The position numbers were made by a program, and so were the translations under genes. The notes under the pieces are model-generated. The model did not search any database. It had not been told where the DNA came from and was given only the letters and a program-made list of their open reading frames with translations. This document shows, in pieces, positions 1-41,730 of a stretch of DNA of 41,730 nt (position 1 is the first letter of the stretch; each line of letters opens with the position of its first letter). Source of the DNA: a virus; IMG/VR virus record IMGVR_UViG_3300036791_001556, positions 1-41,730 of that record; one strand, 5' to 3'.

Positions 1-103
1 TGAGATTGAGGCCGGCGGCGAGGACCTCGTGGTCGTCCTGGAGCAGGTACTTGGCGGTGACCGATCTGTTGAGTCCCATTTCGCAGACGGTAAGGATCTT
101 CAT
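1..103 (-). CDS. Tyrosine-phosphatase-like protein, 5' fragment
   Basis: Only the first 34 codons lie in the window; the gene runs off the left edge. The protein opens MKILTVCEMGLNRSVTAKYL. CEMGLNRS fits the CX5R(S/T) P-loop of low-molecular-weight protein tyrosine phosphatases, placed right after the first beta strand as in that family; Cys7 would be the nucleophile and Arg13 the phosphate-binding arginine. The ATG overlaps the TGA of the preceding small gene (TGATG), so it is probably translationally coupled. Small phosphatase-like proteins of this form occur in phages, but their substrate is unknown. The Asp-containing general-acid loop would lie beyond the window, so activity cannot be judged. 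Confidence 0.6.
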   Translation of the reverse strand, partial: MKILTVCEMGLNRSVTAKYLLQDDHEVLAAGLNL

Positions 104-228
104 CAGGGAACGTGCGCAGCCGGTCGGGTTCGGGGTTTTTGGCCACCCGCCGGCAGCGCCCTGCCGCCTCGCGTGTCGGTGTCGTCGGCAAGCCTACCCA
201 CCGAGGCGGATGTTGCTCCTTTCGTCAT
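103..228 (-). CDS. Small basic hypothetical protein (41 aa)
   Basis: A 41-residue frame starting MTKGATSASV. The start codon overlaps the stop of the upstream membrane-protein gene (ATGA) and its stop overlaps the start of the phosphatase-like gene (TGATG). Overlaps at both ends, matching the style of the rest of the genome, are the main support. The protein is Arg, Gly and Pro rich with no recognised motif. It could instead be a translated spacer. Confidence 0.4.
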   Translation of the reverse strand: MTKGATSASVGRLADDTDTRGGRALPAGGQKPRTRPAAHVP

Positions 229-338
229 GCGGGCGGCCCGGTCATGGAGCGGATGATGCCGACGATGGCAAACACGAGGAGGATGCCCAGGCCGACGCCG
301 GCCGCTAGGGACACGAGATCGACCGTGTAGGAGGGCAT
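225..338 (-). CDS. Tiny single-pass membrane protein (37 aa)
   Basis: Begins MPSYTVDLVS and contains one strongly hydrophobic segment (about residues 8-29, with GVGLGILLVFAIVGI), followed by a short basic tail. A single short helix with a positive cytoplasmic end suggests an inner-membrane peptide. The frame is open further upstream to an ATG at 422, which would add 28 residues and overlap the preceding gene. The 338 start has no clear Shine-Dalgarno sequence, so the N terminus is uncertain. No family is recognised. Confidence 0.5.
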   Translation of the reverse strand: MPSYTVDLVSLAAGVGLGILLVFAIVGIIRSMTGPPA

Positions 339-411
339 TGGCTTGCGGGAAGCATCGAGCTGACCCCGAACAGAGTCCCAACAGAGCCAGAGCCAGCCCG
401 ACGCTCGGACA

Positions 412-672
412 TCATGCCACATACACCAGGCGGTACAGGCCGTGCGGGTAGCGGTTTTCGATCTGCCACGGGTCGCCGTGCTTGGCGAACTTGTGGCGCA
501 TGCGCCAGATGTGGGTCCGCAACGTAGCCCGATCGGCCTCTAGCAAGCCTGGCTCCGTGTCGCGATACACGGCTCGGGCGATGCCGACGACGGGCAGCCA
601 CGAGCCGAGCCGCAGCCCCAGTTCGCGCATGATGCGTCTCTCGACCGGCGTGAGCGTGGTGTCCCGATCCAT
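412..672 (-). CDS. Stand-alone winged-helix DNA-binding protein
   Basis: The 86-residue protein resembles the C-terminal effector domain of OmpR/PhoB-type response regulators (Trans_reg_C). It has LTPVERRIMRELGL as the first helix, an ATLRTHIWRMRHKF recognition helix and a C-terminal hairpin around NRYPHGLYRLVYVA, which matches the wing of that family. No receiver domain precedes it, so it is probably not phosphorylation controlled. A GAGGAGG lies 14 nt before the chosen ATG and overlaps the stop of the upstream gene (692-694). An alternative ATG at 771 would add 33 residues and overlap that gene by about 80 bp. The role is probably transcriptional control within the early region; the target is unknown. 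Confidence 0.6.
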   Translation of the reverse strand: MDRDTTLTPVERRIMRELGLRLGSWLPVVGIARAVYRDTEPGLLEADRATLRTHIWRMRHKFAKHGDPWQIENRYPHGLYRLVYVA

Positions 673-691
673 CCAGGTCAGGAAGACCTCC

Positions 692-1282
692 TCACTCGTG
701 ATCAACCTGCACCCACTCACGTTTGCCGTCGGCATCGACGCGCTGTTCGTACTTGGGTCCGTCATCGTCAAACTCGAGCCCGTTGCTCGACAGAGAACTC
801 GACCGCCCCCTTCGCTTGCGAGGGGGGTTGGGGGGTGTCCGGGAATCGCTCTTCGGAACGATTCCGGGAACGGGAACGGGAACGGGAACGGGAATGCTCG
901 TTACTGACGCGTTACCGTCGGTGTTAATAACGCCGTTACGGAACCGTGCCTGGCGTGTGGCGTTTGCGGAGCGCTTGGCCATGACTACGCTGCGGCTGTG
1001 GTTGTAGTGGAGGTAGTCGTGCAGCTCGTAGCCGCCGTCGACGACGCCCCAGCGACCACTCGCCACCAGCACCTTGACGGCCTGGCCGGCACCCTTGAGT
1101 TGCGGCAACGCACCCACCGGAACAAACCCGTCCGTCAACTCTGCATCGCAATAGCTGATGCTCCACGCGTGCAATCCCATCGCTGCCAACCCCAGCCCAA
1201 CAATCTTTGGATTCGCGTGCCAGTGCGTATCCAACCGCGCCACTCCTGACTCACTTCCTCCGCTTGGATCCAACAGCTCCAT
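692..1282 (-). CDS. Replisome-organiser-like (DnaD-type N-domain) protein
   Basis: 196 residues. The N-terminal 110 residues fit the domain seen in phage replication-initiation or helicase-loader proteins: LDTHWHANPKIVGLGLAAMG, then AELTDGFVPVGALPQL, then VASGRWGVVDGGYELHDYLH followed by a basic segment rich in Arg and Ala. The rest is low complexity, including a VPVPVPVPG tract encoded by a hexanucleotide repeat and an acidic tail. The position next to Bet and the nuclease genes supports a replication role. The start overlaps the 3' end of the 1251-1508 gene by 32 bp. The family assignment is from pattern recognition only; a simple HTH regulator is the alternative. Confidence 0.55.
   Translation of the reverse strand: MELLDPSGGSESGVARLDTHWHANPKIVGLGLAAMGLHAWSISYCDAELTDGFVPVGALPQLKGAGQAVKVLVASGRWGVVDGGYELHDYLHYNHSRSVVMAKRSANATRQARFRNGVINTDGNASVTSIPVPVPVPVPGIVPKSDSRTPPNPPRKRRGRSSSLSSNGLEFDDDGPKYEQRVDADGKREWVQVDHE
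865..894 (+). repeat. Hexanucleotide microsatellite (CGGGAA)5
   Basis: Five perfect tandem CGGGAA units. On the minus strand they encode alternating Val-Pro in the linker of the replisome-organiser-like protein, so copy-number change would lengthen or shorten that linker in frame. A short inverted repeat (GGAATCG / CGATTCC) adjoins the left side. Confidence 0.9.
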
Positions 1283-1508
1283 GTATGCACTCTGTCGAAT
1301 GTTCCCAGTGCCAGCCGCCCATCCGGTTGAACACCCGTTTGCAGTCGGACATGCGCAACAACTCGTCGAGCGTCTCGCTGCTGATGGCCTCCAGATCGGT
1401 GATACTGATCACGCCATTGACGCCGTGGATGCCGGACCACACGCCCGTCCGCGTCGTGCCCTTCGTCGCCAGGTCCTCGTCCATCTCCACCAGCCAGAAA
1501 CGGCTCAC
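1251..1508 (-). CDS. Hypothetical protein (85 aa)
   Basis: Starts with GTG two bases after the Bet stop codon and overlaps the start of the next gene by 32 bp, so it sits inside the early operon. A purine-rich GAGGGAG about 12 nt upstream may be the ribosome-binding site. The protein begins MSRFWLVEMDEDLATKG and contains ISITDLEAISSETLDELLRM, an amphipathic helix region, but no catalytic motif I recognise. The function is unknown; co-expression with recombination and replication genes is inferred. Confidence 0.6.
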   Translation of the reverse strand: MSRFWLVEMDEDLATKGTTRTGVWSGIHGVNGVISITDLEAISSETLDELLRMSDCKRVFNRMGGWHWEHSTECIHGAVGSKRRK

Positions 1509-1510
1509 AC

Positions 1511-2245
1511 CTACTTCACTCCCTCCATGCGTTGCTGCCGTTCGTACTCCATCCTGTCTACATCCTGCTCCTCATGGACCTCGCCGGTGGTGCGATCCAC
1601 GAACCGGTCGCCCGAGATCACCACGTCGTCCTCCTTCATAAAAATCTCCTGGTAGCGCTGCGCCGCGGCACGCTCCGACTCCTCGTCCAGCACCGCTTCG
1701 ATACCGGCCGTCTCGAGCGGAAACGCCCGCCGCAGCGCATCCCGCTCCGCTGCCAGCGCCAGTTGCTCCGGCCCGCGCGTGGCCCACAGCGCCATCGGCT
1801 TGCCCTCACTGGTGGTCTGCACGGCTCGTTTCCATACCGCTACGCTCCAGACCGGCTTGGGGAACCCCTTGCGCAGCACCCCGACGCGCGCCGCCACCGG
1901 GTGCTCCTCAGCCAGCCATACATCGATCCACTCCCCGTCAGGGCCGCACCAGTACGGCCCATCCTGGCCGGCGTACTCCCTCGAGCGCTGGGCGATCAGT
2001 CGCAGCCCGTGCACGCCGATCTGGATGACCTGATACGTCTCCCAGCGATCGTTGACCTTGCGCCGCCGCGGGATCATCCAGATCTGTTTGGCGAACGGAC
2101 TGAGCTTCGTGTTGCTGCACACCTCGGCGAACAGGTCCAGCTCGGCGTCGCTCGCGCCCGGCGCCACCGACTGGCGCAGCACCTCCAGGCGTTCCGCACC
2201 CCACGTATCCAGCGCCAGATTCCGTTTTTCAATCGCTTGTGTCAT
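1511..2245 (-). CDS. bet: Phage recombination protein Bet (RecT-family annealase)
   Basis: 244 residues. RecT/Bet-family single-strand annealing proteins bind single-stranded DNA and pair complementary strands during phage recombination. The core is clear: DLFAEVCSNTKLSPFAKQIW, then VIQIGVHGLRLIAQRS, then DGPYWCGPDGEW, then KRAVQTTSEGKPMALWATRG and LALAAERDALRRAFP, in the usual order. An AGGAGG lies 6 nt before the chosen ATG, and that ATG overlaps the stop of the methyltransferase gene (ATGA). In-frame codons further upstream lie inside the methyltransferase and are unlikely starts. A VRR-NUC nuclease further up the operon may supply strand processing; no obvious Exo/RecE partner is adjacent. 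Confidence 0.9.
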   Translation of the reverse strand: MTQAIEKRNLALDTWGAERLEVLRQSVAPGASDAELDLFAEVCSNTKLSPFAKQIWMIPRRRKVNDRWETYQVIQIGVHGLRLIAQRSREYAGQDGPYWCGPDGEWIDVWLAEEHPVAARVGVLRKGFPKPVWSVAVWKRAVQTTSEGKPMALWATRGPEQLALAAERDALRRAFPLETAGIEAVLDEESERAAAQRYQEIFMKEDDVVISGDRFVDRTTGEVHEEQDVDRMEYERQQRMEGVK

Positions 2246-3891
2246 ATACATCCTCCTGCGTCCACCCATACCAGCCGATGACCGAGCCACTGCGCGACCA
2301 CCGTTGCGACCGCGTTGCCCAGCATGCGGTAGCGGTGACTGTCGGCGAGGCCCTCGGTCCAGCCATCCGGAAAGCCCTGCAAGCGCTCTGCCTCGAGCGG
2401 AGTGAGGCGCCGCACGCCACCGATCAGGTTGTGCGTGCGGAAGTTGTGGCTACCCTCGTGGGTCCAGGTCTTCTGCTCGTGGGCGCTGATCGGGTCGGCG
2501 ACCGGTCCGACGCTATGCGCCTGCGTCCCGTCGAGCGTCGGTGCCAGGTCCTCGTACACGTTGAAGCCAGGATCTCGGAGCCGCACCCTGCCCTCCGCGT
2601 CGGGGCTGGGCGTCCTGGCTTCGCCCTGGCGGTCAGCGTCAGAGCGCAGGCTGTACACGAGGTTGTCGCCGCCATCCCCACGCGGGCTGCTATGACCGTG
2701 GTGTCCGTCGCTGGCGCGGAGCGCGCCAGCGACCACGAAGTTCTCCGACTCAAGGTCCATGCGGTAGCCACTCGACCGCGCGACCAGAGGCCGCGCCATG
2801 CCTTCGTCGATCGTCGAGGCCACGATCAGGTTGTCATCGTCCTCGTGGTGTCGACCTGGCAGGTTCGACTCGGGATGGCCACCAGCGCTCAGCGTCGATG
2901 CGACGCGGCCATCCATGATCGCGTCCACCCGCGTCTCGCTCAGAGCACCGGTGTAGTCGCCGGCGCGTACGGGTCGGTAGCGTTTATCGCCAGCCTGCTG
3001 CCAATCGAACGCCATTACTTCGCGCTCTTCTTGTGGAAGGTACGTGGTGTTCCACGCGTTGCCGTGCCCGTCACCAGTCCCTCGAGCGCTTGCTGCAAGC
3101 GAGTAGGCAACGTCTTGCCCCGCTTCGCCGCTCGTCTGAGAATGCCCGCCGCAGCTCTCGCAGACAGCCAGTACCTGGGCGGCACGGCGCGCGTCTCCAG
3201 CACATCCGACAACGAAGACGCGACGGCGGCGCTGGGGGACTCCGAACCAGCGCGCGTCCAGAACCCGCCAGGCCACGCCGTACCCGAGGTCGACCAACCC
3301 CCGGAGCACGACACCGAAGTCGGCGCCTGGAGTGGATCCGCTGGAAAGCAGTCCGGGAACATTCTCAATGCAGACCCATCGTGGCCGCAGTTCGGACAGG
3401 ATCCTGTGGAATTCATGCCAGAGACCGCTGCGGCTGCCGGATAGACCGGCCCGTTTGCCGGCCACGCTGACGTCCTGACACGGGAATCCGCCGTAGACGA
3501 GGTCAATATCGCCAGATTCCCAGAGTCCGTGTCGAGCGGTGGCACCGCGCCGTCGAGCATCACCGGGCCACCCGCCGCACTGCTCTGCTTGCGTAGCCCC
3601 ATCGGCTCTTCGATCAGCACCCACGGCGTCGCTTCGCCCTGGTAGCGCATGTCGTGGCCGTTCAGCGTCGGCGCCAGGTCCTGCTCGCGCCAGGTCTCGG
3701 CCTCGTCCGAGTTGTGTGGACGCATCGACTTCGCGAACGTCGTCAAGCCTCGCCACCTCCGGCCAGTGTCGCTCGAGGATCTTCTGGCACCACGGGTCGT
3801 TTTCCACCTGCAGCACCGTGTCGATACCCGCGAGTTCGAATCCATAGTCGAGGCCGCCGATGCCGCTGAACAAGCTCACAGCCCTCAGCAC
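2242..3891 (-). CDS. DNA (cytosine-5) methyltransferase with insertion
   Basis: 549 residues with the ordered motifs of C5 methyltransferases: motif I SLFSGIGGLDYGFELAG (about 6-22), motif IV GGFPCQDVS with catalytic Cys138, motif VI CIENVPG (about 175-180), motif VIII VPQRRRRVFVVG (about 218-229), and motifs IX-X RLTPLEAERLQGFPDGW and YRMLGNAVATVVAQ near the C terminus. It would methylate host or phage DNA, typically to resist restriction. Residues 60-127 form an extra block between DVREVD and DLVYGG, where the family normally has only about ten residues. Read in another frame that DNA encodes a variable-region-like repeat (see findings). The start is GTG, overlapping the transglycosylase stop. 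No cognate endonuclease gene is seen. Confidence 0.9.
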   Translation of the reverse strand: MLRAVSLFSGIGGLDYGFELAGIDTVLQVENDPWCQKILERHWPEVARLDDVREVDASTQLGRGRDLARAGPGADAERPRHALPGRSDAVGADRRADGATQAEQCGGWPGDARRRGATARHGLWESGDIDLVYGGFPCQDVSVAGKRAGLSGSRSGLWHEFHRILSELRPRWVCIENVPGLLSSGSTPGADFGVVLRGLVDLGYGVAWRVLDARWFGVPQRRRRVFVVGCAGDARRAAQVLAVCESCGGHSQTSGEAGQDVAYSLAASARGTGDGHGNAWNTTYLPQEEREVMAFDWQQAGDKRYRPVRAGDYTGALSETRVDAIMDGRVASTLSAGGHPESNLPGRHHEDDDNLIVASTIDEGMARPLVARSSGYRMDLESENFVVAGALRASDGHHGHSSPRGDGGDNLVYSLRSDADRQGEARTPSPDAEGRVRLRDPGFNVYEDLAPTLDGTQAHSVGPVADPISAHEQKTWTHEGSHNFRTHNLIGGVRRLTPLEAERLQGFPDGWTEGLADSHRYRMLGNAVATVVAQWLGHRLVWVDAGGCI

Positions 3892-4379
3892 CCGTACGCA
3901 CTTACAGCCACGAACTCGTGCGCCCGACCGACCGAGATCATCCAGCTAATCGCCGCGCGATTGGCCGCCGGGTTGTAGACCGACAGCCCAGCACGTCCCT
4001 GAGGCGTGGTAGCCCAGGTCCCAGGCAGGAACTGTCCGAGGCCGGCGGCACCACTCCGGTTGCGCGCGGAAGGATCCCCCTGCGACTCATGCGCCACGAT
4101 GCACGCCACACGACTCGATCCAGGCGGCGGCTGCACACTGACCACTTTGGGCGGTGCCTCGCTGGGTAATGGTGGCAACTCGCCCGTGCCGCGCAGGTAG
4201 TCGAACGGATCAGCACCCGTCGAATTGACCGCGCCCTGGAGATCTGTCGCGTTGACGTGCGCCACCGCAGCGGCCTCGACCACCTCAGCATCGACCGAGT
4301 CGGCATGTAGTCCGAGCGCCGCGCCGAAGATGGTGCCCACCACGAGCCCGAACGTCGCACCCACGATCAGCCGCGCCAT
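3885..4379 (-). CDS. Membrane-anchored lytic-transglycosylase-like protein
   Basis: 164 residues: an N-terminal hydrophobic anchor or signal (GATFGLVVGTIFGAALGL), a Pro-rich linker, then an SLT-like lysozyme fold with VACIVAHESQGDPSARN, GAAGLGQFLPGTW and NPAANRAAISWM. Glu98 in HESQ is the likely catalytic acid. Such proteins cut peptidoglycan glycan strands, and the anchor would place the domain outside the cytoplasmic membrane. It sits in the replication operon rather than with the virion genes, so it may act as an extra lysis enzyme. The stop overlaps the methyltransferase start and the ATG directly follows the stop of the small zinc protein. Confidence 0.75.
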   Translation of the reverse strand: MARLIVGATFGLVVGTIFGAALGLHADSVDAEVVEAAAVAHVNATDLQGAVNSTGADPFDYLRGTGELPPLPSEAPPKVVSVQPPPGSSRVACIVAHESQGDPSARNRSGAAGLGQFLPGTWATTPQGRAGLSVYNPAANRAAISWMISVGRAHEFVAVSAYGC

Positions 4380-4547
4380 CTACGCGGCATCATCGTCTGC
4401 TGGACCGCCCAGGCAGTCATGCCGACGCACCGGCACCAACGCGTCGTGCTCGAGGCAGTAGAAGCCTTCGCACAACGGGCACCAGGTCTCCATGCTGCGA
4501 TCGCAGCCAGGCTGTTGGCAGTTCTTCGGCAGCACGACCGACTCCAT
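4380..4547 (-). CDS. Small Cys-rich (probable zinc-binding) protein
   Basis: 55 residues, MESVVLPKNCQQPGCDRS then WCPLCEGFYCLEHD. The spacing of Cys10, Cys15, Cys23, Cys26, Cys31 and His34 resembles a small treble-clef or zinc-ribbon fold. The ATG follows the upstream stop by two bases (TGAGGATG) and the stop abuts the transglycosylase ATG, so it is tightly coupled in the operon. The role is unknown; nucleic-acid or protein binding is usual for such folds. Confidence 0.6.
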   Translation of the reverse strand: MESVVLPKNCQQPGCDRSMETWCPLCEGFYCLEHDALVPVRRHDCLGGPADDDAA

Positions 4548-4549
4548 CC

Positions 4550-4825
4550 TCAAAACGGAAGCCCCTCCTGATCCTGGTCATCGTGTTCAGCAGTGGGCTG
4601 CGGCGGCTCGACGGCGCGACGGATCGACCAGTTCGGCGAGCGCGCGAGCTCGGCATGCACGAGCATCCTGCAGTTCTCCAGCGCGCGTTCGGAGATCAGG
4701 TTGTCCAGCTCGTCGTCATCGTCCTGAGCAACCACTTCCACTTCGTGGCGGACGGTCTCACTCCCATAATTGCCGTCGCTCACCTGACGGCTGAAACTCA
4801 CCGTGATCCGCGTGATCCTGGGCAT
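4550..4825 (-). CDS. Hypothetical acidic protein (91 aa)
   Basis: Starts MPRITRITVSFSRQVSDGNY at an ATG overlapping the VRR-NUC stop (TGATG). The first half reads as beta strands (RITRITVSFSRQV, ETVRHEVEVVAQ), followed by an Asp-rich turn and a helix LDNLISERALENCRMLV, then a Pro/Gln/Glu/Asp tail ending EGLPF. An acidic tail on a small beta-rich protein next to recombination enzymes is reminiscent of single-stranded-DNA-binding proteins, but no OB-fold signature is recognisable, so this is only a suggestion. Confidence 0.6.
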   Translation of the reverse strand: MPRITRITVSFSRQVSDGNYGSETVRHEVEVVAQDDDDELDNLISERALENCRMLVHAELARSPNWSIRRAVEPPQPTAEHDDQDQEGLPF

Positions 4826-5178
4826 CAGCGAGCTACCTCCTCGATCCACGGCCAGTCCGATGGCCGCACCACCGCGCCCAGAAAGCCAGGGATGGCGTCG
4901 AACCCAGCGATCCACTCGCGCTGCGGGCGCTTGACGTCGCCGTGCTGGCTCTTGCATTCGAGCGCGAGCCCGCGATCGCGCCGCAACGCGATGATGTCTG
5001 GAAACCCCGACGGTGAGCGCGTGCTGTCATACGCGTGATAGATCAGCGTCCAGCCGCGCAGTTTGAGGTATTCGAGCACGCGCTGCATGAACGATCGTTC
5101 GGGCTCGTCGCCGATCTCGTCCTTGCCGCGGCGCCGACGCGTCGCGGGATAGGCCAGGCCGTGACTGACCAGGCTCAC
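4825..5178 (-). CDS. VRR-NUC domain nuclease
   Basis: 117 residues with the compact PD-(D/E)XK pattern of VRR-NUC proteins: ERSFMQRVLEYLKLRGWTLI, then GFPDIIALRRDRGLALECKS, then RPQREWI. Asp61, Glu74 and Lys76 form the likely metal and catalytic triad, and Gln86 is the conserved downstream residue. Stand-alone phage VRR-NUC proteins act on branched or flapped DNA in replication and recombination. The GTG start overlaps the HNH stop (GTGA). The setting between HNH and Bet genes fits DNA processing. Confidence 0.85.
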   Translation of the reverse strand: MSLVSHGLAYPATRRRRGKDEIGDEPERSFMQRVLEYLKLRGWTLIYHAYDSTRSPSGFPDIIALRRDRGLALECKSQHGDVKRPQREWIAGFDAIPGFLGAVVRPSDWPWIEEVAR

Positions 5179-5630
5179 TCGTCCTCCGGGTGATCGTCCC
5201 GCAAGCGCGCTTGGGCTCTCTTCGCCCGCGCTTGGGCGTTGTTGCAGACTCGACAGAACCGATAGCCGTTGTACTTGATAGACAGTGGATGGCCCCGTAT
5301 GCAGAGCGTCTGCGCAGCCTGTTTCGCCACGATCGATTCACCACGCAAGACGTTGACGCGGTGGGTGACAGGTTGCAGGTGCTGGGGCCTCACGCAGGCG
5401 GGATTGCGGCACAAATGGTCGAGCTCTAGACCAACTGGCACTTTGCCGTTGACACTCTCCCAAACCACGCGATGCGCCGAACGGTGTCGCTTCATTCGAC
5501 GGTCCCAGGGGTGCCCGTAGTTGAGACGCGTTCTGGAGCCTGTCCATTCCCAACAACCGTTAGCCGTTACCAGAATCTTGCTCGCGAGAACTTGTGGCAG
5601 ACGCAGGTCTGTCAGCATGATCTCAATCAC
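5175..5630 (-). CDS. HNH endonuclease with C-terminal zinc ribbon
   Basis: 151 residues, or 147 if translation starts at the ATG at 5618. The HNH core is GLELDHLCRNPACVRPQHLQ, with Asp71-His72, Asn76 and His84 in the expected positions. A second Cys/His cluster (CIRGHPL, then FCRVC) near the C terminus looks like a zinc ribbon often appended to phage HNH proteins. Unlike the other three HNH genes here it runs with the surrounding operon and is coupled at both ends, so it may be a resident gene rather than a recent homing insertion. Confidence 0.85.
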   Translation of the reverse strand: MIEIMLTDLRLPQVLASKILVTANGCWEWTGSRTRLNYGHPWDRRMKRHRSAHRVVWESVNGKVPVGLELDHLCRNPACVRPQHLQPVTHRVNVLRGESIVAKQAAQTLCIRGHPLSIKYNGYRFCRVCNNAQARAKRAQARLRDDHPEDE

Positions 5631-5715
5631 CCGTTTTCAAGTAGCGGAACCAGCGACTCAGCGCGGCCGCCACGCACACGCTCGCCAGCAGCCACCCCAC
5701 CAGCACCCACAGCAT
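5623..5715 (-). CDS. Tiny membrane peptide (30 aa)
   Basis: The frame MLWVLVGWLLASVCVAAALS, then a short basic tail, starts at an ATG overlapping the upstream stop (TGATG) and ends within the 5' end of the HNH gene. One hydrophobic helix of about 18 residues followed by Arg and Lys predicts a single-pass inner-membrane peptide. The 80-bp gap between two real genes is otherwise unexplained, which supports it. The function is unknown. Confidence 0.55.
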   Translation of the reverse strand: MLWVLVGWLLASVCVAAALSRWFRYLKTGD

Positions 5716-6065
5716 CAGTCGGCAGTCCTCCAGTACTTGCTTGCTTCCGCGAGCTCGCGCTCGAGCTCAGCATCGACCTCGTCCGAGCGGTACAGCGCGA
5801 CCAACTCGCGGATCAGCCGCGGCAACTCGACGAACTGCGCCGACAGCCGCATGACCTCGGCCGGCTCCGTCTGTGCCATGTGCTCGAGTTGCTCCAGCAG
5901 GTCGAGCAGGTCGGGCAGCAGCGCGGCCAACTTGCGCGTGCGGCGCTCAAAATCGAGTTCGCCCCGCTCCCGGCCGGCGGCCCATACCTGCGACGGATCG
6001 TCGACCAGGTGCGGATGGCGCGCCTTCCACATGAAGAAGCGTCGGACCGCAACGTCGTCGCTCAC
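5715..6065 (-). CDS. Helical hypothetical protein (116 aa)
   Basis: Begins with GTG two bases after the upstream stop. It is rich in Glu, Leu and Arg, with heptad-like stretches such as ALLPDLLDLLEQLEHMAQ and LIRELVALYRSDEVDAELE, predicting a coiled coil or helical bundle. No motif gives a function. Its place in the operon just before the tiny membrane peptide suggests an accessory DNA-metabolism or membrane-associated role. Confidence 0.6.
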   Translation of the reverse strand: MSDDVAVRRFFMWKARHPHLVDDPSQVWAAGRERGELDFERRTRKLAALLPDLLDLLEQLEHMAQTEPAEVMRLSAQFVELPRLIRELVALYRSDEVDAELERELAEASKYWRTAD

Positions 6066-6067
6066 CC

Positions 6068-6241
6068 TCAGGCCACCACCTCGTTGATCGTCTCGACGGG
6101 CGCCTCGACGGTCCGTATGTCCTCGTGAATCTTCAGCGCTAACAGAAAGCCCGCTTGCTCGCGAATCGACCGATGATCACGCAGCGCGAGCACGCGCAGC
6201 GGGCTCACGTCCTCGTCGCGCACCTCGATCAGTAACCGCAT
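6068..6241 (-). CDS. Small hypothetical protein, possible ribbon-helix-helix
   Basis: 57 residues, MRLLIEVRDEDVSPLRVLAL, then DHRSIREQAGFLLALKIHED. One short strand followed by two helices is the layout of Arc/MetJ-type DNA-binding proteins, and the second part resembles their second helix, but the strand is not convincing. The frame extends upstream to 6292, where it would overlap the dyad repeat at 6271-6312. The 6241 ATG leaves that repeat as an untranslated operator-like site and is preferred. Confidence 0.45.
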   Translation of the reverse strand: MRLLIEVRDEDVSPLRVLALRDHRSIREQAGFLLALKIHEDIRTVEAPVETINEVVA

Positions 6242-6270
6242 GCAGCCATGCTGGCACGCCGTCAAGGGCT

Positions 6271-6312
6271 CCGGCGGGACAACAGCGGACACGTTTTTTA
6301 CGGTGTCCGCTG
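6271..6312. promoter_or_regulatory. Dyad repeat copy A (operator-like)
   Basis: Perfect 10-bp arms CAGCGGACAC and GTGTCCGCTG (6283-6292 and 6303-6312) flank a T-rich 10-bp spacer. The first 26 bp match copy B (from 6696) at 24 positions. It lies between two minus-strand genes, about 30 bp upstream of the 6068-6241 start and over the end of the 6298-6684 gene. It lacks the run of U after a stem expected of an intrinsic terminator, so a protein-binding site is favoured. Confidence 0.5.
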
Positions 6313-6684
6313 CTCCTGTTCAGGCCAGGTCGATGGTGGCCACAGGTCCAAGTTCAGGCGGTAGAACTTCATCACGCGCCACACGGTTTTGACCGAATCG
6401 GAACCGAGCCCACAGATATTTTCCTTGGTCTTCTTTTGCGTGCGTGGCAGTGCCCGTTCGAGCTCAACCATTGCATCGCGAAAGCCCTGGTAAGTTCGAA
6501 AACGCACGTTCTGCGGCCGATACGGCCGCATGACGCGCAGCTTTGGCGATGTTGTTCCCCCGCCACCTCCCGTGGCGAGGCGCTGCATGATCTCGGCCGT
6601 TTGATGCTGGAGCGCGGCCGTGTCGTGGAGCAGGCGCAGCAGGTCCTCAGGTGGGAACATCTGCATCTGACCATGCTCATCCAT
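6298..6684 (-). CDS. Hypothetical protein (128 aa), first gene of the leftward operon
   Basis: Starts MDEHGQMQMFPPEDLLRLLH. An N-terminal helix pair (EDLLRLLHDTAALQHQTAEI) is joined by a Gly-rich linker to a C-terminal helical domain with NVRFRTYQGFRDAMVELERA and GSDSVKTVWRVMKFYRL, which has a helix-turn-helix flavour. The frame is open to 6777, but the longer start would run through dyad copy B, so 6684 is preferred. As the first gene downstream of the divergent promoter it may be an early regulator; this is inferred from position. Confidence 0.55.
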   Translation of the reverse strand: MDEHGQMQMFPPEDLLRLLHDTAALQHQTAEIMQRLATGGGGGTTSPKLRVMRPYRPQNVRFRTYQGFRDAMVELERALPRTQKKTKENICGLGSDSVKTVWRVMKFYRLNLDLWPPSTWPEQEQRTP

Positions 6685-6691
6685 CACCCGT

Positions 6692-6745
6692 GATGCCGGC
6701 AGGACAAGAGCGGACACGTTTGAAAGTTGTCCCGATGCCGGCAGG
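6692..6745. promoter_or_regulatory. Dyad repeat copy B with flanking direct repeat
   Basis: A 12-bp direct repeat GATGCCGGCAGG (6692-6703 and 6734-6745) brackets AGCGGACACGTTT and a GGACAA / TTGTCC dyad. The segment from 6696 matches copy A in 24 of 26 bases. It lies just upstream of the first leftward gene (start 6684), where a repressor of the leftward operon would be expected to bind. Confidence 0.5.
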
Positions 6746-6851
6746 TGTCGTACTTCCCACCAGCGTGTTCCCCCCATGCGTGACGATATTAGAACAAGCG
6801 TTCCACTCCCATGGCAACCGACTGCTCCGTCGCCTGCCGTCCTCGACGGCT

Positions 6852-6879
6852 ACGTTAACCACGCGGTAACGCACCGTCA
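6852..6879 (-). promoter_or_regulatory. Candidate leftward sigma-70 promoter
   Basis: On the minus strand, TTGACG (6879-6874) is followed after a 16-bp spacer by TAACGT (6857-6852). It lies in the 220-bp gap between the divergent leftward operon and the repressor-like gene, upstream of dyad copy B. The -35 hexamer matches the consensus at 5 of 6 positions; the -10 hexamer is weaker. Confidence 0.4.
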
Positions 6880-6931
6880 ATAAACCATTACATAGACCTC
6901 AATGCGACGTTTCAATCAGCCACCTGACCGA

Positions 6932-6959
6932 TTGACAAGGCATCGTTTGCTAGTACGCT
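6932..6959 (+). promoter_or_regulatory. Candidate rightward sigma-70 promoter for the repressor gene
   Basis: A perfect TTGACA (6932-6937), a 16-bp spacer and TACGCT (6954-6959), 38 bp before the ATG of the HTH gene. Apart from these two promoters, the rest of the 6778-6997 gap shows no gene or clear structure. Confidence 0.5.
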
Positions 6960-6997
6960 AGAGTGCTACCAGAACGAGTCTCGTACGCGACCTTTAG

Positions 6998-7240
6998 ATG
7001 ATTGTGCCGCTCGTGTTGCCCCGACGACCATCTCGTGTCGTGCGCGTGTTTCGTGAGCGTTTGCTGACCCTTCGCCTCAAACTCGCGCTCTCCCAGGAGG
7101 AGCTCGCCGACAAAGCCGGTATCGGGCGATCGACCATCATCAAACTCGAGCGCGGTGGCCATTGCCCGCGGCCCTCAACGGTGCGCAAGCTGGCCAGGGC
7201 GCTCGGCGTCAGACCCAGCGAGCTCGTCGATATCGGCTAG
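6998..7240 (+). CDS. Cro/C1-type helix-turn-helix regulator
   Basis: 80 residues. The HTH_3 fold is plain: LTLRLKLALSQEELADKAGI, then GRSTIIKLERGGHCPRPSTV, then RKLARALGVRPSELVDIG. It lacks a dimerisation or cleavage domain, so it resembles a Cro-like or short immunity repressor. It is divergent from the leftward operon, adjoins the integrase, and is surrounded by three copies of a GGACAC dyad, the usual arrangement for a lysogeny switch. The true N terminus may be a little downstream, since residues 1-14 look unstructured. Confidence 0.8.
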   Translation: MIVPLVLPRRPSRVVRVFRERLLTLRLKLALSQEELADKAGIGRSTIIKLERGGHCPRPSTVRKLARALGVRPSELVDIG

Positions 7241-7241
7241 C

Positions 7242-7263
7242 GGACACGTTTTTTTTCGTGTCC
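7242..7263. promoter_or_regulatory. Dyad repeat copy C (GGACACG-T8-CGTGTCC)
   Basis: Perfect 7-bp arms GGACACG and CGTGTCC around eight T residues, two bases after the stop of the repressor-like gene. It shares the AGCGGACACGTTT core with copies A and B. With T in the loop rather than after the stem it is a poor terminator, although it follows a stop codon. It is either the third operator or a stem-loop ending the repressor transcript. Confidence 0.45.
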
Positions 7264-7309
7264 CGTGATGTCCGCGCCGGCGCGCTCCGCCGGGCGCAGA
7301 CTGGTGGGC

Positions 7310-7471
7310 ATGGCCGACCCCGCGAAGGCACCTGCCGTCAGGAAGGAAAAGCCGGCGCCCGAACTCGACACCAGCGAAGCGCGCGCGCTCGCGCCTGTCT
7401 ACGACTACATACGCAGCCTGGTCGCACAGTGGGAACGCGAGCGCTCACGCGGCGAAGACAAGTCGGCCTGA
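7310..7471 (+). CDS. Small hypothetical protein (53 aa)
   Basis: Starts MADPAKAPAVRKEKPAPELD and ends in a helix VYDYIRSLVAQWERERSRGE. It is downstream of the repressor on the same strand and converges on the integrase, overlapping its last 27 bp. The frame opens further upstream at 7265. Charged and helical, with no recognisable family. Support is positional and compositional only. Confidence 0.4.
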   Translation: MADPAKAPAVRKEKPAPELDTSEARALAPVYDYIRSLVAQWERERSRGEDKSA

Positions 7472-9217
7472 CGGTAGCAATTGCATCCTGAACTTCAAGA
7501 ACGACACGGCAGAATTACTACCGTCGCTCCGACGCAAATTGATCTTGCCAGACCACTCAATCGCGACCTCGCGCTGCGGCTTGAGCTGCACCACCACCTG
7601 CTCGCCGTCGCCACCGAGGCGCGCCCGTAGGCCGAGCAACTCGATGAGGTGACGTCGCTGCTCAGGTGTGGCCCGTTCGCCGACCTCGTCGACCATGCCG
7701 GCCAGCCGCTCGATTTCGGCCGCCTCGTCGACACTGACGCCGTCACCCGCCGCGCTGCGTACCTCGTGCAATTCACGTCGCAGACGGACGAGCAAGTGCT
7801 TGATTTCGTCGCGGCTCGCCTCGTGAATCGGCCGCTCCTCCTCTGACTCGGGAGTGCCCTCGGCGTCAAGCTCGGTGATGCGCCTGACGTGCACGCCGAG
7901 ACGCCGCTCCTGCTGCGCGATGCTCGTCTCGATTGCCCGTTCATGATCTTCGCGACCGACGTCCCCTGCTCGCCGCCGTTCGCGTGCGTCGGCGAGGTCG
8001 GCGCGCAGCCGAGCGGGATCACTCAAGGCGACGGTGAGCTCCGACCACGCGCGCGCCTCGAGGACCTCGGCCCGAATCGTCGGCAACTCGCAGCGCGGGA
8101 CATCGTCAAACCGTGCCCGGTGAACGGGCGGGAAACGGAACGGGCAGAGGTAGTAACGGTCGCCGAGACGACTGGCGCGCTTGGCGTGCAGAACGACGTC
8201 GGCACCCTCACGCGCCGAGCACGGCTCACAGACGAGGCGGCCGCGGAACAGAAACTCGTCATCCCGCGTGCCCTTACGCGCGGCGCCGCGGTGGCTACGA
8301 CGAGTGGCGAGCGCCTCGGCAACACGCTCAAATGTGTCCTCACTGACGATCCGATCGACCTCGAACGAACGCTCGTGATACGTGTACGTGCCGACGTATA
8401 ACCGTGAGGTCAGGATGCGATACACCGCGTCGTCGCCCCACCGAGCCCCGGCGTTGGCGGTATAGCGCGCCTTGCGGAACGTGCGCGCAGCGCCAGGTGG
8501 TGCAATGTGTTCATCGTGCAGCCACTGCAGCAAATCAGCGACAGGCGAACCCAGCGCCCGAGCGTAGAGCTCGCGCACGATCGCAGCCTCGGGTTCGTAT
8601 ACCTGCAGTCCGCAAACGCGCCGTTTCGGGGACTGGTCGCGCACGTAGCGATAGCCGTAGGGCGCTGTGCCCTGTCCGACCACCTGCCCTGCGGCGGCCT
8701 TGTCACGCCGTCCGTTCATGGTTCGCCAGCGAGTTTTGGCGCGCTCGAGTTGCGCCTCTTGAAACGCGTCGAGCTCCATTCTCTGACGCCAATAGGCGGG
8801 GTACGGGTTGCCGTCCGCCGCGTCCGGCATCTCCGGAATGTCGCCCCAGATAACCCGCACGCCGTAGCTGCGAACGAGTTGCGTAAACCCGATGCCTTTC
8901 GCCGTTTCGCGGGTCCACCGGTCGGTGGTGGGCACGATCAGCGTTTTGTACCGCCCTGCGCGGGCGAGCGCGATGCAACGGTCGAGTTCGGGGAGGTCTG
9001 TGCGCGCACCACTGGCGTTGTCATCGACGCCGTCGGTAAACCGCAACTCGGGCGGGATGGTGACGCCGAACTCAAGTGCCAGTTCATCGACGCTGCGGTC
9101 CTGTCGCTTGAGGCCGTGGCCGTACAACGCCTGCACCTGACGGCTGACGCGTTCGTAGGACGCAGCGGTCTCAGACGGTTCGGTTGGCCACGCCGTCGCT
9201 TTGCGTAAACTGGTCAT
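7445..9217 (-). CDS. int: Large serine recombinase (phage integrase)
   Basis: 590 residues, the length and order of large serine integrases. The catalytic domain has AASYERVSRQVQ with probable nucleophile Ser25 and the TTDRWTRE arginines. A recombinase domain follows (GTAPYGYRYV, then AVYRILTSRLYVGTYTYHER). A zinc ribbon holds Cys330, Cys333, Cys358 and Cys376. A long Arg/Glu-rich coiled coil lies at about 400-500, and a C-terminal tail closes the protein. These enzymes recombine attP with attB directionally, without tyrosine chemistry. Position beside the repressor indicates a temperate phage. The start is the ATG at 9217, preceded by about 180 bp of non-coding DNA that is the likeliest place for attP. 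Confidence 0.93.
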   Translation of the reverse strand: MTSLRKATAWPTEPSETAASYERVSRQVQALYGHGLKRQDRSVDELALEFGVTIPPELRFTDGVDDNASGARTDLPELDRCIALARAGRYKTLIVPTTDRWTRETAKGIGFTQLVRSYGVRVIWGDIPEMPDAADGNPYPAYWRQRMELDAFQEAQLERAKTRWRTMNGRRDKAAAGQVVGQGTAPYGYRYVRDQSPKRRVCGLQVYEPEAAIVRELYARALGSPVADLLQWLHDEHIAPPGAARTFRKARYTANAGARWGDDAVYRILTSRLYVGTYTYHERSFEVDRIVSEDTFERVAEALATRRSHRGAARKGTRDDEFLFRGRLVCEPCSAREGADVVLHAKRASRLGDRYYLCPFRFPPVHRARFDDVPRCELPTIRAEVLEARAWSELTVALSDPARLRADLADARERRRAGDVGREDHERAIETSIAQQERRLGVHVRRITELDAEGTPESEEERPIHEASRDEIKHLLVRLRRELHEVRSAAGDGVSVDEAAEIERLAGMVDEVGERATPEQRRHLIELLGLRARLGGDGEQVVVQLKPQREVAIEWSGKINLRRSDGSNSAVSFLKFRMQLLPSGRLVFAA

Positions 9218-9256
9218 TGCAGGTTCAAAGTCCTTTCACTGCGTTGAATCTGTCGT

Positions 9257-9290
9257 GCCCCGGGTGTTGCAAGCACCGCGGGGCGTTTCT
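9257..9290 (+). terminator. Stem-loop with T-rich tail upstream of int
   Basis: GCCCCGGGTG (9257-9266) pairs with CACCGCGGGGC (9274-9284) with one bulged base, followed by GTTTCT. It reads as an intrinsic terminator on the plus strand, yet no plus-strand gene lies before it. It may be a fragment of an attachment site that matches a host terminator. Confidence 0.4.
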
Positions 9291-9312
9291 ATGAGCGTTG
9301 CGGGGATTGTAG

Positions 9313-9340
9313 GGAATGCACCGGCATGCCGCCTGCATCC
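9313..9340. other. Dyad in the int upstream gap (attP candidate)
   Basis: The 10-bp palindrome CGGCATGCCG (9322-9331) is flanked by GGAATGCA and TGCATCC, giving an imperfect dyad about 28 bp long in the int upstream region. Large serine integrases use attP sites of about 50 bp with imperfect dyad symmetry close to int. The assignment is speculative because the centre is symmetrical, whereas crossover dinucleotides are usually not. Confidence 0.2.
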
Positions 9341-9398
9341 GTCTGTACCCATCCCGTAACGCTACGCGAATGACCCCTGCGCGCTACACTACCGAGCC

Positions 9399-9665
9399 AT
9401 GTCTGAGGTGATCTGTCGCGACTGTGGGGAGTCGTGCAGCGAGTTGCCCGACGATCCAGCGCCGAACGTGTGCCCCAGGTGCTACGTGAAGCGCCTCGCA
9501 CGCATCGCGCCGGAGCTCGTTCGCATCGTTCAGAAGTACAAGGACCCGGTCATCAGCAGGATGTGGCTGCGGCGGGCCCTGATCCGGACCGGCGGCGAGC
9601 TGCCCGAGTGGGCCGACAAGCATGCGGCTCGGCTCTTCGGAACGGCACCCGGCAGCACGTGGTAG
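9399..9665 (+). CDS. Small zinc-ribbon-like protein (88 aa)
   Basis: MSEVICRDCGESCSELPDDP then NVCPRCYVKRLARI gives Cys6, Cys9, Cys26 and Cys29, a compact zinc ribbon. The rest is helical and basic (IVQKYKDPVISRMWLRRALI). It is the first of three short plus-strand genes next to the integrase. A TACACT hexamer about 10 bp before the ATG could be a -10 element. The function is unknown; nucleic-acid binding is plausible. Confidence 0.65.
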   Translation: MSEVICRDCGESCSELPDDPAPNVCPRCYVKRLARIAPELVRIVQKYKDPVISRMWLRRALIRTGGELPEWADKHAARLFGTAPGSTW

Positions 9666-9670
9666 AGATA

Positions 9671-9850
9671 ATGGGCATCTTGGCCAGGGACTGGGTGGAC
9701 TGGGTGGACTGCGTCACGGTGGTGATGCTGAGCCTGACCACGGTATTCAGCTACCTGAACGAGAGCTACGGCACGGCGGTCCTCGCCGGCGTGTGCGCCG
9801 GCCTGGTCGCCGGCATGCAGCTCGCCAGGGGGGTCTATCGCACGCGATAG
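9671..9850 (+). CDS. Small two-helix membrane protein (59 aa)
   Basis: MGILARDWVDWVDCVTVVML, then YLNESYGTAVLAGVCAGLVA, ends in a basic tail RGVYRTR. Two hydrophobic segments are separated by a short polar loop. The start is 5 bp after the upstream stop with GAGATA before the ATG. It could be a holin-like or superinfection-exclusion protein of the prophage state; neither can be shown from sequence. Confidence 0.5.
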   Translation: MGILARDWVDWVDCVTVVMLSLTTVFSYLNESYGTAVLAGVCAGLVAGMQLARGVYRTR

Positions 9851-9965
9851 AGATGCGCCGTTCCCCTCCGGTCGGCCAAAGGGAGCAGTTCTTCGAACTA
9901 GAACAGCCTGGTTCAGAGAATGGCGTTCAGTTGCAGGCAGCAACGGGCGCGTCACGCTGACGGCC

Positions 9966-10238
9966 ATGGCTGCTCGTATGCAGGTAACACCAGCCACGGC
10001 CAGAAGCTACTTCAGGAAATGGGGTGCTCCCCCAGAAACCACGGAAGGCTGGGAACTGCGCGTCATCGTCGATGACATCGCGCGGCAGGTGCACCTCTGC
10101 GCCCAGTTCCCAGGTCTCTCGTACCCGCTTGCGCAACTCACCCTCACCTATGCCCAGGCGCAGGTGCTCCAAGCCCACCTCGCTGACCTTATCGAACGCA
10201 ACGTCCTGCACGATGATCAGTCAGGGCTTGCGGACTGA
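9966..10238 (+). CDS. Hypothetical protein (90 aa)
   Basis: MAARMQVTPATARSYFRKWG, then LRVIVDDIARQVHLCAQFPG, then QAQVLQAHLADLIERNVLHD. It looks like a short beta region followed by helices. The stop codon lies inside a perfect 8-bp-arm inverted repeat. The 115 bp before it hold no gene. No family is recognised. Confidence 0.5.
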   Translation: MAARMQVTPATARSYFRKWGAPPETTEGWELRVIVDDIARQVHLCAQFPGLSYPLAQLTLTYAQAQVLQAHLADLIERNVLHDDQSGLAD

Positions 10239-10240
10239 TC
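10215..10240 (+). terminator. Hairpin spanning a stop codon
   Basis: Perfect 8-bp arms GATCAGTC (10215-10222) and GACTGATC (10233-10240) with a 10-nt loop; the right arm contains the TGA of the 9966-10238 gene. No strong T-run follows, so it may be an RNA-end protecting stem or a weak terminator. Confidence 0.5.
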
Positions 10241-10260
10241 CAGGGTAAGTTTGCTAGAGA

Positions 10261-10280
10261 TAAGCAGGCCGGCCTGCTTA
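10261..10280. terminator. 20-bp perfect palindrome between convergent genes
   Basis: TAAGCAGGCCGGCCTGCTTA is a perfect palindrome in the 60-bp gap between the rightward gene ending at 10238 and the leftward gene ending at 10299. Together with the adjacent hairpin it probably separates convergent transcripts. A protein-binding site is the alternative. Confidence 0.5.
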
Positions 10281-10298
10281 ACTGCTGCTTAAGGCGAA

Positions 10299-10523
10299 TT
10301 AGCTCTGGCCCAGCAGACGCGTGAAGAGCGTGTACACGACGAACCCCACCAGCACTGCGCCGCCAAGCAGGAGCACGACGCTGGCGAGACCCGCCTCCCA
10401 CTTGCCGGCGAGTTTCGCGCGACGACGCTGATACCCGATCGAGAGCGAGATGCTGAGGTTGAATGACGACCGCGCGTCATCGCTGGGTTCCTCATCCTCG
10501 GGTCCAGATAAAGACGGAAGCAC
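10299..10523 (-). CDS. Small membrane protein with acidic N-terminal part
   Basis: With a GTG start at 10523 the protein has 74 residues: a Pro/Glu/Asp-rich beginning (GPEDEEPSDDARSS), a middle basic part (IGYQRRRAKLAGKWE) and a C-terminal transmembrane helix (GLASVVLLLGGAVLVGFVVY). No good Shine-Dalgarno sequence marks the start; a TTG at 10565 is an alternative. It is the last of three small membrane genes after the cysteine-peptidase-like gene, so it is a holin or spanin-like candidate by context. Confidence 0.5.
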   Translation of the reverse strand: MLPSLSGPEDEEPSDDARSSFNLSISLSIGYQRRRAKLAGKWEAGLASVVLLLGGAVLVGFVVYTLFTRLLGQS

Positions 10524-10587
10524 CCAACAGCACCAGGATGAACACGCCGAGCAGCACGAGCTCAAGGCTTACACGTGGCCGTGGCAA
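10492..10587 (-). CDS. Tiny membrane peptide (31 aa, TTG start)
   Basis: The frame after the TTG reads MPRPRVSLELVLLGVFILVL, then LGASVFIWTRG. A basic N terminus, one hydrophobic helix and a basic C-terminal end are typical of tiny phage membrane peptides. It begins 3 bp after the stop of the 10591-10743 gene and overlaps the 5' part of the next gene. The start codon is unusual and the evidence is composition plus tight packing. Confidence 0.4.
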   Translation of the reverse strand: MPRPRVSLELVLLGVFILVLLGASVFIWTRG

Positions 10588-10590
10588 GCC

Positions 10591-10743
10591 TCAGAGCATA
10601 CGCGCCAGCGCGAGACCACCTATGAGCAGTCCGAGGCGCAGGTCGATCTGAGCGAGCGCCAGGAACACGATATCGACGACCAGCACGATCAACGCCAGCA
10701 CCCAGCCGACGGTCACCCATGCGGGCGCACCCGTGATCTGCAT
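10591..10743 (-). CDS. Small two-helix membrane protein, holin candidate
   Basis: 50 residues starting MQITGAPAWVTVGWVLALIV, with two hydrophobic segments separated by AQIDLR and ending in a basic tail. A GGGAGG about 11 nt upstream, overlapping the end of the cysteine-peptidase-like gene, supports the ATG at 10743. The size, topology and position next to a wall-degrading candidate suit a small holin; sequence alone cannot prove it. Confidence 0.55.
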   Translation of the reverse strand: MQITGAPAWVTVGWVLALIVLVVDIVFLALAQIDLRLGLLIGGLALARML

Positions 10744-10748
10744 CGTGC

Positions 10749-11312
10749 TCAGATCCTCCCCACCACGATCATTCCGTTCCAACTACCCCAAGTGGCTGCC
10801 TCATCCGCACTGAGTTCCTGACCAACTCCTTTCCAACTGGGAGCTGGGTTGGCCAAGTAGATGACCCCTGGTCCCAATGTCCGGCAACCGACATGGTGGT
10901 AAAAGCGTGCCCCGTTGATCTGCAGCGGGTAGGCGCCGGCCCACGCCAGGATGTCCGACTGGCTCAGGTATTGCTTGCGCTGTACGGCGTAGCCCAGGCT
11001 GTTGAACATGGTCTCGAGGTCGTACATGTCCGCCCTGGCCAGCCCATACGCGGGATCGACCGCGCCGTAGTAGGTTGCCGCGCGCAGGGTGTCGACCACG
11101 TCGAACTCGTTCCACGCTCGCCCCAGCCGATCGTCACCCACGGCATTCAGCAGCCACGCAGAGCTCGCGCACGAGCACGTCCAGTCCGCAGTCTGGATGA
11201 CGGCCGGCTCCGACGGGGCATACACAAACCCTTCGACTGGCGGCTGGGGATCAGGCGGGTAGGGTTCTTGGGGCGTCGGCACCCACACCGGCGTCCACCA
11301 GGCCACGGTCAT
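10749..11312 (-). CDS. Cysteine-peptidase-like endolysin candidate
   Basis: 187 residues. After a Pro-rich N terminus comes QTADWTCSCASSAWLLNAVG, with Cys46 or Cys48 before a helix as in papain-like or C39-type peptidases, and GARFYHHVGCRTLGPG, with His139/His140 followed by a turn and IYLANPAP as the likely His and Asn/Asp region. LARADMYDLETMFNSLGYAV matches the substrate-groove helix of C39-like families. It is followed by three small membrane proteins, so it is the best candidate for the phage endolysin. There is no signal peptide. A virion-associated protease is the alternative. Confidence 0.5.
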   Translation of the reverse strand: MTVAWWTPVWVPTPQEPYPPDPQPPVEGFVYAPSEPAVIQTADWTCSCASSAWLLNAVGDDRLGRAWNEFDVVDTLRAATYYGAVDPAYGLARADMYDLETMFNSLGYAVQRKQYLSQSDILAWAGAYPLQINGARFYHHVGCRTLGPGVIYLANPAPSWKGVGQELSADEAATWGSWNGMIVVGRI

Positions 11313-11545
11313 AGAGGGTCGTTAGCGAGTTCGGCACCGGTTTCCGGGGACCAATCTATGCATGCTCCGGACGCGAATGCCCTTTGGACATGCCCGTTGC
11401 CCACGTCGATTTCGTCGCTGATCGGTGGCCCCAGATACTGCGGCGGATCGGCTGCCTTGAGCGCCCGCCAGTACGCGTACACCCCGTTCTCTGTACCTAC
11501 CCAATATTGCCCCCAAATAAGATGGTCGATCATCGATCCTGCCAT
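11309..11545 (-). CDS. Hypothetical protein (78 aa), intact paralogue of the disrupted gene
   Basis: Begins MAGSMIDHLIWGQYWVGTEN and continues through YWRALKAADPPQYLGPPISD. An AGGAG precedes the ATG at good spacing. The stop overlaps the start of the cysteine-peptidase-like gene (ATGA), so the two are coupled. The first 24 residues match the remnant at 12105-12036 at 17 positions, so this is one of two tandem copies. The function is unknown; Trp- and Tyr-rich short proteins between tail and lysis genes may be virion components. Confidence 0.6.
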   Translation of the reverse strand: MAGSMIDHLIWGQYWVGTENGVYAYWRALKAADPPQYLGPPISDEIDVGNGHVQRAFASGACIDWSPETGAELANDPL

Positions 11546-11564
11546 GCTGCTCTCCTAAAATGCA

Positions 11565-11620
11565 TGGCCGGCGCGCAGTGCAATCTGCCGCCGGCCAGAC
11601 ACCACAGGAGTCCACCTGCG
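11565..11620 (+). promoter_or_regulatory. Structured leader of the HNH gene
   Basis: A 9-bp perfect stem TGGCCGGCG / CGCCGGCCA (11565-11573 and 11589-11597) with a 15-nt loop, a 3-nt gap, then ACCACAGGAG and a start ATG at 11621. The same geometry and the same ACCACAGGAG-N3-ACCTGCG ribosome-binding segment precede the HNH gene at 29154. Confidence 0.6.
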
Positions 11621-12040
11621 ATGCCCTTCGACTTTACGTGTCCGCGCTGCGGAACCGACTTCGTCGCGAATCGAAAGAATCGCCACTTCTGTTCGCGGGC
11701 CTGTCAGTGGCAAACACCTGAGATCAGGTTCTGGAATAGCGTCGATACTTCCGGCGAATGCTGGATCTGGACCAGAGGTCATGACCACTTCGGCTACGGC
11801 ACATTCTTCGTTGAAAATGTTCACGTAACGAGCCATCGCTACGCCTATGCATCGCGGTATGGGCCGATTCCGCCCGGCAAGCACGTTTTGCACAAGTGCG
11901 ACAACCCACCCTGCGTACGTCCCGATCATCTGTTCCTTGGCGACCAGCAATCCAACATGGCAGACATGCTCTCTAAGGGCCGAGCAAGCCCTCCGCCGCA
12001 CGAGCGTGGTCCACGAGGTCCACACAAACCGCGGGCGTAG
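11621..12040 (+). CDS. HNH homing-type endonuclease
   Basis: 139 residues on the strand opposite to its neighbours. An N-terminal zinc ribbon (FTCPRCGTDF, then HFCSRACQW) is followed by the HNH_3 core VLHKCDNPPCVRPDHLFLGD and an Arg/Pro-rich tail. The domain nicks or cuts DNA and usually spreads its own gene into unoccupied sites. The stop codon lies in the flanking gene remnant, as if the insertion borrowed it. It resembles the HNH at 29154 in core, zinc-ribbon layout and leader, so the two are probably related mobile genes. Confidence 0.88.
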   Translation: MPFDFTCPRCGTDFVANRKNRHFCSRACQWQTPEIRFWNSVDTSGECWIWTRGHDHFGYGTFFVENVHVTSHRYAYASRYGPIPPGKHVLHKCDNPPCVRPDHLFLGDQQSNMADMLSKGRASPPPHERGPRGPHKPRA

Positions 12041-12105
12041 GTGCCGTTTTCCGAGCCTGCCCAGAACTGTCCCCACACGAGGTGGTCTATCTGCGAGCCG
12101 CTCAT
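12036..12105 (-). pseudogene. Remnant of a paralogue cut by the HNH insertion
   Basis: An ATG overlapping the upstream stop (ATGA) opens a frame reading MSGSQIDHLVWGQFWAGSEN GTYA, which matches the start of the 11309-11545 protein at 17 of 24 residues. The similarity ends exactly where the HNH gene's 3' end begins. The frame then continues antisense through the HNH gene and stops at 11926, with no paralogue-like sequence. The missing C-terminal part is not found between the HNH gene and 11545. Confidence 0.7.
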
Positions 12106-12485
12106 GCCGCCACCGTATCTAACTGCCAGCGGCCAACTCCGTCCATTTCTTCACAGTGTTTCTTGACGTGGTCCTCGGCGACTGTGAGCTCCGTGTCGCG
12201 CGCCAGGCCTTCCGGGCACGGGCAGCCCTCGCGCAGCGCTAGCTCGACGAACATCTGCTGCACCAGCGCGGGCTGCGCACCACCACCTACCGGCGCTGTG
12301 CTGACCGAGCCGCACACCGGGCAGACGACGACGGCGAACTGGTGGCTAGGCGTGCCGTCCATGGTCTGGGTGTGCACCACCTCGGTCGGGTCGATAGTGC
12401 CCGTGTGCGCGCCGCCTAGAGCATCGTCGTGGACCACGACCCAGGCTGGCGCGGCTGATTGAAAATCGCTCACGAAGATGCTCAT
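12102..12485 (-). CDS. Hypothetical virion-region protein with CxxC
   Basis: 127 residues, MSIFVSDFQSAAPAWVVVHD, then HQFAVVVCPVCGSVSTAPVG, with further Cys and His (GCPCPEG, VKKHCEEMDG). The Cys pairs could bind one zinc. It is coupled by ATGA overlaps to the tail-fibre-like gene upstream and to the disrupted paralogue downstream. It is perhaps an accessory of the receptor-binding apparatus; the function is unknown. Confidence 0.6.
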   Translation of the reverse strand: MSIFVSDFQSAAPAWVVVHDDALGGAHTGTIDPTEVVHTQTMDGTPSHQFAVVVCPVCGSVSTAPVGGGAQPALVQQMFVELALREGCPCPEGLARDTELTVAEDHVKKHCEEMDGVGRWQLDTVAA

Positions 12486-13549
12486 GGATTGCTCTCCGCC
12501 GTGATGTATGTGGTCGCATCCGTCGAACTAAAACTCATGGCACCAGCCGCTGTTGCCAGAGCGTACAGGCGGAATCCGTTCAGATCCGCCGCGTCGGCGT
12601 TTGGCTGACCGCAATTACTGACCGACCAGGTGGTACCCGCTCTGGTGAGTGTCGGAGTAACGGCTTTCTTGACGGCAAAGAACGCTGTCTGTCCACCCGC
12701 GCCAGCGGCTGCTTGGTAGCAACCAAACCACAAGGCCGTCGCCTGGCCACCCAGCTTCTCGTAATATCTGAGGCACCGCGCCAGGTCGTCGGCCGGGTGC
12801 AGCGGCACGTAGTCAGCTGGCTGTGAGCCGACCACCAGATTGGCGTTGTCGAGATAGGCGGTGCATGAGGCACCGAAACGAAACACCGGGTAAAAGTAGG
12901 TAGCGTCAGCAGGGATGGCTTTCGTGACGCTGAGTGTCTGATAGGTGCTACCTCCGGAGTGGTAGGCGCTATAGGTGGAGCCACCCCCGGTCCCATCGCT
13001 GGACGCGTCAAGCCTCACCGCATTCGCTATATTCGCCCATACACGCGCGGAGAAGGTCACTGTTCGTCCACCCAGTTGAGCACCGTCAGCCTGCTTTATC
13101 GGTTGATAGACACCACTGACGCCCCCACCTGCGCTGTACGTGAAAGTCACCGCTGCGCATATGGTGCTTACAGCCACATCCGCGTGCGTCGTGTCACGAC
13201 TGACCGACAACGTGTCGCCACCGGTGATGGTCTGTGCCCAGCGATCAGCGCCGTATGCACCACTTGCGGTGAACGGCCCATTTCCACGCTGCCAGATCTC
13301 GAAGCCGCCGTTCGTGAGCAGGTTGGCACGCGCCACGTCCGGGCCGAGGTTCGCATTGGTGACCGAGCCCGGGCCCAGCGTGGCGATCGGGCCACCCTGG
13401 TGCGCGCCGCTGTGGGTATGCCCGCTGACGTTGTTGAACAGCGAGTCGACGGTGGTCAAACTGTTGGCCAGGTTGGTGACCAGATAGTCCGCGGTGTCGT
13501 CCGCATCGACGGCCCTCTGCAGGCCGAGCTCGGTAGTTGGCGTAGACAT
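12482..13549 (-). CDS. Tail fibre / receptor-binding-like protein
   Basis: 355 residues. SLFNNVSGHTHSGAHQGGPI (about 35-55) is the His-Gly rich turn typical of phage fibre proteins. It is followed by a beta-rich domain, LLTNGGFEIWQRG, then GGRTVTFSARVWANI and YQTLSVTKAIPADATYFYPV, resembling carbohydrate-binding jelly-roll modules often found in phage tail tips. The C-terminal part is also beta rich. A GGAGG 9 nt before the ATG supports the start. It probably recognises the host surface. Confidence 0.65.
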   Translation of the reverse strand: MSTPTTELGLQRAVDADDTADYLVTNLANSLTTVDSLFNNVSGHTHSGAHQGGPIATLGPGSVTNANLGPDVARANLLTNGGFEIWQRGNGPFTASGAYGADRWAQTITGGDTLSVSRDTTHADVAVSTICAAVTFTYSAGGGVSGVYQPIKQADGAQLGGRTVTFSARVWANIANAVRLDASSDGTGGGSTYSAYHSGGSTYQTLSVTKAIPADATYFYPVFRFGASCTAYLDNANLVVGSQPADYVPLHPADDLARCLRYYEKLGGQATALWFGCYQAAAGAGGQTAFFAVKKAVTPTLTRAGTTWSVSNCGQPNADAADLNGFRLYALATAAGAMSFSSTDATTYITAESNP

Positions 13550-13552
13550 CCT

Positions 13553-14359
13553 TTAGCGCCTCCGAATCATTGGAGTGGATGGTGGACCACGCCGTCGCTG
13601 GTTCAATCCAGGCCCGATGACGGTGGACAGTTGCGGTGCCGGCGCGCGCACGCCGAAGCGACGCGAGCGGCTCTGCACTGAAAAACGCAGCCCTCGGCCC
13701 GCGACGGCGAAACGCTGACAGCGGGAACCGACCAGGAACGTGCGCTCTGGTCCCATGATGAAGGTGCCCACCGGCAGCGCGGCCTGGGGCTGACTGATGG
13801 CGAGCACCAGACGCACCGGCTGCGGCCGCGCGGCGACACTGAGTTGCTGTTGCTGGCTGATCCAGAGGATGAGCCGCGTAGGCCAACCAACAGGCAGGGC
13901 TTGCTGGGCCTGCTGCAGGCTCAGCACGAAACTGCGCAGCAGCCGCGCGCTCTGAGGCTGGGTGATCGTGAGTACGCGGAGGATCACCTTCTGCAGGCTC
14001 ACCGTCGCGACCTCGCTCTGCGTGATCACGCGCGTCAGCCGCATCTGTCGCGTCAGCGCCAGGCTCTGCGTCTGGCTGAGACCTCGCGGCAGGTCGACCT
14101 GACGTCGCAGCACGGGCGTCTGAGTCTGTGCCAGGCTTAGCGCGCGCTGGTAGCTGCGACTGATGGCCAGGGCGAGGCTCTGTGCCTGCGTCGCACTCAG
14201 CGTGCGCACCAGCGAGCGCACGAGCAGCAGCGCCAGCACGTGCAGCGCCGAGATGGGCGTGCCTCTGTGGCTGCCGATCGTTGTCGTGCGGAAACTGCTG
14301 ATCGGCGCCGGCCCGCCCTCGTGTTGGCGCAGGCTGACGGTGCGGCTGTAGGCCGTCAT
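13553..14359 (-). CDS. Repeat-containing virion protein
   Basis: 268 residues. Between about 45 and 190 there are seven or eight degenerate repeats of about 19-20 residues built on an R-x-L-x-x-TQ-x-QS-x-x-L pattern (RTLSATQAQSLALAI, RALSLAQTQTPVLRR, RGLSQTQSLALTRQM, RVLTITQPQSARLLR). Regular hydrophobic-polar alternation suggests a beta-solenoid or stacked strands. The N-terminal TTTIGSHRGT matches a motif in the 15275-17443 protein. The C terminus is strongly Arg rich. It lies among tail or appendage genes, so an appendage protein is inferred. Confidence 0.6.
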   Translation of the reverse strand: MTAYSRTVSLRQHEGGPAPISSFRTTTIGSHRGTPISALHVLALLLVRSLVRTLSATQAQSLALAISRSYQRALSLAQTQTPVLRRQVDLPRGLSQTQSLALTRQMRLTRVITQSEVATVSLQKVILRVLTITQPQSARLLRSFVLSLQQAQQALPVGWPTRLILWISQQQQLSVAARPQPVRLVLAISQPQAALPVGTFIMGPERTFLVGSRCQRFAVAGRGLRFSVQSRSRRFGVRAPAPQLSTVIGPGLNQRRRGPPSTPMIRRR

Positions 14360-14360
14360 G

Positions 14361-14699
14361 TCAGGCCACGCACTCGATGATCAGGTAGGGCGCCCAGATC
14401 GTCTGGGCGTCGGTCTGGAACTGCATCACCAGCCGATAACGGTTCGGGGGCACCAGGTGGTAGACGATCTGGGTCAGGTCGGTGCCGTTCTGCTGCACGG
14501 GCCCGTACAGGCCGCCCGCGTAGGGCCGGCCGATATTGAGCTGGATCAACTGCGCGCTGGCCGTGGGGAAAATGCTCTGGCCGACGTCGACCACGCTCGA
14601 GCAGTCGAACGTCAGTGGCAACTGCTCCCACGAGTCCATGCGGAAGAACTCCGGATAGACCGCCGGGTTGCTGTCGCAGACGAGCGCTGGCCAGGTCAT
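14361..14699 (-). CDS. Hypothetical virion protein (112 aa)
   Basis: Starts MTWPALVCDSNPAVYPEFFR and ends QFQTDAQTIWAPYLIIECVA. It appears mostly beta (FDCSSVVDVGQSIF, YRLVMQFQTDAQT). It is one base from the next gene and four bases after the previous one, so it is in the same transcript. No recognised family. By position it is a small tail or appendage component. Confidence 0.6.
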   Translation of the reverse strand: MTWPALVCDSNPAVYPEFFRMDSWEQLPLTFDCSSVVDVGQSIFPTASAQLIQLNIGRPYAGGLYGPVQQNGTDLTQIVYHLVPPNRYRLVMQFQTDAQTIWAPYLIIECVA

Positions 14700-14703
14700 T
14701 GCC

Positions 14704-15099
14704 TTATGGGAATTGAATCCTGCAGGTTAATTGGATCGAATCGCCGGTGAGCAGCGCCTGAGACAGCCCGTCGAAAATCGCGTACAGCACTCCGCCGGCC
14801 GGTGGCGAGCCCGACCCCGCGGCATCGAAGACGCCCACGTTGGTGATCGTCTTGGCGCCGGCGGCGGTGATGGTGCCCACGACCTGATGCGTGTCGTTGG
14901 CGACTGCGGTGGTGAACTGGGTGCTGGTGCCGGCCACGCGCGCCTCGCTAGCCGGCGTGGACAGGTCGGTCGAGGCCGCGGAACCGGCGACTGCACCGGT
15001 GCCCCAGCCCACGAAGTGCGGCTCGGCCTGGGTCGGCGTGGCGCCGATCATGCGCCCGGAAATTACGGCTTTTCCCGAGGACGGGCAGAGTGACGCCAT
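14704..15099 (-). CDS. Tail appendage-like protein (131 aa)
   Basis: Starts MASLCPSSGKAVISGRMIGA, preceded by AAGGAG 12 nt upstream. It contains HFVGWGTGAVAGSAASTDLS, then TQFTTAVANDTHQVVGTITA, then TITNVGVFDAAG, a pattern common in phage fibre-type beta-sandwich proteins. The start codon lies within the 3' end of the 15063-15278 gene. It is likely a structural protein of the tail tip or side fibre. Confidence 0.6.
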   Translation of the reverse strand: MASLCPSSGKAVISGRMIGATPTQAEPHFVGWGTGAVAGSAASTDLSTPASEARVAGTSTQFTTAVANDTHQVVGTITAAGAKTITNVGVFDAAGSGSPPAGGVLYAIFDGLSQALLTGDSIQLTCRIQFP

Positions 15100-15278
15100 G
15101 ACAGGTAGCTCTCCTTGATGCGTTGGGTAACGGAGGGGTCTCTGAGAAAACGTGCCACTTCGCCGAGGTCCTCGACGGTGCGTTTCGGACACTCGAGCGG
15201 ACACTCGGCATGCTCGGGACACGCGCGAATGACCCGCATGCTCAGGCTGCCGGCCACCGGCTGCTGCGAGTCGCTCAC
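15063..15278 (-). CDS. Small Cys-containing protein (71 aa)
   Basis: The GTG start overlaps the stop of the large tail gene (GTGA). The sequence MSDSQQPVAGSLSMRVIRAC, then PEHAECPLECPKRTVEDLGE, then LRDPSVTQRIKESYLSWRHS holds three closely spaced Cys and a His that could bind zinc or form disulfides. It overlaps the following gene by 37 bp. The function is unknown. Confidence 0.55.
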   Translation of the reverse strand: MSDSQQPVAGSLSMRVIRACPEHAECPLECPKRTVEDLGEVARFLRDPSVTQRIKESYLSWRHSARPREKP

Positions 15279-17443
15279 ATCGTCCTCAACTCGCTGATTT
15301 GATAGCCCCGCAGCGATCCGATGATGTTGCCGCGCAGGCGGCCAATGGTGCCGATGTTGGCCTGGCTCGTGAACTGGGTGAGCTGCAGGTCGATGGCCCA
15401 CTGCTGGCCGAAGCGGGCCTGCTGGCCGCTGTGCGGCAGCATGCGCTCCTGGTACTGCACCAGCGCCAGCCCCTCGATCGTCTCATCCGGCAGCTCGACC
15501 GTGGCGAACGCGGGCTGGCCGGCGATGTTCACCAGCACGTCGCGGATCGAGCGCCCGCTCTGCCGCGCGGCGGAGCCGTCCTTGCGCGCCACGTAGTCCG
15601 AGGCGTCAATGGTCGCCGTCCAGTCGTAGCGGAAATCGGGCACCACGCGCGCGTGGATGCCGAAGCCCTCGAACACGGGCGTCTCGCTCGAGGACAGGTT
15701 GGCCAGATCGAAGGCGAACTCGCAGGCGATGCCGGCCACGTTCTGGGGCAGGTCGATGCGCATACCGTTGACGCTGATCGTCGGGGTGACCGCGTGCCAC
15801 TGGGTGTCGCCCATCGGACCGGGCGTGCCGGTCGACCCGCGGATGCGGTAGTTGACCGTCGCGTTGTCGCCCCAGTTCAGCCGGGGACCGAACCCCGAGA
15901 CGGCGGCGTACTGCTTCTTGTTGGCCTCGAACATGTCGGTGAACAGTGGCATCACCATGCGCGACGGGCCTATCGTGAATTCGGCGCCCGAGCCCGTCGT
16001 GAGCGGATTCGGCACGAGCGTGATCCAGTCATAGCCGCCATCCGAAAAACCGCAGTACAGCCGTGGCGGCGTGGTGGCGCTGGTGACGTACAGTGCCGTG
16101 ATCTGACGATTGGGCCAGTGTGCGATCGCCCCGTCGTACTGGTCGACGAATTGCAGCGACGGGCCGCTCGGCTGGGTCTGGACCGCCGGCTCCCAGTTGC
16201 CGTACGTCAGCAAATACGACGTCGCGTGGCCGCTCGAGGTGGTGCTCGCCGCGCTGTTGTAGATGGCGCAGAACGCCAGGTGCGCACCCCAGCCACAGAA
16301 GGCCTGCACCGGGCCCTGCACCTCGCTGGCGTTTTGCAGGTAGCGCTCTGGACCGGCGGGCGTGAGCACCGGCGTCGGGTCCATCTTGTAAAAGGTCGGG
16401 CCGGCGCGGAACCACAGGTTGCCCAGCCACGAGACGGCGGTGCGGCCATTGGTCGGGTCCAGCGGCTCGGCCTGCGAGGGGAACCAGTCGTTGTCGGAGC
16501 CGTCGGTGTTGACGCTGAAGACATCGCCGTTACTCTTCAGGATCCACAGCTTGCCCCCCGCCGCGCGCAGGCAGGTTATGGGCACACTCGAGTCGCCGAT
16601 CTGGATCGGCCCGCCCCACGAGCCGGCCACCGTCGGGTCGTTGGTGGTGCTGCGGATGACGCTCGCCGTGGCGTCGGCGATCCACAGTTCGCGGCCGATC
16701 TTCTCCACGTAGTGGGCGTTCATGCCGGCCGGCAGCGCGCAGGCCACCGCGGTCGGGCCGATCTGGGTCAGCACGCCGTCGTTCCAGGTGACGTACACCG
16801 CGTCGATCGGCGTGGTGCCCAGCGCTTCGAAGCGCACCGCTGACTGCGCGATCTGGCCTGGCCGGCTGTAGGCCACCGTCTGGCCGGCGCTGGTATCAGC
16901 GGTACTCTGCAGCACATTGGCACCAGCCAGGCTGAACAGTGTGAGTGCGCGTGCGGCATTGAGTCCGTCCACGAACTGACGGATTGGGCCCGTAGTGGGC
17001 GGCACGAGCGGGTGCAGCAGCGGTCCCTTGCCGAACAGGCCGCCGATCACCCAGCAGTCCAGCGCGTAGTGGTAGCGCATATCGCCGGTCGACGACTGCT
17101 GCCGCTCGCCCATGCCCGCGTTCGGCTTGAACACGAACGTCCGCTCTTTGTAGATCGGCGCCGAATCGTACTCCTGGGCGACTGGGTAGATCGTCTCGAC
17201 GATCGTCTGCTTTTTGCCGACCAGGATGCCCGACTGCTGGGGCAGCAGCATCAGGCCCGTGCCGGGGATGGCCGACCAGGACGGCGGGATGCCGCGCAGC
17301 TTGCCGATGGTGGTGCCGCGGTGACTGCCGACGGTGGTTCCGCGGTAGCCACCGATGGGATGCGGCTGGGCCGGCAGCGGCGGCGTGGACCAAATCCGAG
17401 CGTCCCACGGGAATGGACGCCGCTGGGATGAGTAGGTTGGCAC
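15275..17443 (-). CDS. Large tail/appendage structural protein (722 aa)
   Basis: A beta-rich protein with no enzyme motif. Its N terminus has two copies of a short motif (GYRGTTVGSHRGTTIGKLRG, about 33-52) and its C terminus two more (TIGRLRGNIIGSLRGYQI). The central part has Trp- and Gly-spaced strands such as TCLRAAGGKLWILKSNGDVF, reminiscent of beta-propeller blades. It starts with GTG one base after the neck-protein stop. Placed between neck and fibre genes, it is probably a tail-hub or appendage-adaptor protein. Confidence 0.65.
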   Translation of the reverse strand: MPTYSSQRRPFPWDARIWSTPPLPAQPHPIGGYRGTTVGSHRGTTIGKLRGIPPSWSAIPGTGLMLLPQQSGILVGKKQTIVETIYPVAQEYDSAPIYKERTFVFKPNAGMGERQQSSTGDMRYHYALDCWVIGGLFGKGPLLHPLVPPTTGPIRQFVDGLNAARALTLFSLAGANVLQSTADTSAGQTVAYSRPGQIAQSAVRFEALGTTPIDAVYVTWNDGVLTQIGPTAVACALPAGMNAHYVEKIGRELWIADATASVIRSTTNDPTVAGSWGGPIQIGDSSVPITCLRAAGGKLWILKSNGDVFSVNTDGSDNDWFPSQAEPLDPTNGRTAVSWLGNLWFRAGPTFYKMDPTPVLTPAGPERYLQNASEVQGPVQAFCGWGAHLAFCAIYNSAASTTSSGHATSYLLTYGNWEPAVQTQPSGPSLQFVDQYDGAIAHWPNRQITALYVTSATTPPRLYCGFSDGGYDWITLVPNPLTTGSGAEFTIGPSRMVMPLFTDMFEANKKQYAAVSGFGPRLNWGDNATVNYRIRGSTGTPGPMGDTQWHAVTPTISVNGMRIDLPQNVAGIACEFAFDLANLSSSETPVFEGFGIHARVVPDFRYDWTATIDASDYVARKDGSAARQSGRSIRDVLVNIAGQPAFATVELPDETIEGLALVQYQERMLPHSGQQARFGQQWAIDLQLTQFTSQANIGTIGRLRGNIIGSLRGYQISELRTM

Positions 17444-17444
17444 G

Positions 17445-18416
17445 CTATGAGTTCACGACCATCCTGCTGTTTCTGTACGTCGCGTCGGCGTAGTTGCCGC
17501 CGCCGAGGGACCACAACTCCATGCGGTCGAACTGGTGGCTGTCGTAGATCGGCAGCCGATGCAGATACCCCTGGCGCTGGAACTCGCTAGCGGCCATCTG
17601 CTGCGTCGCCTGCAGGCCCGTGGCGGCCGCTGCTTGCAGGCGCGCGGGAAACCGCAGCCACGCCTCGATGTGGGCGGCGGACGCGGCCCAGTCCAGGTCG
17701 CAGTCCAGCACGTCCGAGTCGAGCACCGGCCCGCCCGGCTGATCCATGCCGTTGACCCAGCCGTAGTGGTTGCGGTGTACGGTGACCAGTACCCCGCCCC
17801 AGAACGGGCCCCAGTACACGCTGCCGCTGATGCGCAGCCAGATGTGGCCGCAGTCGCCGTACGCGGCATAGGGCAGCTCGAGCGGCCCGCGCCACCAGCC
17901 CGGCCAGCCCGACGGCCACGGACCGACCTGCACGCGCCGCACCTGGGACACGTCCAGCACGTACGGCAAACACGCGGTCAGGTCGAACTCGTAGTAGTAC
18001 CCCGGCGGCAGTTGCACGCGGTCCTCGAAGAAGCAGCGCCGCAGGCCGGCTTGCACGCTGGGCAGCAGCTGCTGGTCGGGGTGCAGATGGTGGACTTCGA
18101 ATTGCTCGTACGGGTACGGCGAGACCTGCCACGCGCGGTCGGGTGTGAGCTGTCCGCTGGCGGTGTCCACGCTATACACCATGCGGATGCGGTCGTAGGA
18201 CGGGATGGGCTCCGGGGTGGGCGTGCCGTCGCCCAGGATGCCGCGCCGCAGCAGGTACAGGTTGGTGACGAGGTCCTGGTCGATGCTCGACTGCAACTGC
18301 GGGATGACCACGAATGACGGGGTCGCCGTGGTCGGGCTCTGCGGGTCGGCGGTGAGTTGCATGTACGGCCCCAGCCGCGGCGCCAGCGCCTGTTCGATGT
18401 CAGCCAGACTTGGCAC
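17445..18416 (-). CDS. Neck/connector-region virion protein (323 aa)
   Basis: Starts MPSLADIEQALAPRLGPYMQ with GTG and continues with ISYDRIRMVYSV-like strands and a Trp- and Pro-rich centre (VGPWPSGWPGWWRGPLELPY). Helix-rich beginning and end resemble head-tail joining proteins of short-tailed phages, but I cannot match a specific family. The gene lies between head genes and tail-appendage genes, which supports a connector role. Confidence 0.55.
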   Translation of the reverse strand: MPSLADIEQALAPRLGPYMQLTADPQSPTTATPSFVVIPQLQSSIDQDLVTNLYLLRRGILGDGTPTPEPIPSYDRIRMVYSVDTASGQLTPDRAWQVSPYPYEQFEVHHLHPDQQLLPSVQAGLRRCFFEDRVQLPPGYYYEFDLTACLPYVLDVSQVRRVQVGPWPSGWPGWWRGPLELPYAAYGDCGHIWLRISGSVYWGPFWGGVLVTVHRNHYGWVNGMDQPGGPVLDSDVLDCDLDWAASAAHIEAWLRFPARLQAAAATGLQATQQMAASEFQRQGYLHRLPIYDSHQFDRMELWSLGGGNYADATYRNSRMVVNS

Positions 18417-18573
18417 GCCGTGTCCTCGCGGGCAGGTTCTTTTCCTTCACGCCCTTGAGCTTTTTCTGAGCCTCTGTCGGCGAAAAGCCGGGGATCTGAC
18501 CCCCGGCGGCAGCCCCGAACAGACGTGCCTGGGCCTTGCTCACGGGTGGCTTATAGGGTTTTCCCCCGGGCAT
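18400..18573 (-). CDS. Small basic phage protein (57 aa, SKAQxRLFG type)
   Basis: MPGGKPYKPPVSKAQARLFG, then AAAGGQIPGFSPTEAQKKLK, then GVKEKNLPAR. The SKAQ-x-RLFG opening followed by a basic helix is a recurrent small protein in phage head-gene clusters (DUF3008-like). Its start lies 3 bp after the upstream stop and its end overlaps the neck gene by 17 bp. It probably binds nucleic acid or the head; the exact role is unknown. Confidence 0.65.
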   Translation of the reverse strand: MPGGKPYKPPVSKAQARLFGAAAGGQIPGFSPTEAQKKLKGVKEKNLPARTRRAKSG

Positions 18574-18575
18574 CT

Positions 18576-18908
18576 TCAGCTCTGCAGCAGTGTGTGGACG
18601 TGGGGTCGTGAGATGCCGAGCTGCTGGGCGATCGAGCGTTCGCTATGCCCGGCCTCGAACAGCTTGCGGGCCTCGGCAGCCAGATCGGGATCGTGCGCCT
18701 CCTCTCCGGTGGCCTCCGGTTCCTCGTCGCCTTCGTCCTCGGGTTCCGCGGGCGCGGGTGCTGGCGCGGGCTTGTCCGGCGCGATGCTGGCCATGCCCGC
18801 GTTGATCCAGCGCTCGGCCTTGTCGTCCTCCACGAGGTAGTCTTCGCCCGGTTCGATGCGCCCCACCGCGGCGTCGTAGGTGAGCATGCTGGCTCTGACT
18901 CGCTTCAC
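18576..18908 (-). CDS. Head-region protein with C-terminal helix-turn-helix
   Basis: 110 residues. The N-terminal part (MLTYDAAVGRIEPGEDYLVE, then RWINAGMASIAP) resembles small head-associated or head-tail connector accessory proteins. A Pro/Glu linker then leads to LAAEARKLFEAGHSERSIAQ, then QLGISRPHVHTLLQS, a clean helix-turn-helix of the resolvase/sigma type. A DNA-binding tail on a structural-cluster protein is unusual. The GTG start overlaps the decoration gene stop (GTGA). Confidence 0.65.
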   Translation of the reverse strand: MKRVRASMLTYDAAVGRIEPGEDYLVEDDKAERWINAGMASIAPDKPAPAPAPAEPEDEGDEEPEATGEEAHDPDLAAEARKLFEAGHSERSIAQQLGISRPHVHTLLQS

Positions 18909-19651
18909 GCGACGCCAGCCACCGCGATGGAGCCGCTCGAGACGGTGGTCGCTGTGGCCGAGCCATTGATCACCTGGACCTCGATGGTCGCGCCGGCGCT
19001 GAGGTTGCCGATAAACGACGATTCACCGCTCGAGCCGGGCGCGAGCGCGAACATGGTGCCGGTGCCCACCCCCGTGGTGCCGCTCAGAAAGACGCGCACT
19101 TCTGCCGGGGTGATGGCCGCTGCCGTCTGGATGCTGGCGAAGATGGTGTAGAAGCCAGCGACCTGCACGGTCAGCTTGCCGCCGACGAAGGTCACCCCCT
19201 GGCTGCCCTTCGCAACAACCGTCGCCGGGTCCTGGCCGATGGTGCTCGTCGCCGAGCCCGCCACGGCGGCAGCGGCCAGGGTGTTGACCGAGATTGCGCC
19301 ACCCGCTGGTGGGCCGTTGACCTGCGACTGGCCCGTGGGCGCGGCCGCGGGCACGGAGAGCGTGGTGAACGTGGCGTCGGCCGTCGCGTCCAGCAGGCCT
19401 CCGAACTGGTCCATGAACTGCAGGATGTAGTGGTACAGCGTGTTCGGGAGGAGGCCATAGGCGTAGAGCTGGTGGACGGTGCGCGGCACGCTCTCGATGG
19501 TGAACTTGCTTCCGTACGTGCCACTGACGGTGCCGACCTGCAACTGGGCGCGCACCGCGCTGCCGGTGTTGAAGCTGATGCTCTTCCCGTTCATCTGCGG
19601 AATGACCACCAGGTTGGTGACCGTGGTCACCAGTGGTTCGACCTGGGTCAC
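18905..19651 (-). CDS. Head decoration-like beta-sandwich protein
   Basis: 248 residues from a GTG with GGAGG 8 nt upstream, directly after the capsid stop. The first half reads like a fibronectin-type domain (LYAYGLLPNTLYHYILQFMD). The C-terminal half (KLTVQVAGFYTIFASIQTAA, then FIGNLSAGATIEVQVINGSA) resembles a C1q/TNF-type jelly roll. Position right after the capsid gene and surface-type folds suggest a capsid decoration or head fibre protein. The frame is open upstream into the capsid gene but that start is unlikely. Confidence 0.65.
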   Translation of the reverse strand: MTQVEPLVTTVTNLVVIPQMNGKSISFNTGSAVRAQLQVGTVSGTYGSKFTIESVPRTVHQLYAYGLLPNTLYHYILQFMDQFGGLLDATADATFTTLSVPAAAPTGQSQVNGPPAGGAISVNTLAAAAVAGSATSTIGQDPATVVAKGSQGVTFVGGKLTVQVAGFYTIFASIQTAAAITPAEVRVFLSGTTGVGTGTMFALAPGSSGESSFIGNLSAGATIEVQVINGSATATTVSSGSIAVAGVA

Positions 19652-19652
19652 C

Positions 19653-20651
19653 TCACTCGCCTCCAGTGGTGGCCTTTTGCTGGACAGCACCAAAGGCACA
19701 TCTGGTGCCGGCCGTTGGGTTCTGACGGTTGGCCGGGTTCGGCATGGCGAACGCAAAGCGAGCCGTAACCCGCAGCGCGACCATATCTTGCTGCATCAGG
19801 TTGTATTGGATGGCGCCCGTGTTGTCGGTGATCACGCCCTGGTCGAACAGCTCCATGCTGATGTCCTCGCGGATGCCGAGCACGGCCATCGTCCAGTCGC
19901 CGGTGATCAGGCTGAAGTTGTTGGCAGCGGTCGCGAAGCCGCTCAGGCCAGCATTGGAGAAATAGATCCGCTCGCCGTAGAGCGTGCCGCCGGGCGCGCC
20001 GTTGCCGCTCGGTCGCTCGTCCGGCCAGTACAGCAACTCGTGTGTGGTCGACCGCAAGCCACGCAGCTTGGCTTTGGCCTGACGCCGTGCCCAGAAGCCG
20101 TTGCAGTCGTAGCCGTCGGCCTCGACCGCGGCCATGGCGTTGTTGATGTCGTCGAGGTAGTCGACGCCCGCGCCGGCGAGCACGACGTTGCCCGCGGCGA
20201 CGGCCTGCTGGGCCAGGGGGGTGGGCCACGAGGTCGGCGCGGGTCCGAAGAACACTGCTTGATCCAACGCTACCGCAATTGCCTCGGTAACTTTTGGACG
20301 CACCTCTTCCCAGAAATCGTAGTCGAGATCCGCGATGAGATGTTCCGAGACCGGCACGATGGTGGCTAGCGTCTCGGCGTTCAGGAACACGTTGTCCCAG
20401 AGCAAGTTGGTGGTTTGCTTGATGCCGATATCCCTGGCGTCGAGGGTGGCTGAGCCGTTGACCCAGTTAGCCGCGGGCAGCTGAGTGAGAACTGGGATGC
20501 GCTGTTGGGCCCGACGCATCCTGGCCTTCGGCATGAGATTGAGGGCAGCGCTCTCGACCTCCACACTCTGAACGATCTGTCGCTGAACCTCCTCGGGGAT
20601 AAGTGGACTGCCGCCAGGGGTCGCTCTCGGAGTTCTCGCGTTGTAAGTCAT
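19653..20651 (-). CDS. Major capsid protein, HK97 fold
   Basis: 332 residues, typical of HK97-family capsid proteins without a fused protease. Diagnostic stretches are MPKARMRRAQQRIPVLTQLP, ETLATIVPVSEHLIADLDYD with FWEEVRPKVTEAIAVALDQA (the spine helix), and a C-terminal FDQGVITDNTGAIQYNLMQQ DMVALRVTARFAFA. AGGAG lies 8 nt before the ATG. A scaffold-like gene lies upstream with an HNH gene wedged between. No separate prohead protease is recognisable nearby. Confidence 0.87.
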   Translation of the reverse strand: MTYNARTPRATPGGSPLIPEEVQRQIVQSVEVESAALNLMPKARMRRAQQRIPVLTQLPAANWVNGSATLDARDIGIKQTTNLLWDNVFLNAETLATIVPVSEHLIADLDYDFWEEVRPKVTEAIAVALDQAVFFGPAPTSWPTPLAQQAVAAGNVVLAGAGVDYLDDINNAMAAVEADGYDCNGFWARRQAKAKLRGLRSTTHELLYWPDERPSGNGAPGGTLYGERIYFSNAGLSGFATAANNFSLITGDWTMAVLGIREDISMELFDQGVITDNTGAIQYNLMQQDMVALRVTARFAFAMPNPANRQNPTAGTRCAFGAVQQKATTGGE

Positions 20652-20684
20652 TCGTTAGGCTCCTGATGAGGTACACTGGTTCCC

Positions 20685-21368
20685 ATGGAAGACGAGCAGT
20701 GGCGTGCGGTCGTCGGCTGGGAAGATGTGTACGAAGTTTCTGATCTGGGTCGCGTCCGTCGGGTCGCGCCGTATCCGACGTGGCAGGGCAAGAGCACGCG
20801 TATCAGCCACACGGGCCGGCCACTCGGAGAGCCGTCGATGCGTGTCCTGACGGCCATGCTCAAAGATGGACGGCCAACGGTGAGTCTGTCGCGGGGCGCT
20901 GGGACAATCCGCTGGTACTCGGTTCACACGCTGGTTGCCGAGGCCTTCTTGGGTATGAGGCCCACGGCGGCGCATACGGTCAACCACATAAACGGAGATC
21001 CGACCGACAACCGTGCCAGCAATCTCGAATGGCTGACCATGCGTGGCCAGCACGCGCACGCGCTTGAGAACGGGCTTCGCAATGCAGCCAGCTTTCGCAG
21101 TCTCAGCGACGAGCAGGCGCTTGAGATCTGGGAGCACCCCGAGATCAGCGGCCGCGAGTTCGCGCGGCGCTTTGACGTCAGTCCTGTGACGGTCTCGGGT
21201 ATTCGGCGTGGTCTTAGTTACCGCTGGGTGACGGGTGCCGCTCGAGCAGTTGAGGTGCGTATCTGGAATCAGTGTTCGCCTGAGTGCGGCTGCGATTGTC
21301 ACTACCGGGCGATTCCTTCCAGAGACGGGGTTCGCGGTCCCGGTGCCTTGCCTAAAGACATGGGCTAA
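20685..21368 (+). CDS. NUMOD4/HNH homing endonuclease
   Basis: 227 residues against the direction of the flanking head genes. The N-terminal WRAVVGWEDVYEVSDLGRVR is a NUMOD4 motif. The HNH core is VNHINGDPTDNRASNLEWLT (about 99-118). A helix-turn-helix, SDEQALEIWEHPEISGREFA then RRFDVSPVTVSGIRRG, follows, as in intron- or intergenic-type homing nucleases. The C-terminal CSPECGCDCH may bind zinc. It sits between capsid and scaffold genes, a common landing place. Its leader lacks the hairpin of the other two plus-strand HNH genes, so it is a separate lineage. Confidence 0.9.
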   Translation: MEDEQWRAVVGWEDVYEVSDLGRVRRVAPYPTWQGKSTRISHTGRPLGEPSMRVLTAMLKDGRPTVSLSRGAGTIRWYSVHTLVAEAFLGMRPTAAHTVNHINGDPTDNRASNLEWLTMRGQHAHALENGLRNAASFRSLSDEQALEIWEHPEISGREFARRFDVSPVTVSGIRRGLSYRWVTGAARAVEVRIWNQCSPECGCDCHYRAIPSRDGVRGPGALPKDMG

Positions 21369-21541
21369 CTCCGCATGGGACGCGCGTTGCGCGCCCGTTT
21401 GATGCCATCGCTCGAGGGACGGTGACGCTGCCGCGACCAGGGTTTAGCCTTGCGGCTGGGCGGATTTGGCACCAGCGGCTCGGCACCTGGCGTGCTACGT
21501 GAAACCCGAGCTGTCGAGCTCGAGCCGGACTGAGCGTCCAA
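21365..21541 (-). CDS. Small basic protein (58 aa, TTG start)
   Basis: The frame after TTG reads MDAQSGSSSTARVSRSTPGA, then EPLVPNPPSRKAKPWSRQRH, then a strongly basic end. AAAGGGG lies about 6 nt before the TTG, directly at the scaffold stop. Its TAG overlaps the HNH stop codon on the other strand, as if the HNH insertion ended at the gene's 3' edge. Low complexity makes it uncertain, but it fills the otherwise unexplained 180-bp gap. Confidence 0.4.
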   Translation of the reverse strand: MDAQSGSSSTARVSRSTPGAEPLVPNPPSRKAKPWSRQRHRPSSDGIKRARNARPMRS

Positions 21542-21552
21542 CGTTGTCCCCT

Positions 21553-22359
21553 TTAGCGCTGGGAATACTGGCGTCGCAGGATGGCGCTGACGTTGTCGTC
21601 GCCGAGCCCCTCGGTGGGTGATCCCTGACCGGGGTACAGCTCGGGCTCTTCGTAGCCGCCGCGCAGCTCGTTCAGCACGCTCTTGCGAAACACCGGGTCT
21701 TTTTTCAACTTCGCCTGAGCCTCGCGATAGCCGCGTTCGTACTCGAGGCGACCGTAGGTCTTGAGCGCTTCATCCACGATCAGTTTGCGGCCAGGCAGCC
21801 CCTGGCCAGCTTCGGGTAACTGCAGGATGCGCTCGCGTTCTTTCTGCGGCAGGGCGTTGACGATGGGGTCGATGGACACCGCGTCATGCTGGCGCCCGAC
21901 GTGGCCGAGCAGATTCAGGAGCTGGCCAGTCTGTTGCTGGCGCACCTGCTCGGTGTCCTCGCGCTCTTTGTCCTGCTGGGCGAATCGGTACGGGTCCTCG
22001 TCGCGTAACCGGCGCCGCTCTTCCGCGGCGGCTTCGCGATTACGACGCGCGGTCTCGCGGTCGCGCAGACTCTGGGCTTGACGTTCGACGCGCTGGTTCA
22101 GCTCCTCCTCGGTCAGCGTGACGACGCGCTGTGCTGGCGCGATGGGCTCGTGACCGTTCGACTCTTCGGACAGCGAAGCTTTATCAACCTGAGGCTGGTC
22201 CGTCTGATGGCCACGCGTATGCAAAAAGCGTGACCACCAGGACCGGTCTTTGGAGGGCTCCTCTTCCGCAGAATCCGACGGTGGCAGGGCCTCACCGGCA
22301 GGCGTGTTAGCCGCTGCTGGCTCGGGCGAAGGTGACTGGATCTCGGTCTGGTCAAGCAC
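21553..22359 (-). CDS. Scaffolding-like protein
   Basis: 268 residues starting with GTG. An acidic, Pro-rich N terminus is followed by a long charged coiled coil (LTEEELNQRVERQAQSLRDR, then ETARRNREAAAEERRRLRDE) and a helical C terminus with basic patches (KLKKDPVFRKSVLNELRGGY). This composition and the place directly upstream of the capsid gene are those of phage scaffolding proteins, which guide procapsid assembly and then leave. The match is by composition and position, not by a sequence motif. Confidence 0.7.
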   Translation of the reverse strand: MLDQTEIQSPSPEPAAANTPAGEALPPSDSAEEEPSKDRSWWSRFLHTRGHQTDQPQVDKASLSEESNGHEPIAPAQRVVTLTEEELNQRVERQAQSLRDRETARRNREAAAEERRRLRDEDPYRFAQQDKEREDTEQVRQQQTGQLLNLLGHVGRQHDAVSIDPIVNALPQKERERILQLPEAGQGLPGRKLIVDEALKTYGRLEYERGYREAQAKLKKDPVFRKSVLNELRGGYEEPELYPGQGSPTEGLGDDNVSAILRRQYSQR

Positions 22360-22369
22360 GGGTGTTCAG

Positions 22370-22417
22370 ATAACAAACAGCCCGACCACCCCGTGTCTAC
22401 GACGGGATGGCGGGCTG
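22370..22417 (-). terminator. Intrinsic terminator before the scaffold gene
   Basis: On the minus strand CAGCCCGCCATCCCGT pairs with ACGGGGTGGTCGGGCTG (one mismatch, one bulge) around a short loop, followed by TTTGTTAT. It follows the stop of the 22438-24258 gene and precedes the scaffold start, so it could end or reduce readthrough from the internal virion genes into the capsid genes. Confidence 0.75.
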
Positions 22418-22437
22418 CCGATTCGCAGTCTAACGCG

Positions 22438-24258
22438 TTAGCTGGACGGCTGGTAGGTGCCCCACGGATTGGCCGCGCCAGGCATCAGCGACGGGTCCAT
22501 GCCGGGGATGGGGTAGCTGGTCTGTGGCCCCGTGGGTGGCACGTAGCCGGGCATCAGCGCCATGTTCATGCCAGGGTTGGTGTAACTGGTCTGGCCGACA
22601 GGTGGCCCGGCCGGCTGTGCCAGTCCCGCGCCACCCGCCGTCGCGGCCTGAGCCTGAGCCTGAGCCGGTGCTGGTGCCCCAAAACCGTAGCCGTTCATGT
22701 TGAGCATGCTGTTCAGATCAGGCATGCCTGGCATGGGTGCCTGACCCGTGGGTCCGGGGATCTGCATGTGCATCGCCGCGGTCGGGCTGATGTTGGCCAG
22801 CGCGGCCGCGGCGCCCTGGCGGCCGACCTCCTGCAGATTAGGCAGGCTGTAGGTCGCGTTCTGCATGATCTGCGCAGGATTGACGTTCGGGAAGCCGCGC
22901 GGGCCGGGCGTGATGCCAGGCGTGGTCGCCGCGCCCGCGCCGACGGTGTACGGCAGCATCGACAGCACGTTGCGTTGTGCCGCGTCGCTGGCGTTCTGCG
23001 CCAGGGTGGCCGGCAACATGGCGGTCTGGGCCTGCTGGTAGCCCGTTTGTGCCTGCTGGTACTGCAGCGCGCTCTGAGCTTTGGCCTGAGCAGCCGCGAT
23101 GTCACCCTTGACTGGCTCGATGTTCTGGTTCCAGTACTGATCGAACTGCGAGGCCGCCTGGTCGCTGGTGATCTTGCCGGCTGCGACCTGCTGCTGGAGC
23201 GCTTGCTGCTGGGCCGTGGCCTGCTGCTGCAACTGGGCGGTCATGCGGCCCGGATCGGTTGGTGCGTACGCCGGGTTCGCGGCGGTCTGCATCGACTGCG
23301 TCGCCGGGTCCCAGTAGGTGTAGGTCGGGCCGGTGCCCGTGGTCAGCATGGTCGGCTGGTTGAGCTTGGCCGCGGCGGCCTGGTTCGTGATCTGGGTGCC
23401 CTGCAGGGTCGCCTGTTGCTGGGCGATATCCCCCGGTAGTTTGCCCAGCGTGGCCTGGGTCGTGGCCGCGGTATTGGCCGCCGTCGCCTGGGAACTGGCC
23501 GTTGTCGCCGCGGTCTGCGCCAGCTCGCCGGGCAGCTTGGCCTGGGCGATGGACAGGTTGCCCGCAGCTACGGCCTGGTCGGCCGAGGCCTTGTCGATGT
23601 TCGCTTGCGTGAGCTGGTTGGCGAGTGTTTGCTGTTGCTGCTTCAGTTGGATGTTGGTCGGGTCGGACAGCGCGGCGTTGTCGATCTGCTGTTTCTGTGC
23701 GTTGAGGGTGTCGAGGTTGGTCTTGGCTGTCGTCGCCTGGTCGGCGAGGGCCTGCTTTGCGGTCGACGCGTCGGTCTGGCTGTACGTTCCGTCCGGGTTT
23801 TTCTGCCAGACGCCGTTGGCGCCCATGTCGTAGACGCCGGCCTGCGCGAGGACCTGCTGCGGGGTCTGCACTCGCGTCGCGCTCGTCGAGAGCTTCTGGT
23901 TCCGGCTCTGTCCGTCTGGGCTCAGCTCGATAGAACTGCCGTCGCCGAAGCTGTAGGTCTGAAAGCCTTGCGGGTCAGCGAGCGCGCTACCAGGGGGATA
24001 CGGCTGGCCGCTGACATCCTTGCCGTTGGCATCCTTACTTCCAGCGGGGTACTTTGCACCGGCCGGCAGCTTGACCGTGACGTCGGCTGGGGTTCCAACC
24101 TGGCCCCTGTGATCCGCCGCGAACTGCGCGATGATCGCGTCGCGCGCACTCGTATCGGGCGCGGCGGGCGTCGTGTCGGCCGCGGCCTGCGGTTGTTGAT
24201 CAAACGGGTTGACGTAGCCCGGTTCCCACGGCCACGGGTTGCCCTGGTTGTCTGGCAT
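22438..24258 (-). CDS. Large Ala/Gln-rich internal virion protein (606 aa)
   Basis: Starts MPDNQGNPWPWEPGYVNPFD with AAGGAG before the ATG; the upstream open frame is antisense-like and discarded. The N-terminal third has a small globular part (YSFGDGSSIELSPDGQSRNQ). The centre is a long helical region rich in Gln, Ala and Thr (NIQLKQQQQTLANQLTQANI), and the C terminus is Pro/Gly/Met rich with repeated PGMxxxLMPG segments. Such proteins are typical of the inner core ejected by short-tailed phages. No enzyme motif is seen. Confidence 0.6.
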   Translation of the reverse strand: MPDNQGNPWPWEPGYVNPFDQQPQAAADTTPAAPDTSARDAIIAQFAADHRGQVGTPADVTVKLPAGAKYPAGSKDANGKDVSGQPYPPGSALADPQGFQTYSFGDGSSIELSPDGQSRNQKLSTSATRVQTPQQVLAQAGVYDMGANGVWQKNPDGTYSQTDASTAKQALADQATTAKTNLDTLNAQKQQIDNAALSDPTNIQLKQQQQTLANQLTQANIDKASADQAVAAGNLSIAQAKLPGELAQTAATTASSQATAANTAATTQATLGKLPGDIAQQQATLQGTQITNQAAAAKLNQPTMLTTGTGPTYTYWDPATQSMQTAANPAYAPTDPGRMTAQLQQQATAQQQALQQQVAAGKITSDQAASQFDQYWNQNIEPVKGDIAAAQAKAQSALQYQQAQTGYQQAQTAMLPATLAQNASDAAQRNVLSMLPYTVGAGAATTPGITPGPRGFPNVNPAQIMQNATYSLPNLQEVGRQGAAAALANISPTAAMHMQIPGPTGQAPMPGMPDLNSMLNMNGYGFGAPAPAQAQAQAATAGGAGLAQPAGPPVGQTSYTNPGMNMALMPGYVPPTGPQTSYPIPGMDPSLMPGAANPWGTYQPSS

Positions 24259-24268
24259 GACGACTCCT

Positions 24269-27200
24269 TCAGGAAACCTTCGCCGGCGGCGGCGTAATGA
24301 CCCTGGCCGGTGATATGACCTTCGCCGGCGGCGTAATGACCCTGGCCGGTGATACGACCCTGGGCTGCGGTGCGGTCGCAGCCCCGCCCGTTGGCGCGCC
24401 GAGGCTGGTGACGAAATTCTTGAACTGGCCCCCCAATTTGCTCTGCGGGATGAACGACTCGCCAAGCTGACTGGCCTGGTACCCCAGATCCTTCTGGGCC
24501 GCGGCTGCCGCCGGGGCATACGCGCCGCCCATGTTCTTGACGTCGCCGACCATTCCTAGGACGTCCTGGAAATTGCGGATCCACGATTCGTCATACACGT
24601 GGCCAATGTAGGACGCTGCGGTCAATTTGGCCGTTTGGCCGATGTCGCCGTGACCATCCCGCATGCCCTCGTACAGCGAGGTCGACTGCGCCAGTGGCTC
24701 AGCTGCCGGCCCCAGGAACTTGAGCGGTACCCAATAGCCCGCCAGACGAATGCTGTTGGCGGGCGCACCACCCTGCGGTCGACTACCGGTGATGTTGCCC
24801 TGCTGCGCCTCGGCCATGCCGATGCCAGCCAGACCAATGCCGAACAGGTTGCGTGCCACCCGTTGGTTGACTGGGGTGACGGCCTCGTTGACCTGACCGG
24901 ACGCGTACGGTCCACGCAGGAACGCGGGCGCAGACTCCGGCAGCCTGGCGCGCGCCACGTCGGCCGCGGTGCCCAGCACTCCCACGGGCGAGATCTCGGT
25001 GCCAAAGGTGCCCACGTTGTAGGCCCGCCGGAAGAATGGCAGCAGGACCTGGCCCGCTACGTTCAGTGCCGGATTGGTCTGCTTGACTTCTTGAATGATG
25101 TTGGAGATGAGTTTGCCGGTCGTGCCGTACTGGCCGCCCCGTGCCGCCCACTGGGCACCCACCTTGGCGGCCTCTTCGGGCGTGGCACCCTGGCCCAGCG
25201 CTCCACCCCGGCCGATGCCCGCCGAGATGTCGGCCAGCACACCGTGCGTGCGCACGAAGCCCTGAAGTCCGGCGGCGATCGCGCGCTGCAGGGGTGTAGC
25301 GGCGATGACGTCGGGGCCTGGTCGGAAGCCGTACGTGCCCTGCGCGCCGCCGGTGAGCGCGGATTCCCAGTTGGTGCCGTAGCGCATGCCCTGCAGGGCC
25401 AGCCCGGTGGTCTCGGCCAGGTTGTCCATCACGCCACCCAGCCCCGCGCCGATGTCACCTGGCCGCCCCTTGGCGAGCGCGCTGAGCGCACCGATCGTGC
25501 CACGCGTCGCTATCTGCATCAAGGGACTGAGCGCGACGGTCGCCTCGGTGTTGGTTGCGCCGCCAGCCATCGAGCCGGTCCTCTCTGTCTGCAGCCAGTC
25601 GAGCAGGCTGGGCGGCTTGCCCTCGACGTCGGCCGTCAGGAAGCGGGATCCCTCACCAGGGTTCCCCGTGCGGATCAGTTGATCGAGCGTGTCCTGGGCC
25701 GCCTGCGCTTGCGGAGAGCCGGCGCCCAGCGCCTGGTCGATGCGTTCGTACGCGGTCTGCATGGTGTCGGGCCGGATGCCGGCCTTCAGGAAGCCGGTGG
25801 GCAACGCTTCAGCGGCTGGGCCAGCCGTGGCCTCCGCGAAGGGCTGCGCGCTCGGCAGGGCATTGCCGGCTCTGGCGAACACGTCTGACCAGGGCGCCTG
25901 CGCGGGTGACACGTTGGCTTCGATCGCCTGCGCCGCGTTGATGGCCTGGCGCGTCTGGGCGATGTCGTTGATGTCGGCGGTGGGGTTGGCGGCATACCGT
26001 TCGGCGATCTGCTGATAGAGCGGTGTCCCTGCAACGGCTCGTTCGGCTGCGGTTGCGGGAGCGCCCGCCTCGGCTGCCGTTCTGGGTGGGGCACCAGTCA
26101 CCGCGTTGGTGACGGCCTGGATCGCTTCGCTGCTGACCGGGTTCTCCCGCATCCACTGCTGCAGCATGCCGGCAATCTCTGACGCCGGTGCCGCGCCGGC
26201 CTCGCTGGCCGCGGTCGCGAGTTGCCGCACCTGTCCGATCTGCTCTTCGGGATAGGCACTCAGCGCCTGTAGCGCTTGCTGCAATTGGCCGGCGCCGGTC
26301 GTGGCCGGCTGACCACCCGCGCCGAAGGGGACCTCTTGTGCGAGGCGTGCGGCGTACGCGTCGGCCGACTCACCCGGCAGACGCGTCGAGGCATACGCCA
26401 GCTCGGGCCTCGACAAGATATCCAGGCCGCCGAGAGCTCGAGAGAGCAGCGGGCCGGCGGCGGAGCCCACGGCACCCGCGCCGCCACCCAACAGGCCGCC
26501 GCCGAGAGCCGAGGTCAGCACGTCTTGCACGTTGCCGCCCTCGGCACCGCTGGTGCCACCACCGATCAGCGCACCTTCGGCTGCCCTCATGCCGATGGTC
26601 CCCAGAGCACCGCCGCCAAGCAGATCGGCCACGGGGGCGGCGGCGGCGCTACCGAACGGCAGCAGCGCGAGCAACGTGGGGTCGGTTATGCCCTGTGCCA
26701 GCATCGTGCTTAGTGCGCCCACCGGCAACCCCGCCACGTTGGCGTTGCCGATGGGATTGTTCTGGGCGATCGCCTGGTTCTTGAGCGCGTTGGCCTGACG
26801 GTAGAGGTCGAGCGAACCGGCGGGCAGCAGCGATGGGCCTCCCTGTGCGTTCTCGACGGCGGCCTGCATGAGTTGCTGGCCGAGGGGTGAGGTCGCCGCG
26901 CCGAGCAGGTCTTGCTGCGCACCCTGGCCGGCTTGACCGAGCAGTCCGCTCACGTCGTAGCCGGCCTGCTGGACGATCTGCGCGGCCTGGTCGGGCGCTT
27001 GCTGGATGAGGGAACTCAGGTCCTGGCCGGAGGACTGGGCGGTCTGGACGAGGTCCTGTGCCTTGCTGCTGACATCCGGCATCTGATTGCGTAGACCGGT
27101 CGTGTCGTAGCCCGCTTGCTGGGCGGCGTCCAGCAGGCTCTGGATGTCACCCCCGCCGGCCTGCTGTGCCTGATTGAGCACGTCCTGAGCACCACCGGTC

Positions 27201-29083
27201 ACGTCGCTCAGGCCTGAGGACAGCTTGGCCTTCTGCGAGTCCAGCCAGTTGCTGGCCCCCGAGGTGGCGTCCTGCGCGGTCTGGGAGCCCGTGTCGAGCA
27301 CCGCGCTCATCGTGTCCTGTGCCTGCTGACTGAGGCCACCAGCGGTCTGCTGTGCGGTGCTGAGGGCCTGCTGTGCTGTGCCGCCCACGGCGTTCGCCAC
27401 GCCTGCCCCGCTCAGCGGGTGGTCGGCGAAGATCGCGGCTCGAGGATCCCCCATCCCTAGCCCCGGAATCTGGCTGGGGGTGAACCATTCCTTCCCCTGG
27501 GCTGCCTTCAGGTCCGTCGCCGAGGTGCCGAGGTGGAACTGGCCGGTGTCCGAGTTGTAGCCGTCCACGTAGAAGTAGTGGCCGGGCGTGTCGATGATGA
27601 CCGGGTTGCCGCTCGAGGCGTCACCCGCGACCTGCGACCAGTCGACGCCCTGGCTCATGTGCGTGGCGATGCCCAGCTTGTTCAGCAGCGACACTTCGCT
27701 CGAGGGGCCAGCCATGCCCTGACCAGGGTTCCAGCCGACCTGCGCGGCGAGTTGCTTGGCCTCGTCCACGGTCGGGTTGCGACCGAACGTCTCGGCGAAC
27801 GCCATGGCCGCCGCTGGGCCACAGAACGCCATCGCGTCGCCCGAGCTCAGCCCCATAGCGAACTGCGAGGTCCTCGCCGCGGCCGCCTGCGCCGTATCGC
27901 TCGCGGTGTTGACCGCTTGCAAGCCGGTGTCGGCGGCATTCTGTGCGCCTTGCTGCGCACCCTGGATGACGTTCTTGGCCCCACCCAGGATGGTGTTCAG
28001 GTACTGTTGCGTCTCCTGCCACGGCTGCCCGGCGTTGAGTTGTTGGACGGCCTTGTCACCGCCGTTGTAGGCCGCCAGCGCCTTGCTCCAGTCGCCGCCG
28101 TACTGGTCCAACAGGTTGCTCATCATCTTGGCCGCGCCCGGCAGCGCCGAGGTGGGATCCCACGGGTTGACGCCGTACTGTTTCGCGGTCGCGGGCATGA
28201 ACTGGGCGATTCCCTGGGCGCCAGCGCTCGAGCCAGCCTGCGGGTTGAAGCCGGACTCCTGCTGGATCTGTCTGGCGAAGATGTCCGGGTCGATACCCGC
28301 GTTGATGGCTGCCTGGCGTGTCTGGTCGATCAGGTCGCCGGGCGTGTTCGCCGTCGGTCCCTGGATGCCCAGCGACTGCACGGTCTGCTGTGCGCCCTGA
28401 GCTCCCTGCTGTACGGCCTGCTGAGCTTGCTGCGGTGCGTTGGCCATCGCTGTGCTGAGCTGGTTGCTGAACTGCCCCATGTCCGCGCCCGCGGCGTCGG
28501 CCGCTCCCAGTGCCGCGCCGACCACGTTGCCCCCTGCCGATTGCAGGTGCTGGTTGAGTGCCTGCGTGAACTGCCCCATGTCGGCACCCGCCGCGTCCGC
28601 CGCGCCCATCGCCGCCCCGATCGGATCGAAGGCCTGTCCAGCGCTCGTCGACGGAGTCGGAGGAGGTGAGGGAGGTGGTGGCCCAGTGTCCGTCGGAGCC
28701 GGCGCGGGTGTCGGCGTTTGATCTGGAGCGGGCGCAATGATGTCCGCTGGAGCCGGCGTCACGTCCGGCGGCGGTGCGCTCAGGTCCGGTGGTGGCGGCG
28801 GTGGTGGAGGTGGGATGTCGGGTGGTGGCGGCGGCGGCGGAGGTGCCGTGTCCATCGGCGCCGGAGCCGGAGCAGGAGCTGGCTCGGGTGGTGGTGGTGG
28901 TGGGGCGGGTGCTGGCTCCTCCGGCTGAGTTGGCACTGGAGCCGGTGGAGCCAACGCGTCCTGCACGCCCTGGCTGATGTCGCCACCGATACTGGCAATC
29001 TTCTCGCCCGCGGCGTCCGCGAACTGGCCCGCCGACCAGTTGTTCCACAAGTCCGACGGCACATCAGGAAGGAGGTCAGCCAT
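24269..29083 (-). CDS. Giant internal virion protein with transglycosylase and cysteine-peptidase modules
   Basis: 1604 residues, the largest gene. In order: a short helix; a Pro-rich region (about 46-146); two 33-residue repeats (156-221); an SLT lysozyme domain (DIFARQIQQESGFNP with Glu276, GAQGIAQFMPATA, AAYNGGD); and a papain/C39-like peptidase (DAMAFCGPAAAMAFAETF with Cys421, DTPGHYFYVDGYN with His502 and a likely acidic/Asn partner). Hundreds of residues of amphipathic Ala/Gln/Ser helices follow, with hydrophobic glycine-rich stretches at about 780-900. By analogy with T7-type ejection proteins it probably drills the cell wall and forms a trans-envelope channel. GGAAGG precedes the ATG. 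Confidence 0.8.
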   Translation of the reverse strand: MADLLPDVPSDLWNNWSAGQFADAAGEKIASIGGDISQGVQDALAPPAPVPTQPEEPAPAPPPPPPEPAPAPAPAPMDTAPPPPPPPPDIPPPPPPPPPDLSAPPPDVTPAPADIIAPAPDQTPTPAPAPTDTGPPPPSPPPTPSTSAGQAFDPIGAAMGAADAAGADMGQFTQALNQHLQSAGGNVVGAALGAADAAGADMGQFSNQLSTAMANAPQQAQQAVQQGAQGAQQTVQSLGIQGPTANTPGDLIDQTRQAAINAGIDPDIFARQIQQESGFNPQAGSSAGAQGIAQFMPATAKQYGVNPWDPTSALPGAAKMMSNLLDQYGGDWSKALAAYNGGDKAVQQLNAGQPWQETQQYLNTILGGAKNVIQGAQQGAQNAADTGLQAVNTASDTAQAAAARTSQFAMGLSSGDAMAFCGPAAAMAFAETFGRNPTVDEAKQLAAQVGWNPGQGMAGPSSEVSLLNKLGIATHMSQGVDWSQVAGDASSGNPVIIDTPGHYFYVDGYNSDTGQFHLGTSATDLKAAQGKEWFTPSQIPGLGMGDPRAAIFADHPLSGAGVANAVGGTAQQALSTAQQTAGGLSQQAQDTMSAVLDTGSQTAQDATSGASNWLDSQKAKLSSGLSDVTGGAQDVLNQAQQAGGGDIQSLLDAAQQAGYDTTGLRNQMPDVSSKAQDLVQTAQSSGQDLSSLIQQAPDQAAQIVQQAGYDVSGLLGQAGQGAQQDLLGAATSPLGQQLMQAAVENAQGGPSLLPAGSLDLYRQANALKNQAIAQNNPIGNANVAGLPVGALSTMLAQGITDPTLLALLPFGSAAAAPVADLLGGGALGTIGMRAAEGALIGGGTSGAEGGNVQDVLTSALGGGLLGGGAGAVGSAAGPLLSRALGGLDILSRPELAYASTRLPGESADAYAARLAQEVPFGAGGQPATTGAGQLQQALQALSAYPEEQIGQVRQLATAASEAGAAPASEIAGMLQQWMRENPVSSEAIQAVTNAVTGAPPRTAAEAGAPATAAERAVAGTPLYQQIAERYAANPTADINDIAQTRQAINAAQAIEANVSPAQAPWSDVFARAGNALPSAQPFAEATAGPAAEALPTGFLKAGIRPDTMQTAYERIDQALGAGSPQAQAAQDTLDQLIRTGNPGEGSRFLTADVEGKPPSLLDWLQTERTGSMAGGATNTEATVALSPLMQIATRGTIGALSALAKGRPGDIGAGLGGVMDNLAETTGLALQGMRYGTNWESALTGGAQGTYGFRPGPDVIAATPLQRAIAAGLQGFVRTHGVLADISAGIGRGGALGQGATPEEAAKVGAQWAARGGQYGTTGKLISNIIQEVKQTNPALNVAGQVLLPFFRRAYNVGTFGTEISPVGVLGTAADVARARLPESAPAFLRGPYASGQVNEAVTPVNQRVARNLFGIGLAGIGMAEAQQGNITGSRPQGGAPANSIRLAGYWVPLKFLGPAAEPLAQSTSLYEGMRDGHGDIGQTAKLTAASYIGHVYDESWIRNFQDVLGMVGDVKNMGGAYAPAAAAAQKDLGYQASQLGESFIPQSKLGGQFKNFVTSLGAPTGGAATAPQPRVVSPARVITPPAKVISPARVITPPPAKVS
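24277..24358. repeat. Tandem repeat, two ~40-bp units
   Basis: Two near-identical units each beginning CCTTCGCCGGCGGC, offset by 42 bp and differing by one 3-bp deletion. They encode SPARVITPPAKVI twice at the extreme C terminus of the 1604-aa protein, so the repeat changes the tail length in frame. Confidence 0.85.
28421..28618 (-). repeat. 33-residue tandem duplication in the giant protein
   Basis: Two 99-bp units encode IGAAMGAADAAGADMGQF and VGAALGAADAAGADMGQF with different codons in places, so the duplication is old or is under protein-level selection. Confidence 0.75.
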
Positions 29084-29097
29084 AATCCTTCCTACCG

Positions 29098-29153
29098 AGA
29101 CTCCCGCACCGCGTTACCGGCCGGGAGTCTGGCACCACAGGAGGTGACCTGCG
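29098..29153 (+). promoter_or_regulatory. Structured leader of the second HNH gene
   Basis: A perfect 9-bp stem AGACTCCCG / CGGGAGTCT (29098-29106 and 29122-29130), a 15-nt loop, a 3-nt gap, then ACCACAGGAG-GTG-ACCTGCG and the ATG at 29154. The layout equals that at 11565-11620 while the stem sequence is unrelated. Confidence 0.6.
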
Positions 29154-29738
29154 ATGCGGGATGAGTCTACGGGCCAGTTCGTTGGAGGGCCAAGGGTGCG
29201 GTGTACCTGCGCCTGGTGTGGCACCTCGTTCGAGAGGCCGGTTCATGAAGGAACTGGCAACCGCTATTGTTCGACGGAGCATTACCACCTCGCGCGCGGT
29301 CATGCTCCCGTCGAAGAGCGGTTTTGGTGCCGCGTCATTCAGCGGCGGAATGGATGCTGGTCGTGGACCGGTGAGCGTGCTAAGTATGGCTACGGTATCT
29401 TGAAACGGAACGATGGGAAGCGAGTGCTGGCGCATCGCCTTTCCTGGGAGTTGCACTACGGTCCAATTCCCGCCGGCTTGAAGGTGTTGCATGGCTGCGA
29501 CAACCCGCCGTGCACCAACCCTGCTCATCTGCGACTTGGTACACAGGGAGACAATGTGGCCGACATGATGCGCAGAGGCCGGAAGAACGGTCCCGGCCAC
29601 GTCATCGCTCGAACGTACCTCTCGGTCATCTGGTGGCTGCTAAACCAACCGGAAGTTGCCTGCCGAAGACCCTGCTGCGTACTTGGGGAGGCTGGACTGG
29701 AACATTTTGTTGATGTCGCCGGGGGCCCATCCCATTGA
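29154..29738 (+). CDS. HNH homing-type endonuclease
   Basis: 194 residues on the strand opposite to the virion genes. An N-terminal zinc ribbon (RCTCAWCGTSFERP, YCSTEHYH), then FWCRVIQRRNGCWSWTGERA and the HNH core VLHGCDNPPCTNPAHLRLGT. It aligns with the HNH at 11621 (GPIP-x-G, VLH-x-CDNPPC, MADM / VADM). Similarity ends near RGRKNGPG (about 29600). The frame then runs 99 bp antisense into the 3' end of the neighbouring gene, so the last 40 residues are probably acquired by insertion and not functional. Confidence 0.87.
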   Translation: MRDESTGQFVGGPRVRCTCAWCGTSFERPVHEGTGNRYCSTEHYHLARGHAPVEERFWCRVIQRRNGCWSWTGERAKYGYGILKRNDGKRVLAHRLSWELHYGPIPAGLKVLHGCDNPPCTNPAHLRLGTQGDNVADMMRRGRKNGPGHVIARTYLSVIWWLLNQPEVACRRPCCVLGEAGLEHFVDVAGGPSH

Positions 29739-31325
29739 GCCGTACATTGAGCCGAGCATCTGTTGCTGCGAGGGCATCATCGCGTTGAAACTCTGCGGCG
29801 CGATCTGGCTGGGCGGCGGCAGGCCCTGCGCCGTGGCTAGGAAGTCCTGGTAGTTCTGGCCACCAGGTGACGCGGTGCCGCCGGTGCCTGTGCCCAGTTG
29901 TTGCGTCTGGCCGGTGGTCGCCGCGTTGGCACCCGCGCCACCACCTGCGTACCCCGTCGCTGCGCCCACGAGGTTCTGCAGCGTCTGGGCCTGTGGGGCG
30001 ACACCGGTCGCACCGCCGCCCGGCACGTACTGCCCCGCTGCGGCGCCCACTAGCCCTTGGATGCCTGAGGGGGTTGCCCCGAGCGTGCGCAAGTAGCTTC
30101 CGTAATCGGCGGGTCCCTGGAGCCTGCTGAGCAGGTCCAGATACGACTGGGCCGACTGCTGCTGGAACTGCTGGTAGGACTGCGTCGTCTGACCGGCCTG
30201 AGGTGCGTTCACGCCAGGCTGAGCGGCCTGACCCGGCGCACCGGGCGCGTAGTACTGGCCGTACGTCTGGGCGAGGTTCTGGGCCTGGTTGAAGTACTGC
30301 TGCTGGGCCGCCATCGTCTCGGCGGGCGTGCCCGTCCCACCGGGTTGACCGGGCTGACCGGGGTTCCACGTTCCGCCCGCGTTGACGGTGGCCTGCTTGA
30401 GGGCGTTGTTGGAGTCAGCCACCCACTTGTTCATGGCTGCGGTCCAGTCGCCACCGTTGGAGTAGAAGTACGCCTGCTGGGTTCCCTGGTCGAGGTCCTG
30501 GAACTTGCCGCCTTGCAGGTTGGTGCCCGGCGCCTGGATCGCCGCCGGCGCCGCATACATACCGGTCGCTTGCGACGCGGCGAGCGCTTGCTGCTGCGCG
30601 GACGCGTTCATCGACTGGTAGGCCTGCTGCCCCTGGAGCGTCTGCTGTGGCAGGTACTGGGGTGGTGCGAACTCCAGTTGGGCCGCCTGGCTGAACGGGA
30701 GTGTGCTCAGATCGCTGAGGTTGCCGTTCCAGCCCATCTGCGAGGCCTGCGTCGTGCTGACCCGCTGAAGCTGACCCGATGGCAGCACGTAGTCGAGCTG
30801 GGTGCCGAACTTGGCGTCGTAGGTGCTGGGGTCGATGCGGACGAACGTGCCGGGCGAGTACCCGGAGGTCTTCGGTGCGTTGTAGAAGCCGGTCAGGCCA
30901 GCGGCCGTGGCGGCTTGCTGCGCGAGCTGCCCCTGGTAGCTCGCCGTGGTGCCGGTGTTGAAGCCAGTCTGGCCGGGGATGGCGCCGCCGGAGCCGAGCG
31001 TGTTCATGGTCGCTTGCAGCGGCGTGCCTGCCGGCGGCAGCATCTGCGAGCCGAAGTTGTACGGGTTGCCCCCCATCGAGTAGCCGTACGCCGAGCCGAG
31101 CGACATCGCGTCGGTGAAGGCCTGCTGGGCCTTGTTGAAGGCGAGCGTGTCGCTCTGGTTCTGCGACATCGCCATCTGGTAGGCCTGTGTGGCCTGCTGC
31201 GTGGCCTGCGCGGTCTGCTGCTGGGCGTACTGGTTGTTGTAGCCAGTCGCCGTCCCCTGGAACGGGTCGTAGCCGCCGCCGCCGTACGGGTTGGGGTCGT
31301 AGCCCAGCGAGGGGTCGTAGACCAC
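29640..31325 (-). CDS. Gln/Gly/Tyr-rich internal virion protein (561 aa)
   Basis: Begins with GTG, MVYDPSLGYDPNPYGGGGYD, then a Gln/Ala coiled region (QQTAQATQQATQAYQMAMSQ) and long Tyr/Gln/Gly/Pro stretches (LAQTYGQYYAPGAPGQAAQP). Like the 22438-24258 protein it has low-complexity helical parts and no catalytic motif. Lying next to the giant peptidoglycan-cutting protein, it is a likely second ejected core protein. The 3' end may have been altered by the HNH insertion downstream, although the stop looks natural. Confidence 0.6.
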   Translation of the reverse strand: MVYDPSLGYDPNPYGGGGYDPFQGTATGYNNQYAQQQTAQATQQATQAYQMAMSQNQSDTLAFNKAQQAFTDAMSLGSAYGYSMGGNPYNFGSQMLPPAGTPLQATMNTLGSGGAIPGQTGFNTGTTASYQGQLAQQAATAAGLTGFYNAPKTSGYSPGTFVRIDPSTYDAKFGTQLDYVLPSGQLQRVSTTQASQMGWNGNLSDLSTLPFSQAAQLEFAPPQYLPQQTLQGQQAYQSMNASAQQQALAASQATGMYAAPAAIQAPGTNLQGGKFQDLDQGTQQAYFYSNGGDWTAAMNKWVADSNNALKQATVNAGGTWNPGQPGQPGGTGTPAETMAAQQQYFNQAQNLAQTYGQYYAPGAPGQAAQPGVNAPQAGQTTQSYQQFQQQSAQSYLDLLSRLQGPADYGSYLRTLGATPSGIQGLVGAAAGQYVPGGGATGVAPQAQTLQNLVGAATGYAGGGAGANAATTGQTQQLGTGTGGTASPGGQNYQDFLATAQGLPPPSQIAPQSFNAMMPSQQQMLGSMYGSMGWAPGDINKMFQSSLPKYAAGSSAGNFRLV

Positions 31326-31331
31326 GTCTTG

Positions 31332-31571
31332 CTACTTCTTGCTGCTGGCCTTGCCGATGTTCGGGAACTTGGCTTTCACTTTGGCTCGCACCTGGGCCTT
31401 CTCGCTCGAGGAACCGAACTGCGCCACGCGGCTCAGCGCATTCCTGGCGTGGCTGGCGTCCGGGATCGGGTAGCTCCCGGAGCCCTTGCCGCTCTTGCCC
31501 TCACCCTTGCCTGGGAGCGCAAACGCGGACGACGGCAGCCGTCTGCGTTGAGCAGCCTTGAGGATGGCCAT
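31332..31571 (-). CDS. Small conserved phage protein (79 aa)
   Basis: MAILKAAQRRRLPSSAFALP, then SGSYPIPDASHARNALSRVA, then EKAQVRAKVKAKFPNIGKAS. The PIPDASHARNALSRV core with a following basic helix is a recurrent small protein encoded near phage structural genes, of unknown function. The ATG is two bases after the upstream stop (TGATATG), so it is coupled. Confidence 0.7.
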   Translation of the reverse strand: MAILKAAQRRRLPSSAFALPGKGEGKSGKGSGSYPIPDASHARNALSRVAQFGSSSEKAQVRAKVKAKFPNIGKASSKK

Positions 31572-31572
31572 A

Positions 31573-31848
31573 TCAGAAACTCTTGCCCGTGCCCCAGCGA
31601 CTCGGCAGGCCTCGGCCCAGGGGTGACGGGATCATGCTCTCCGCCCACGGGCCACCGCCGTAGTCCTCGGGCGTGTCGTAACACGTGCACCGCGACCAGC
31701 TCGGGGTCTGCGTGTTGCGGTACATCGGACCGTTCTCCGTATGGTCCGAGCCGTTGATCGGCATCAGCGGACCCAGGCCGATGAAGATGCTGCCGACGGC
31801 GGGTCCCGACGCGGGCTGGTTCGGTCGACGAACTGCGTTACCTGGCAT
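31573..31848 (-). CDS. Hypothetical protein (91 aa)
   Basis: MPGNAVRRPNQPASGPAVGS, then YRNTQTPSWSRCTCYDTPED. AGGAG lies 8 nt before the ATG. Gly- and Pro-rich with a single Cys pair; probably a small disordered head or core protein. The frame is open much further upstream, but that region is antisense-like relative to the 31860-32228 gene. Confidence 0.55.
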   Translation of the reverse strand: MPGNAVRRPNQPASGPAVGSIFIGLGPLMPINGSDHTENGPMYRNTQTPSWSRCTCYDTPEDYGGGPWAESMIPSPLGRGLPSRWGTGKSF

Positions 31849-31859
31849 GGTTGGTTCTC

Positions 31860-32228
31860 CTAGCGGAACGGGCCGAGCGAAAACGGTGGCGGCACCATGC
31901 CCCGCATGCTCGGCGCCGTGGTGCCGACCTGTGGTCCCGGCAGCGGCATACGTGGCGCGCCCTGCGCCATCGGCGTGCGTGCGATCGGGCCCGGCAACCG
32001 CGGCGCACCACCTGGCATGGCCATGGGGCGCGGGGCAGCTACGCGGGGTCGCGCTGGTTGGGCCGGTACTCTTGGCACGCCTCGGGCAGTGACGGGTCGG
32101 GCCAGGGGCGCGGACCGCGGTACCCGCACGGCAGGCGCCGCTGCTCGCGGGACGGCGGGTGTGCGCGCCGCTGGCGTCCGCGCTCGCGCCGGGGAGGCGG
32201 CTTTCGCGCGCGGTGTGGTTTTGGCCAT
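31860..32228 (-). CDS. Arg/Pro/Ala-rich low-complexity protein (122 aa)
   Basis: MAKTTPRAKAASPARARTPA, then long runs of Pro, Arg, Ala and Val and a Met/Pro-rich end (MRGMVPPPFSLGPFR). The very basic, disordered composition is what a DNA-condensing or capsid-packed protein would have. Placed between small head proteins. No family is recognised, and overlapping frames are also open because of base composition. Confidence 0.5.
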   Translation of the reverse strand: MAKTTPRAKAASPARARTPAARTPAVPRAAAPAVRVPRSAPLARPVTARGVPRVPAQPARPRVAAPRPMAMPGGAPRLPGPIARTPMAQGAPRMPLPGPQVGTTAPSMRGMVPPPFSLGPFR

Positions 32229-32230
32229 GC

Positions 32231-32380
32231 TTACTTGCCTTTCTTTGACTTCGCCGCCGGTCGCACGGGAACGCCTCGAGCTCGATCGAGGGCATTGTCG
32301 CGTGCGGAGCCGGGCTTGATGCCAGCGCGCTTATCGGCAGCCGTGTCGGACTTCTCGGTCCAGGGCTTCTTAGCGGCCAT
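32231..32380 (-). CDS. Small basic protein (49 aa)
   Basis: MAAKKPWTEKSDTAADKRAG, then IKPGSARDNALDRARGVPVR, then a Lys-rich end. The ATG overlaps the end of the next gene upstream and the stop lies two bases before the following ATG. Lys/Arg-rich and helical. Probably DNA-associated; support is the start/stop spacing and codon composition. Confidence 0.5.
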   Translation of the reverse strand: MAAKKPWTEKSDTAADKRAGIKPGSARDNALDRARGVPVRPAAKSKKGK

Positions 32381-32561
32381 TGCCGAGTTTCTTGGCGTTG
32401 CCCTTGGTGGTCATGCCGCCGCCGCCCAGGCGACTGCCAGGCTCACTGCTGGCGCCCGCGGAGCCGGCCTTGCTCGCGTAGGTGCCACCATTGCCCTTGC
32501 CGCTCGGTTCGCTGGGGCAACCCTTCTTCGTGCTGCCGTTGGATGCTGATGCGTACGCCAT
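32370..32561 (-). CDS. Gly/Ser-rich small protein (63 aa)
   Basis: MAYASASNGSTKKGCPSEPS, then GKGNGGTYASKAGSAGASSE, ending in a basic segment TTKGNAKKLGNGR. GGAGG lies 11 nt before the ATG. Disordered and Gly rich; no family. It is one of a set of three small basic proteins between the TerS-side genes and the core proteins. Confidence 0.45.
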   Translation of the reverse strand: MAYASASNGSTKKGCPSEPSGKGNGGTYASKAGSAGASSEPGSRLGGGGMTTKGNAKKLGNGR

Positions 32562-32598
32562 GTGCTGTGGAGCCTCCGTTTGAGAAAGGGGGCTCCCA

Positions 32599-32643
32599 CC
32601 GCTCGTGCGCGAAGCAGCCCGCGTCGCTACGAGCGGCGGGCTG
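32599..32643 (-). other. Overlapping inverted repeats (alternative hairpins)
   Basis: Arms CCGCTCGT (32599-32606) / ACGAGCGG (32629-32636) and CAGCCCGC (32615-32622) / GCGGGCTG (32636-32643) are both perfect, but the inner arms interleave, so an RNA can form only one stem at a time. It lies in the gap upstream of the 32370-32561 start. No T-run follows either stem. Confidence 0.55.
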
Positions 32644-32667
32644 CCGGCTCCACTGTAGCCCAAAACC

Positions 32668-33000
32668 TCACGGCCCACCTAGCGGGCTGGGCACCGCGCC
32701 CTCCGGCGGCGCAGGCAGTTTCAGCCACGGATAGGCTTCGATAACCGCTCTATAGACAGTTCGAAATCCAATGGGACCGAGCCGTTGCAGTTCGGCGTTG
32801 CGCCCCTGCTCATTCGGCGTGCCGTCCGGCATGAACAATTGTGCCGAATAGTAAGCAAGTTTCTGGGGCTCGGAGATCGGGGCGGCGAACGGTGCCACGC
32901 CCTGTGGACTGAGCGCCACGGCCAGCGAGGTCGACGTCTGATCCAGCCACGAGGCGAGATCAGAAGCGATTAAATCGTAGGTTTCGACCCGCTGCGCCAC
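32668..33000 (-). CDS. Hypothetical head-region protein (110 aa)
   Basis: Starts with GTG 10 bp after the TerS stop: MAQRVETYDLIASDLASWLD, then SEPQKLAYYSAQLFMPDGTP, then GPIGFRTVYRAVIEAYPWLK. Helical with a Pro-rich end. Located directly after the small terminase gene, it may be a head or packaging accessory. The upstream open frame overlaps TerS and is not used. Confidence 0.55.
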   Translation of the reverse strand: MAQRVETYDLIASDLASWLDQTSTSLAVALSPQGVAPFAAPISEPQKLAYYSAQLFMPDGTPNEQGRNAELQRLGPIGFRTVYRAVIEAYPWLKLPAPPEGAVPSPLGGP

Positions 33001-33010
33001 CGCGTGTTTC

Positions 33011-33466
33011 TCAGAGCACCTCGCTGGCGTTGAAGCCGGCCACCTGGCGCACGATCTGCTCAACCGTGCCGCTGACGTCCACCCGCTCGCGGTACTTCTC
33101 GGGCTTGAGCGCGGTCAGCATCAACTTGAGCAGCATGTCGGAATACACCCGCTCGTAGCCGACGAGCTCACCCCGCTGGTACACCGGTCGGTCGAAGCCG
33201 GCGTACGCGCGACGGATGGCCTCGCCCTCGAGGCGGTCAGCCAGCTCGGCGCGCAGCTCGTTCTCGCGCAGCAAGAACTCGTCGTCGTGTTCCCGCCACT
33301 GGTAGACCGTGTGGTTGTTGACGCCGGCGGCTTTCATGCCCGCGGTCAGCGTGCAGTCGACCGAGAAGCCGGCCAGGTAGCGTGCCTTCTGCACCTCGAC
33401 TGGTTCCTGCGGCGCCTTGCCGCCGGCTTTGAGATTCGGGTACTTCGCCTGACGACGCTGTGCCAT
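33011..33466 (-). CDS. Terminase small subunit-like protein
   Basis: 151 residues from an ATG overlapping the portal stop (TGATG) with AGGAGG upstream. The pattern ARYLAGFSVDCTLTAGMKAA, then GVNNHTVYQWREHDDEFLLR is a helix-turn-helix (about 35-62) followed by long helices and DMLLKLMLTALKPEKYRERV, which recurs in phage TerS and TerS-like proteins. TerS recognises the packaging site and brings DNA to TerL. Its place after the portal rather than before TerL is unusual. The overlapping 703-codon frame through the portal is a shadow. Confidence 0.7.
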   Translation of the reverse strand: MAQRRQAKYPNLKAGGKAPQEPVEVQKARYLAGFSVDCTLTAGMKAAGVNNHTVYQWREHDDEFLLRENELRAELADRLEGEAIRRAYAGFDRPVYQRGELVGYERVYSDMLLKLMLTALKPEKYRERVDVSGTVEQIVRQVAGFNASEVL

Positions 33467-35580
33467 CAGCCACCTCCTATCGCGTTGGGCATGGTGGGTG
33501 TGGCCGGCTGACCCGGCATCGAGCCTGGTCCTGGACCTGGGCCGGGGGTGGGCGGGACCGGTCCGCCTGCGCCTGGTGGTGGAATTCCACCGGCACCACC
33601 GCCAACCCCTGGGCCACCAGGTGGTGGATTGCCCACGCCGCCCGGCACCATGCCGCCGGCCATTCCGGCGGGCGTGACGCCGGCCATCTCCTGCGGCGTG
33701 GGTCCGGGGCCGCCCATCTGCGCCGCGAGGATGGTTCCAAGTTTCTGGAACGTTAGCTCCATGAGCTTCTGTTGGACCGGGCCGGACTGTTTCATGTTCT
33801 GCAGCAGCCAACTCTTCTCGACTTCGTCCGGGTTGGAGCCCGAGTCGCGGCAGGCCTGCTCGTAGGTGATTAACTTGAGTTGCATCTTCTCGCCGATGGC
33901 GCGGGTGGCGACCACGTCGTCCGACGGCGTGCTGATGTCGAGGCGGACCTTGTAGCGGTGCACGCCGCTGAGGTCGTCCGGTCCGATGCCGATCCAGCCG
34001 GCGCGGGTCTGCCCGGCATAGCGTCCGCGCTGCTGGGGCGGCCGCTCCTCGGCGAAGGCATACACGGTCTCGCCGATGCGGCGTTCGATCAGCCACGACT
34101 CGAAGCTGCAGCGATCCGCGAGCGCCTGGCTCACGTTGCCGACGATCGGGTCCCACTTGAGCCGGGCCAGGAAGGCCTGCTGGTTGAGCTGGTAGCCCGA
34201 CTGTGCGCCGCCGGCGCCGCCGCGGATGACTTCCGGCTGGGCCATCATGGCCATGGTCTGGGCGTTCTGCAGCACCTTGTCGAGGTCCTGGCCGGCCTTG
34301 GGCTGTTCGATCGGGCCGATGTCGAAGGGGTAGACCATGCCCGGCTGGATGCGCTGCGTGGCGTCGGTGTCGCGGTTGTCGTTGGCGTACGGTCCGACGC
34401 CACCCTGGATGCCCGGCACCTGGCCCGGTGGCGTGGTGCGCTTGAAGGCTGGCCAGCCGGTGAGAAACGCCGAATTGCCCTGCATCGTCAGCAGGCTGTC
34501 GATGAGCGGGAACAGCATCAGGTAGCCGTACAGGATGCTGATGCCGGCTCGCTCGGGTAGCCGCGAAGACGTGGTCAGCCCGTGCGCCAGGAAGTACGGA
34601 CCGCGCAGGGTCTTGAGCACCGGGTCGCCGTAGCCGTGCTTGATCTGGCGCACCAGCGTGCCGTTCTGCAACTGCGTCGAGGCCTGCGCCAGTTGTCCGG
34701 GACCCAGCAGCACGATCGAGCACGTCTGGTAGTCCCACGCTTCGATCACCGTAATCTGGCGGTGCTGCTGGATGATGCGCGGCCACTCCGAGCGGGCCAG
34801 CGCCATCGCCCGCGGGTCCAGCGACTGCCACTCGTCGGGCGCCAGCACGTTGCCGTCGCGGTCGAGCCCCGTGCCGAAGCGGGCGAGCGCTTCGAGGTAC
34901 GGCATGGTCTTGACCTCGACGCACGCGGTGAAGCCGTTTTCGTTCTGGTTGTAGTAGAACGTCTCGGGCGGCACGTCGGTGCTCGCGATCGGGTATGGCG
35001 CGAGCAACTTGAGCTGCTCGGTCTCTTTGTCGAACAATCGCCGCTGCGCGTCCGCATCGTAGCGCTGCTCGGCCATGATCTCTTCTTCCATGGCCTTGGC
35101 CTGGTTGGAGTACTCGCGCCACGCCGAATTGGCCCGGCTGATCGTCTTCAAAACACCCTCGCCTTTGGCCACGGTGCTGTACATCAGCGACCTGAGCAGT
35201 GGCCGGCGTGAGTCCTGCTCCTGACGCTGCCAGGACGCGTCGAAGAAGTGCTCTCTGAGCGTGGCGTTCTGCTGTGCCGCATCACCGAAAGCGGTCGGCT
35301 GGTACTGCACCGTCGGCGGGTTGGCACACAGCGCGGACACGGTGGTATCGACGATGTCGATGGCCAGCGGACTGCGCATCTCGAGCGCGGTCTTGCGGTA
35401 TGCCTCCGGTATCTCAATATATGTATCGCCGTATATAACTGAGTCTATCAATGCGTACAATTGATTGCGTAACCTAAAGCGTACACGCAATTCGTTAGCA
35501 AGATCGAGTGTCTGGTCAAGCAGCCGCGCGTCGTCGCGACTGACGTTGCCGCCGGCGCGCCGCGGAGTGGCTACGGCCAC
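33466..35580 (-). CDS. Portal protein
   Basis: 704 residues with GTG start, TAAGTG directly after the upstream stop. The portal-like core includes RLRNQLYALIDSVIYGDTYI, DVPPETFYYNQNENGFTACV, ILYGYLMLFPLIDSLLTMQG, DKVLQNAQTMAMMAQPEVIR and YQLNQQAFLARLKWDPIVGN, which reads as the stem, clip and crown helices of large podovirus-type portals. A Pro/Gly-rich collagen-like tail of about 90 residues closes it. It forms the dodecameric DNA channel at the capsid vertex. The codon choice around 35408-35470 is AT rich, unlike the rest of the gene. Confidence 0.75.
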   Translation of the reverse strand: MAVATPRRAGGNVSRDDARLLDQTLDLANELRVRFRLRNQLYALIDSVIYGDTYIEIPEAYRKTALEMRSPLAIDIVDTTVSALCANPPTVQYQPTAFGDAAQQNATLREHFFDASWQRQEQDSRRPLLRSLMYSTVAKGEGVLKTISRANSAWREYSNQAKAMEEEIMAEQRYDADAQRRLFDKETEQLKLLAPYPIASTDVPPETFYYNQNENGFTACVEVKTMPYLEALARFGTGLDRDGNVLAPDEWQSLDPRAMALARSEWPRIIQQHRQITVIEAWDYQTCSIVLLGPGQLAQASTQLQNGTLVRQIKHGYGDPVLKTLRGPYFLAHGLTTSSRLPERAGISILYGYLMLFPLIDSLLTMQGNSAFLTGWPAFKRTTPPGQVPGIQGGVGPYANDNRDTDATQRIQPGMVYPFDIGPIEQPKAGQDLDKVLQNAQTMAMMAQPEVIRGGAGGAQSGYQLNQQAFLARLKWDPIVGNVSQALADRCSFESWLIERRIGETVYAFAEERPPQQRGRYAGQTRAGWIGIGPDDLSGVHRYKVRLDISTPSDDVVATRAIGEKMQLKLITYEQACRDSGSNPDEVEKSWLLQNMKQSGPVQQKLMELTFQKLGTILAAQMGGPGPTPQEMAGVTPAGMAGGMVPGGVGNPPPGGPGVGGGAGGIPPPGAGGPVPPTPGPGPGPGSMPGQPATPTMPNAIGGG
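35432..35460 (-). promoter_or_regulatory. Candidate internal promoter in the portal gene
   Basis: TTGTAC (35460-35455), a 17-bp spacer and TATATA (35437-35432) on the coding strand, inside an AT-rich island of about 70 bp in an otherwise GC-rich gene. It would transcribe the rest of portal, TerS and the small head genes. Confidence 0.4.
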
Positions 35581-35796
35581 TTACGACCCCCCCTCGCGTG
35601 TGCGCGAAGGCAGGTGACTGCCGTGCTGATCGAAGGTCTGTGAGCGTGGTTCGGTCCACTGCGTGCCGCACCAGCAGCACTGCATGTCGGCGCTGTGGGC
35701 GTGCTCGTCGATCTGGTGCGGGCAGTGCGGTCCGTTCAACCGCTGCGCGCATTCCATCAGGGAAAAATCGTCACGGCTGGCGCGTCCAATGGTCAT
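35581..35796 (-). CDS. Small Cys/His-rich protein (71 aa)
   Basis: MTIGRASRDDFSLMECAQRL, then GPHCPHQIDEHAHSADMQCC, then WCGTQW. Cys-His pairs (CPH, HAH, CCWC) look like a small zinc-binding knuckle. The ATG overlaps the stop of the next gene upstream (ATGA) and its TAA abuts the portal start. The function is unknown; such genes are common between terminase and portal. Confidence 0.55.
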   Translation of the reverse strand: MTIGRASRDDFSLMECAQRLNGPHCPHQIDEHAHSADMQCCWCGTQWTEPRSQTFDQHGSHLPSRTREGGS

Positions 35797-36029
35797 GCGG
35801 CATCACCCCGATCGGGTGAGGCGCAGCGTTGTGCCAGACATCCGCAACGGCAGTAGTCAGCCGTGTGGAGGTCATACATTGGCCCCGGCTGTTTGCCGCG
35901 CATGATGATCGCAAACCACTCGCCAGTGTCTGGCCGAAACATGTGAGACAACCACTCGTCGGACTTCAACTCGAACTCGTGACGCTGGCCGTCCGGAGTG
36001 AGCAGGACTTCGCGATGGATACTCGGCAC
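35793..36029 (-). CDS. Hypothetical protein with Cys-rich tail (78 aa)
   Basis: The GTG start overlaps the upstream stop by one base. MPSIHREVLLTPDGQRHEFE, then WLSHMFRPDTGEWFAIIMRG, then DYCRCGCLAQRCASPDRGDA. A beta hairpin-like part is followed by a Cys-rich end (CRCGC, C) that could bind a metal. The function is unknown. Confidence 0.5.
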   Translation of the reverse strand: MPSIHREVLLTPDGQRHEFELKSDEWLSHMFRPDTGEWFAIIMRGKQPGPMYDLHTADYCRCGCLAQRCASPDRGDAA

Positions 36030-36277
36030 TACTCGAGGTCCTCGTCGGTGACGTCGGATCGCACGCCTAGCCACGTTTCGCGCAGGTCGTCGTGCTCGCG
36101 CAGGCCGTAGCTCACGTCCGCGTTGGCGAAGTGGAACGTGACGATGCCGTCGCCGACGCTGACGAAGTCTGGGTCGGCGCGCTCGAGAATCTGGTCGGCG
36201 ATCTCGATCACGGGATCGGCCTGGGTGACCTCCAGCGTGGTGATCAGGTCGCCGGTGTGCTGGATGAAGGTGAGCAC
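36029..36277 (-). CDS. Hypothetical protein (82 aa)
   Basis: Starts with GTG two bases after the TerL stop: MLTFIQHTGDLITTLEVTQA, then ADQILERADPDFVSVGDGIV, then FANADVSYGLREHDDLRETW. Mixed alpha-beta and acidic. The coupling to TerL suggests a packaging or head accessory. No family is recognised. Confidence 0.5.
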   Translation of the reverse strand: MLTFIQHTGDLITTLEVTQADPVIEIADQILERADPDFVSVGDGIVTFHFANADVSYGLREHDDLRETWLGVRSDVTDEDLE

Positions 36278-36279
36278 GC

Positions 36280-37713
36280 CTATCCGAAGGTCGCGCGAAC
36301 TGCGGAAGCTGGCGCCGGCAGCGCCTCGGTGCACAGCCCGTAGCGTAGGGCATCGACCGCGTGATCGGAAACCTCTTTGCTCCTGAGCGTCTGCAGGGTG
36401 TCCTCGGGATCGAGCGGATCGCGCACCAGTGCCGGCAATTCGCGCACCAGGTTGGGACACGCGCCCCTGACGATCCGCAGCCGCGGCGTGCCCTCGTCGT
36501 GCGCCAGCGCTCGTCGGACAATAGCCCAGCCCTGCTTGCGATTGTTCTGGGCTGGGAAGATGCCCTGCGTGACACGGGTCCCGAGGCCGCGGGACGCGTA
36601 CACCTGGGCGATGCTCGGGCGGTTCTGCTCGGTGCGAGCGTTGAACATGCTCGGGTCCATGGCGATCTGCAGGATGCGTTCGTCCGGCGCCATGCGATTT
36701 TTGATCAGGTCGGCCTGCTGCTCGTCGCGGAAGCCTGAGCCGTACAGCTCGCGGTAGACCCAGATCTCCCGGGTCTCGGGATCGCGGGCGAACCACAGCG
36801 CGCAGAACGGCACCGCGAAGCCGTAGTCGACGCTGATCCAGCGCGGCCAGTCCCGCGGCAATTCCTCGCCCTCGAGGTCGACGATGTGCTCCTCGGGTGA
36901 CCATTCGGGGTAGAACATTCCCTCCGCAGCCACCCACAATCCCTGCCGCAGCCGCTTGTGCAGGTAGCCGGTGAGCGAGTCGAGCGTCTTCAGGTACTCG
37001 AGGCCGAACGGGGTGTAGCTCTTGGCGGCGTGGTCGAAGAGCTGCGGGTTGTCCTCGTGGCGCGACTCGAGCAGGCTGATCTGACCCTCGTCGGCGCGCA
37101 ATTTGAGCCAGTGATTCGGGTAACTCGGGTTGCAGTCCGCGAACAGTTGCTGGTAGCTCAGCGCGTTGTTGCGCAGCCGCGTCAGCAGGATCAGCCAGTC
37201 CTGCTCGTCGAGTTCGGTGGCCTCCTGCACGTAGATCAGGTCAAAATCCGTTGAGAGAACCTTGCGCGGGTCGTCGAGGCCGGCCACGACCACGCGGCTG
37301 CCGTTCGGATAGCGGAATTCCTGGTCTTCGTGGTGAAACCAGATCGCGTTGGGTGGTGGCGGTAGCACCTTCTCGCGGAAGGTCACCAGCGCGGCCTGGG
37401 TGAGTGCCGTCCGCAGCTTGCGCACGATCGCGGCACGCATCGGTTTTTGTGAGGCGGCCAGGTCGATCTTTTGCAGGCACGCCATGCTTTTCCCGGTGCC
37501 GCTGGGTCCGCTGAGCAGCACCTCACGATCGCGACAACGCATCAGCTCGCGCGCCGCGCCGTACGGTTGGTACGGCGGTCGGGCGCCGACGCCGGGCCCC
37601 AGTTGCTTGCCGCGCAGCGTGCCGTCTCGGCTGGCGCTCCGCGGCTGATCAGCCAACGTCTGCTCACCCAGCGGTTTGCTGCGGAGCGTCTTGGTGGGCG
37701 TTGGAATGGCCAT
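36280..37713 (-). CDS. terL: Terminase large subunit (TerL)
   Basis: 477 residues. Walker A GPSGTGKS (69-76); Walker B DLIYVQEATE (158-167) with catalytic Glu164; coupling region FADCNPSYPNHW (191-202). The C-terminal RNase H-like nuclease has SVDYGFA (Asp296), IAMDPSMF (Asp353) and KEVSDHAVDALRYG (Asp450 and Asp454). TerL packages the genome into the procapsid and cuts it. The ATG at 37713 follows a terminator; the much longer upstream frame is antisense to the metallopeptidase gene and is rejected. Confidence 0.92.
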   Translation of the reverse strand: MAIPTPTKTLRSKPLGEQTLADQPRSASRDGTLRGKQLGPGVGARPPYQPYGAARELMRCRDREVLLSGPSGTGKSMACLQKIDLAASQKPMRAAIVRKLRTALTQAALVTFREKVLPPPPNAIWFHHEDQEFRYPNGSRVVVAGLDDPRKVLSTDFDLIYVQEATELDEQDWLILLTRLRNNALSYQQLFADCNPSYPNHWLKLRADEGQISLLESRHEDNPQLFDHAAKSYTPFGLEYLKTLDSLTGYLHKRLRQGLWVAAEGMFYPEWSPEEHIVDLEGEELPRDWPRWISVDYGFAVPFCALWFARDPETREIWVYRELYGSGFRDEQQADLIKNRMAPDERILQIAMDPSMFNARTEQNRPSIAQVYASRGLGTRVTQGIFPAQNNRKQGWAIVRRALAHDEGTPRLRIVRGACPNLVRELPALVRDPLDPEDTLQTLRSKEVSDHAVDALRYGLCTEALPAPASAVRATFG

Positions 37714-37740
37714 CAGGACGCTGCTCAGGCCGAAGGGTAC

Positions 37741-37779
37741 AAAAACGGCCTCTAGGTCGTGTTCGGACCCAGAGGCCGT
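37741..37779 (-). terminator. Intrinsic terminator after the metallopeptidase gene
   Basis: On the minus strand ACGGCCTCT pairs perfectly with AGAGGCCGT, with an inner GGTC / GACC extension, followed at once by TTTTTGT. This is a textbook terminator lying between the metallopeptidase stop (37802) and the TerL start (37713), separating the cargo gene from packaging genes. Confidence 0.85.
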
Positions 37780-37801
37780 CTCAGTCTCGATTTTGGAAGG
37801 C

Positions 37802-38506
37802 CTAGCGCAGGGGCAGGCCGCAGGCGGTGTAGCCGGACGTCCAGCCGTTCGTGAAGGACTGCTGGCGCTGGAGACCGGTGCCGTGCGAGTTCGGGTCGCT
37901 GGCCGGCACGCTGGGCGCGTCGCCGAGGTTGAAGAACTCGGCCTGCAGGTCCTGCAGGTTGACGTCCTTGCTGTTGCCGCCGGTGCTGTCCCAGCGCATG
38001 AAGGCGCCCGCCAGACAATCGGCCTGCAGTTCCTGCTGCTGGGTGGTCGCGTTGTGCACGCCCACCAGGTTCTGGACGTGGTGTCCCTCCTCGTGCGCCA
38101 TCGCCGCGGTGACGCCTTCCCAGCCGTAGTTGGCGTTGATGACGCCGGCCAGGAAGCCGTAGTCGAAATACATCGCTTTGCCAGGGAAGCAGTAGAACGC
38201 GGCTTCCTGCATCGACTGCTGTGCCTCCAGATTGCCGCATGCGGTGGTCGTGCCGCCGGCCTCGTTGAGCCAGGACACACCCGGCGAGGTGTACGTCCGC
38301 GGTACGGTGGCGTGCGCGAAGTTCCAGCCCCAGAACGTGTCCAGATTGGCGTGTGCGTCCTGCAGGGCGGCGTCGTAGTTGGTGACGTACGTAACGGTGG
38401 GGCTGTAGTAGGCGTCAGCGGTGAGTGGCGTGACGACGAGGGCCGCGAGCGCGGCGAAGCCGACGGCGGCCGCGGTCGCACGAATGGCGTAGAGTGGCGG
38501 ATGCAT
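37802..38506 (-). CDS. Secreted neutral zinc metallopeptidase
   Basis: 234 residues. An N-terminal signal sequence (AIRATAAAVGFAALAALVVT) is followed by a domain of the YpfJ / putative neutral zinc metallopeptidase type: FYCFPGKAMYFDYGFLAGVI, then AMAHEEGHHVQNLVG with the HExxH zinc site (His138, Glu139, His142), and QQQELQADCLAGAF with Glu159 as the likely third ligand. Cys90, Cys106, Cys164 and Cys229 may form disulfides after export. AGGAG precedes the ATG. Followed by a strong terminator, it looks like an independently transcribed cargo gene. The substrate is unknown; cell-surface or cell-wall protein is possible. Confidence 0.85.
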   Translation of the reverse strand: MHPPLYAIRATAAAVGFAALAALVVTPLTADAYYSPTVTYVTNYDAALQDAHANLDTFWGWNFAHATVPRTYTSPGVSWLNEAGGTTTACGNLEAQQSMQEAAFYCFPGKAMYFDYGFLAGVINANYGWEGVTAAMAHEEGHHVQNLVGVHNATTQQQELQADCLAGAFMRWDSTGGNSKDVNLQDLQAEFFNLGDAPSVPASDPNSHGTGLQRQQSFTNGWTSGYTACGLPLR

Positions 38507-38538
38507 GGGTCATCTCCTAGACAGATGGCTTGTGTCGC

Positions 38539-38577
38539 GCCCCCCGGCCGGTGGCAACCGGCGCGGGGGGCAACTTT
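38539..38577. terminator. GC-rich hairpin with T-run between transcription units
   Basis: GCCCCCC (38539-38545) pairs with GGGGGGC (38565-38571) and CCGGT with ACCGG inside; TTTT follows on the plus strand. It lies between the small membrane gene ending at 38587 and the metallopeptidase start at 38506, about 20 bp before the metallopeptidase ribosome-binding site. It is most likely a terminator isolating the two units, or a stem in the metallopeptidase leader. Confidence 0.6.
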
Positions 38578-38586
38578 TCGGTTAGA

Positions 38587-38820
38587 TCAGTGAGTGGATC
38601 GGGAGCGTATCTCGCAAGCGAGGTAGTTGATGATTTCGAGTGCGAGCAGCACCACGAAAAACACCACCCCGCCTGCTTCCGCGTCGGTCAGCGTGGCACT
38701 GCGCACAATGGGCAGCGGTGCGTAATTCTTCAGCCAGAGGAAGTAGGCCAGTCCCGCGAGCAGGGCGACGCCGATGCGTACGGCTGCCCAACCCGTGAGC
38801 CAGCGCGGGTTCGTGTTCAC
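38587..38820 (-). CDS. Two-helix membrane protein (77 aa)
   Basis: The GTG start overlaps the HTH stop (GTGA). MNTNPRWLTGWAAVRIGVAL, then GGVVFFVVLLALEIINYLAC gives two hydrophobic segments with short ends and a basic tail. Topology and length suit a small holin or a prophage membrane protein; there is no lytic enzyme directly beside it, so neither role is proven. Confidence 0.6.
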   Translation of the reverse strand: MNTNPRWLTGWAAVRIGVALLAGLAYFLWLKNYAPLPIVRSATLTDAEAGGVVFFVVLLALEIINYLACEIRSRSTH

Positions 38821-39020
38821 GCCACGTTGCGATGGTTCGGCATCGCCTCCCCTAGCACGACGTCCAGCCGCTCGAGCGCGAGGCTCAGGTAGGCCGGGAA
38901 CTCGGTCTGCCCGGATTCCCAGCGATATACGGTCATCTTGTCGACGCTCAGCAGCGCGCCCAGCTCGGTCTGGGTGAGCCAGTGCTCACGCCGCCACGTA
39001 CGCAGCTCCAGGCGGTTCAT
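38817..39020 (-). CDS. Xre-family helix-turn-helix protein (67 aa)
   Basis: MNRLELRTWRREHWLTQTEL, then GALLSVDKMTVYRWESGQTE, then FPAYLSLALERLDVVLG. The HTH with TQTELGALL and TVYRWESG is of the Cro/Xre type seen in small phage regulators and antitoxins. The ATG overlaps the upstream stop (ATGA). It may be a second regulator controlling the small-gene cluster. Confidence 0.8.
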   Translation of the reverse strand: MNRLELRTWRREHWLTQTELGALLSVDKMTVYRWESGQTEFPAYLSLALERLDVVLGEAMPNHRNVA

Positions 39021-39232
39021 GGTGTGTCACTGATCAGGGTTTCGAATCCGCTGCGCACGCGCAGGATCGCGGCGCGAACGGTGGCGTAGTCGCTCGCGAT
39101 CTGTAGTTCGCGACCGTCGCGGGTGATGAGCTGCGTCCGCTGTGTGCCGTCAGCGGTGATGCTGGCGATGTTGTCGATGTTGAGCAGTACCGCTTGTTCG
39201 CCGGTCGGTGTGACGGCGCTCAGTTCGATCAT
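39017..39232 (-). CDS. Small beta-rich protein, FlbD-like pattern (71 aa)
   Basis: MIELSAVTPTGEQAVLLNID, then NIASITADGTQRTQLITRDG, then RELQIASDYATVRAAILRVR. The pattern of an initial strand, an LN-x-D-x-I turn and a DGR-x-L turn resembles small FlbD-like proteins and many phage orphans. Coupled at both ends by ATGA. The function is unknown. Confidence 0.6.
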   Translation of the reverse strand: MIELSAVTPTGEQAVLLNIDNIASITADGTQRTQLITRDGRELQIASDYATVRAAILRVRSGFETLISDTP

Positions 39233-39423
39233 GCCATCACCCGAGCGGCGATGAACAGCAGCAGGCCAATGATGATGCCGCCGTATACCGGCAGCAGGAG
39301 TTGGAACATGCGCCACGTCTGGTCATGGACGGTCTTCTCGAACCGGAGCTCGATCTGAGTGAAGCGCGTTTCGAGACGGGCCAGCACCGTTTCAAGCTCA
39401 GCGTGCGTAACGGTGTCGGTCAT
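39229..39423 (-). CDS. Coiled-coil plus membrane-helix protein (64 aa)
   Basis: MTDTVTHAELETVLARLETR, then FTQIELRFEKTVHDQTWRMF, then QLLLPVYGGIIIGLLLFIAA. A helical, charged first part (coiled coil) is followed by one transmembrane helix. This architecture is like haemolysin XhlA-type proteins and some phage lysis accessories. Coupled at both ends by ATGA. Confidence 0.6.
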   Translation of the reverse strand: MTDTVTHAELETVLARLETRFTQIELRFEKTVHDQTWRMFQLLLPVYGGIIIGLLLFIAARVMA

Positions 39424-39644
39424 TCGAGCACCTCCACCATGTGCGCCAGCACGCTCGTCAGCTGACCGTCCGGCTTGCTGCAGATCAGCGCCGGCTCGAT
39501 GCGCACGACGGTCAGCCGTATCTCGTCCGGGTCTTCCATGTCGCGCACCACGCGCCCGATCTCGAGCGCTTCGGGATGCACGTAGTACGGCACGTCGATA
39601 GTGAGGCGGGTGGTCTCTGGGCCACGTTGCGATGGGTTGGTCAT
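39420..39644 (-). CDS. Hypothetical protein (74 aa)
   Basis: MTNPSQRGPETTRLTIDVPY, then YVHPEALEIGRVVRDMEDPD, then IRLTVVRIEPALICSKPDGQ. It appears to be beta-alpha-beta. The ATG overlaps the stop of the upstream gene (ATGA) and is preceded by GAGGAGAG. No known family. It is part of the compact small-gene operon. Confidence 0.55.
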   Translation of the reverse strand: MTNPSQRGPETTRLTIDVPYYVHPEALEIGRVVRDMEDPDEIRLTVVRIEPALICSKPDGQLTSVLAHMVEVLE

Positions 39645-39859
39645 GATTGGGACTCTCCTCTTGTAGACGGACTGTTATATCCAAGAATCACGCTGGGCAC
39701 GAGCACTTTGCCACGGACGTAACCAAAATCGCTATCTGCAAAATTGTTTTTGCCGGTCGCGCAGCTCTGGCATGCCCGGTCGACTGTGCCGCCGTGGCTA
39801 CCCGGTACGGGCGTCGAATGCCCGCACCCGTAGTGCACGAACTGTATGGGATGGCTCAC
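39641..39859 (-). CDS. Small Cys/His protein carrying the GKNNF repeat peptide (72 aa)
   Basis: The GTG start follows GAGAGG. MSHPIQFVHYGCGHSTPVPG, then TVDRACQSCATGKNNFADSD, then FGYVRGKVLVPSVILGYNSP. Cys12, His14, Cys30 and Cys33 could bind zinc. Residues 36-47 (GKNNFADSDFGY) are encoded by the first of three AT-rich repeats (39721-39756). The C terminus after the repeat looks unstructured. The function is unknown. Confidence 0.6.
   Translation of the reverse strand: MSHPIQFVHYGCGHSTPVPGSHGGTVDRACQSCATGKNNFADSDFGYVRGKVLVPSVILGYNSPSTRGESQS
39721..39756 (-). repeat. AT-rich repeat copy 1
   Basis: On the minus strand the copy reads CCGGCAAAAACAATTTTGCA followed by GATAGCGATTTTGGTTAC. It lies inside the coding sequence of the 39641-39859 gene and about 75 bp before the 39644 start. 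It is related to copies at 39942-39980 and 40374-40410. Confidence 0.85.
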
Positions 39860-39881
39860 GATAGGGACCTCTCTTCTCTGC

Positions 39882-39938
39882 GAGTGACCGGGGCTTGTGA
39901 CCGGTCCGCCGCATTAGCCCCGGTGGTCCGGGTCACTC
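39882..39938 (-). promoter_or_regulatory. Long bulged hairpin in a 5' leader
   Basis: Left strand GAGTGACCGGGGCT (39882-39895, plus strand) pairs with AGCCCCGG (39916-39923) and GGTCACTC (39931-39938), with a 7-nt bulge. It lies between AT-rich repeat copy 2 and the ribosome-binding site of the 39641-39859 gene, so it would form in its leader. It could also act as a terminator after the 39985-40194 gene. Confidence 0.6.
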
Positions 39939-39941
39939 TGC

Positions 39942-39980
39942 GTATCCAAAATCGTCATCTTGAAAATTGTTTTTTCCGGA
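39942..39980 (-). repeat. AT-rich repeat copy 2
   Basis: On the minus strand it reads TCCGGAAAAAACAATTTTCA followed by AGATGACGATTTTGGATAC. It begins right after the TAA of the 39985-40194 gene and precedes the long hairpin and the 39859 start. It differs from copy 1 largely at positions that would be third bases of the GKNNF peptide. Confidence 0.85.
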
Positions 39981-39984
39981 TAAC

Positions 39985-40194
39985 TTAGTCCGCATCCTCG
40001 GCGACGTTGACGTCGCGGGGATCGCGGCACGGCTCCTCGGCCTCACAGCGCTCGAGGAACCGGTACGCCAAACCGTCCCAGATGTGGTGCCAATGGTTGC
40101 CAAATTCGCACGGGGTGAATGGCCGGTAGATCCCGCAATACGCGTAGTGCGCACCATCGCAGCACAGCTCGGCCACGTTGCGATCGCTATCCAT
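39985..40194 (-). CDS. Small Cys-rich protein (69 aa)
   Basis: MDSDRNVAELCCDGAHYAYC, then RPFTPCEFGNHWHHIWDGLA, then RFLERCEAEEPCRDPRDVNV. Several Cys and His (CC, C, C, HWHH, C, C) make metal binding or disulfides likely. The ATG overlaps the stop of the upstream gene. The end is acidic. The function is unknown. Confidence 0.55.
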   Translation of the reverse strand: MDSDRNVAELCCDGAHYAYCGIYRPFTPCEFGNHWHHIWDGLAYRFLERCEAEEPCRDPRDVNVAEDAD

Positions 40195-40354
40195 CGCGCG
40201 CATCCTCGAGCTCGGCCATGATGCCCAGCACCGTGAACAGCGCCGTTTGAATACGCTCACCCTGAGTTGTGGTGTCTCCGGTGGCCGGTTGGGTAATCGC
40301 CAGAATCTCGCGCCGGGCCTGGCGCATCGCCAGCCGGTACTCGTAATTGTCCAT
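40187..40354 (-). CDS. Small helical protein (55 aa)
   Basis: MDNYEYRLAMRQARREILAI, then TQPATGDTTTQGERIQTALF, then TVLGIMAELEDARDG. Two helices joined by a polar loop. GAGAGG precedes the ATG, and AT-rich repeat copy 3 lies directly upstream. It overlaps the next gene by 8 bp. No family is recognised. Confidence 0.5.
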   Translation of the reverse strand: MDNYEYRLAMRQARREILAITQPATGDTTTQGERIQTALFTVLGIMAELEDARDG

Positions 40355-40373
40355 GGTTGGGGACCTCTCTTCG

Positions 40374-40410
40374 GTATCCAAAATCATCGTCTGCAAAATT
40401 CAAATTTCCG
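40374..40410 (-). repeat. AT-rich repeat copy 3
   Basis: On the minus strand it reads CGGAAATTTGAATTTTGCAG followed by ACGATGATTTTGGATAC. It lies between the Gp88 stop and the 40354 start. Read in the Gp88 frame after its TAG it encodes SGNLNFADDDFGY, matching the peptide of copies 1 and 2. Confidence 0.85.
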
Positions 40411-40418
40411 CTCCGGGC

Positions 40419-41222
40419 CTACGCGGCCCGGGCCAGTGTGTCGGTCGACTCGCAGTCTGCGATGTCGACCACAAACCCGGACGTATCACTCTTCGCCGGG
40501 CCCTTAGCTTTGAGACCCACCACCACACCGGTGGGATCCAGGAAGCGCAAGTCATCATGGTCGCCAGAGATCACCGGGTATCCCATGTAGGTGTACGTAC
40601 CCTCCGGGATCTCATGCTTGCACGGTCGCTTGCACGCGCAAATCTTGAACACGACAGCCACGTTGCCACCGGCGGCTAAGACTGCCCGGCAATCCTCTTC
40701 GTTCGTTTCCGAGCGGCTGAAGGTCAAGTGATAGTTAGCCGGCATGTTGCCAGCCGCATGCTTGAGAGCCCGGCGAGCTGATTTCGTGTAATCGTAGAAT
40801 TGGACGTCCGGGAACCGGGTCATGAGCGTATTCCCATCGGCATCGATGCGGAAGCTTTCCCACGGCAGGTCAGACGTACCGTTCGGACGCTCAGCACACA
40901 GCATCCCGGTCTTCGCAGCCTTGATCCGGTGCGATTCCGTGCCGGCGATCAATAGTTGGTTGAATTCGTGCCGGGCATACTTCATTGTCTTTGTGCGAGC
41001 GATCCTCGCAGCCGGCACGGCCGGATCGAATCCACCCCGGCCGGCAGCGTACAAACAGCTCGCCCGGCAGCCGGCCGATGCATCGACGCATGTGTTCGCT
41101 ACACCGGACGCGTCACTAGGCGCGAGATACAGAATGGCTGTCGCGACATTCCGGGCATGACCCTTGTCGGTCTTTGGCGAGTAGCCGTCCGGTGTGAGCA
41201 ATGAGCTGAAACCGCGGACCAT
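40419..41222 (-). CDS. Gp88-family protein
   Basis: 267 residues from the ATG at 41222. It matches the gene product 88 family widespread in phages of high-GC bacteria: MVRGFSSLLTPDGYSPKTDK, then LYLAPSDASGVANTCVDASA, GCRASCLYAAGRGGF, FPDVQFYDYTKS, HLTFSRSETNE and FKICACKRPCKHE near the C terminus, with at least seven conserved-looking Cys. The function is not established; a nucleic-acid or metal-dependent role has been suggested by composition only. The frame continues upstream to 41405 and an ATG at 41369 lies 10 bp after a -10-like TATATA, so a leaderless longer form is possible. Confidence 0.85.
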   Translation of the reverse strand: MVRGFSSLLTPDGYSPKTDKGHARNVATAILYLAPSDASGVANTCVDASAGCRASCLYAAGRGGFDPAVPAARIARTKTMKYARHEFNQLLIAGTESHRIKAAKTGMLCAERPNGTSDLPWESFRIDADGNTLMTRFPDVQFYDYTKSARRALKHAAGNMPANYHLTFSRSETNEEDCRAVLAAGGNVAVVFKICACKRPCKHEIPEGTYTYMGYPVISGDHDDLRFLDPTGVVVGLKAKGPAKSDTSGFVVDIADCESTDTLARAA

Positions 41223-41378
41223 TAGGTGAGTACTCGCGCGCTTGAATTCGAATGCGCGTACGTTGTCGCGCCGGCTCGGCCGACCCGAGACGGTCAGGTT
41301 AGCCGGGCGACAGCCCGGGGCGCGCGTTGGACAAATAGGGTTCGTCCGGTGAGTGTTGGGACTCTTCATGCTCAGTAC

Positions 41379-41384
41379 TATATA
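41379..41384 (-). promoter_or_regulatory. -10 element upstream of Gp88
   Basis: TATATA on the minus strand, with TTAGTG 18 bp further upstream as a weak -35 element. It would start transcription near 41372 and drive Gp88 and the small-gene operon. The sequence immediately before the gene is AT rich in an otherwise GC-rich region. Confidence 0.4.
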
Positions 41385-41506
41385 CGGACTGCATACTGCG
41401 CGCACTAACGCGCTGTAAACGAACTGCTAGCGCATTCCCCCGGGAATTGTCGCTAAAAGCTCCACCGGTTCCGTGGCCAGCTCGCCAGCTCCAGCGCCAG
41501 CGCAAC

Positions 41507-41522
41507 TCCAGGAATTCCTGGA
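41507..41522. promoter_or_regulatory. 16-bp perfect palindrome
   Basis: TCCAGGAATTCCTGGA is perfectly symmetrical. Related half-sites GGGAATT occur on both sides (about 41451 and 41528). It lies in the gene-free right-hand region and looks like a repressor or initiator binding site. Confidence 0.6.
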
Positions 41523-41546
41523 CATCGGGAATTCTTGGAGCCATTG

Positions 41547-41615
41547 ACGGATTGCCACGGATTGCCACATTGCCCACGGATTGCCAACGGATTGCCTGCG
41601 ATGCCACGGATTGCC
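41547..41615. repeat. Five iteron-like repeats (ACGGATTGCC)
   Basis: ACGGATTGCCA occurs at 41547-41557, 41557-41567 and 41576-41586, and ACGGATTGCC at 41587-41596 and 41606-41615. Starts are 10, 19, 11 and 19 bp apart. All are in the same orientation. Together with the adjacent palindrome they resemble an origin, partition or multi-operator site. Confidence 0.75.
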
Positions 41616-41730
41616 CGCCATCTGCCTGCCATGCGGTCGACCGATGCCACCGTGCCAACCTACCTAGCCGCGGCATTCTGGCAGTCTGCTACCCCCCATA
41701 CCCGGTTTCAGTCCAGTCGCTCCAGAGGCC

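Follow-up and report, generated by a model that had tools for sequence, protein, structure and literature searches.

What is maintained by selection in front of two HNH genes whose leaders share their geometry but not the sequence of their stems? The window, by which we mean the whole stretch of DNA analysed, is a virus record of 41,730 bases whose large late genes lie almost exclusively on the minus strand. Open reading frame and domain searches located gene A (139 aa; 11,621–12,040, plus strand) and gene B (194 aa; 29,154–29,738, plus strand; antisense to the flanking late genes), both with an HNH_3 domain above the curated cutoff (E 7.9e-12 and 3.8e-14, respectively). By domain the two genes would encode HNH_3 homing endonucleases, for which empty sites exist and whose homing activity is putative. 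At site A, the stem TGGCCGGCG (11,565–11,573), a 15-nt loop and the opposite arm CGCCGGCCA (11,589–11,597) are followed by GAC and then by ACCACAGGAG-TCC-ACCTGCG-ATG with the ATG at 11,621; at site B, the stem AGACTCCCG (29,098–29,106), a 15-nt loop and CGGGAGTCT (29,122–29,130) are followed by GGC and ACCACAGGAG-GTG-ACCTGCG-ATG with the ATG at 29,154. The preliminary description of this DNA, which had reported identical geometry with different stems, was exact to the base, including the match of 20 of 23 bases in the segment with the Shine-Dalgarno (SD) sequence and the start codon. The sequence CACCACAGGAGNNNACCTGCGATG occurs exactly twice in the window, compared with 0.01 times expected from shuffles, and the two other HNH_3 genes of the window, at 5,178–5,630 (minus strand) and at 20,685–21,365 (plus strand; this one also carries NUMOD4), have no leader.

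Folding z-scores were −4.8 (copy A) and −2.1 (copy B) for the gene strand, and −5.0 and −3.7 for the opposite strand. Within the apparent 15-nt loop of both leaders lies a further, bulged stem of 3–4 bp with a loop of 6 nt, and the apparent ribosome-binding segment is a 9-bp hairpin when read on the opposite strand. The predicted antisense RNAs of A and B have the identical dot-bracket structure (((((((((......)))))))))...((((((((((((......)))).)))))))). In copy A, HP1 (11,565–11,597, minus strand; HP1' in the antisense RNA) consists of a GC-rich stem, a one-nt bulge, an inner 4-bp stem and a 6-nt loop, and is the proposed terminator hairpin of the antisense RNA, while HP2 (11,600–11,623, minus strand) is the antisense 9-bp hairpin CATCGCAGG/CCTGTGGTG, which covers the SD of gene A (AGGAG at 11,606–11,610, plus strand) together with its start codon. 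Sequence and folding place HP1 of copy B at 29,098–29,130 and its HP2, likewise a 9-bp antisense hairpin over the SD and the ATG, at 29,133–29,156 (both minus strand).

Similar hairpins are present upstream of relatives of genes A and B. When 60 SD-bearing HNH genes were folded in an unselected test, the region from −66 to −18 gave z < −2 in 20 of them, compared with 1 and 6 in two control regions. As the preliminary description had suggested checking, many relatives have the same geometry, and a covariance model, R1, could be built on 16 leaders. Copies A (11,566–11,623; 51.3 bits) and B (53.9 bits) belong to its training set; copy C, a third leader in the window (38,504–38,571, minus strand), does not, and was matched at 36.0 bits (E 1.7e-5). 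Copy C precedes a gene for a neutral zinc metallopeptidase (Zn_peptidase; 37,802–38,506, minus strand; PF04228, E 1.5e-11), and its antisense RNA would read on the plus strand. R1 also finds leaders elsewhere before a ClpP-like gene and an HNH/AP2-like gene, both assigned by eye. Furthermore, a gene-blind DNA pattern constrained only by an outer stem and by TGRCAC matched 91 stretches in IMG/VR, compared with 2 for the reversed (mirrored) control pattern; among 77 distinct matches, the start codon is at the expected place in 73 and an SD is present in 68, counts that, like all leader counts here, treat related leaders as separate and hence overstate significance. With the peptidase gene behind copy C and the many gene types that the gene-blind pattern yields, a leader specific to HNH genes was rejected, and the preliminary description, which had considered HNH genes alone, was incomplete in this point.

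Many phages carry two to four copies. In cellular genomes, whose phyla were taken from the titles of the centre genomes, R1 matched 32 of 396 Actinomycetota genomes (25 of 296 in a first sample) and none of 200 Pseudomonadota genomes; the host phyla of the IMG/VR contigs were deduced from the chromosomal matches and from a single group of isolated phages. Among isolated phages, only the Propionibacterium phages Anatole, E1 and B3 showed direct DNA similarity, and weak mycobacteriophage matches (E 0.9) were treated as chance. The chromosomal version of the leader had no plasmid match and no phage match. Anatole has the motif directly before an HNH gene; this gene, gp2, is annotated from 772, and the leader and the open frame indicate a start near 503–505 (L310, 505–1260). 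No Rfam family reached its gathering score at any leader, nor did a relaxed search give a family at the leaders, and a known RNA family or ribozyme was rejected on this ground. Elsewhere in the window, a Type-P5 twister ribozyme (RF02684) lies at 39,888–39,942 (minus strand; 46.8 bits, gathering score 37.6).

The claim that paired changes keep the stems, and hence that an RNA structure is selected, gained support from the 70 distinct sequences of the pattern set, which were not selected for the HP1 inner stem: inner pairs 2–4 are Watson-Crick in 89, 97 and 96% of them, compared with 47, 40 and 63% expected for independent columns, and all four pair types occur. Nine of eleven HP1 pairs vary on both sides in alignment A2, which was chosen by eye and is thus not independent. 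HP2 stems of at least 4 bp are found in 69% of the leaders and in 27% of shuffles, and HP2 fits a single register between the conserved CAC and the ATG in 57 of 74 leaders. The mismatches tell the strands apart. On the gene strand, the inner pairs of HP2 comprise 265 Watson-Crick pairs, 33 A·C, no G·T and 15 others, and the HP1 inner stem has about 20 A·C versus 2 G·T; since A·C on one strand is G·U on the other, the wobble sits on the antisense strand. Consistently, the fold is more stable on the antisense strand in 89 of 95 leaders, a bias absent from shuffles, and likewise in 29 of the 33 cellular-genome leaders, all of which lie outside R1. Selection on a paired structure is clear, and the 33 G-U pairs in antisense HP2, with none on the gene strand, argue that the structured RNA is that of the opposite strand.

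These data bear on the best-surviving alternative, in which the mRNA itself forms HP1 and HP2 and thereby masks the SD, delaying synthesis of the nuclease or keeping it low. Hairpins that hide the SD are described for T4 I-TevI, segB and Aeh1 mobE, and a hairpin for Aeromonas phage 25 seg43, in the passages of PMC2988022 consulted, and all of these place RNA structure at the translation start of a homing nuclease, as here. In addition, the SD lies inside HP2 in all leaders displayed, and copy A folds strongly on the sense strand as well. However, the hairpins of T4, Aeh1 and phage 25 sit in the mRNA, and the same passages describe only mRNA hairpins for the T4 homing genes, whereas the leaders keep their pairing on the opposite strand and add a putative antisense promoter. 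A conserved pairing of the SD in the mRNA was not found, given the A·C mismatches and the lack of G·U on that strand, and HP2 is about 4 kcal/mol less stable there (−5.4 vs −9.1 kcal/mol on the antisense strand). We therefore rejected a sense-strand riboregulator as the main reading and regard it as improbable, though it deserves more weight than the other alternatives. The preliminary description had proposed translational control of the nuclease: a structured RNA very probably does control the mobile nuclease gene, but it would be made from the opposite strand and not be the leader of the HNH mRNA.

The first codons carry a second signal, which a fold in the mRNA would leave unexplained. Coding positions +4, +11, +15, +16 and +18 are conserved despite unrelated proteins, and on the antisense strand they spell G(N)TANNNT, six bases and G, which can be read as an extended −10 box followed by the nucleotide at which transcription would start. 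An antisense TANNNT occupies exactly +16 to +11 in 69 of 95 leaders, or in 77 if a shift of one base is allowed, compared with a mean of 0.17 per position further downstream; 68 of the 69 have C at +4 (the antisense start G) and 56 have C at +18 (the G of the extended box). HNH genes without a leader have TANNNT at +10 to +12 in only 3 of 98 cases, and leaders from cellular genomes have an antisense box at +8 to +12 in 21 of 33. The idea that the first codons are conserved as protein sequence was dropped, the conserved bases having proved to be those of the antisense −10 box. A clear TANNNT is present in only about 75–80% of the phage leaders, and no conserved −35 element of the antisense promoter was found in the leaders. 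From the sequence and the position statistics, the antisense −10 box is TAAAGT in codons 4–6 of gene A (11,631–11,636, minus strand) and TAGACT in codons 4–6 of gene B (29,164–29,169, minus strand), with predicted antisense starts opposite 11,624 and 29,157, respectively; the box of copy C is TAGAGT. The distribution, the conserved structure, the strand preference and the promoter-like box at a fixed place are directly supported.

At the other end of the leader, the 9 nt before HP1 contain 4.0 A versus 1.6 in the background, which corresponds to U residues after HP1' on the antisense strand, and the tail past HP1' has at least 3 U in a row in 37 of 97 leaders. Where the preliminary description had seen a terminator shielding the nuclease gene from antisense transcription, the roles seem reversed, for the GC hairpin resembles a terminator that belongs to the antisense RNA. 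In copy B the U-rich tail is missing, and the antisense transcript of this copy may therefore run on into the next late gene. On the sense strand, 46 of 97 leaders carry a TANAAT at −28 to −10 as counted from HP1, most commonly at −19, which would place the start of the mRNA close to the 3' end predicted for the antisense RNA; in copy A, the possible sense −10 box is TAAAAT at 11,556–11,561 (plus strand), identified by sequence and by the position statistics of the family. A different group of HNH loci (L157, L160, L166, L172, L181 and similar) has a −10 box TATAAT or TACAAT, a GC hairpin and a T run ending at the ATG, that is, a terminator-like structure between promoter and start codon.

We propose, with a probability of roughly 0.7, that each leader encodes a small cis-antisense RNA (about 65 nt), laid out like RNA-OUT of IS10, that blocks translation. 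An extended −10 promoter (TGNTANNNT) embedded in codons 4–6 would fire towards the start codon, and transcription would start at the G opposite +4, giving an RNA with 5'-GCAU, HP2 (the complement of the SD and the start codon), a short linker and HP1', in this order. The GC-rich, bulged HP1' and the U residues would terminate the RNA after about 65 nt. The mRNA would start at the TANAAT promoter about 19 nt before HP1, so that the antisense RNA would be complementary to its entire 5' end, and the pairing would cover the SD and the start codon and keep translation low, the more so at rising copy number, as with IS10 RNA-OUT. Transcription, termination, pairing, repression and multicopy inhibition are in this proposal inferred from the layout.

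RNA-OUT blocks translation of the transposase mRNA, RNA-IN, and its effect is stronger at higher copy number (PMC5006887). In IS10/Tn10, an antisense promoter lies inside the 5' end of the mobile gene, a structured RNA of about 65–70 nt is complementary to the SD and the start codon, and this RNA ends near the start of the sense transcript (PMC5006887). The leaders likewise combine a putative antisense promoter inside the 5' coding region with a stable antisense-strand structure over the SD and the start codon. They differ in having two hairpins, with the bulged GC hairpin at the 3' end, and in their actinobacterial hosts; moreover, RNA-OUT serves one transposase, whereas the leader family changes its sequence freely and stands before many unrelated genes. 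As for descent from RNA-OUT, we found no sequence relation and no Rfam match at any leader. Full-text searches of open-licence papers, judged by title and abstract, brought up no system that combines antisense RNA with homing endonucleases, though such an absence is weak evidence.

The two HNH sites show how leaders are inserted. At site B, two relatives, L022 and L024, lack the insertion, and in them the upstream gene's stop codon abuts the start codon of the downstream gene (TAG GTTGTG / TAGGTG); the comparison defines a unit at 29,084–29,639 that is missing from these empty sites. In the relative L001 (610–1244), the insertion site is identical to that of the window and the leaders are near-identical, with 96.6% of the leader shared and about 76–81% of the flanking gene DNA, and the HNH genes are different, with only about 48% of the HNH coding DNA shared. 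The empty sites, together with the identities of leader, flanks and coding part, show that the leader and the HNH gene arrived as a unit that brought a new SD for the downstream gene, and the HNH coding part looks as if it had been exchanged just past the start codon. The leader of site B is inside the inserted unit, with about 15 bp left to the start codon of the next gene, so the suggestion that it forms the boundary of the homing element is borne out only in part. At site A, a small late gene that is single and intact in six relatives has been severed by the insertion (11,310–12,103, minus strand). Its orphan 5' end (MSGSQIDHLVWGQFWAGSENGTYA) remains at 12,032–12,103 (minus strand), and directly past leader A stands a complete copy (11,310–11,545, minus strand), whose substitute 5' end has diverged and comes with an SD of its own; the DNA identity between the two 5' ends is 63%. 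In fungal mitochondria, mobile ORFs in atp6 of Allomyces and Glomus likewise form homing-nuclease units that bring a diverged copy of the interrupted end of the target gene; these supply the C-terminal end, whereas insertion A, in a phage, supplies a 5' end with a new SD (PMC3630166).

Since a late gene with its own SD begins just past HP1' at both sites, the antisense transcript could instead serve mainly to maintain expression of the next gene on the same strand after insertion, by supplying a promoter and 5' UTR, a role that the lack of a U-rich tail in copy B would also allow. Such a tail is, however, usual in the family, and the upstream neighbour is divergent in 33 leaders and co-directional in 22 (29 unclear). 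With neighbours facing both ways, we rejected the 5' UTR of a divergent gene as a general role, and this reading appears unlikely.

A cis-antisense RNA might also be made but activate, or act in trans, for instance by serving as a stable decoy or by unfolding a structure in the sense RNA. In ISPpu9, the antisense RNA Asr9, which lies over the 5' UTR of the mobile gene as the leaders do, helps translation of the transposase, and a second RNA counteracts it (PMC8450116); it differs from the leaders in being confined to one gene family and in being activating. The high stability of the stems would suit such a role. By contrast, the sense 5' UTR is here less structured than its antisense partner, and antisense RNAs over the SD and the start codon usually repress. 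Because an antisense RNA over a 5' UTR can activate, as Asr9 does, the repressive sign of regulation is our inference, and we hold activation or action in trans to be quite unlikely. An element acting purely as DNA, as a cassette boundary or a cruciform-forming recombination site, would suit the one header shared by unrelated genes, the shared leader and differing HNH coding DNA at site B and the rarity of G·U in the HP1 inner stem, but is very improbable, as it has no place for the strand bias of the wobble pairs, the fixed SD/ATG register and the promoter-like boxes on both strands.

The proposed antisense module would be portable, since unrelated mobile genes stand behind the leader. Domain searches with 63 proteins encoded downstream of pattern matches assigned HNH_3 to 29 of them, and others match HNH, HNH_2, HNH_5, AP2, GIY-YIG, MTES_1575/DUF559, PD-(D/E)XK, Endonuclease VII and phage integrase; ten proteins were checked singly, and several look secreted. 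The cellular genomes add genes for helix-turn-helix (excisionase-like), HNH_3, SWIM and SAF proteins and two Cas1-family genes. In one actinobacterial genome (L315, 1557–3059), the gene behind the leader is of the Cas1 family (PF01867, E 1.7e-32). The downstream genes are unrelated, comprising homing nucleases of several folds, integrases and secreted proteins. The SAS/ESAS of cluster K mycobacteriophages are similar in that inverted repeats stand ahead of the translation start in many unrelated genes of actinobacterial phages; they are recognised by a conserved 13-bp SAS, GGGATAGGAGCCC, beside 17-bp inverted repeats of conserved sequence (PMC3203893). In ESAS, the repeat sequence is conserved with little support for RNA pairing, whereas in the leaders the sequence changes and the pairing stays, and no antisense promoter is described for SAS/ESAS (PMC3203893). 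An identity with SAS/ESAS was rejected, as the stems vary with their pairing kept and the leaders read contain no such SAS.

The leaders probably form a single covarying RNA family that is absent from Rfam and acts as a portable antisense-RNA module. This module would pass from one mobile gene to another, unrelated one in Actinomycetota and in the phages of this phylum, and its promoter would lie within the first six codons, giving unrelated proteins the shared N-terminus M-x-x-[KDQEN]-x-T. The mobile genes of this proposed module would be those of homing nucleases of several folds, integrases, excisionase-like proteins, Cas1-family proteins and secreted proteases. Such an antisense unit before unrelated mobile genes of viruses and chromosomes of Actinomycetota appears to be undescribed; cis-antisense control of mobile genes is usually known element by element. 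The strand-biased use of G-U pairs is useful in itself for telling which strand holds an RNA. If the proposal is true, antisense RNAs become findable by covariance search, and the shared N-termini and mis-annotated starts of actinobacterial phage genes would be explained. A structural RNA family would then be a common brake on many unrelated selfish genes, keeping them tolerable to the phage.
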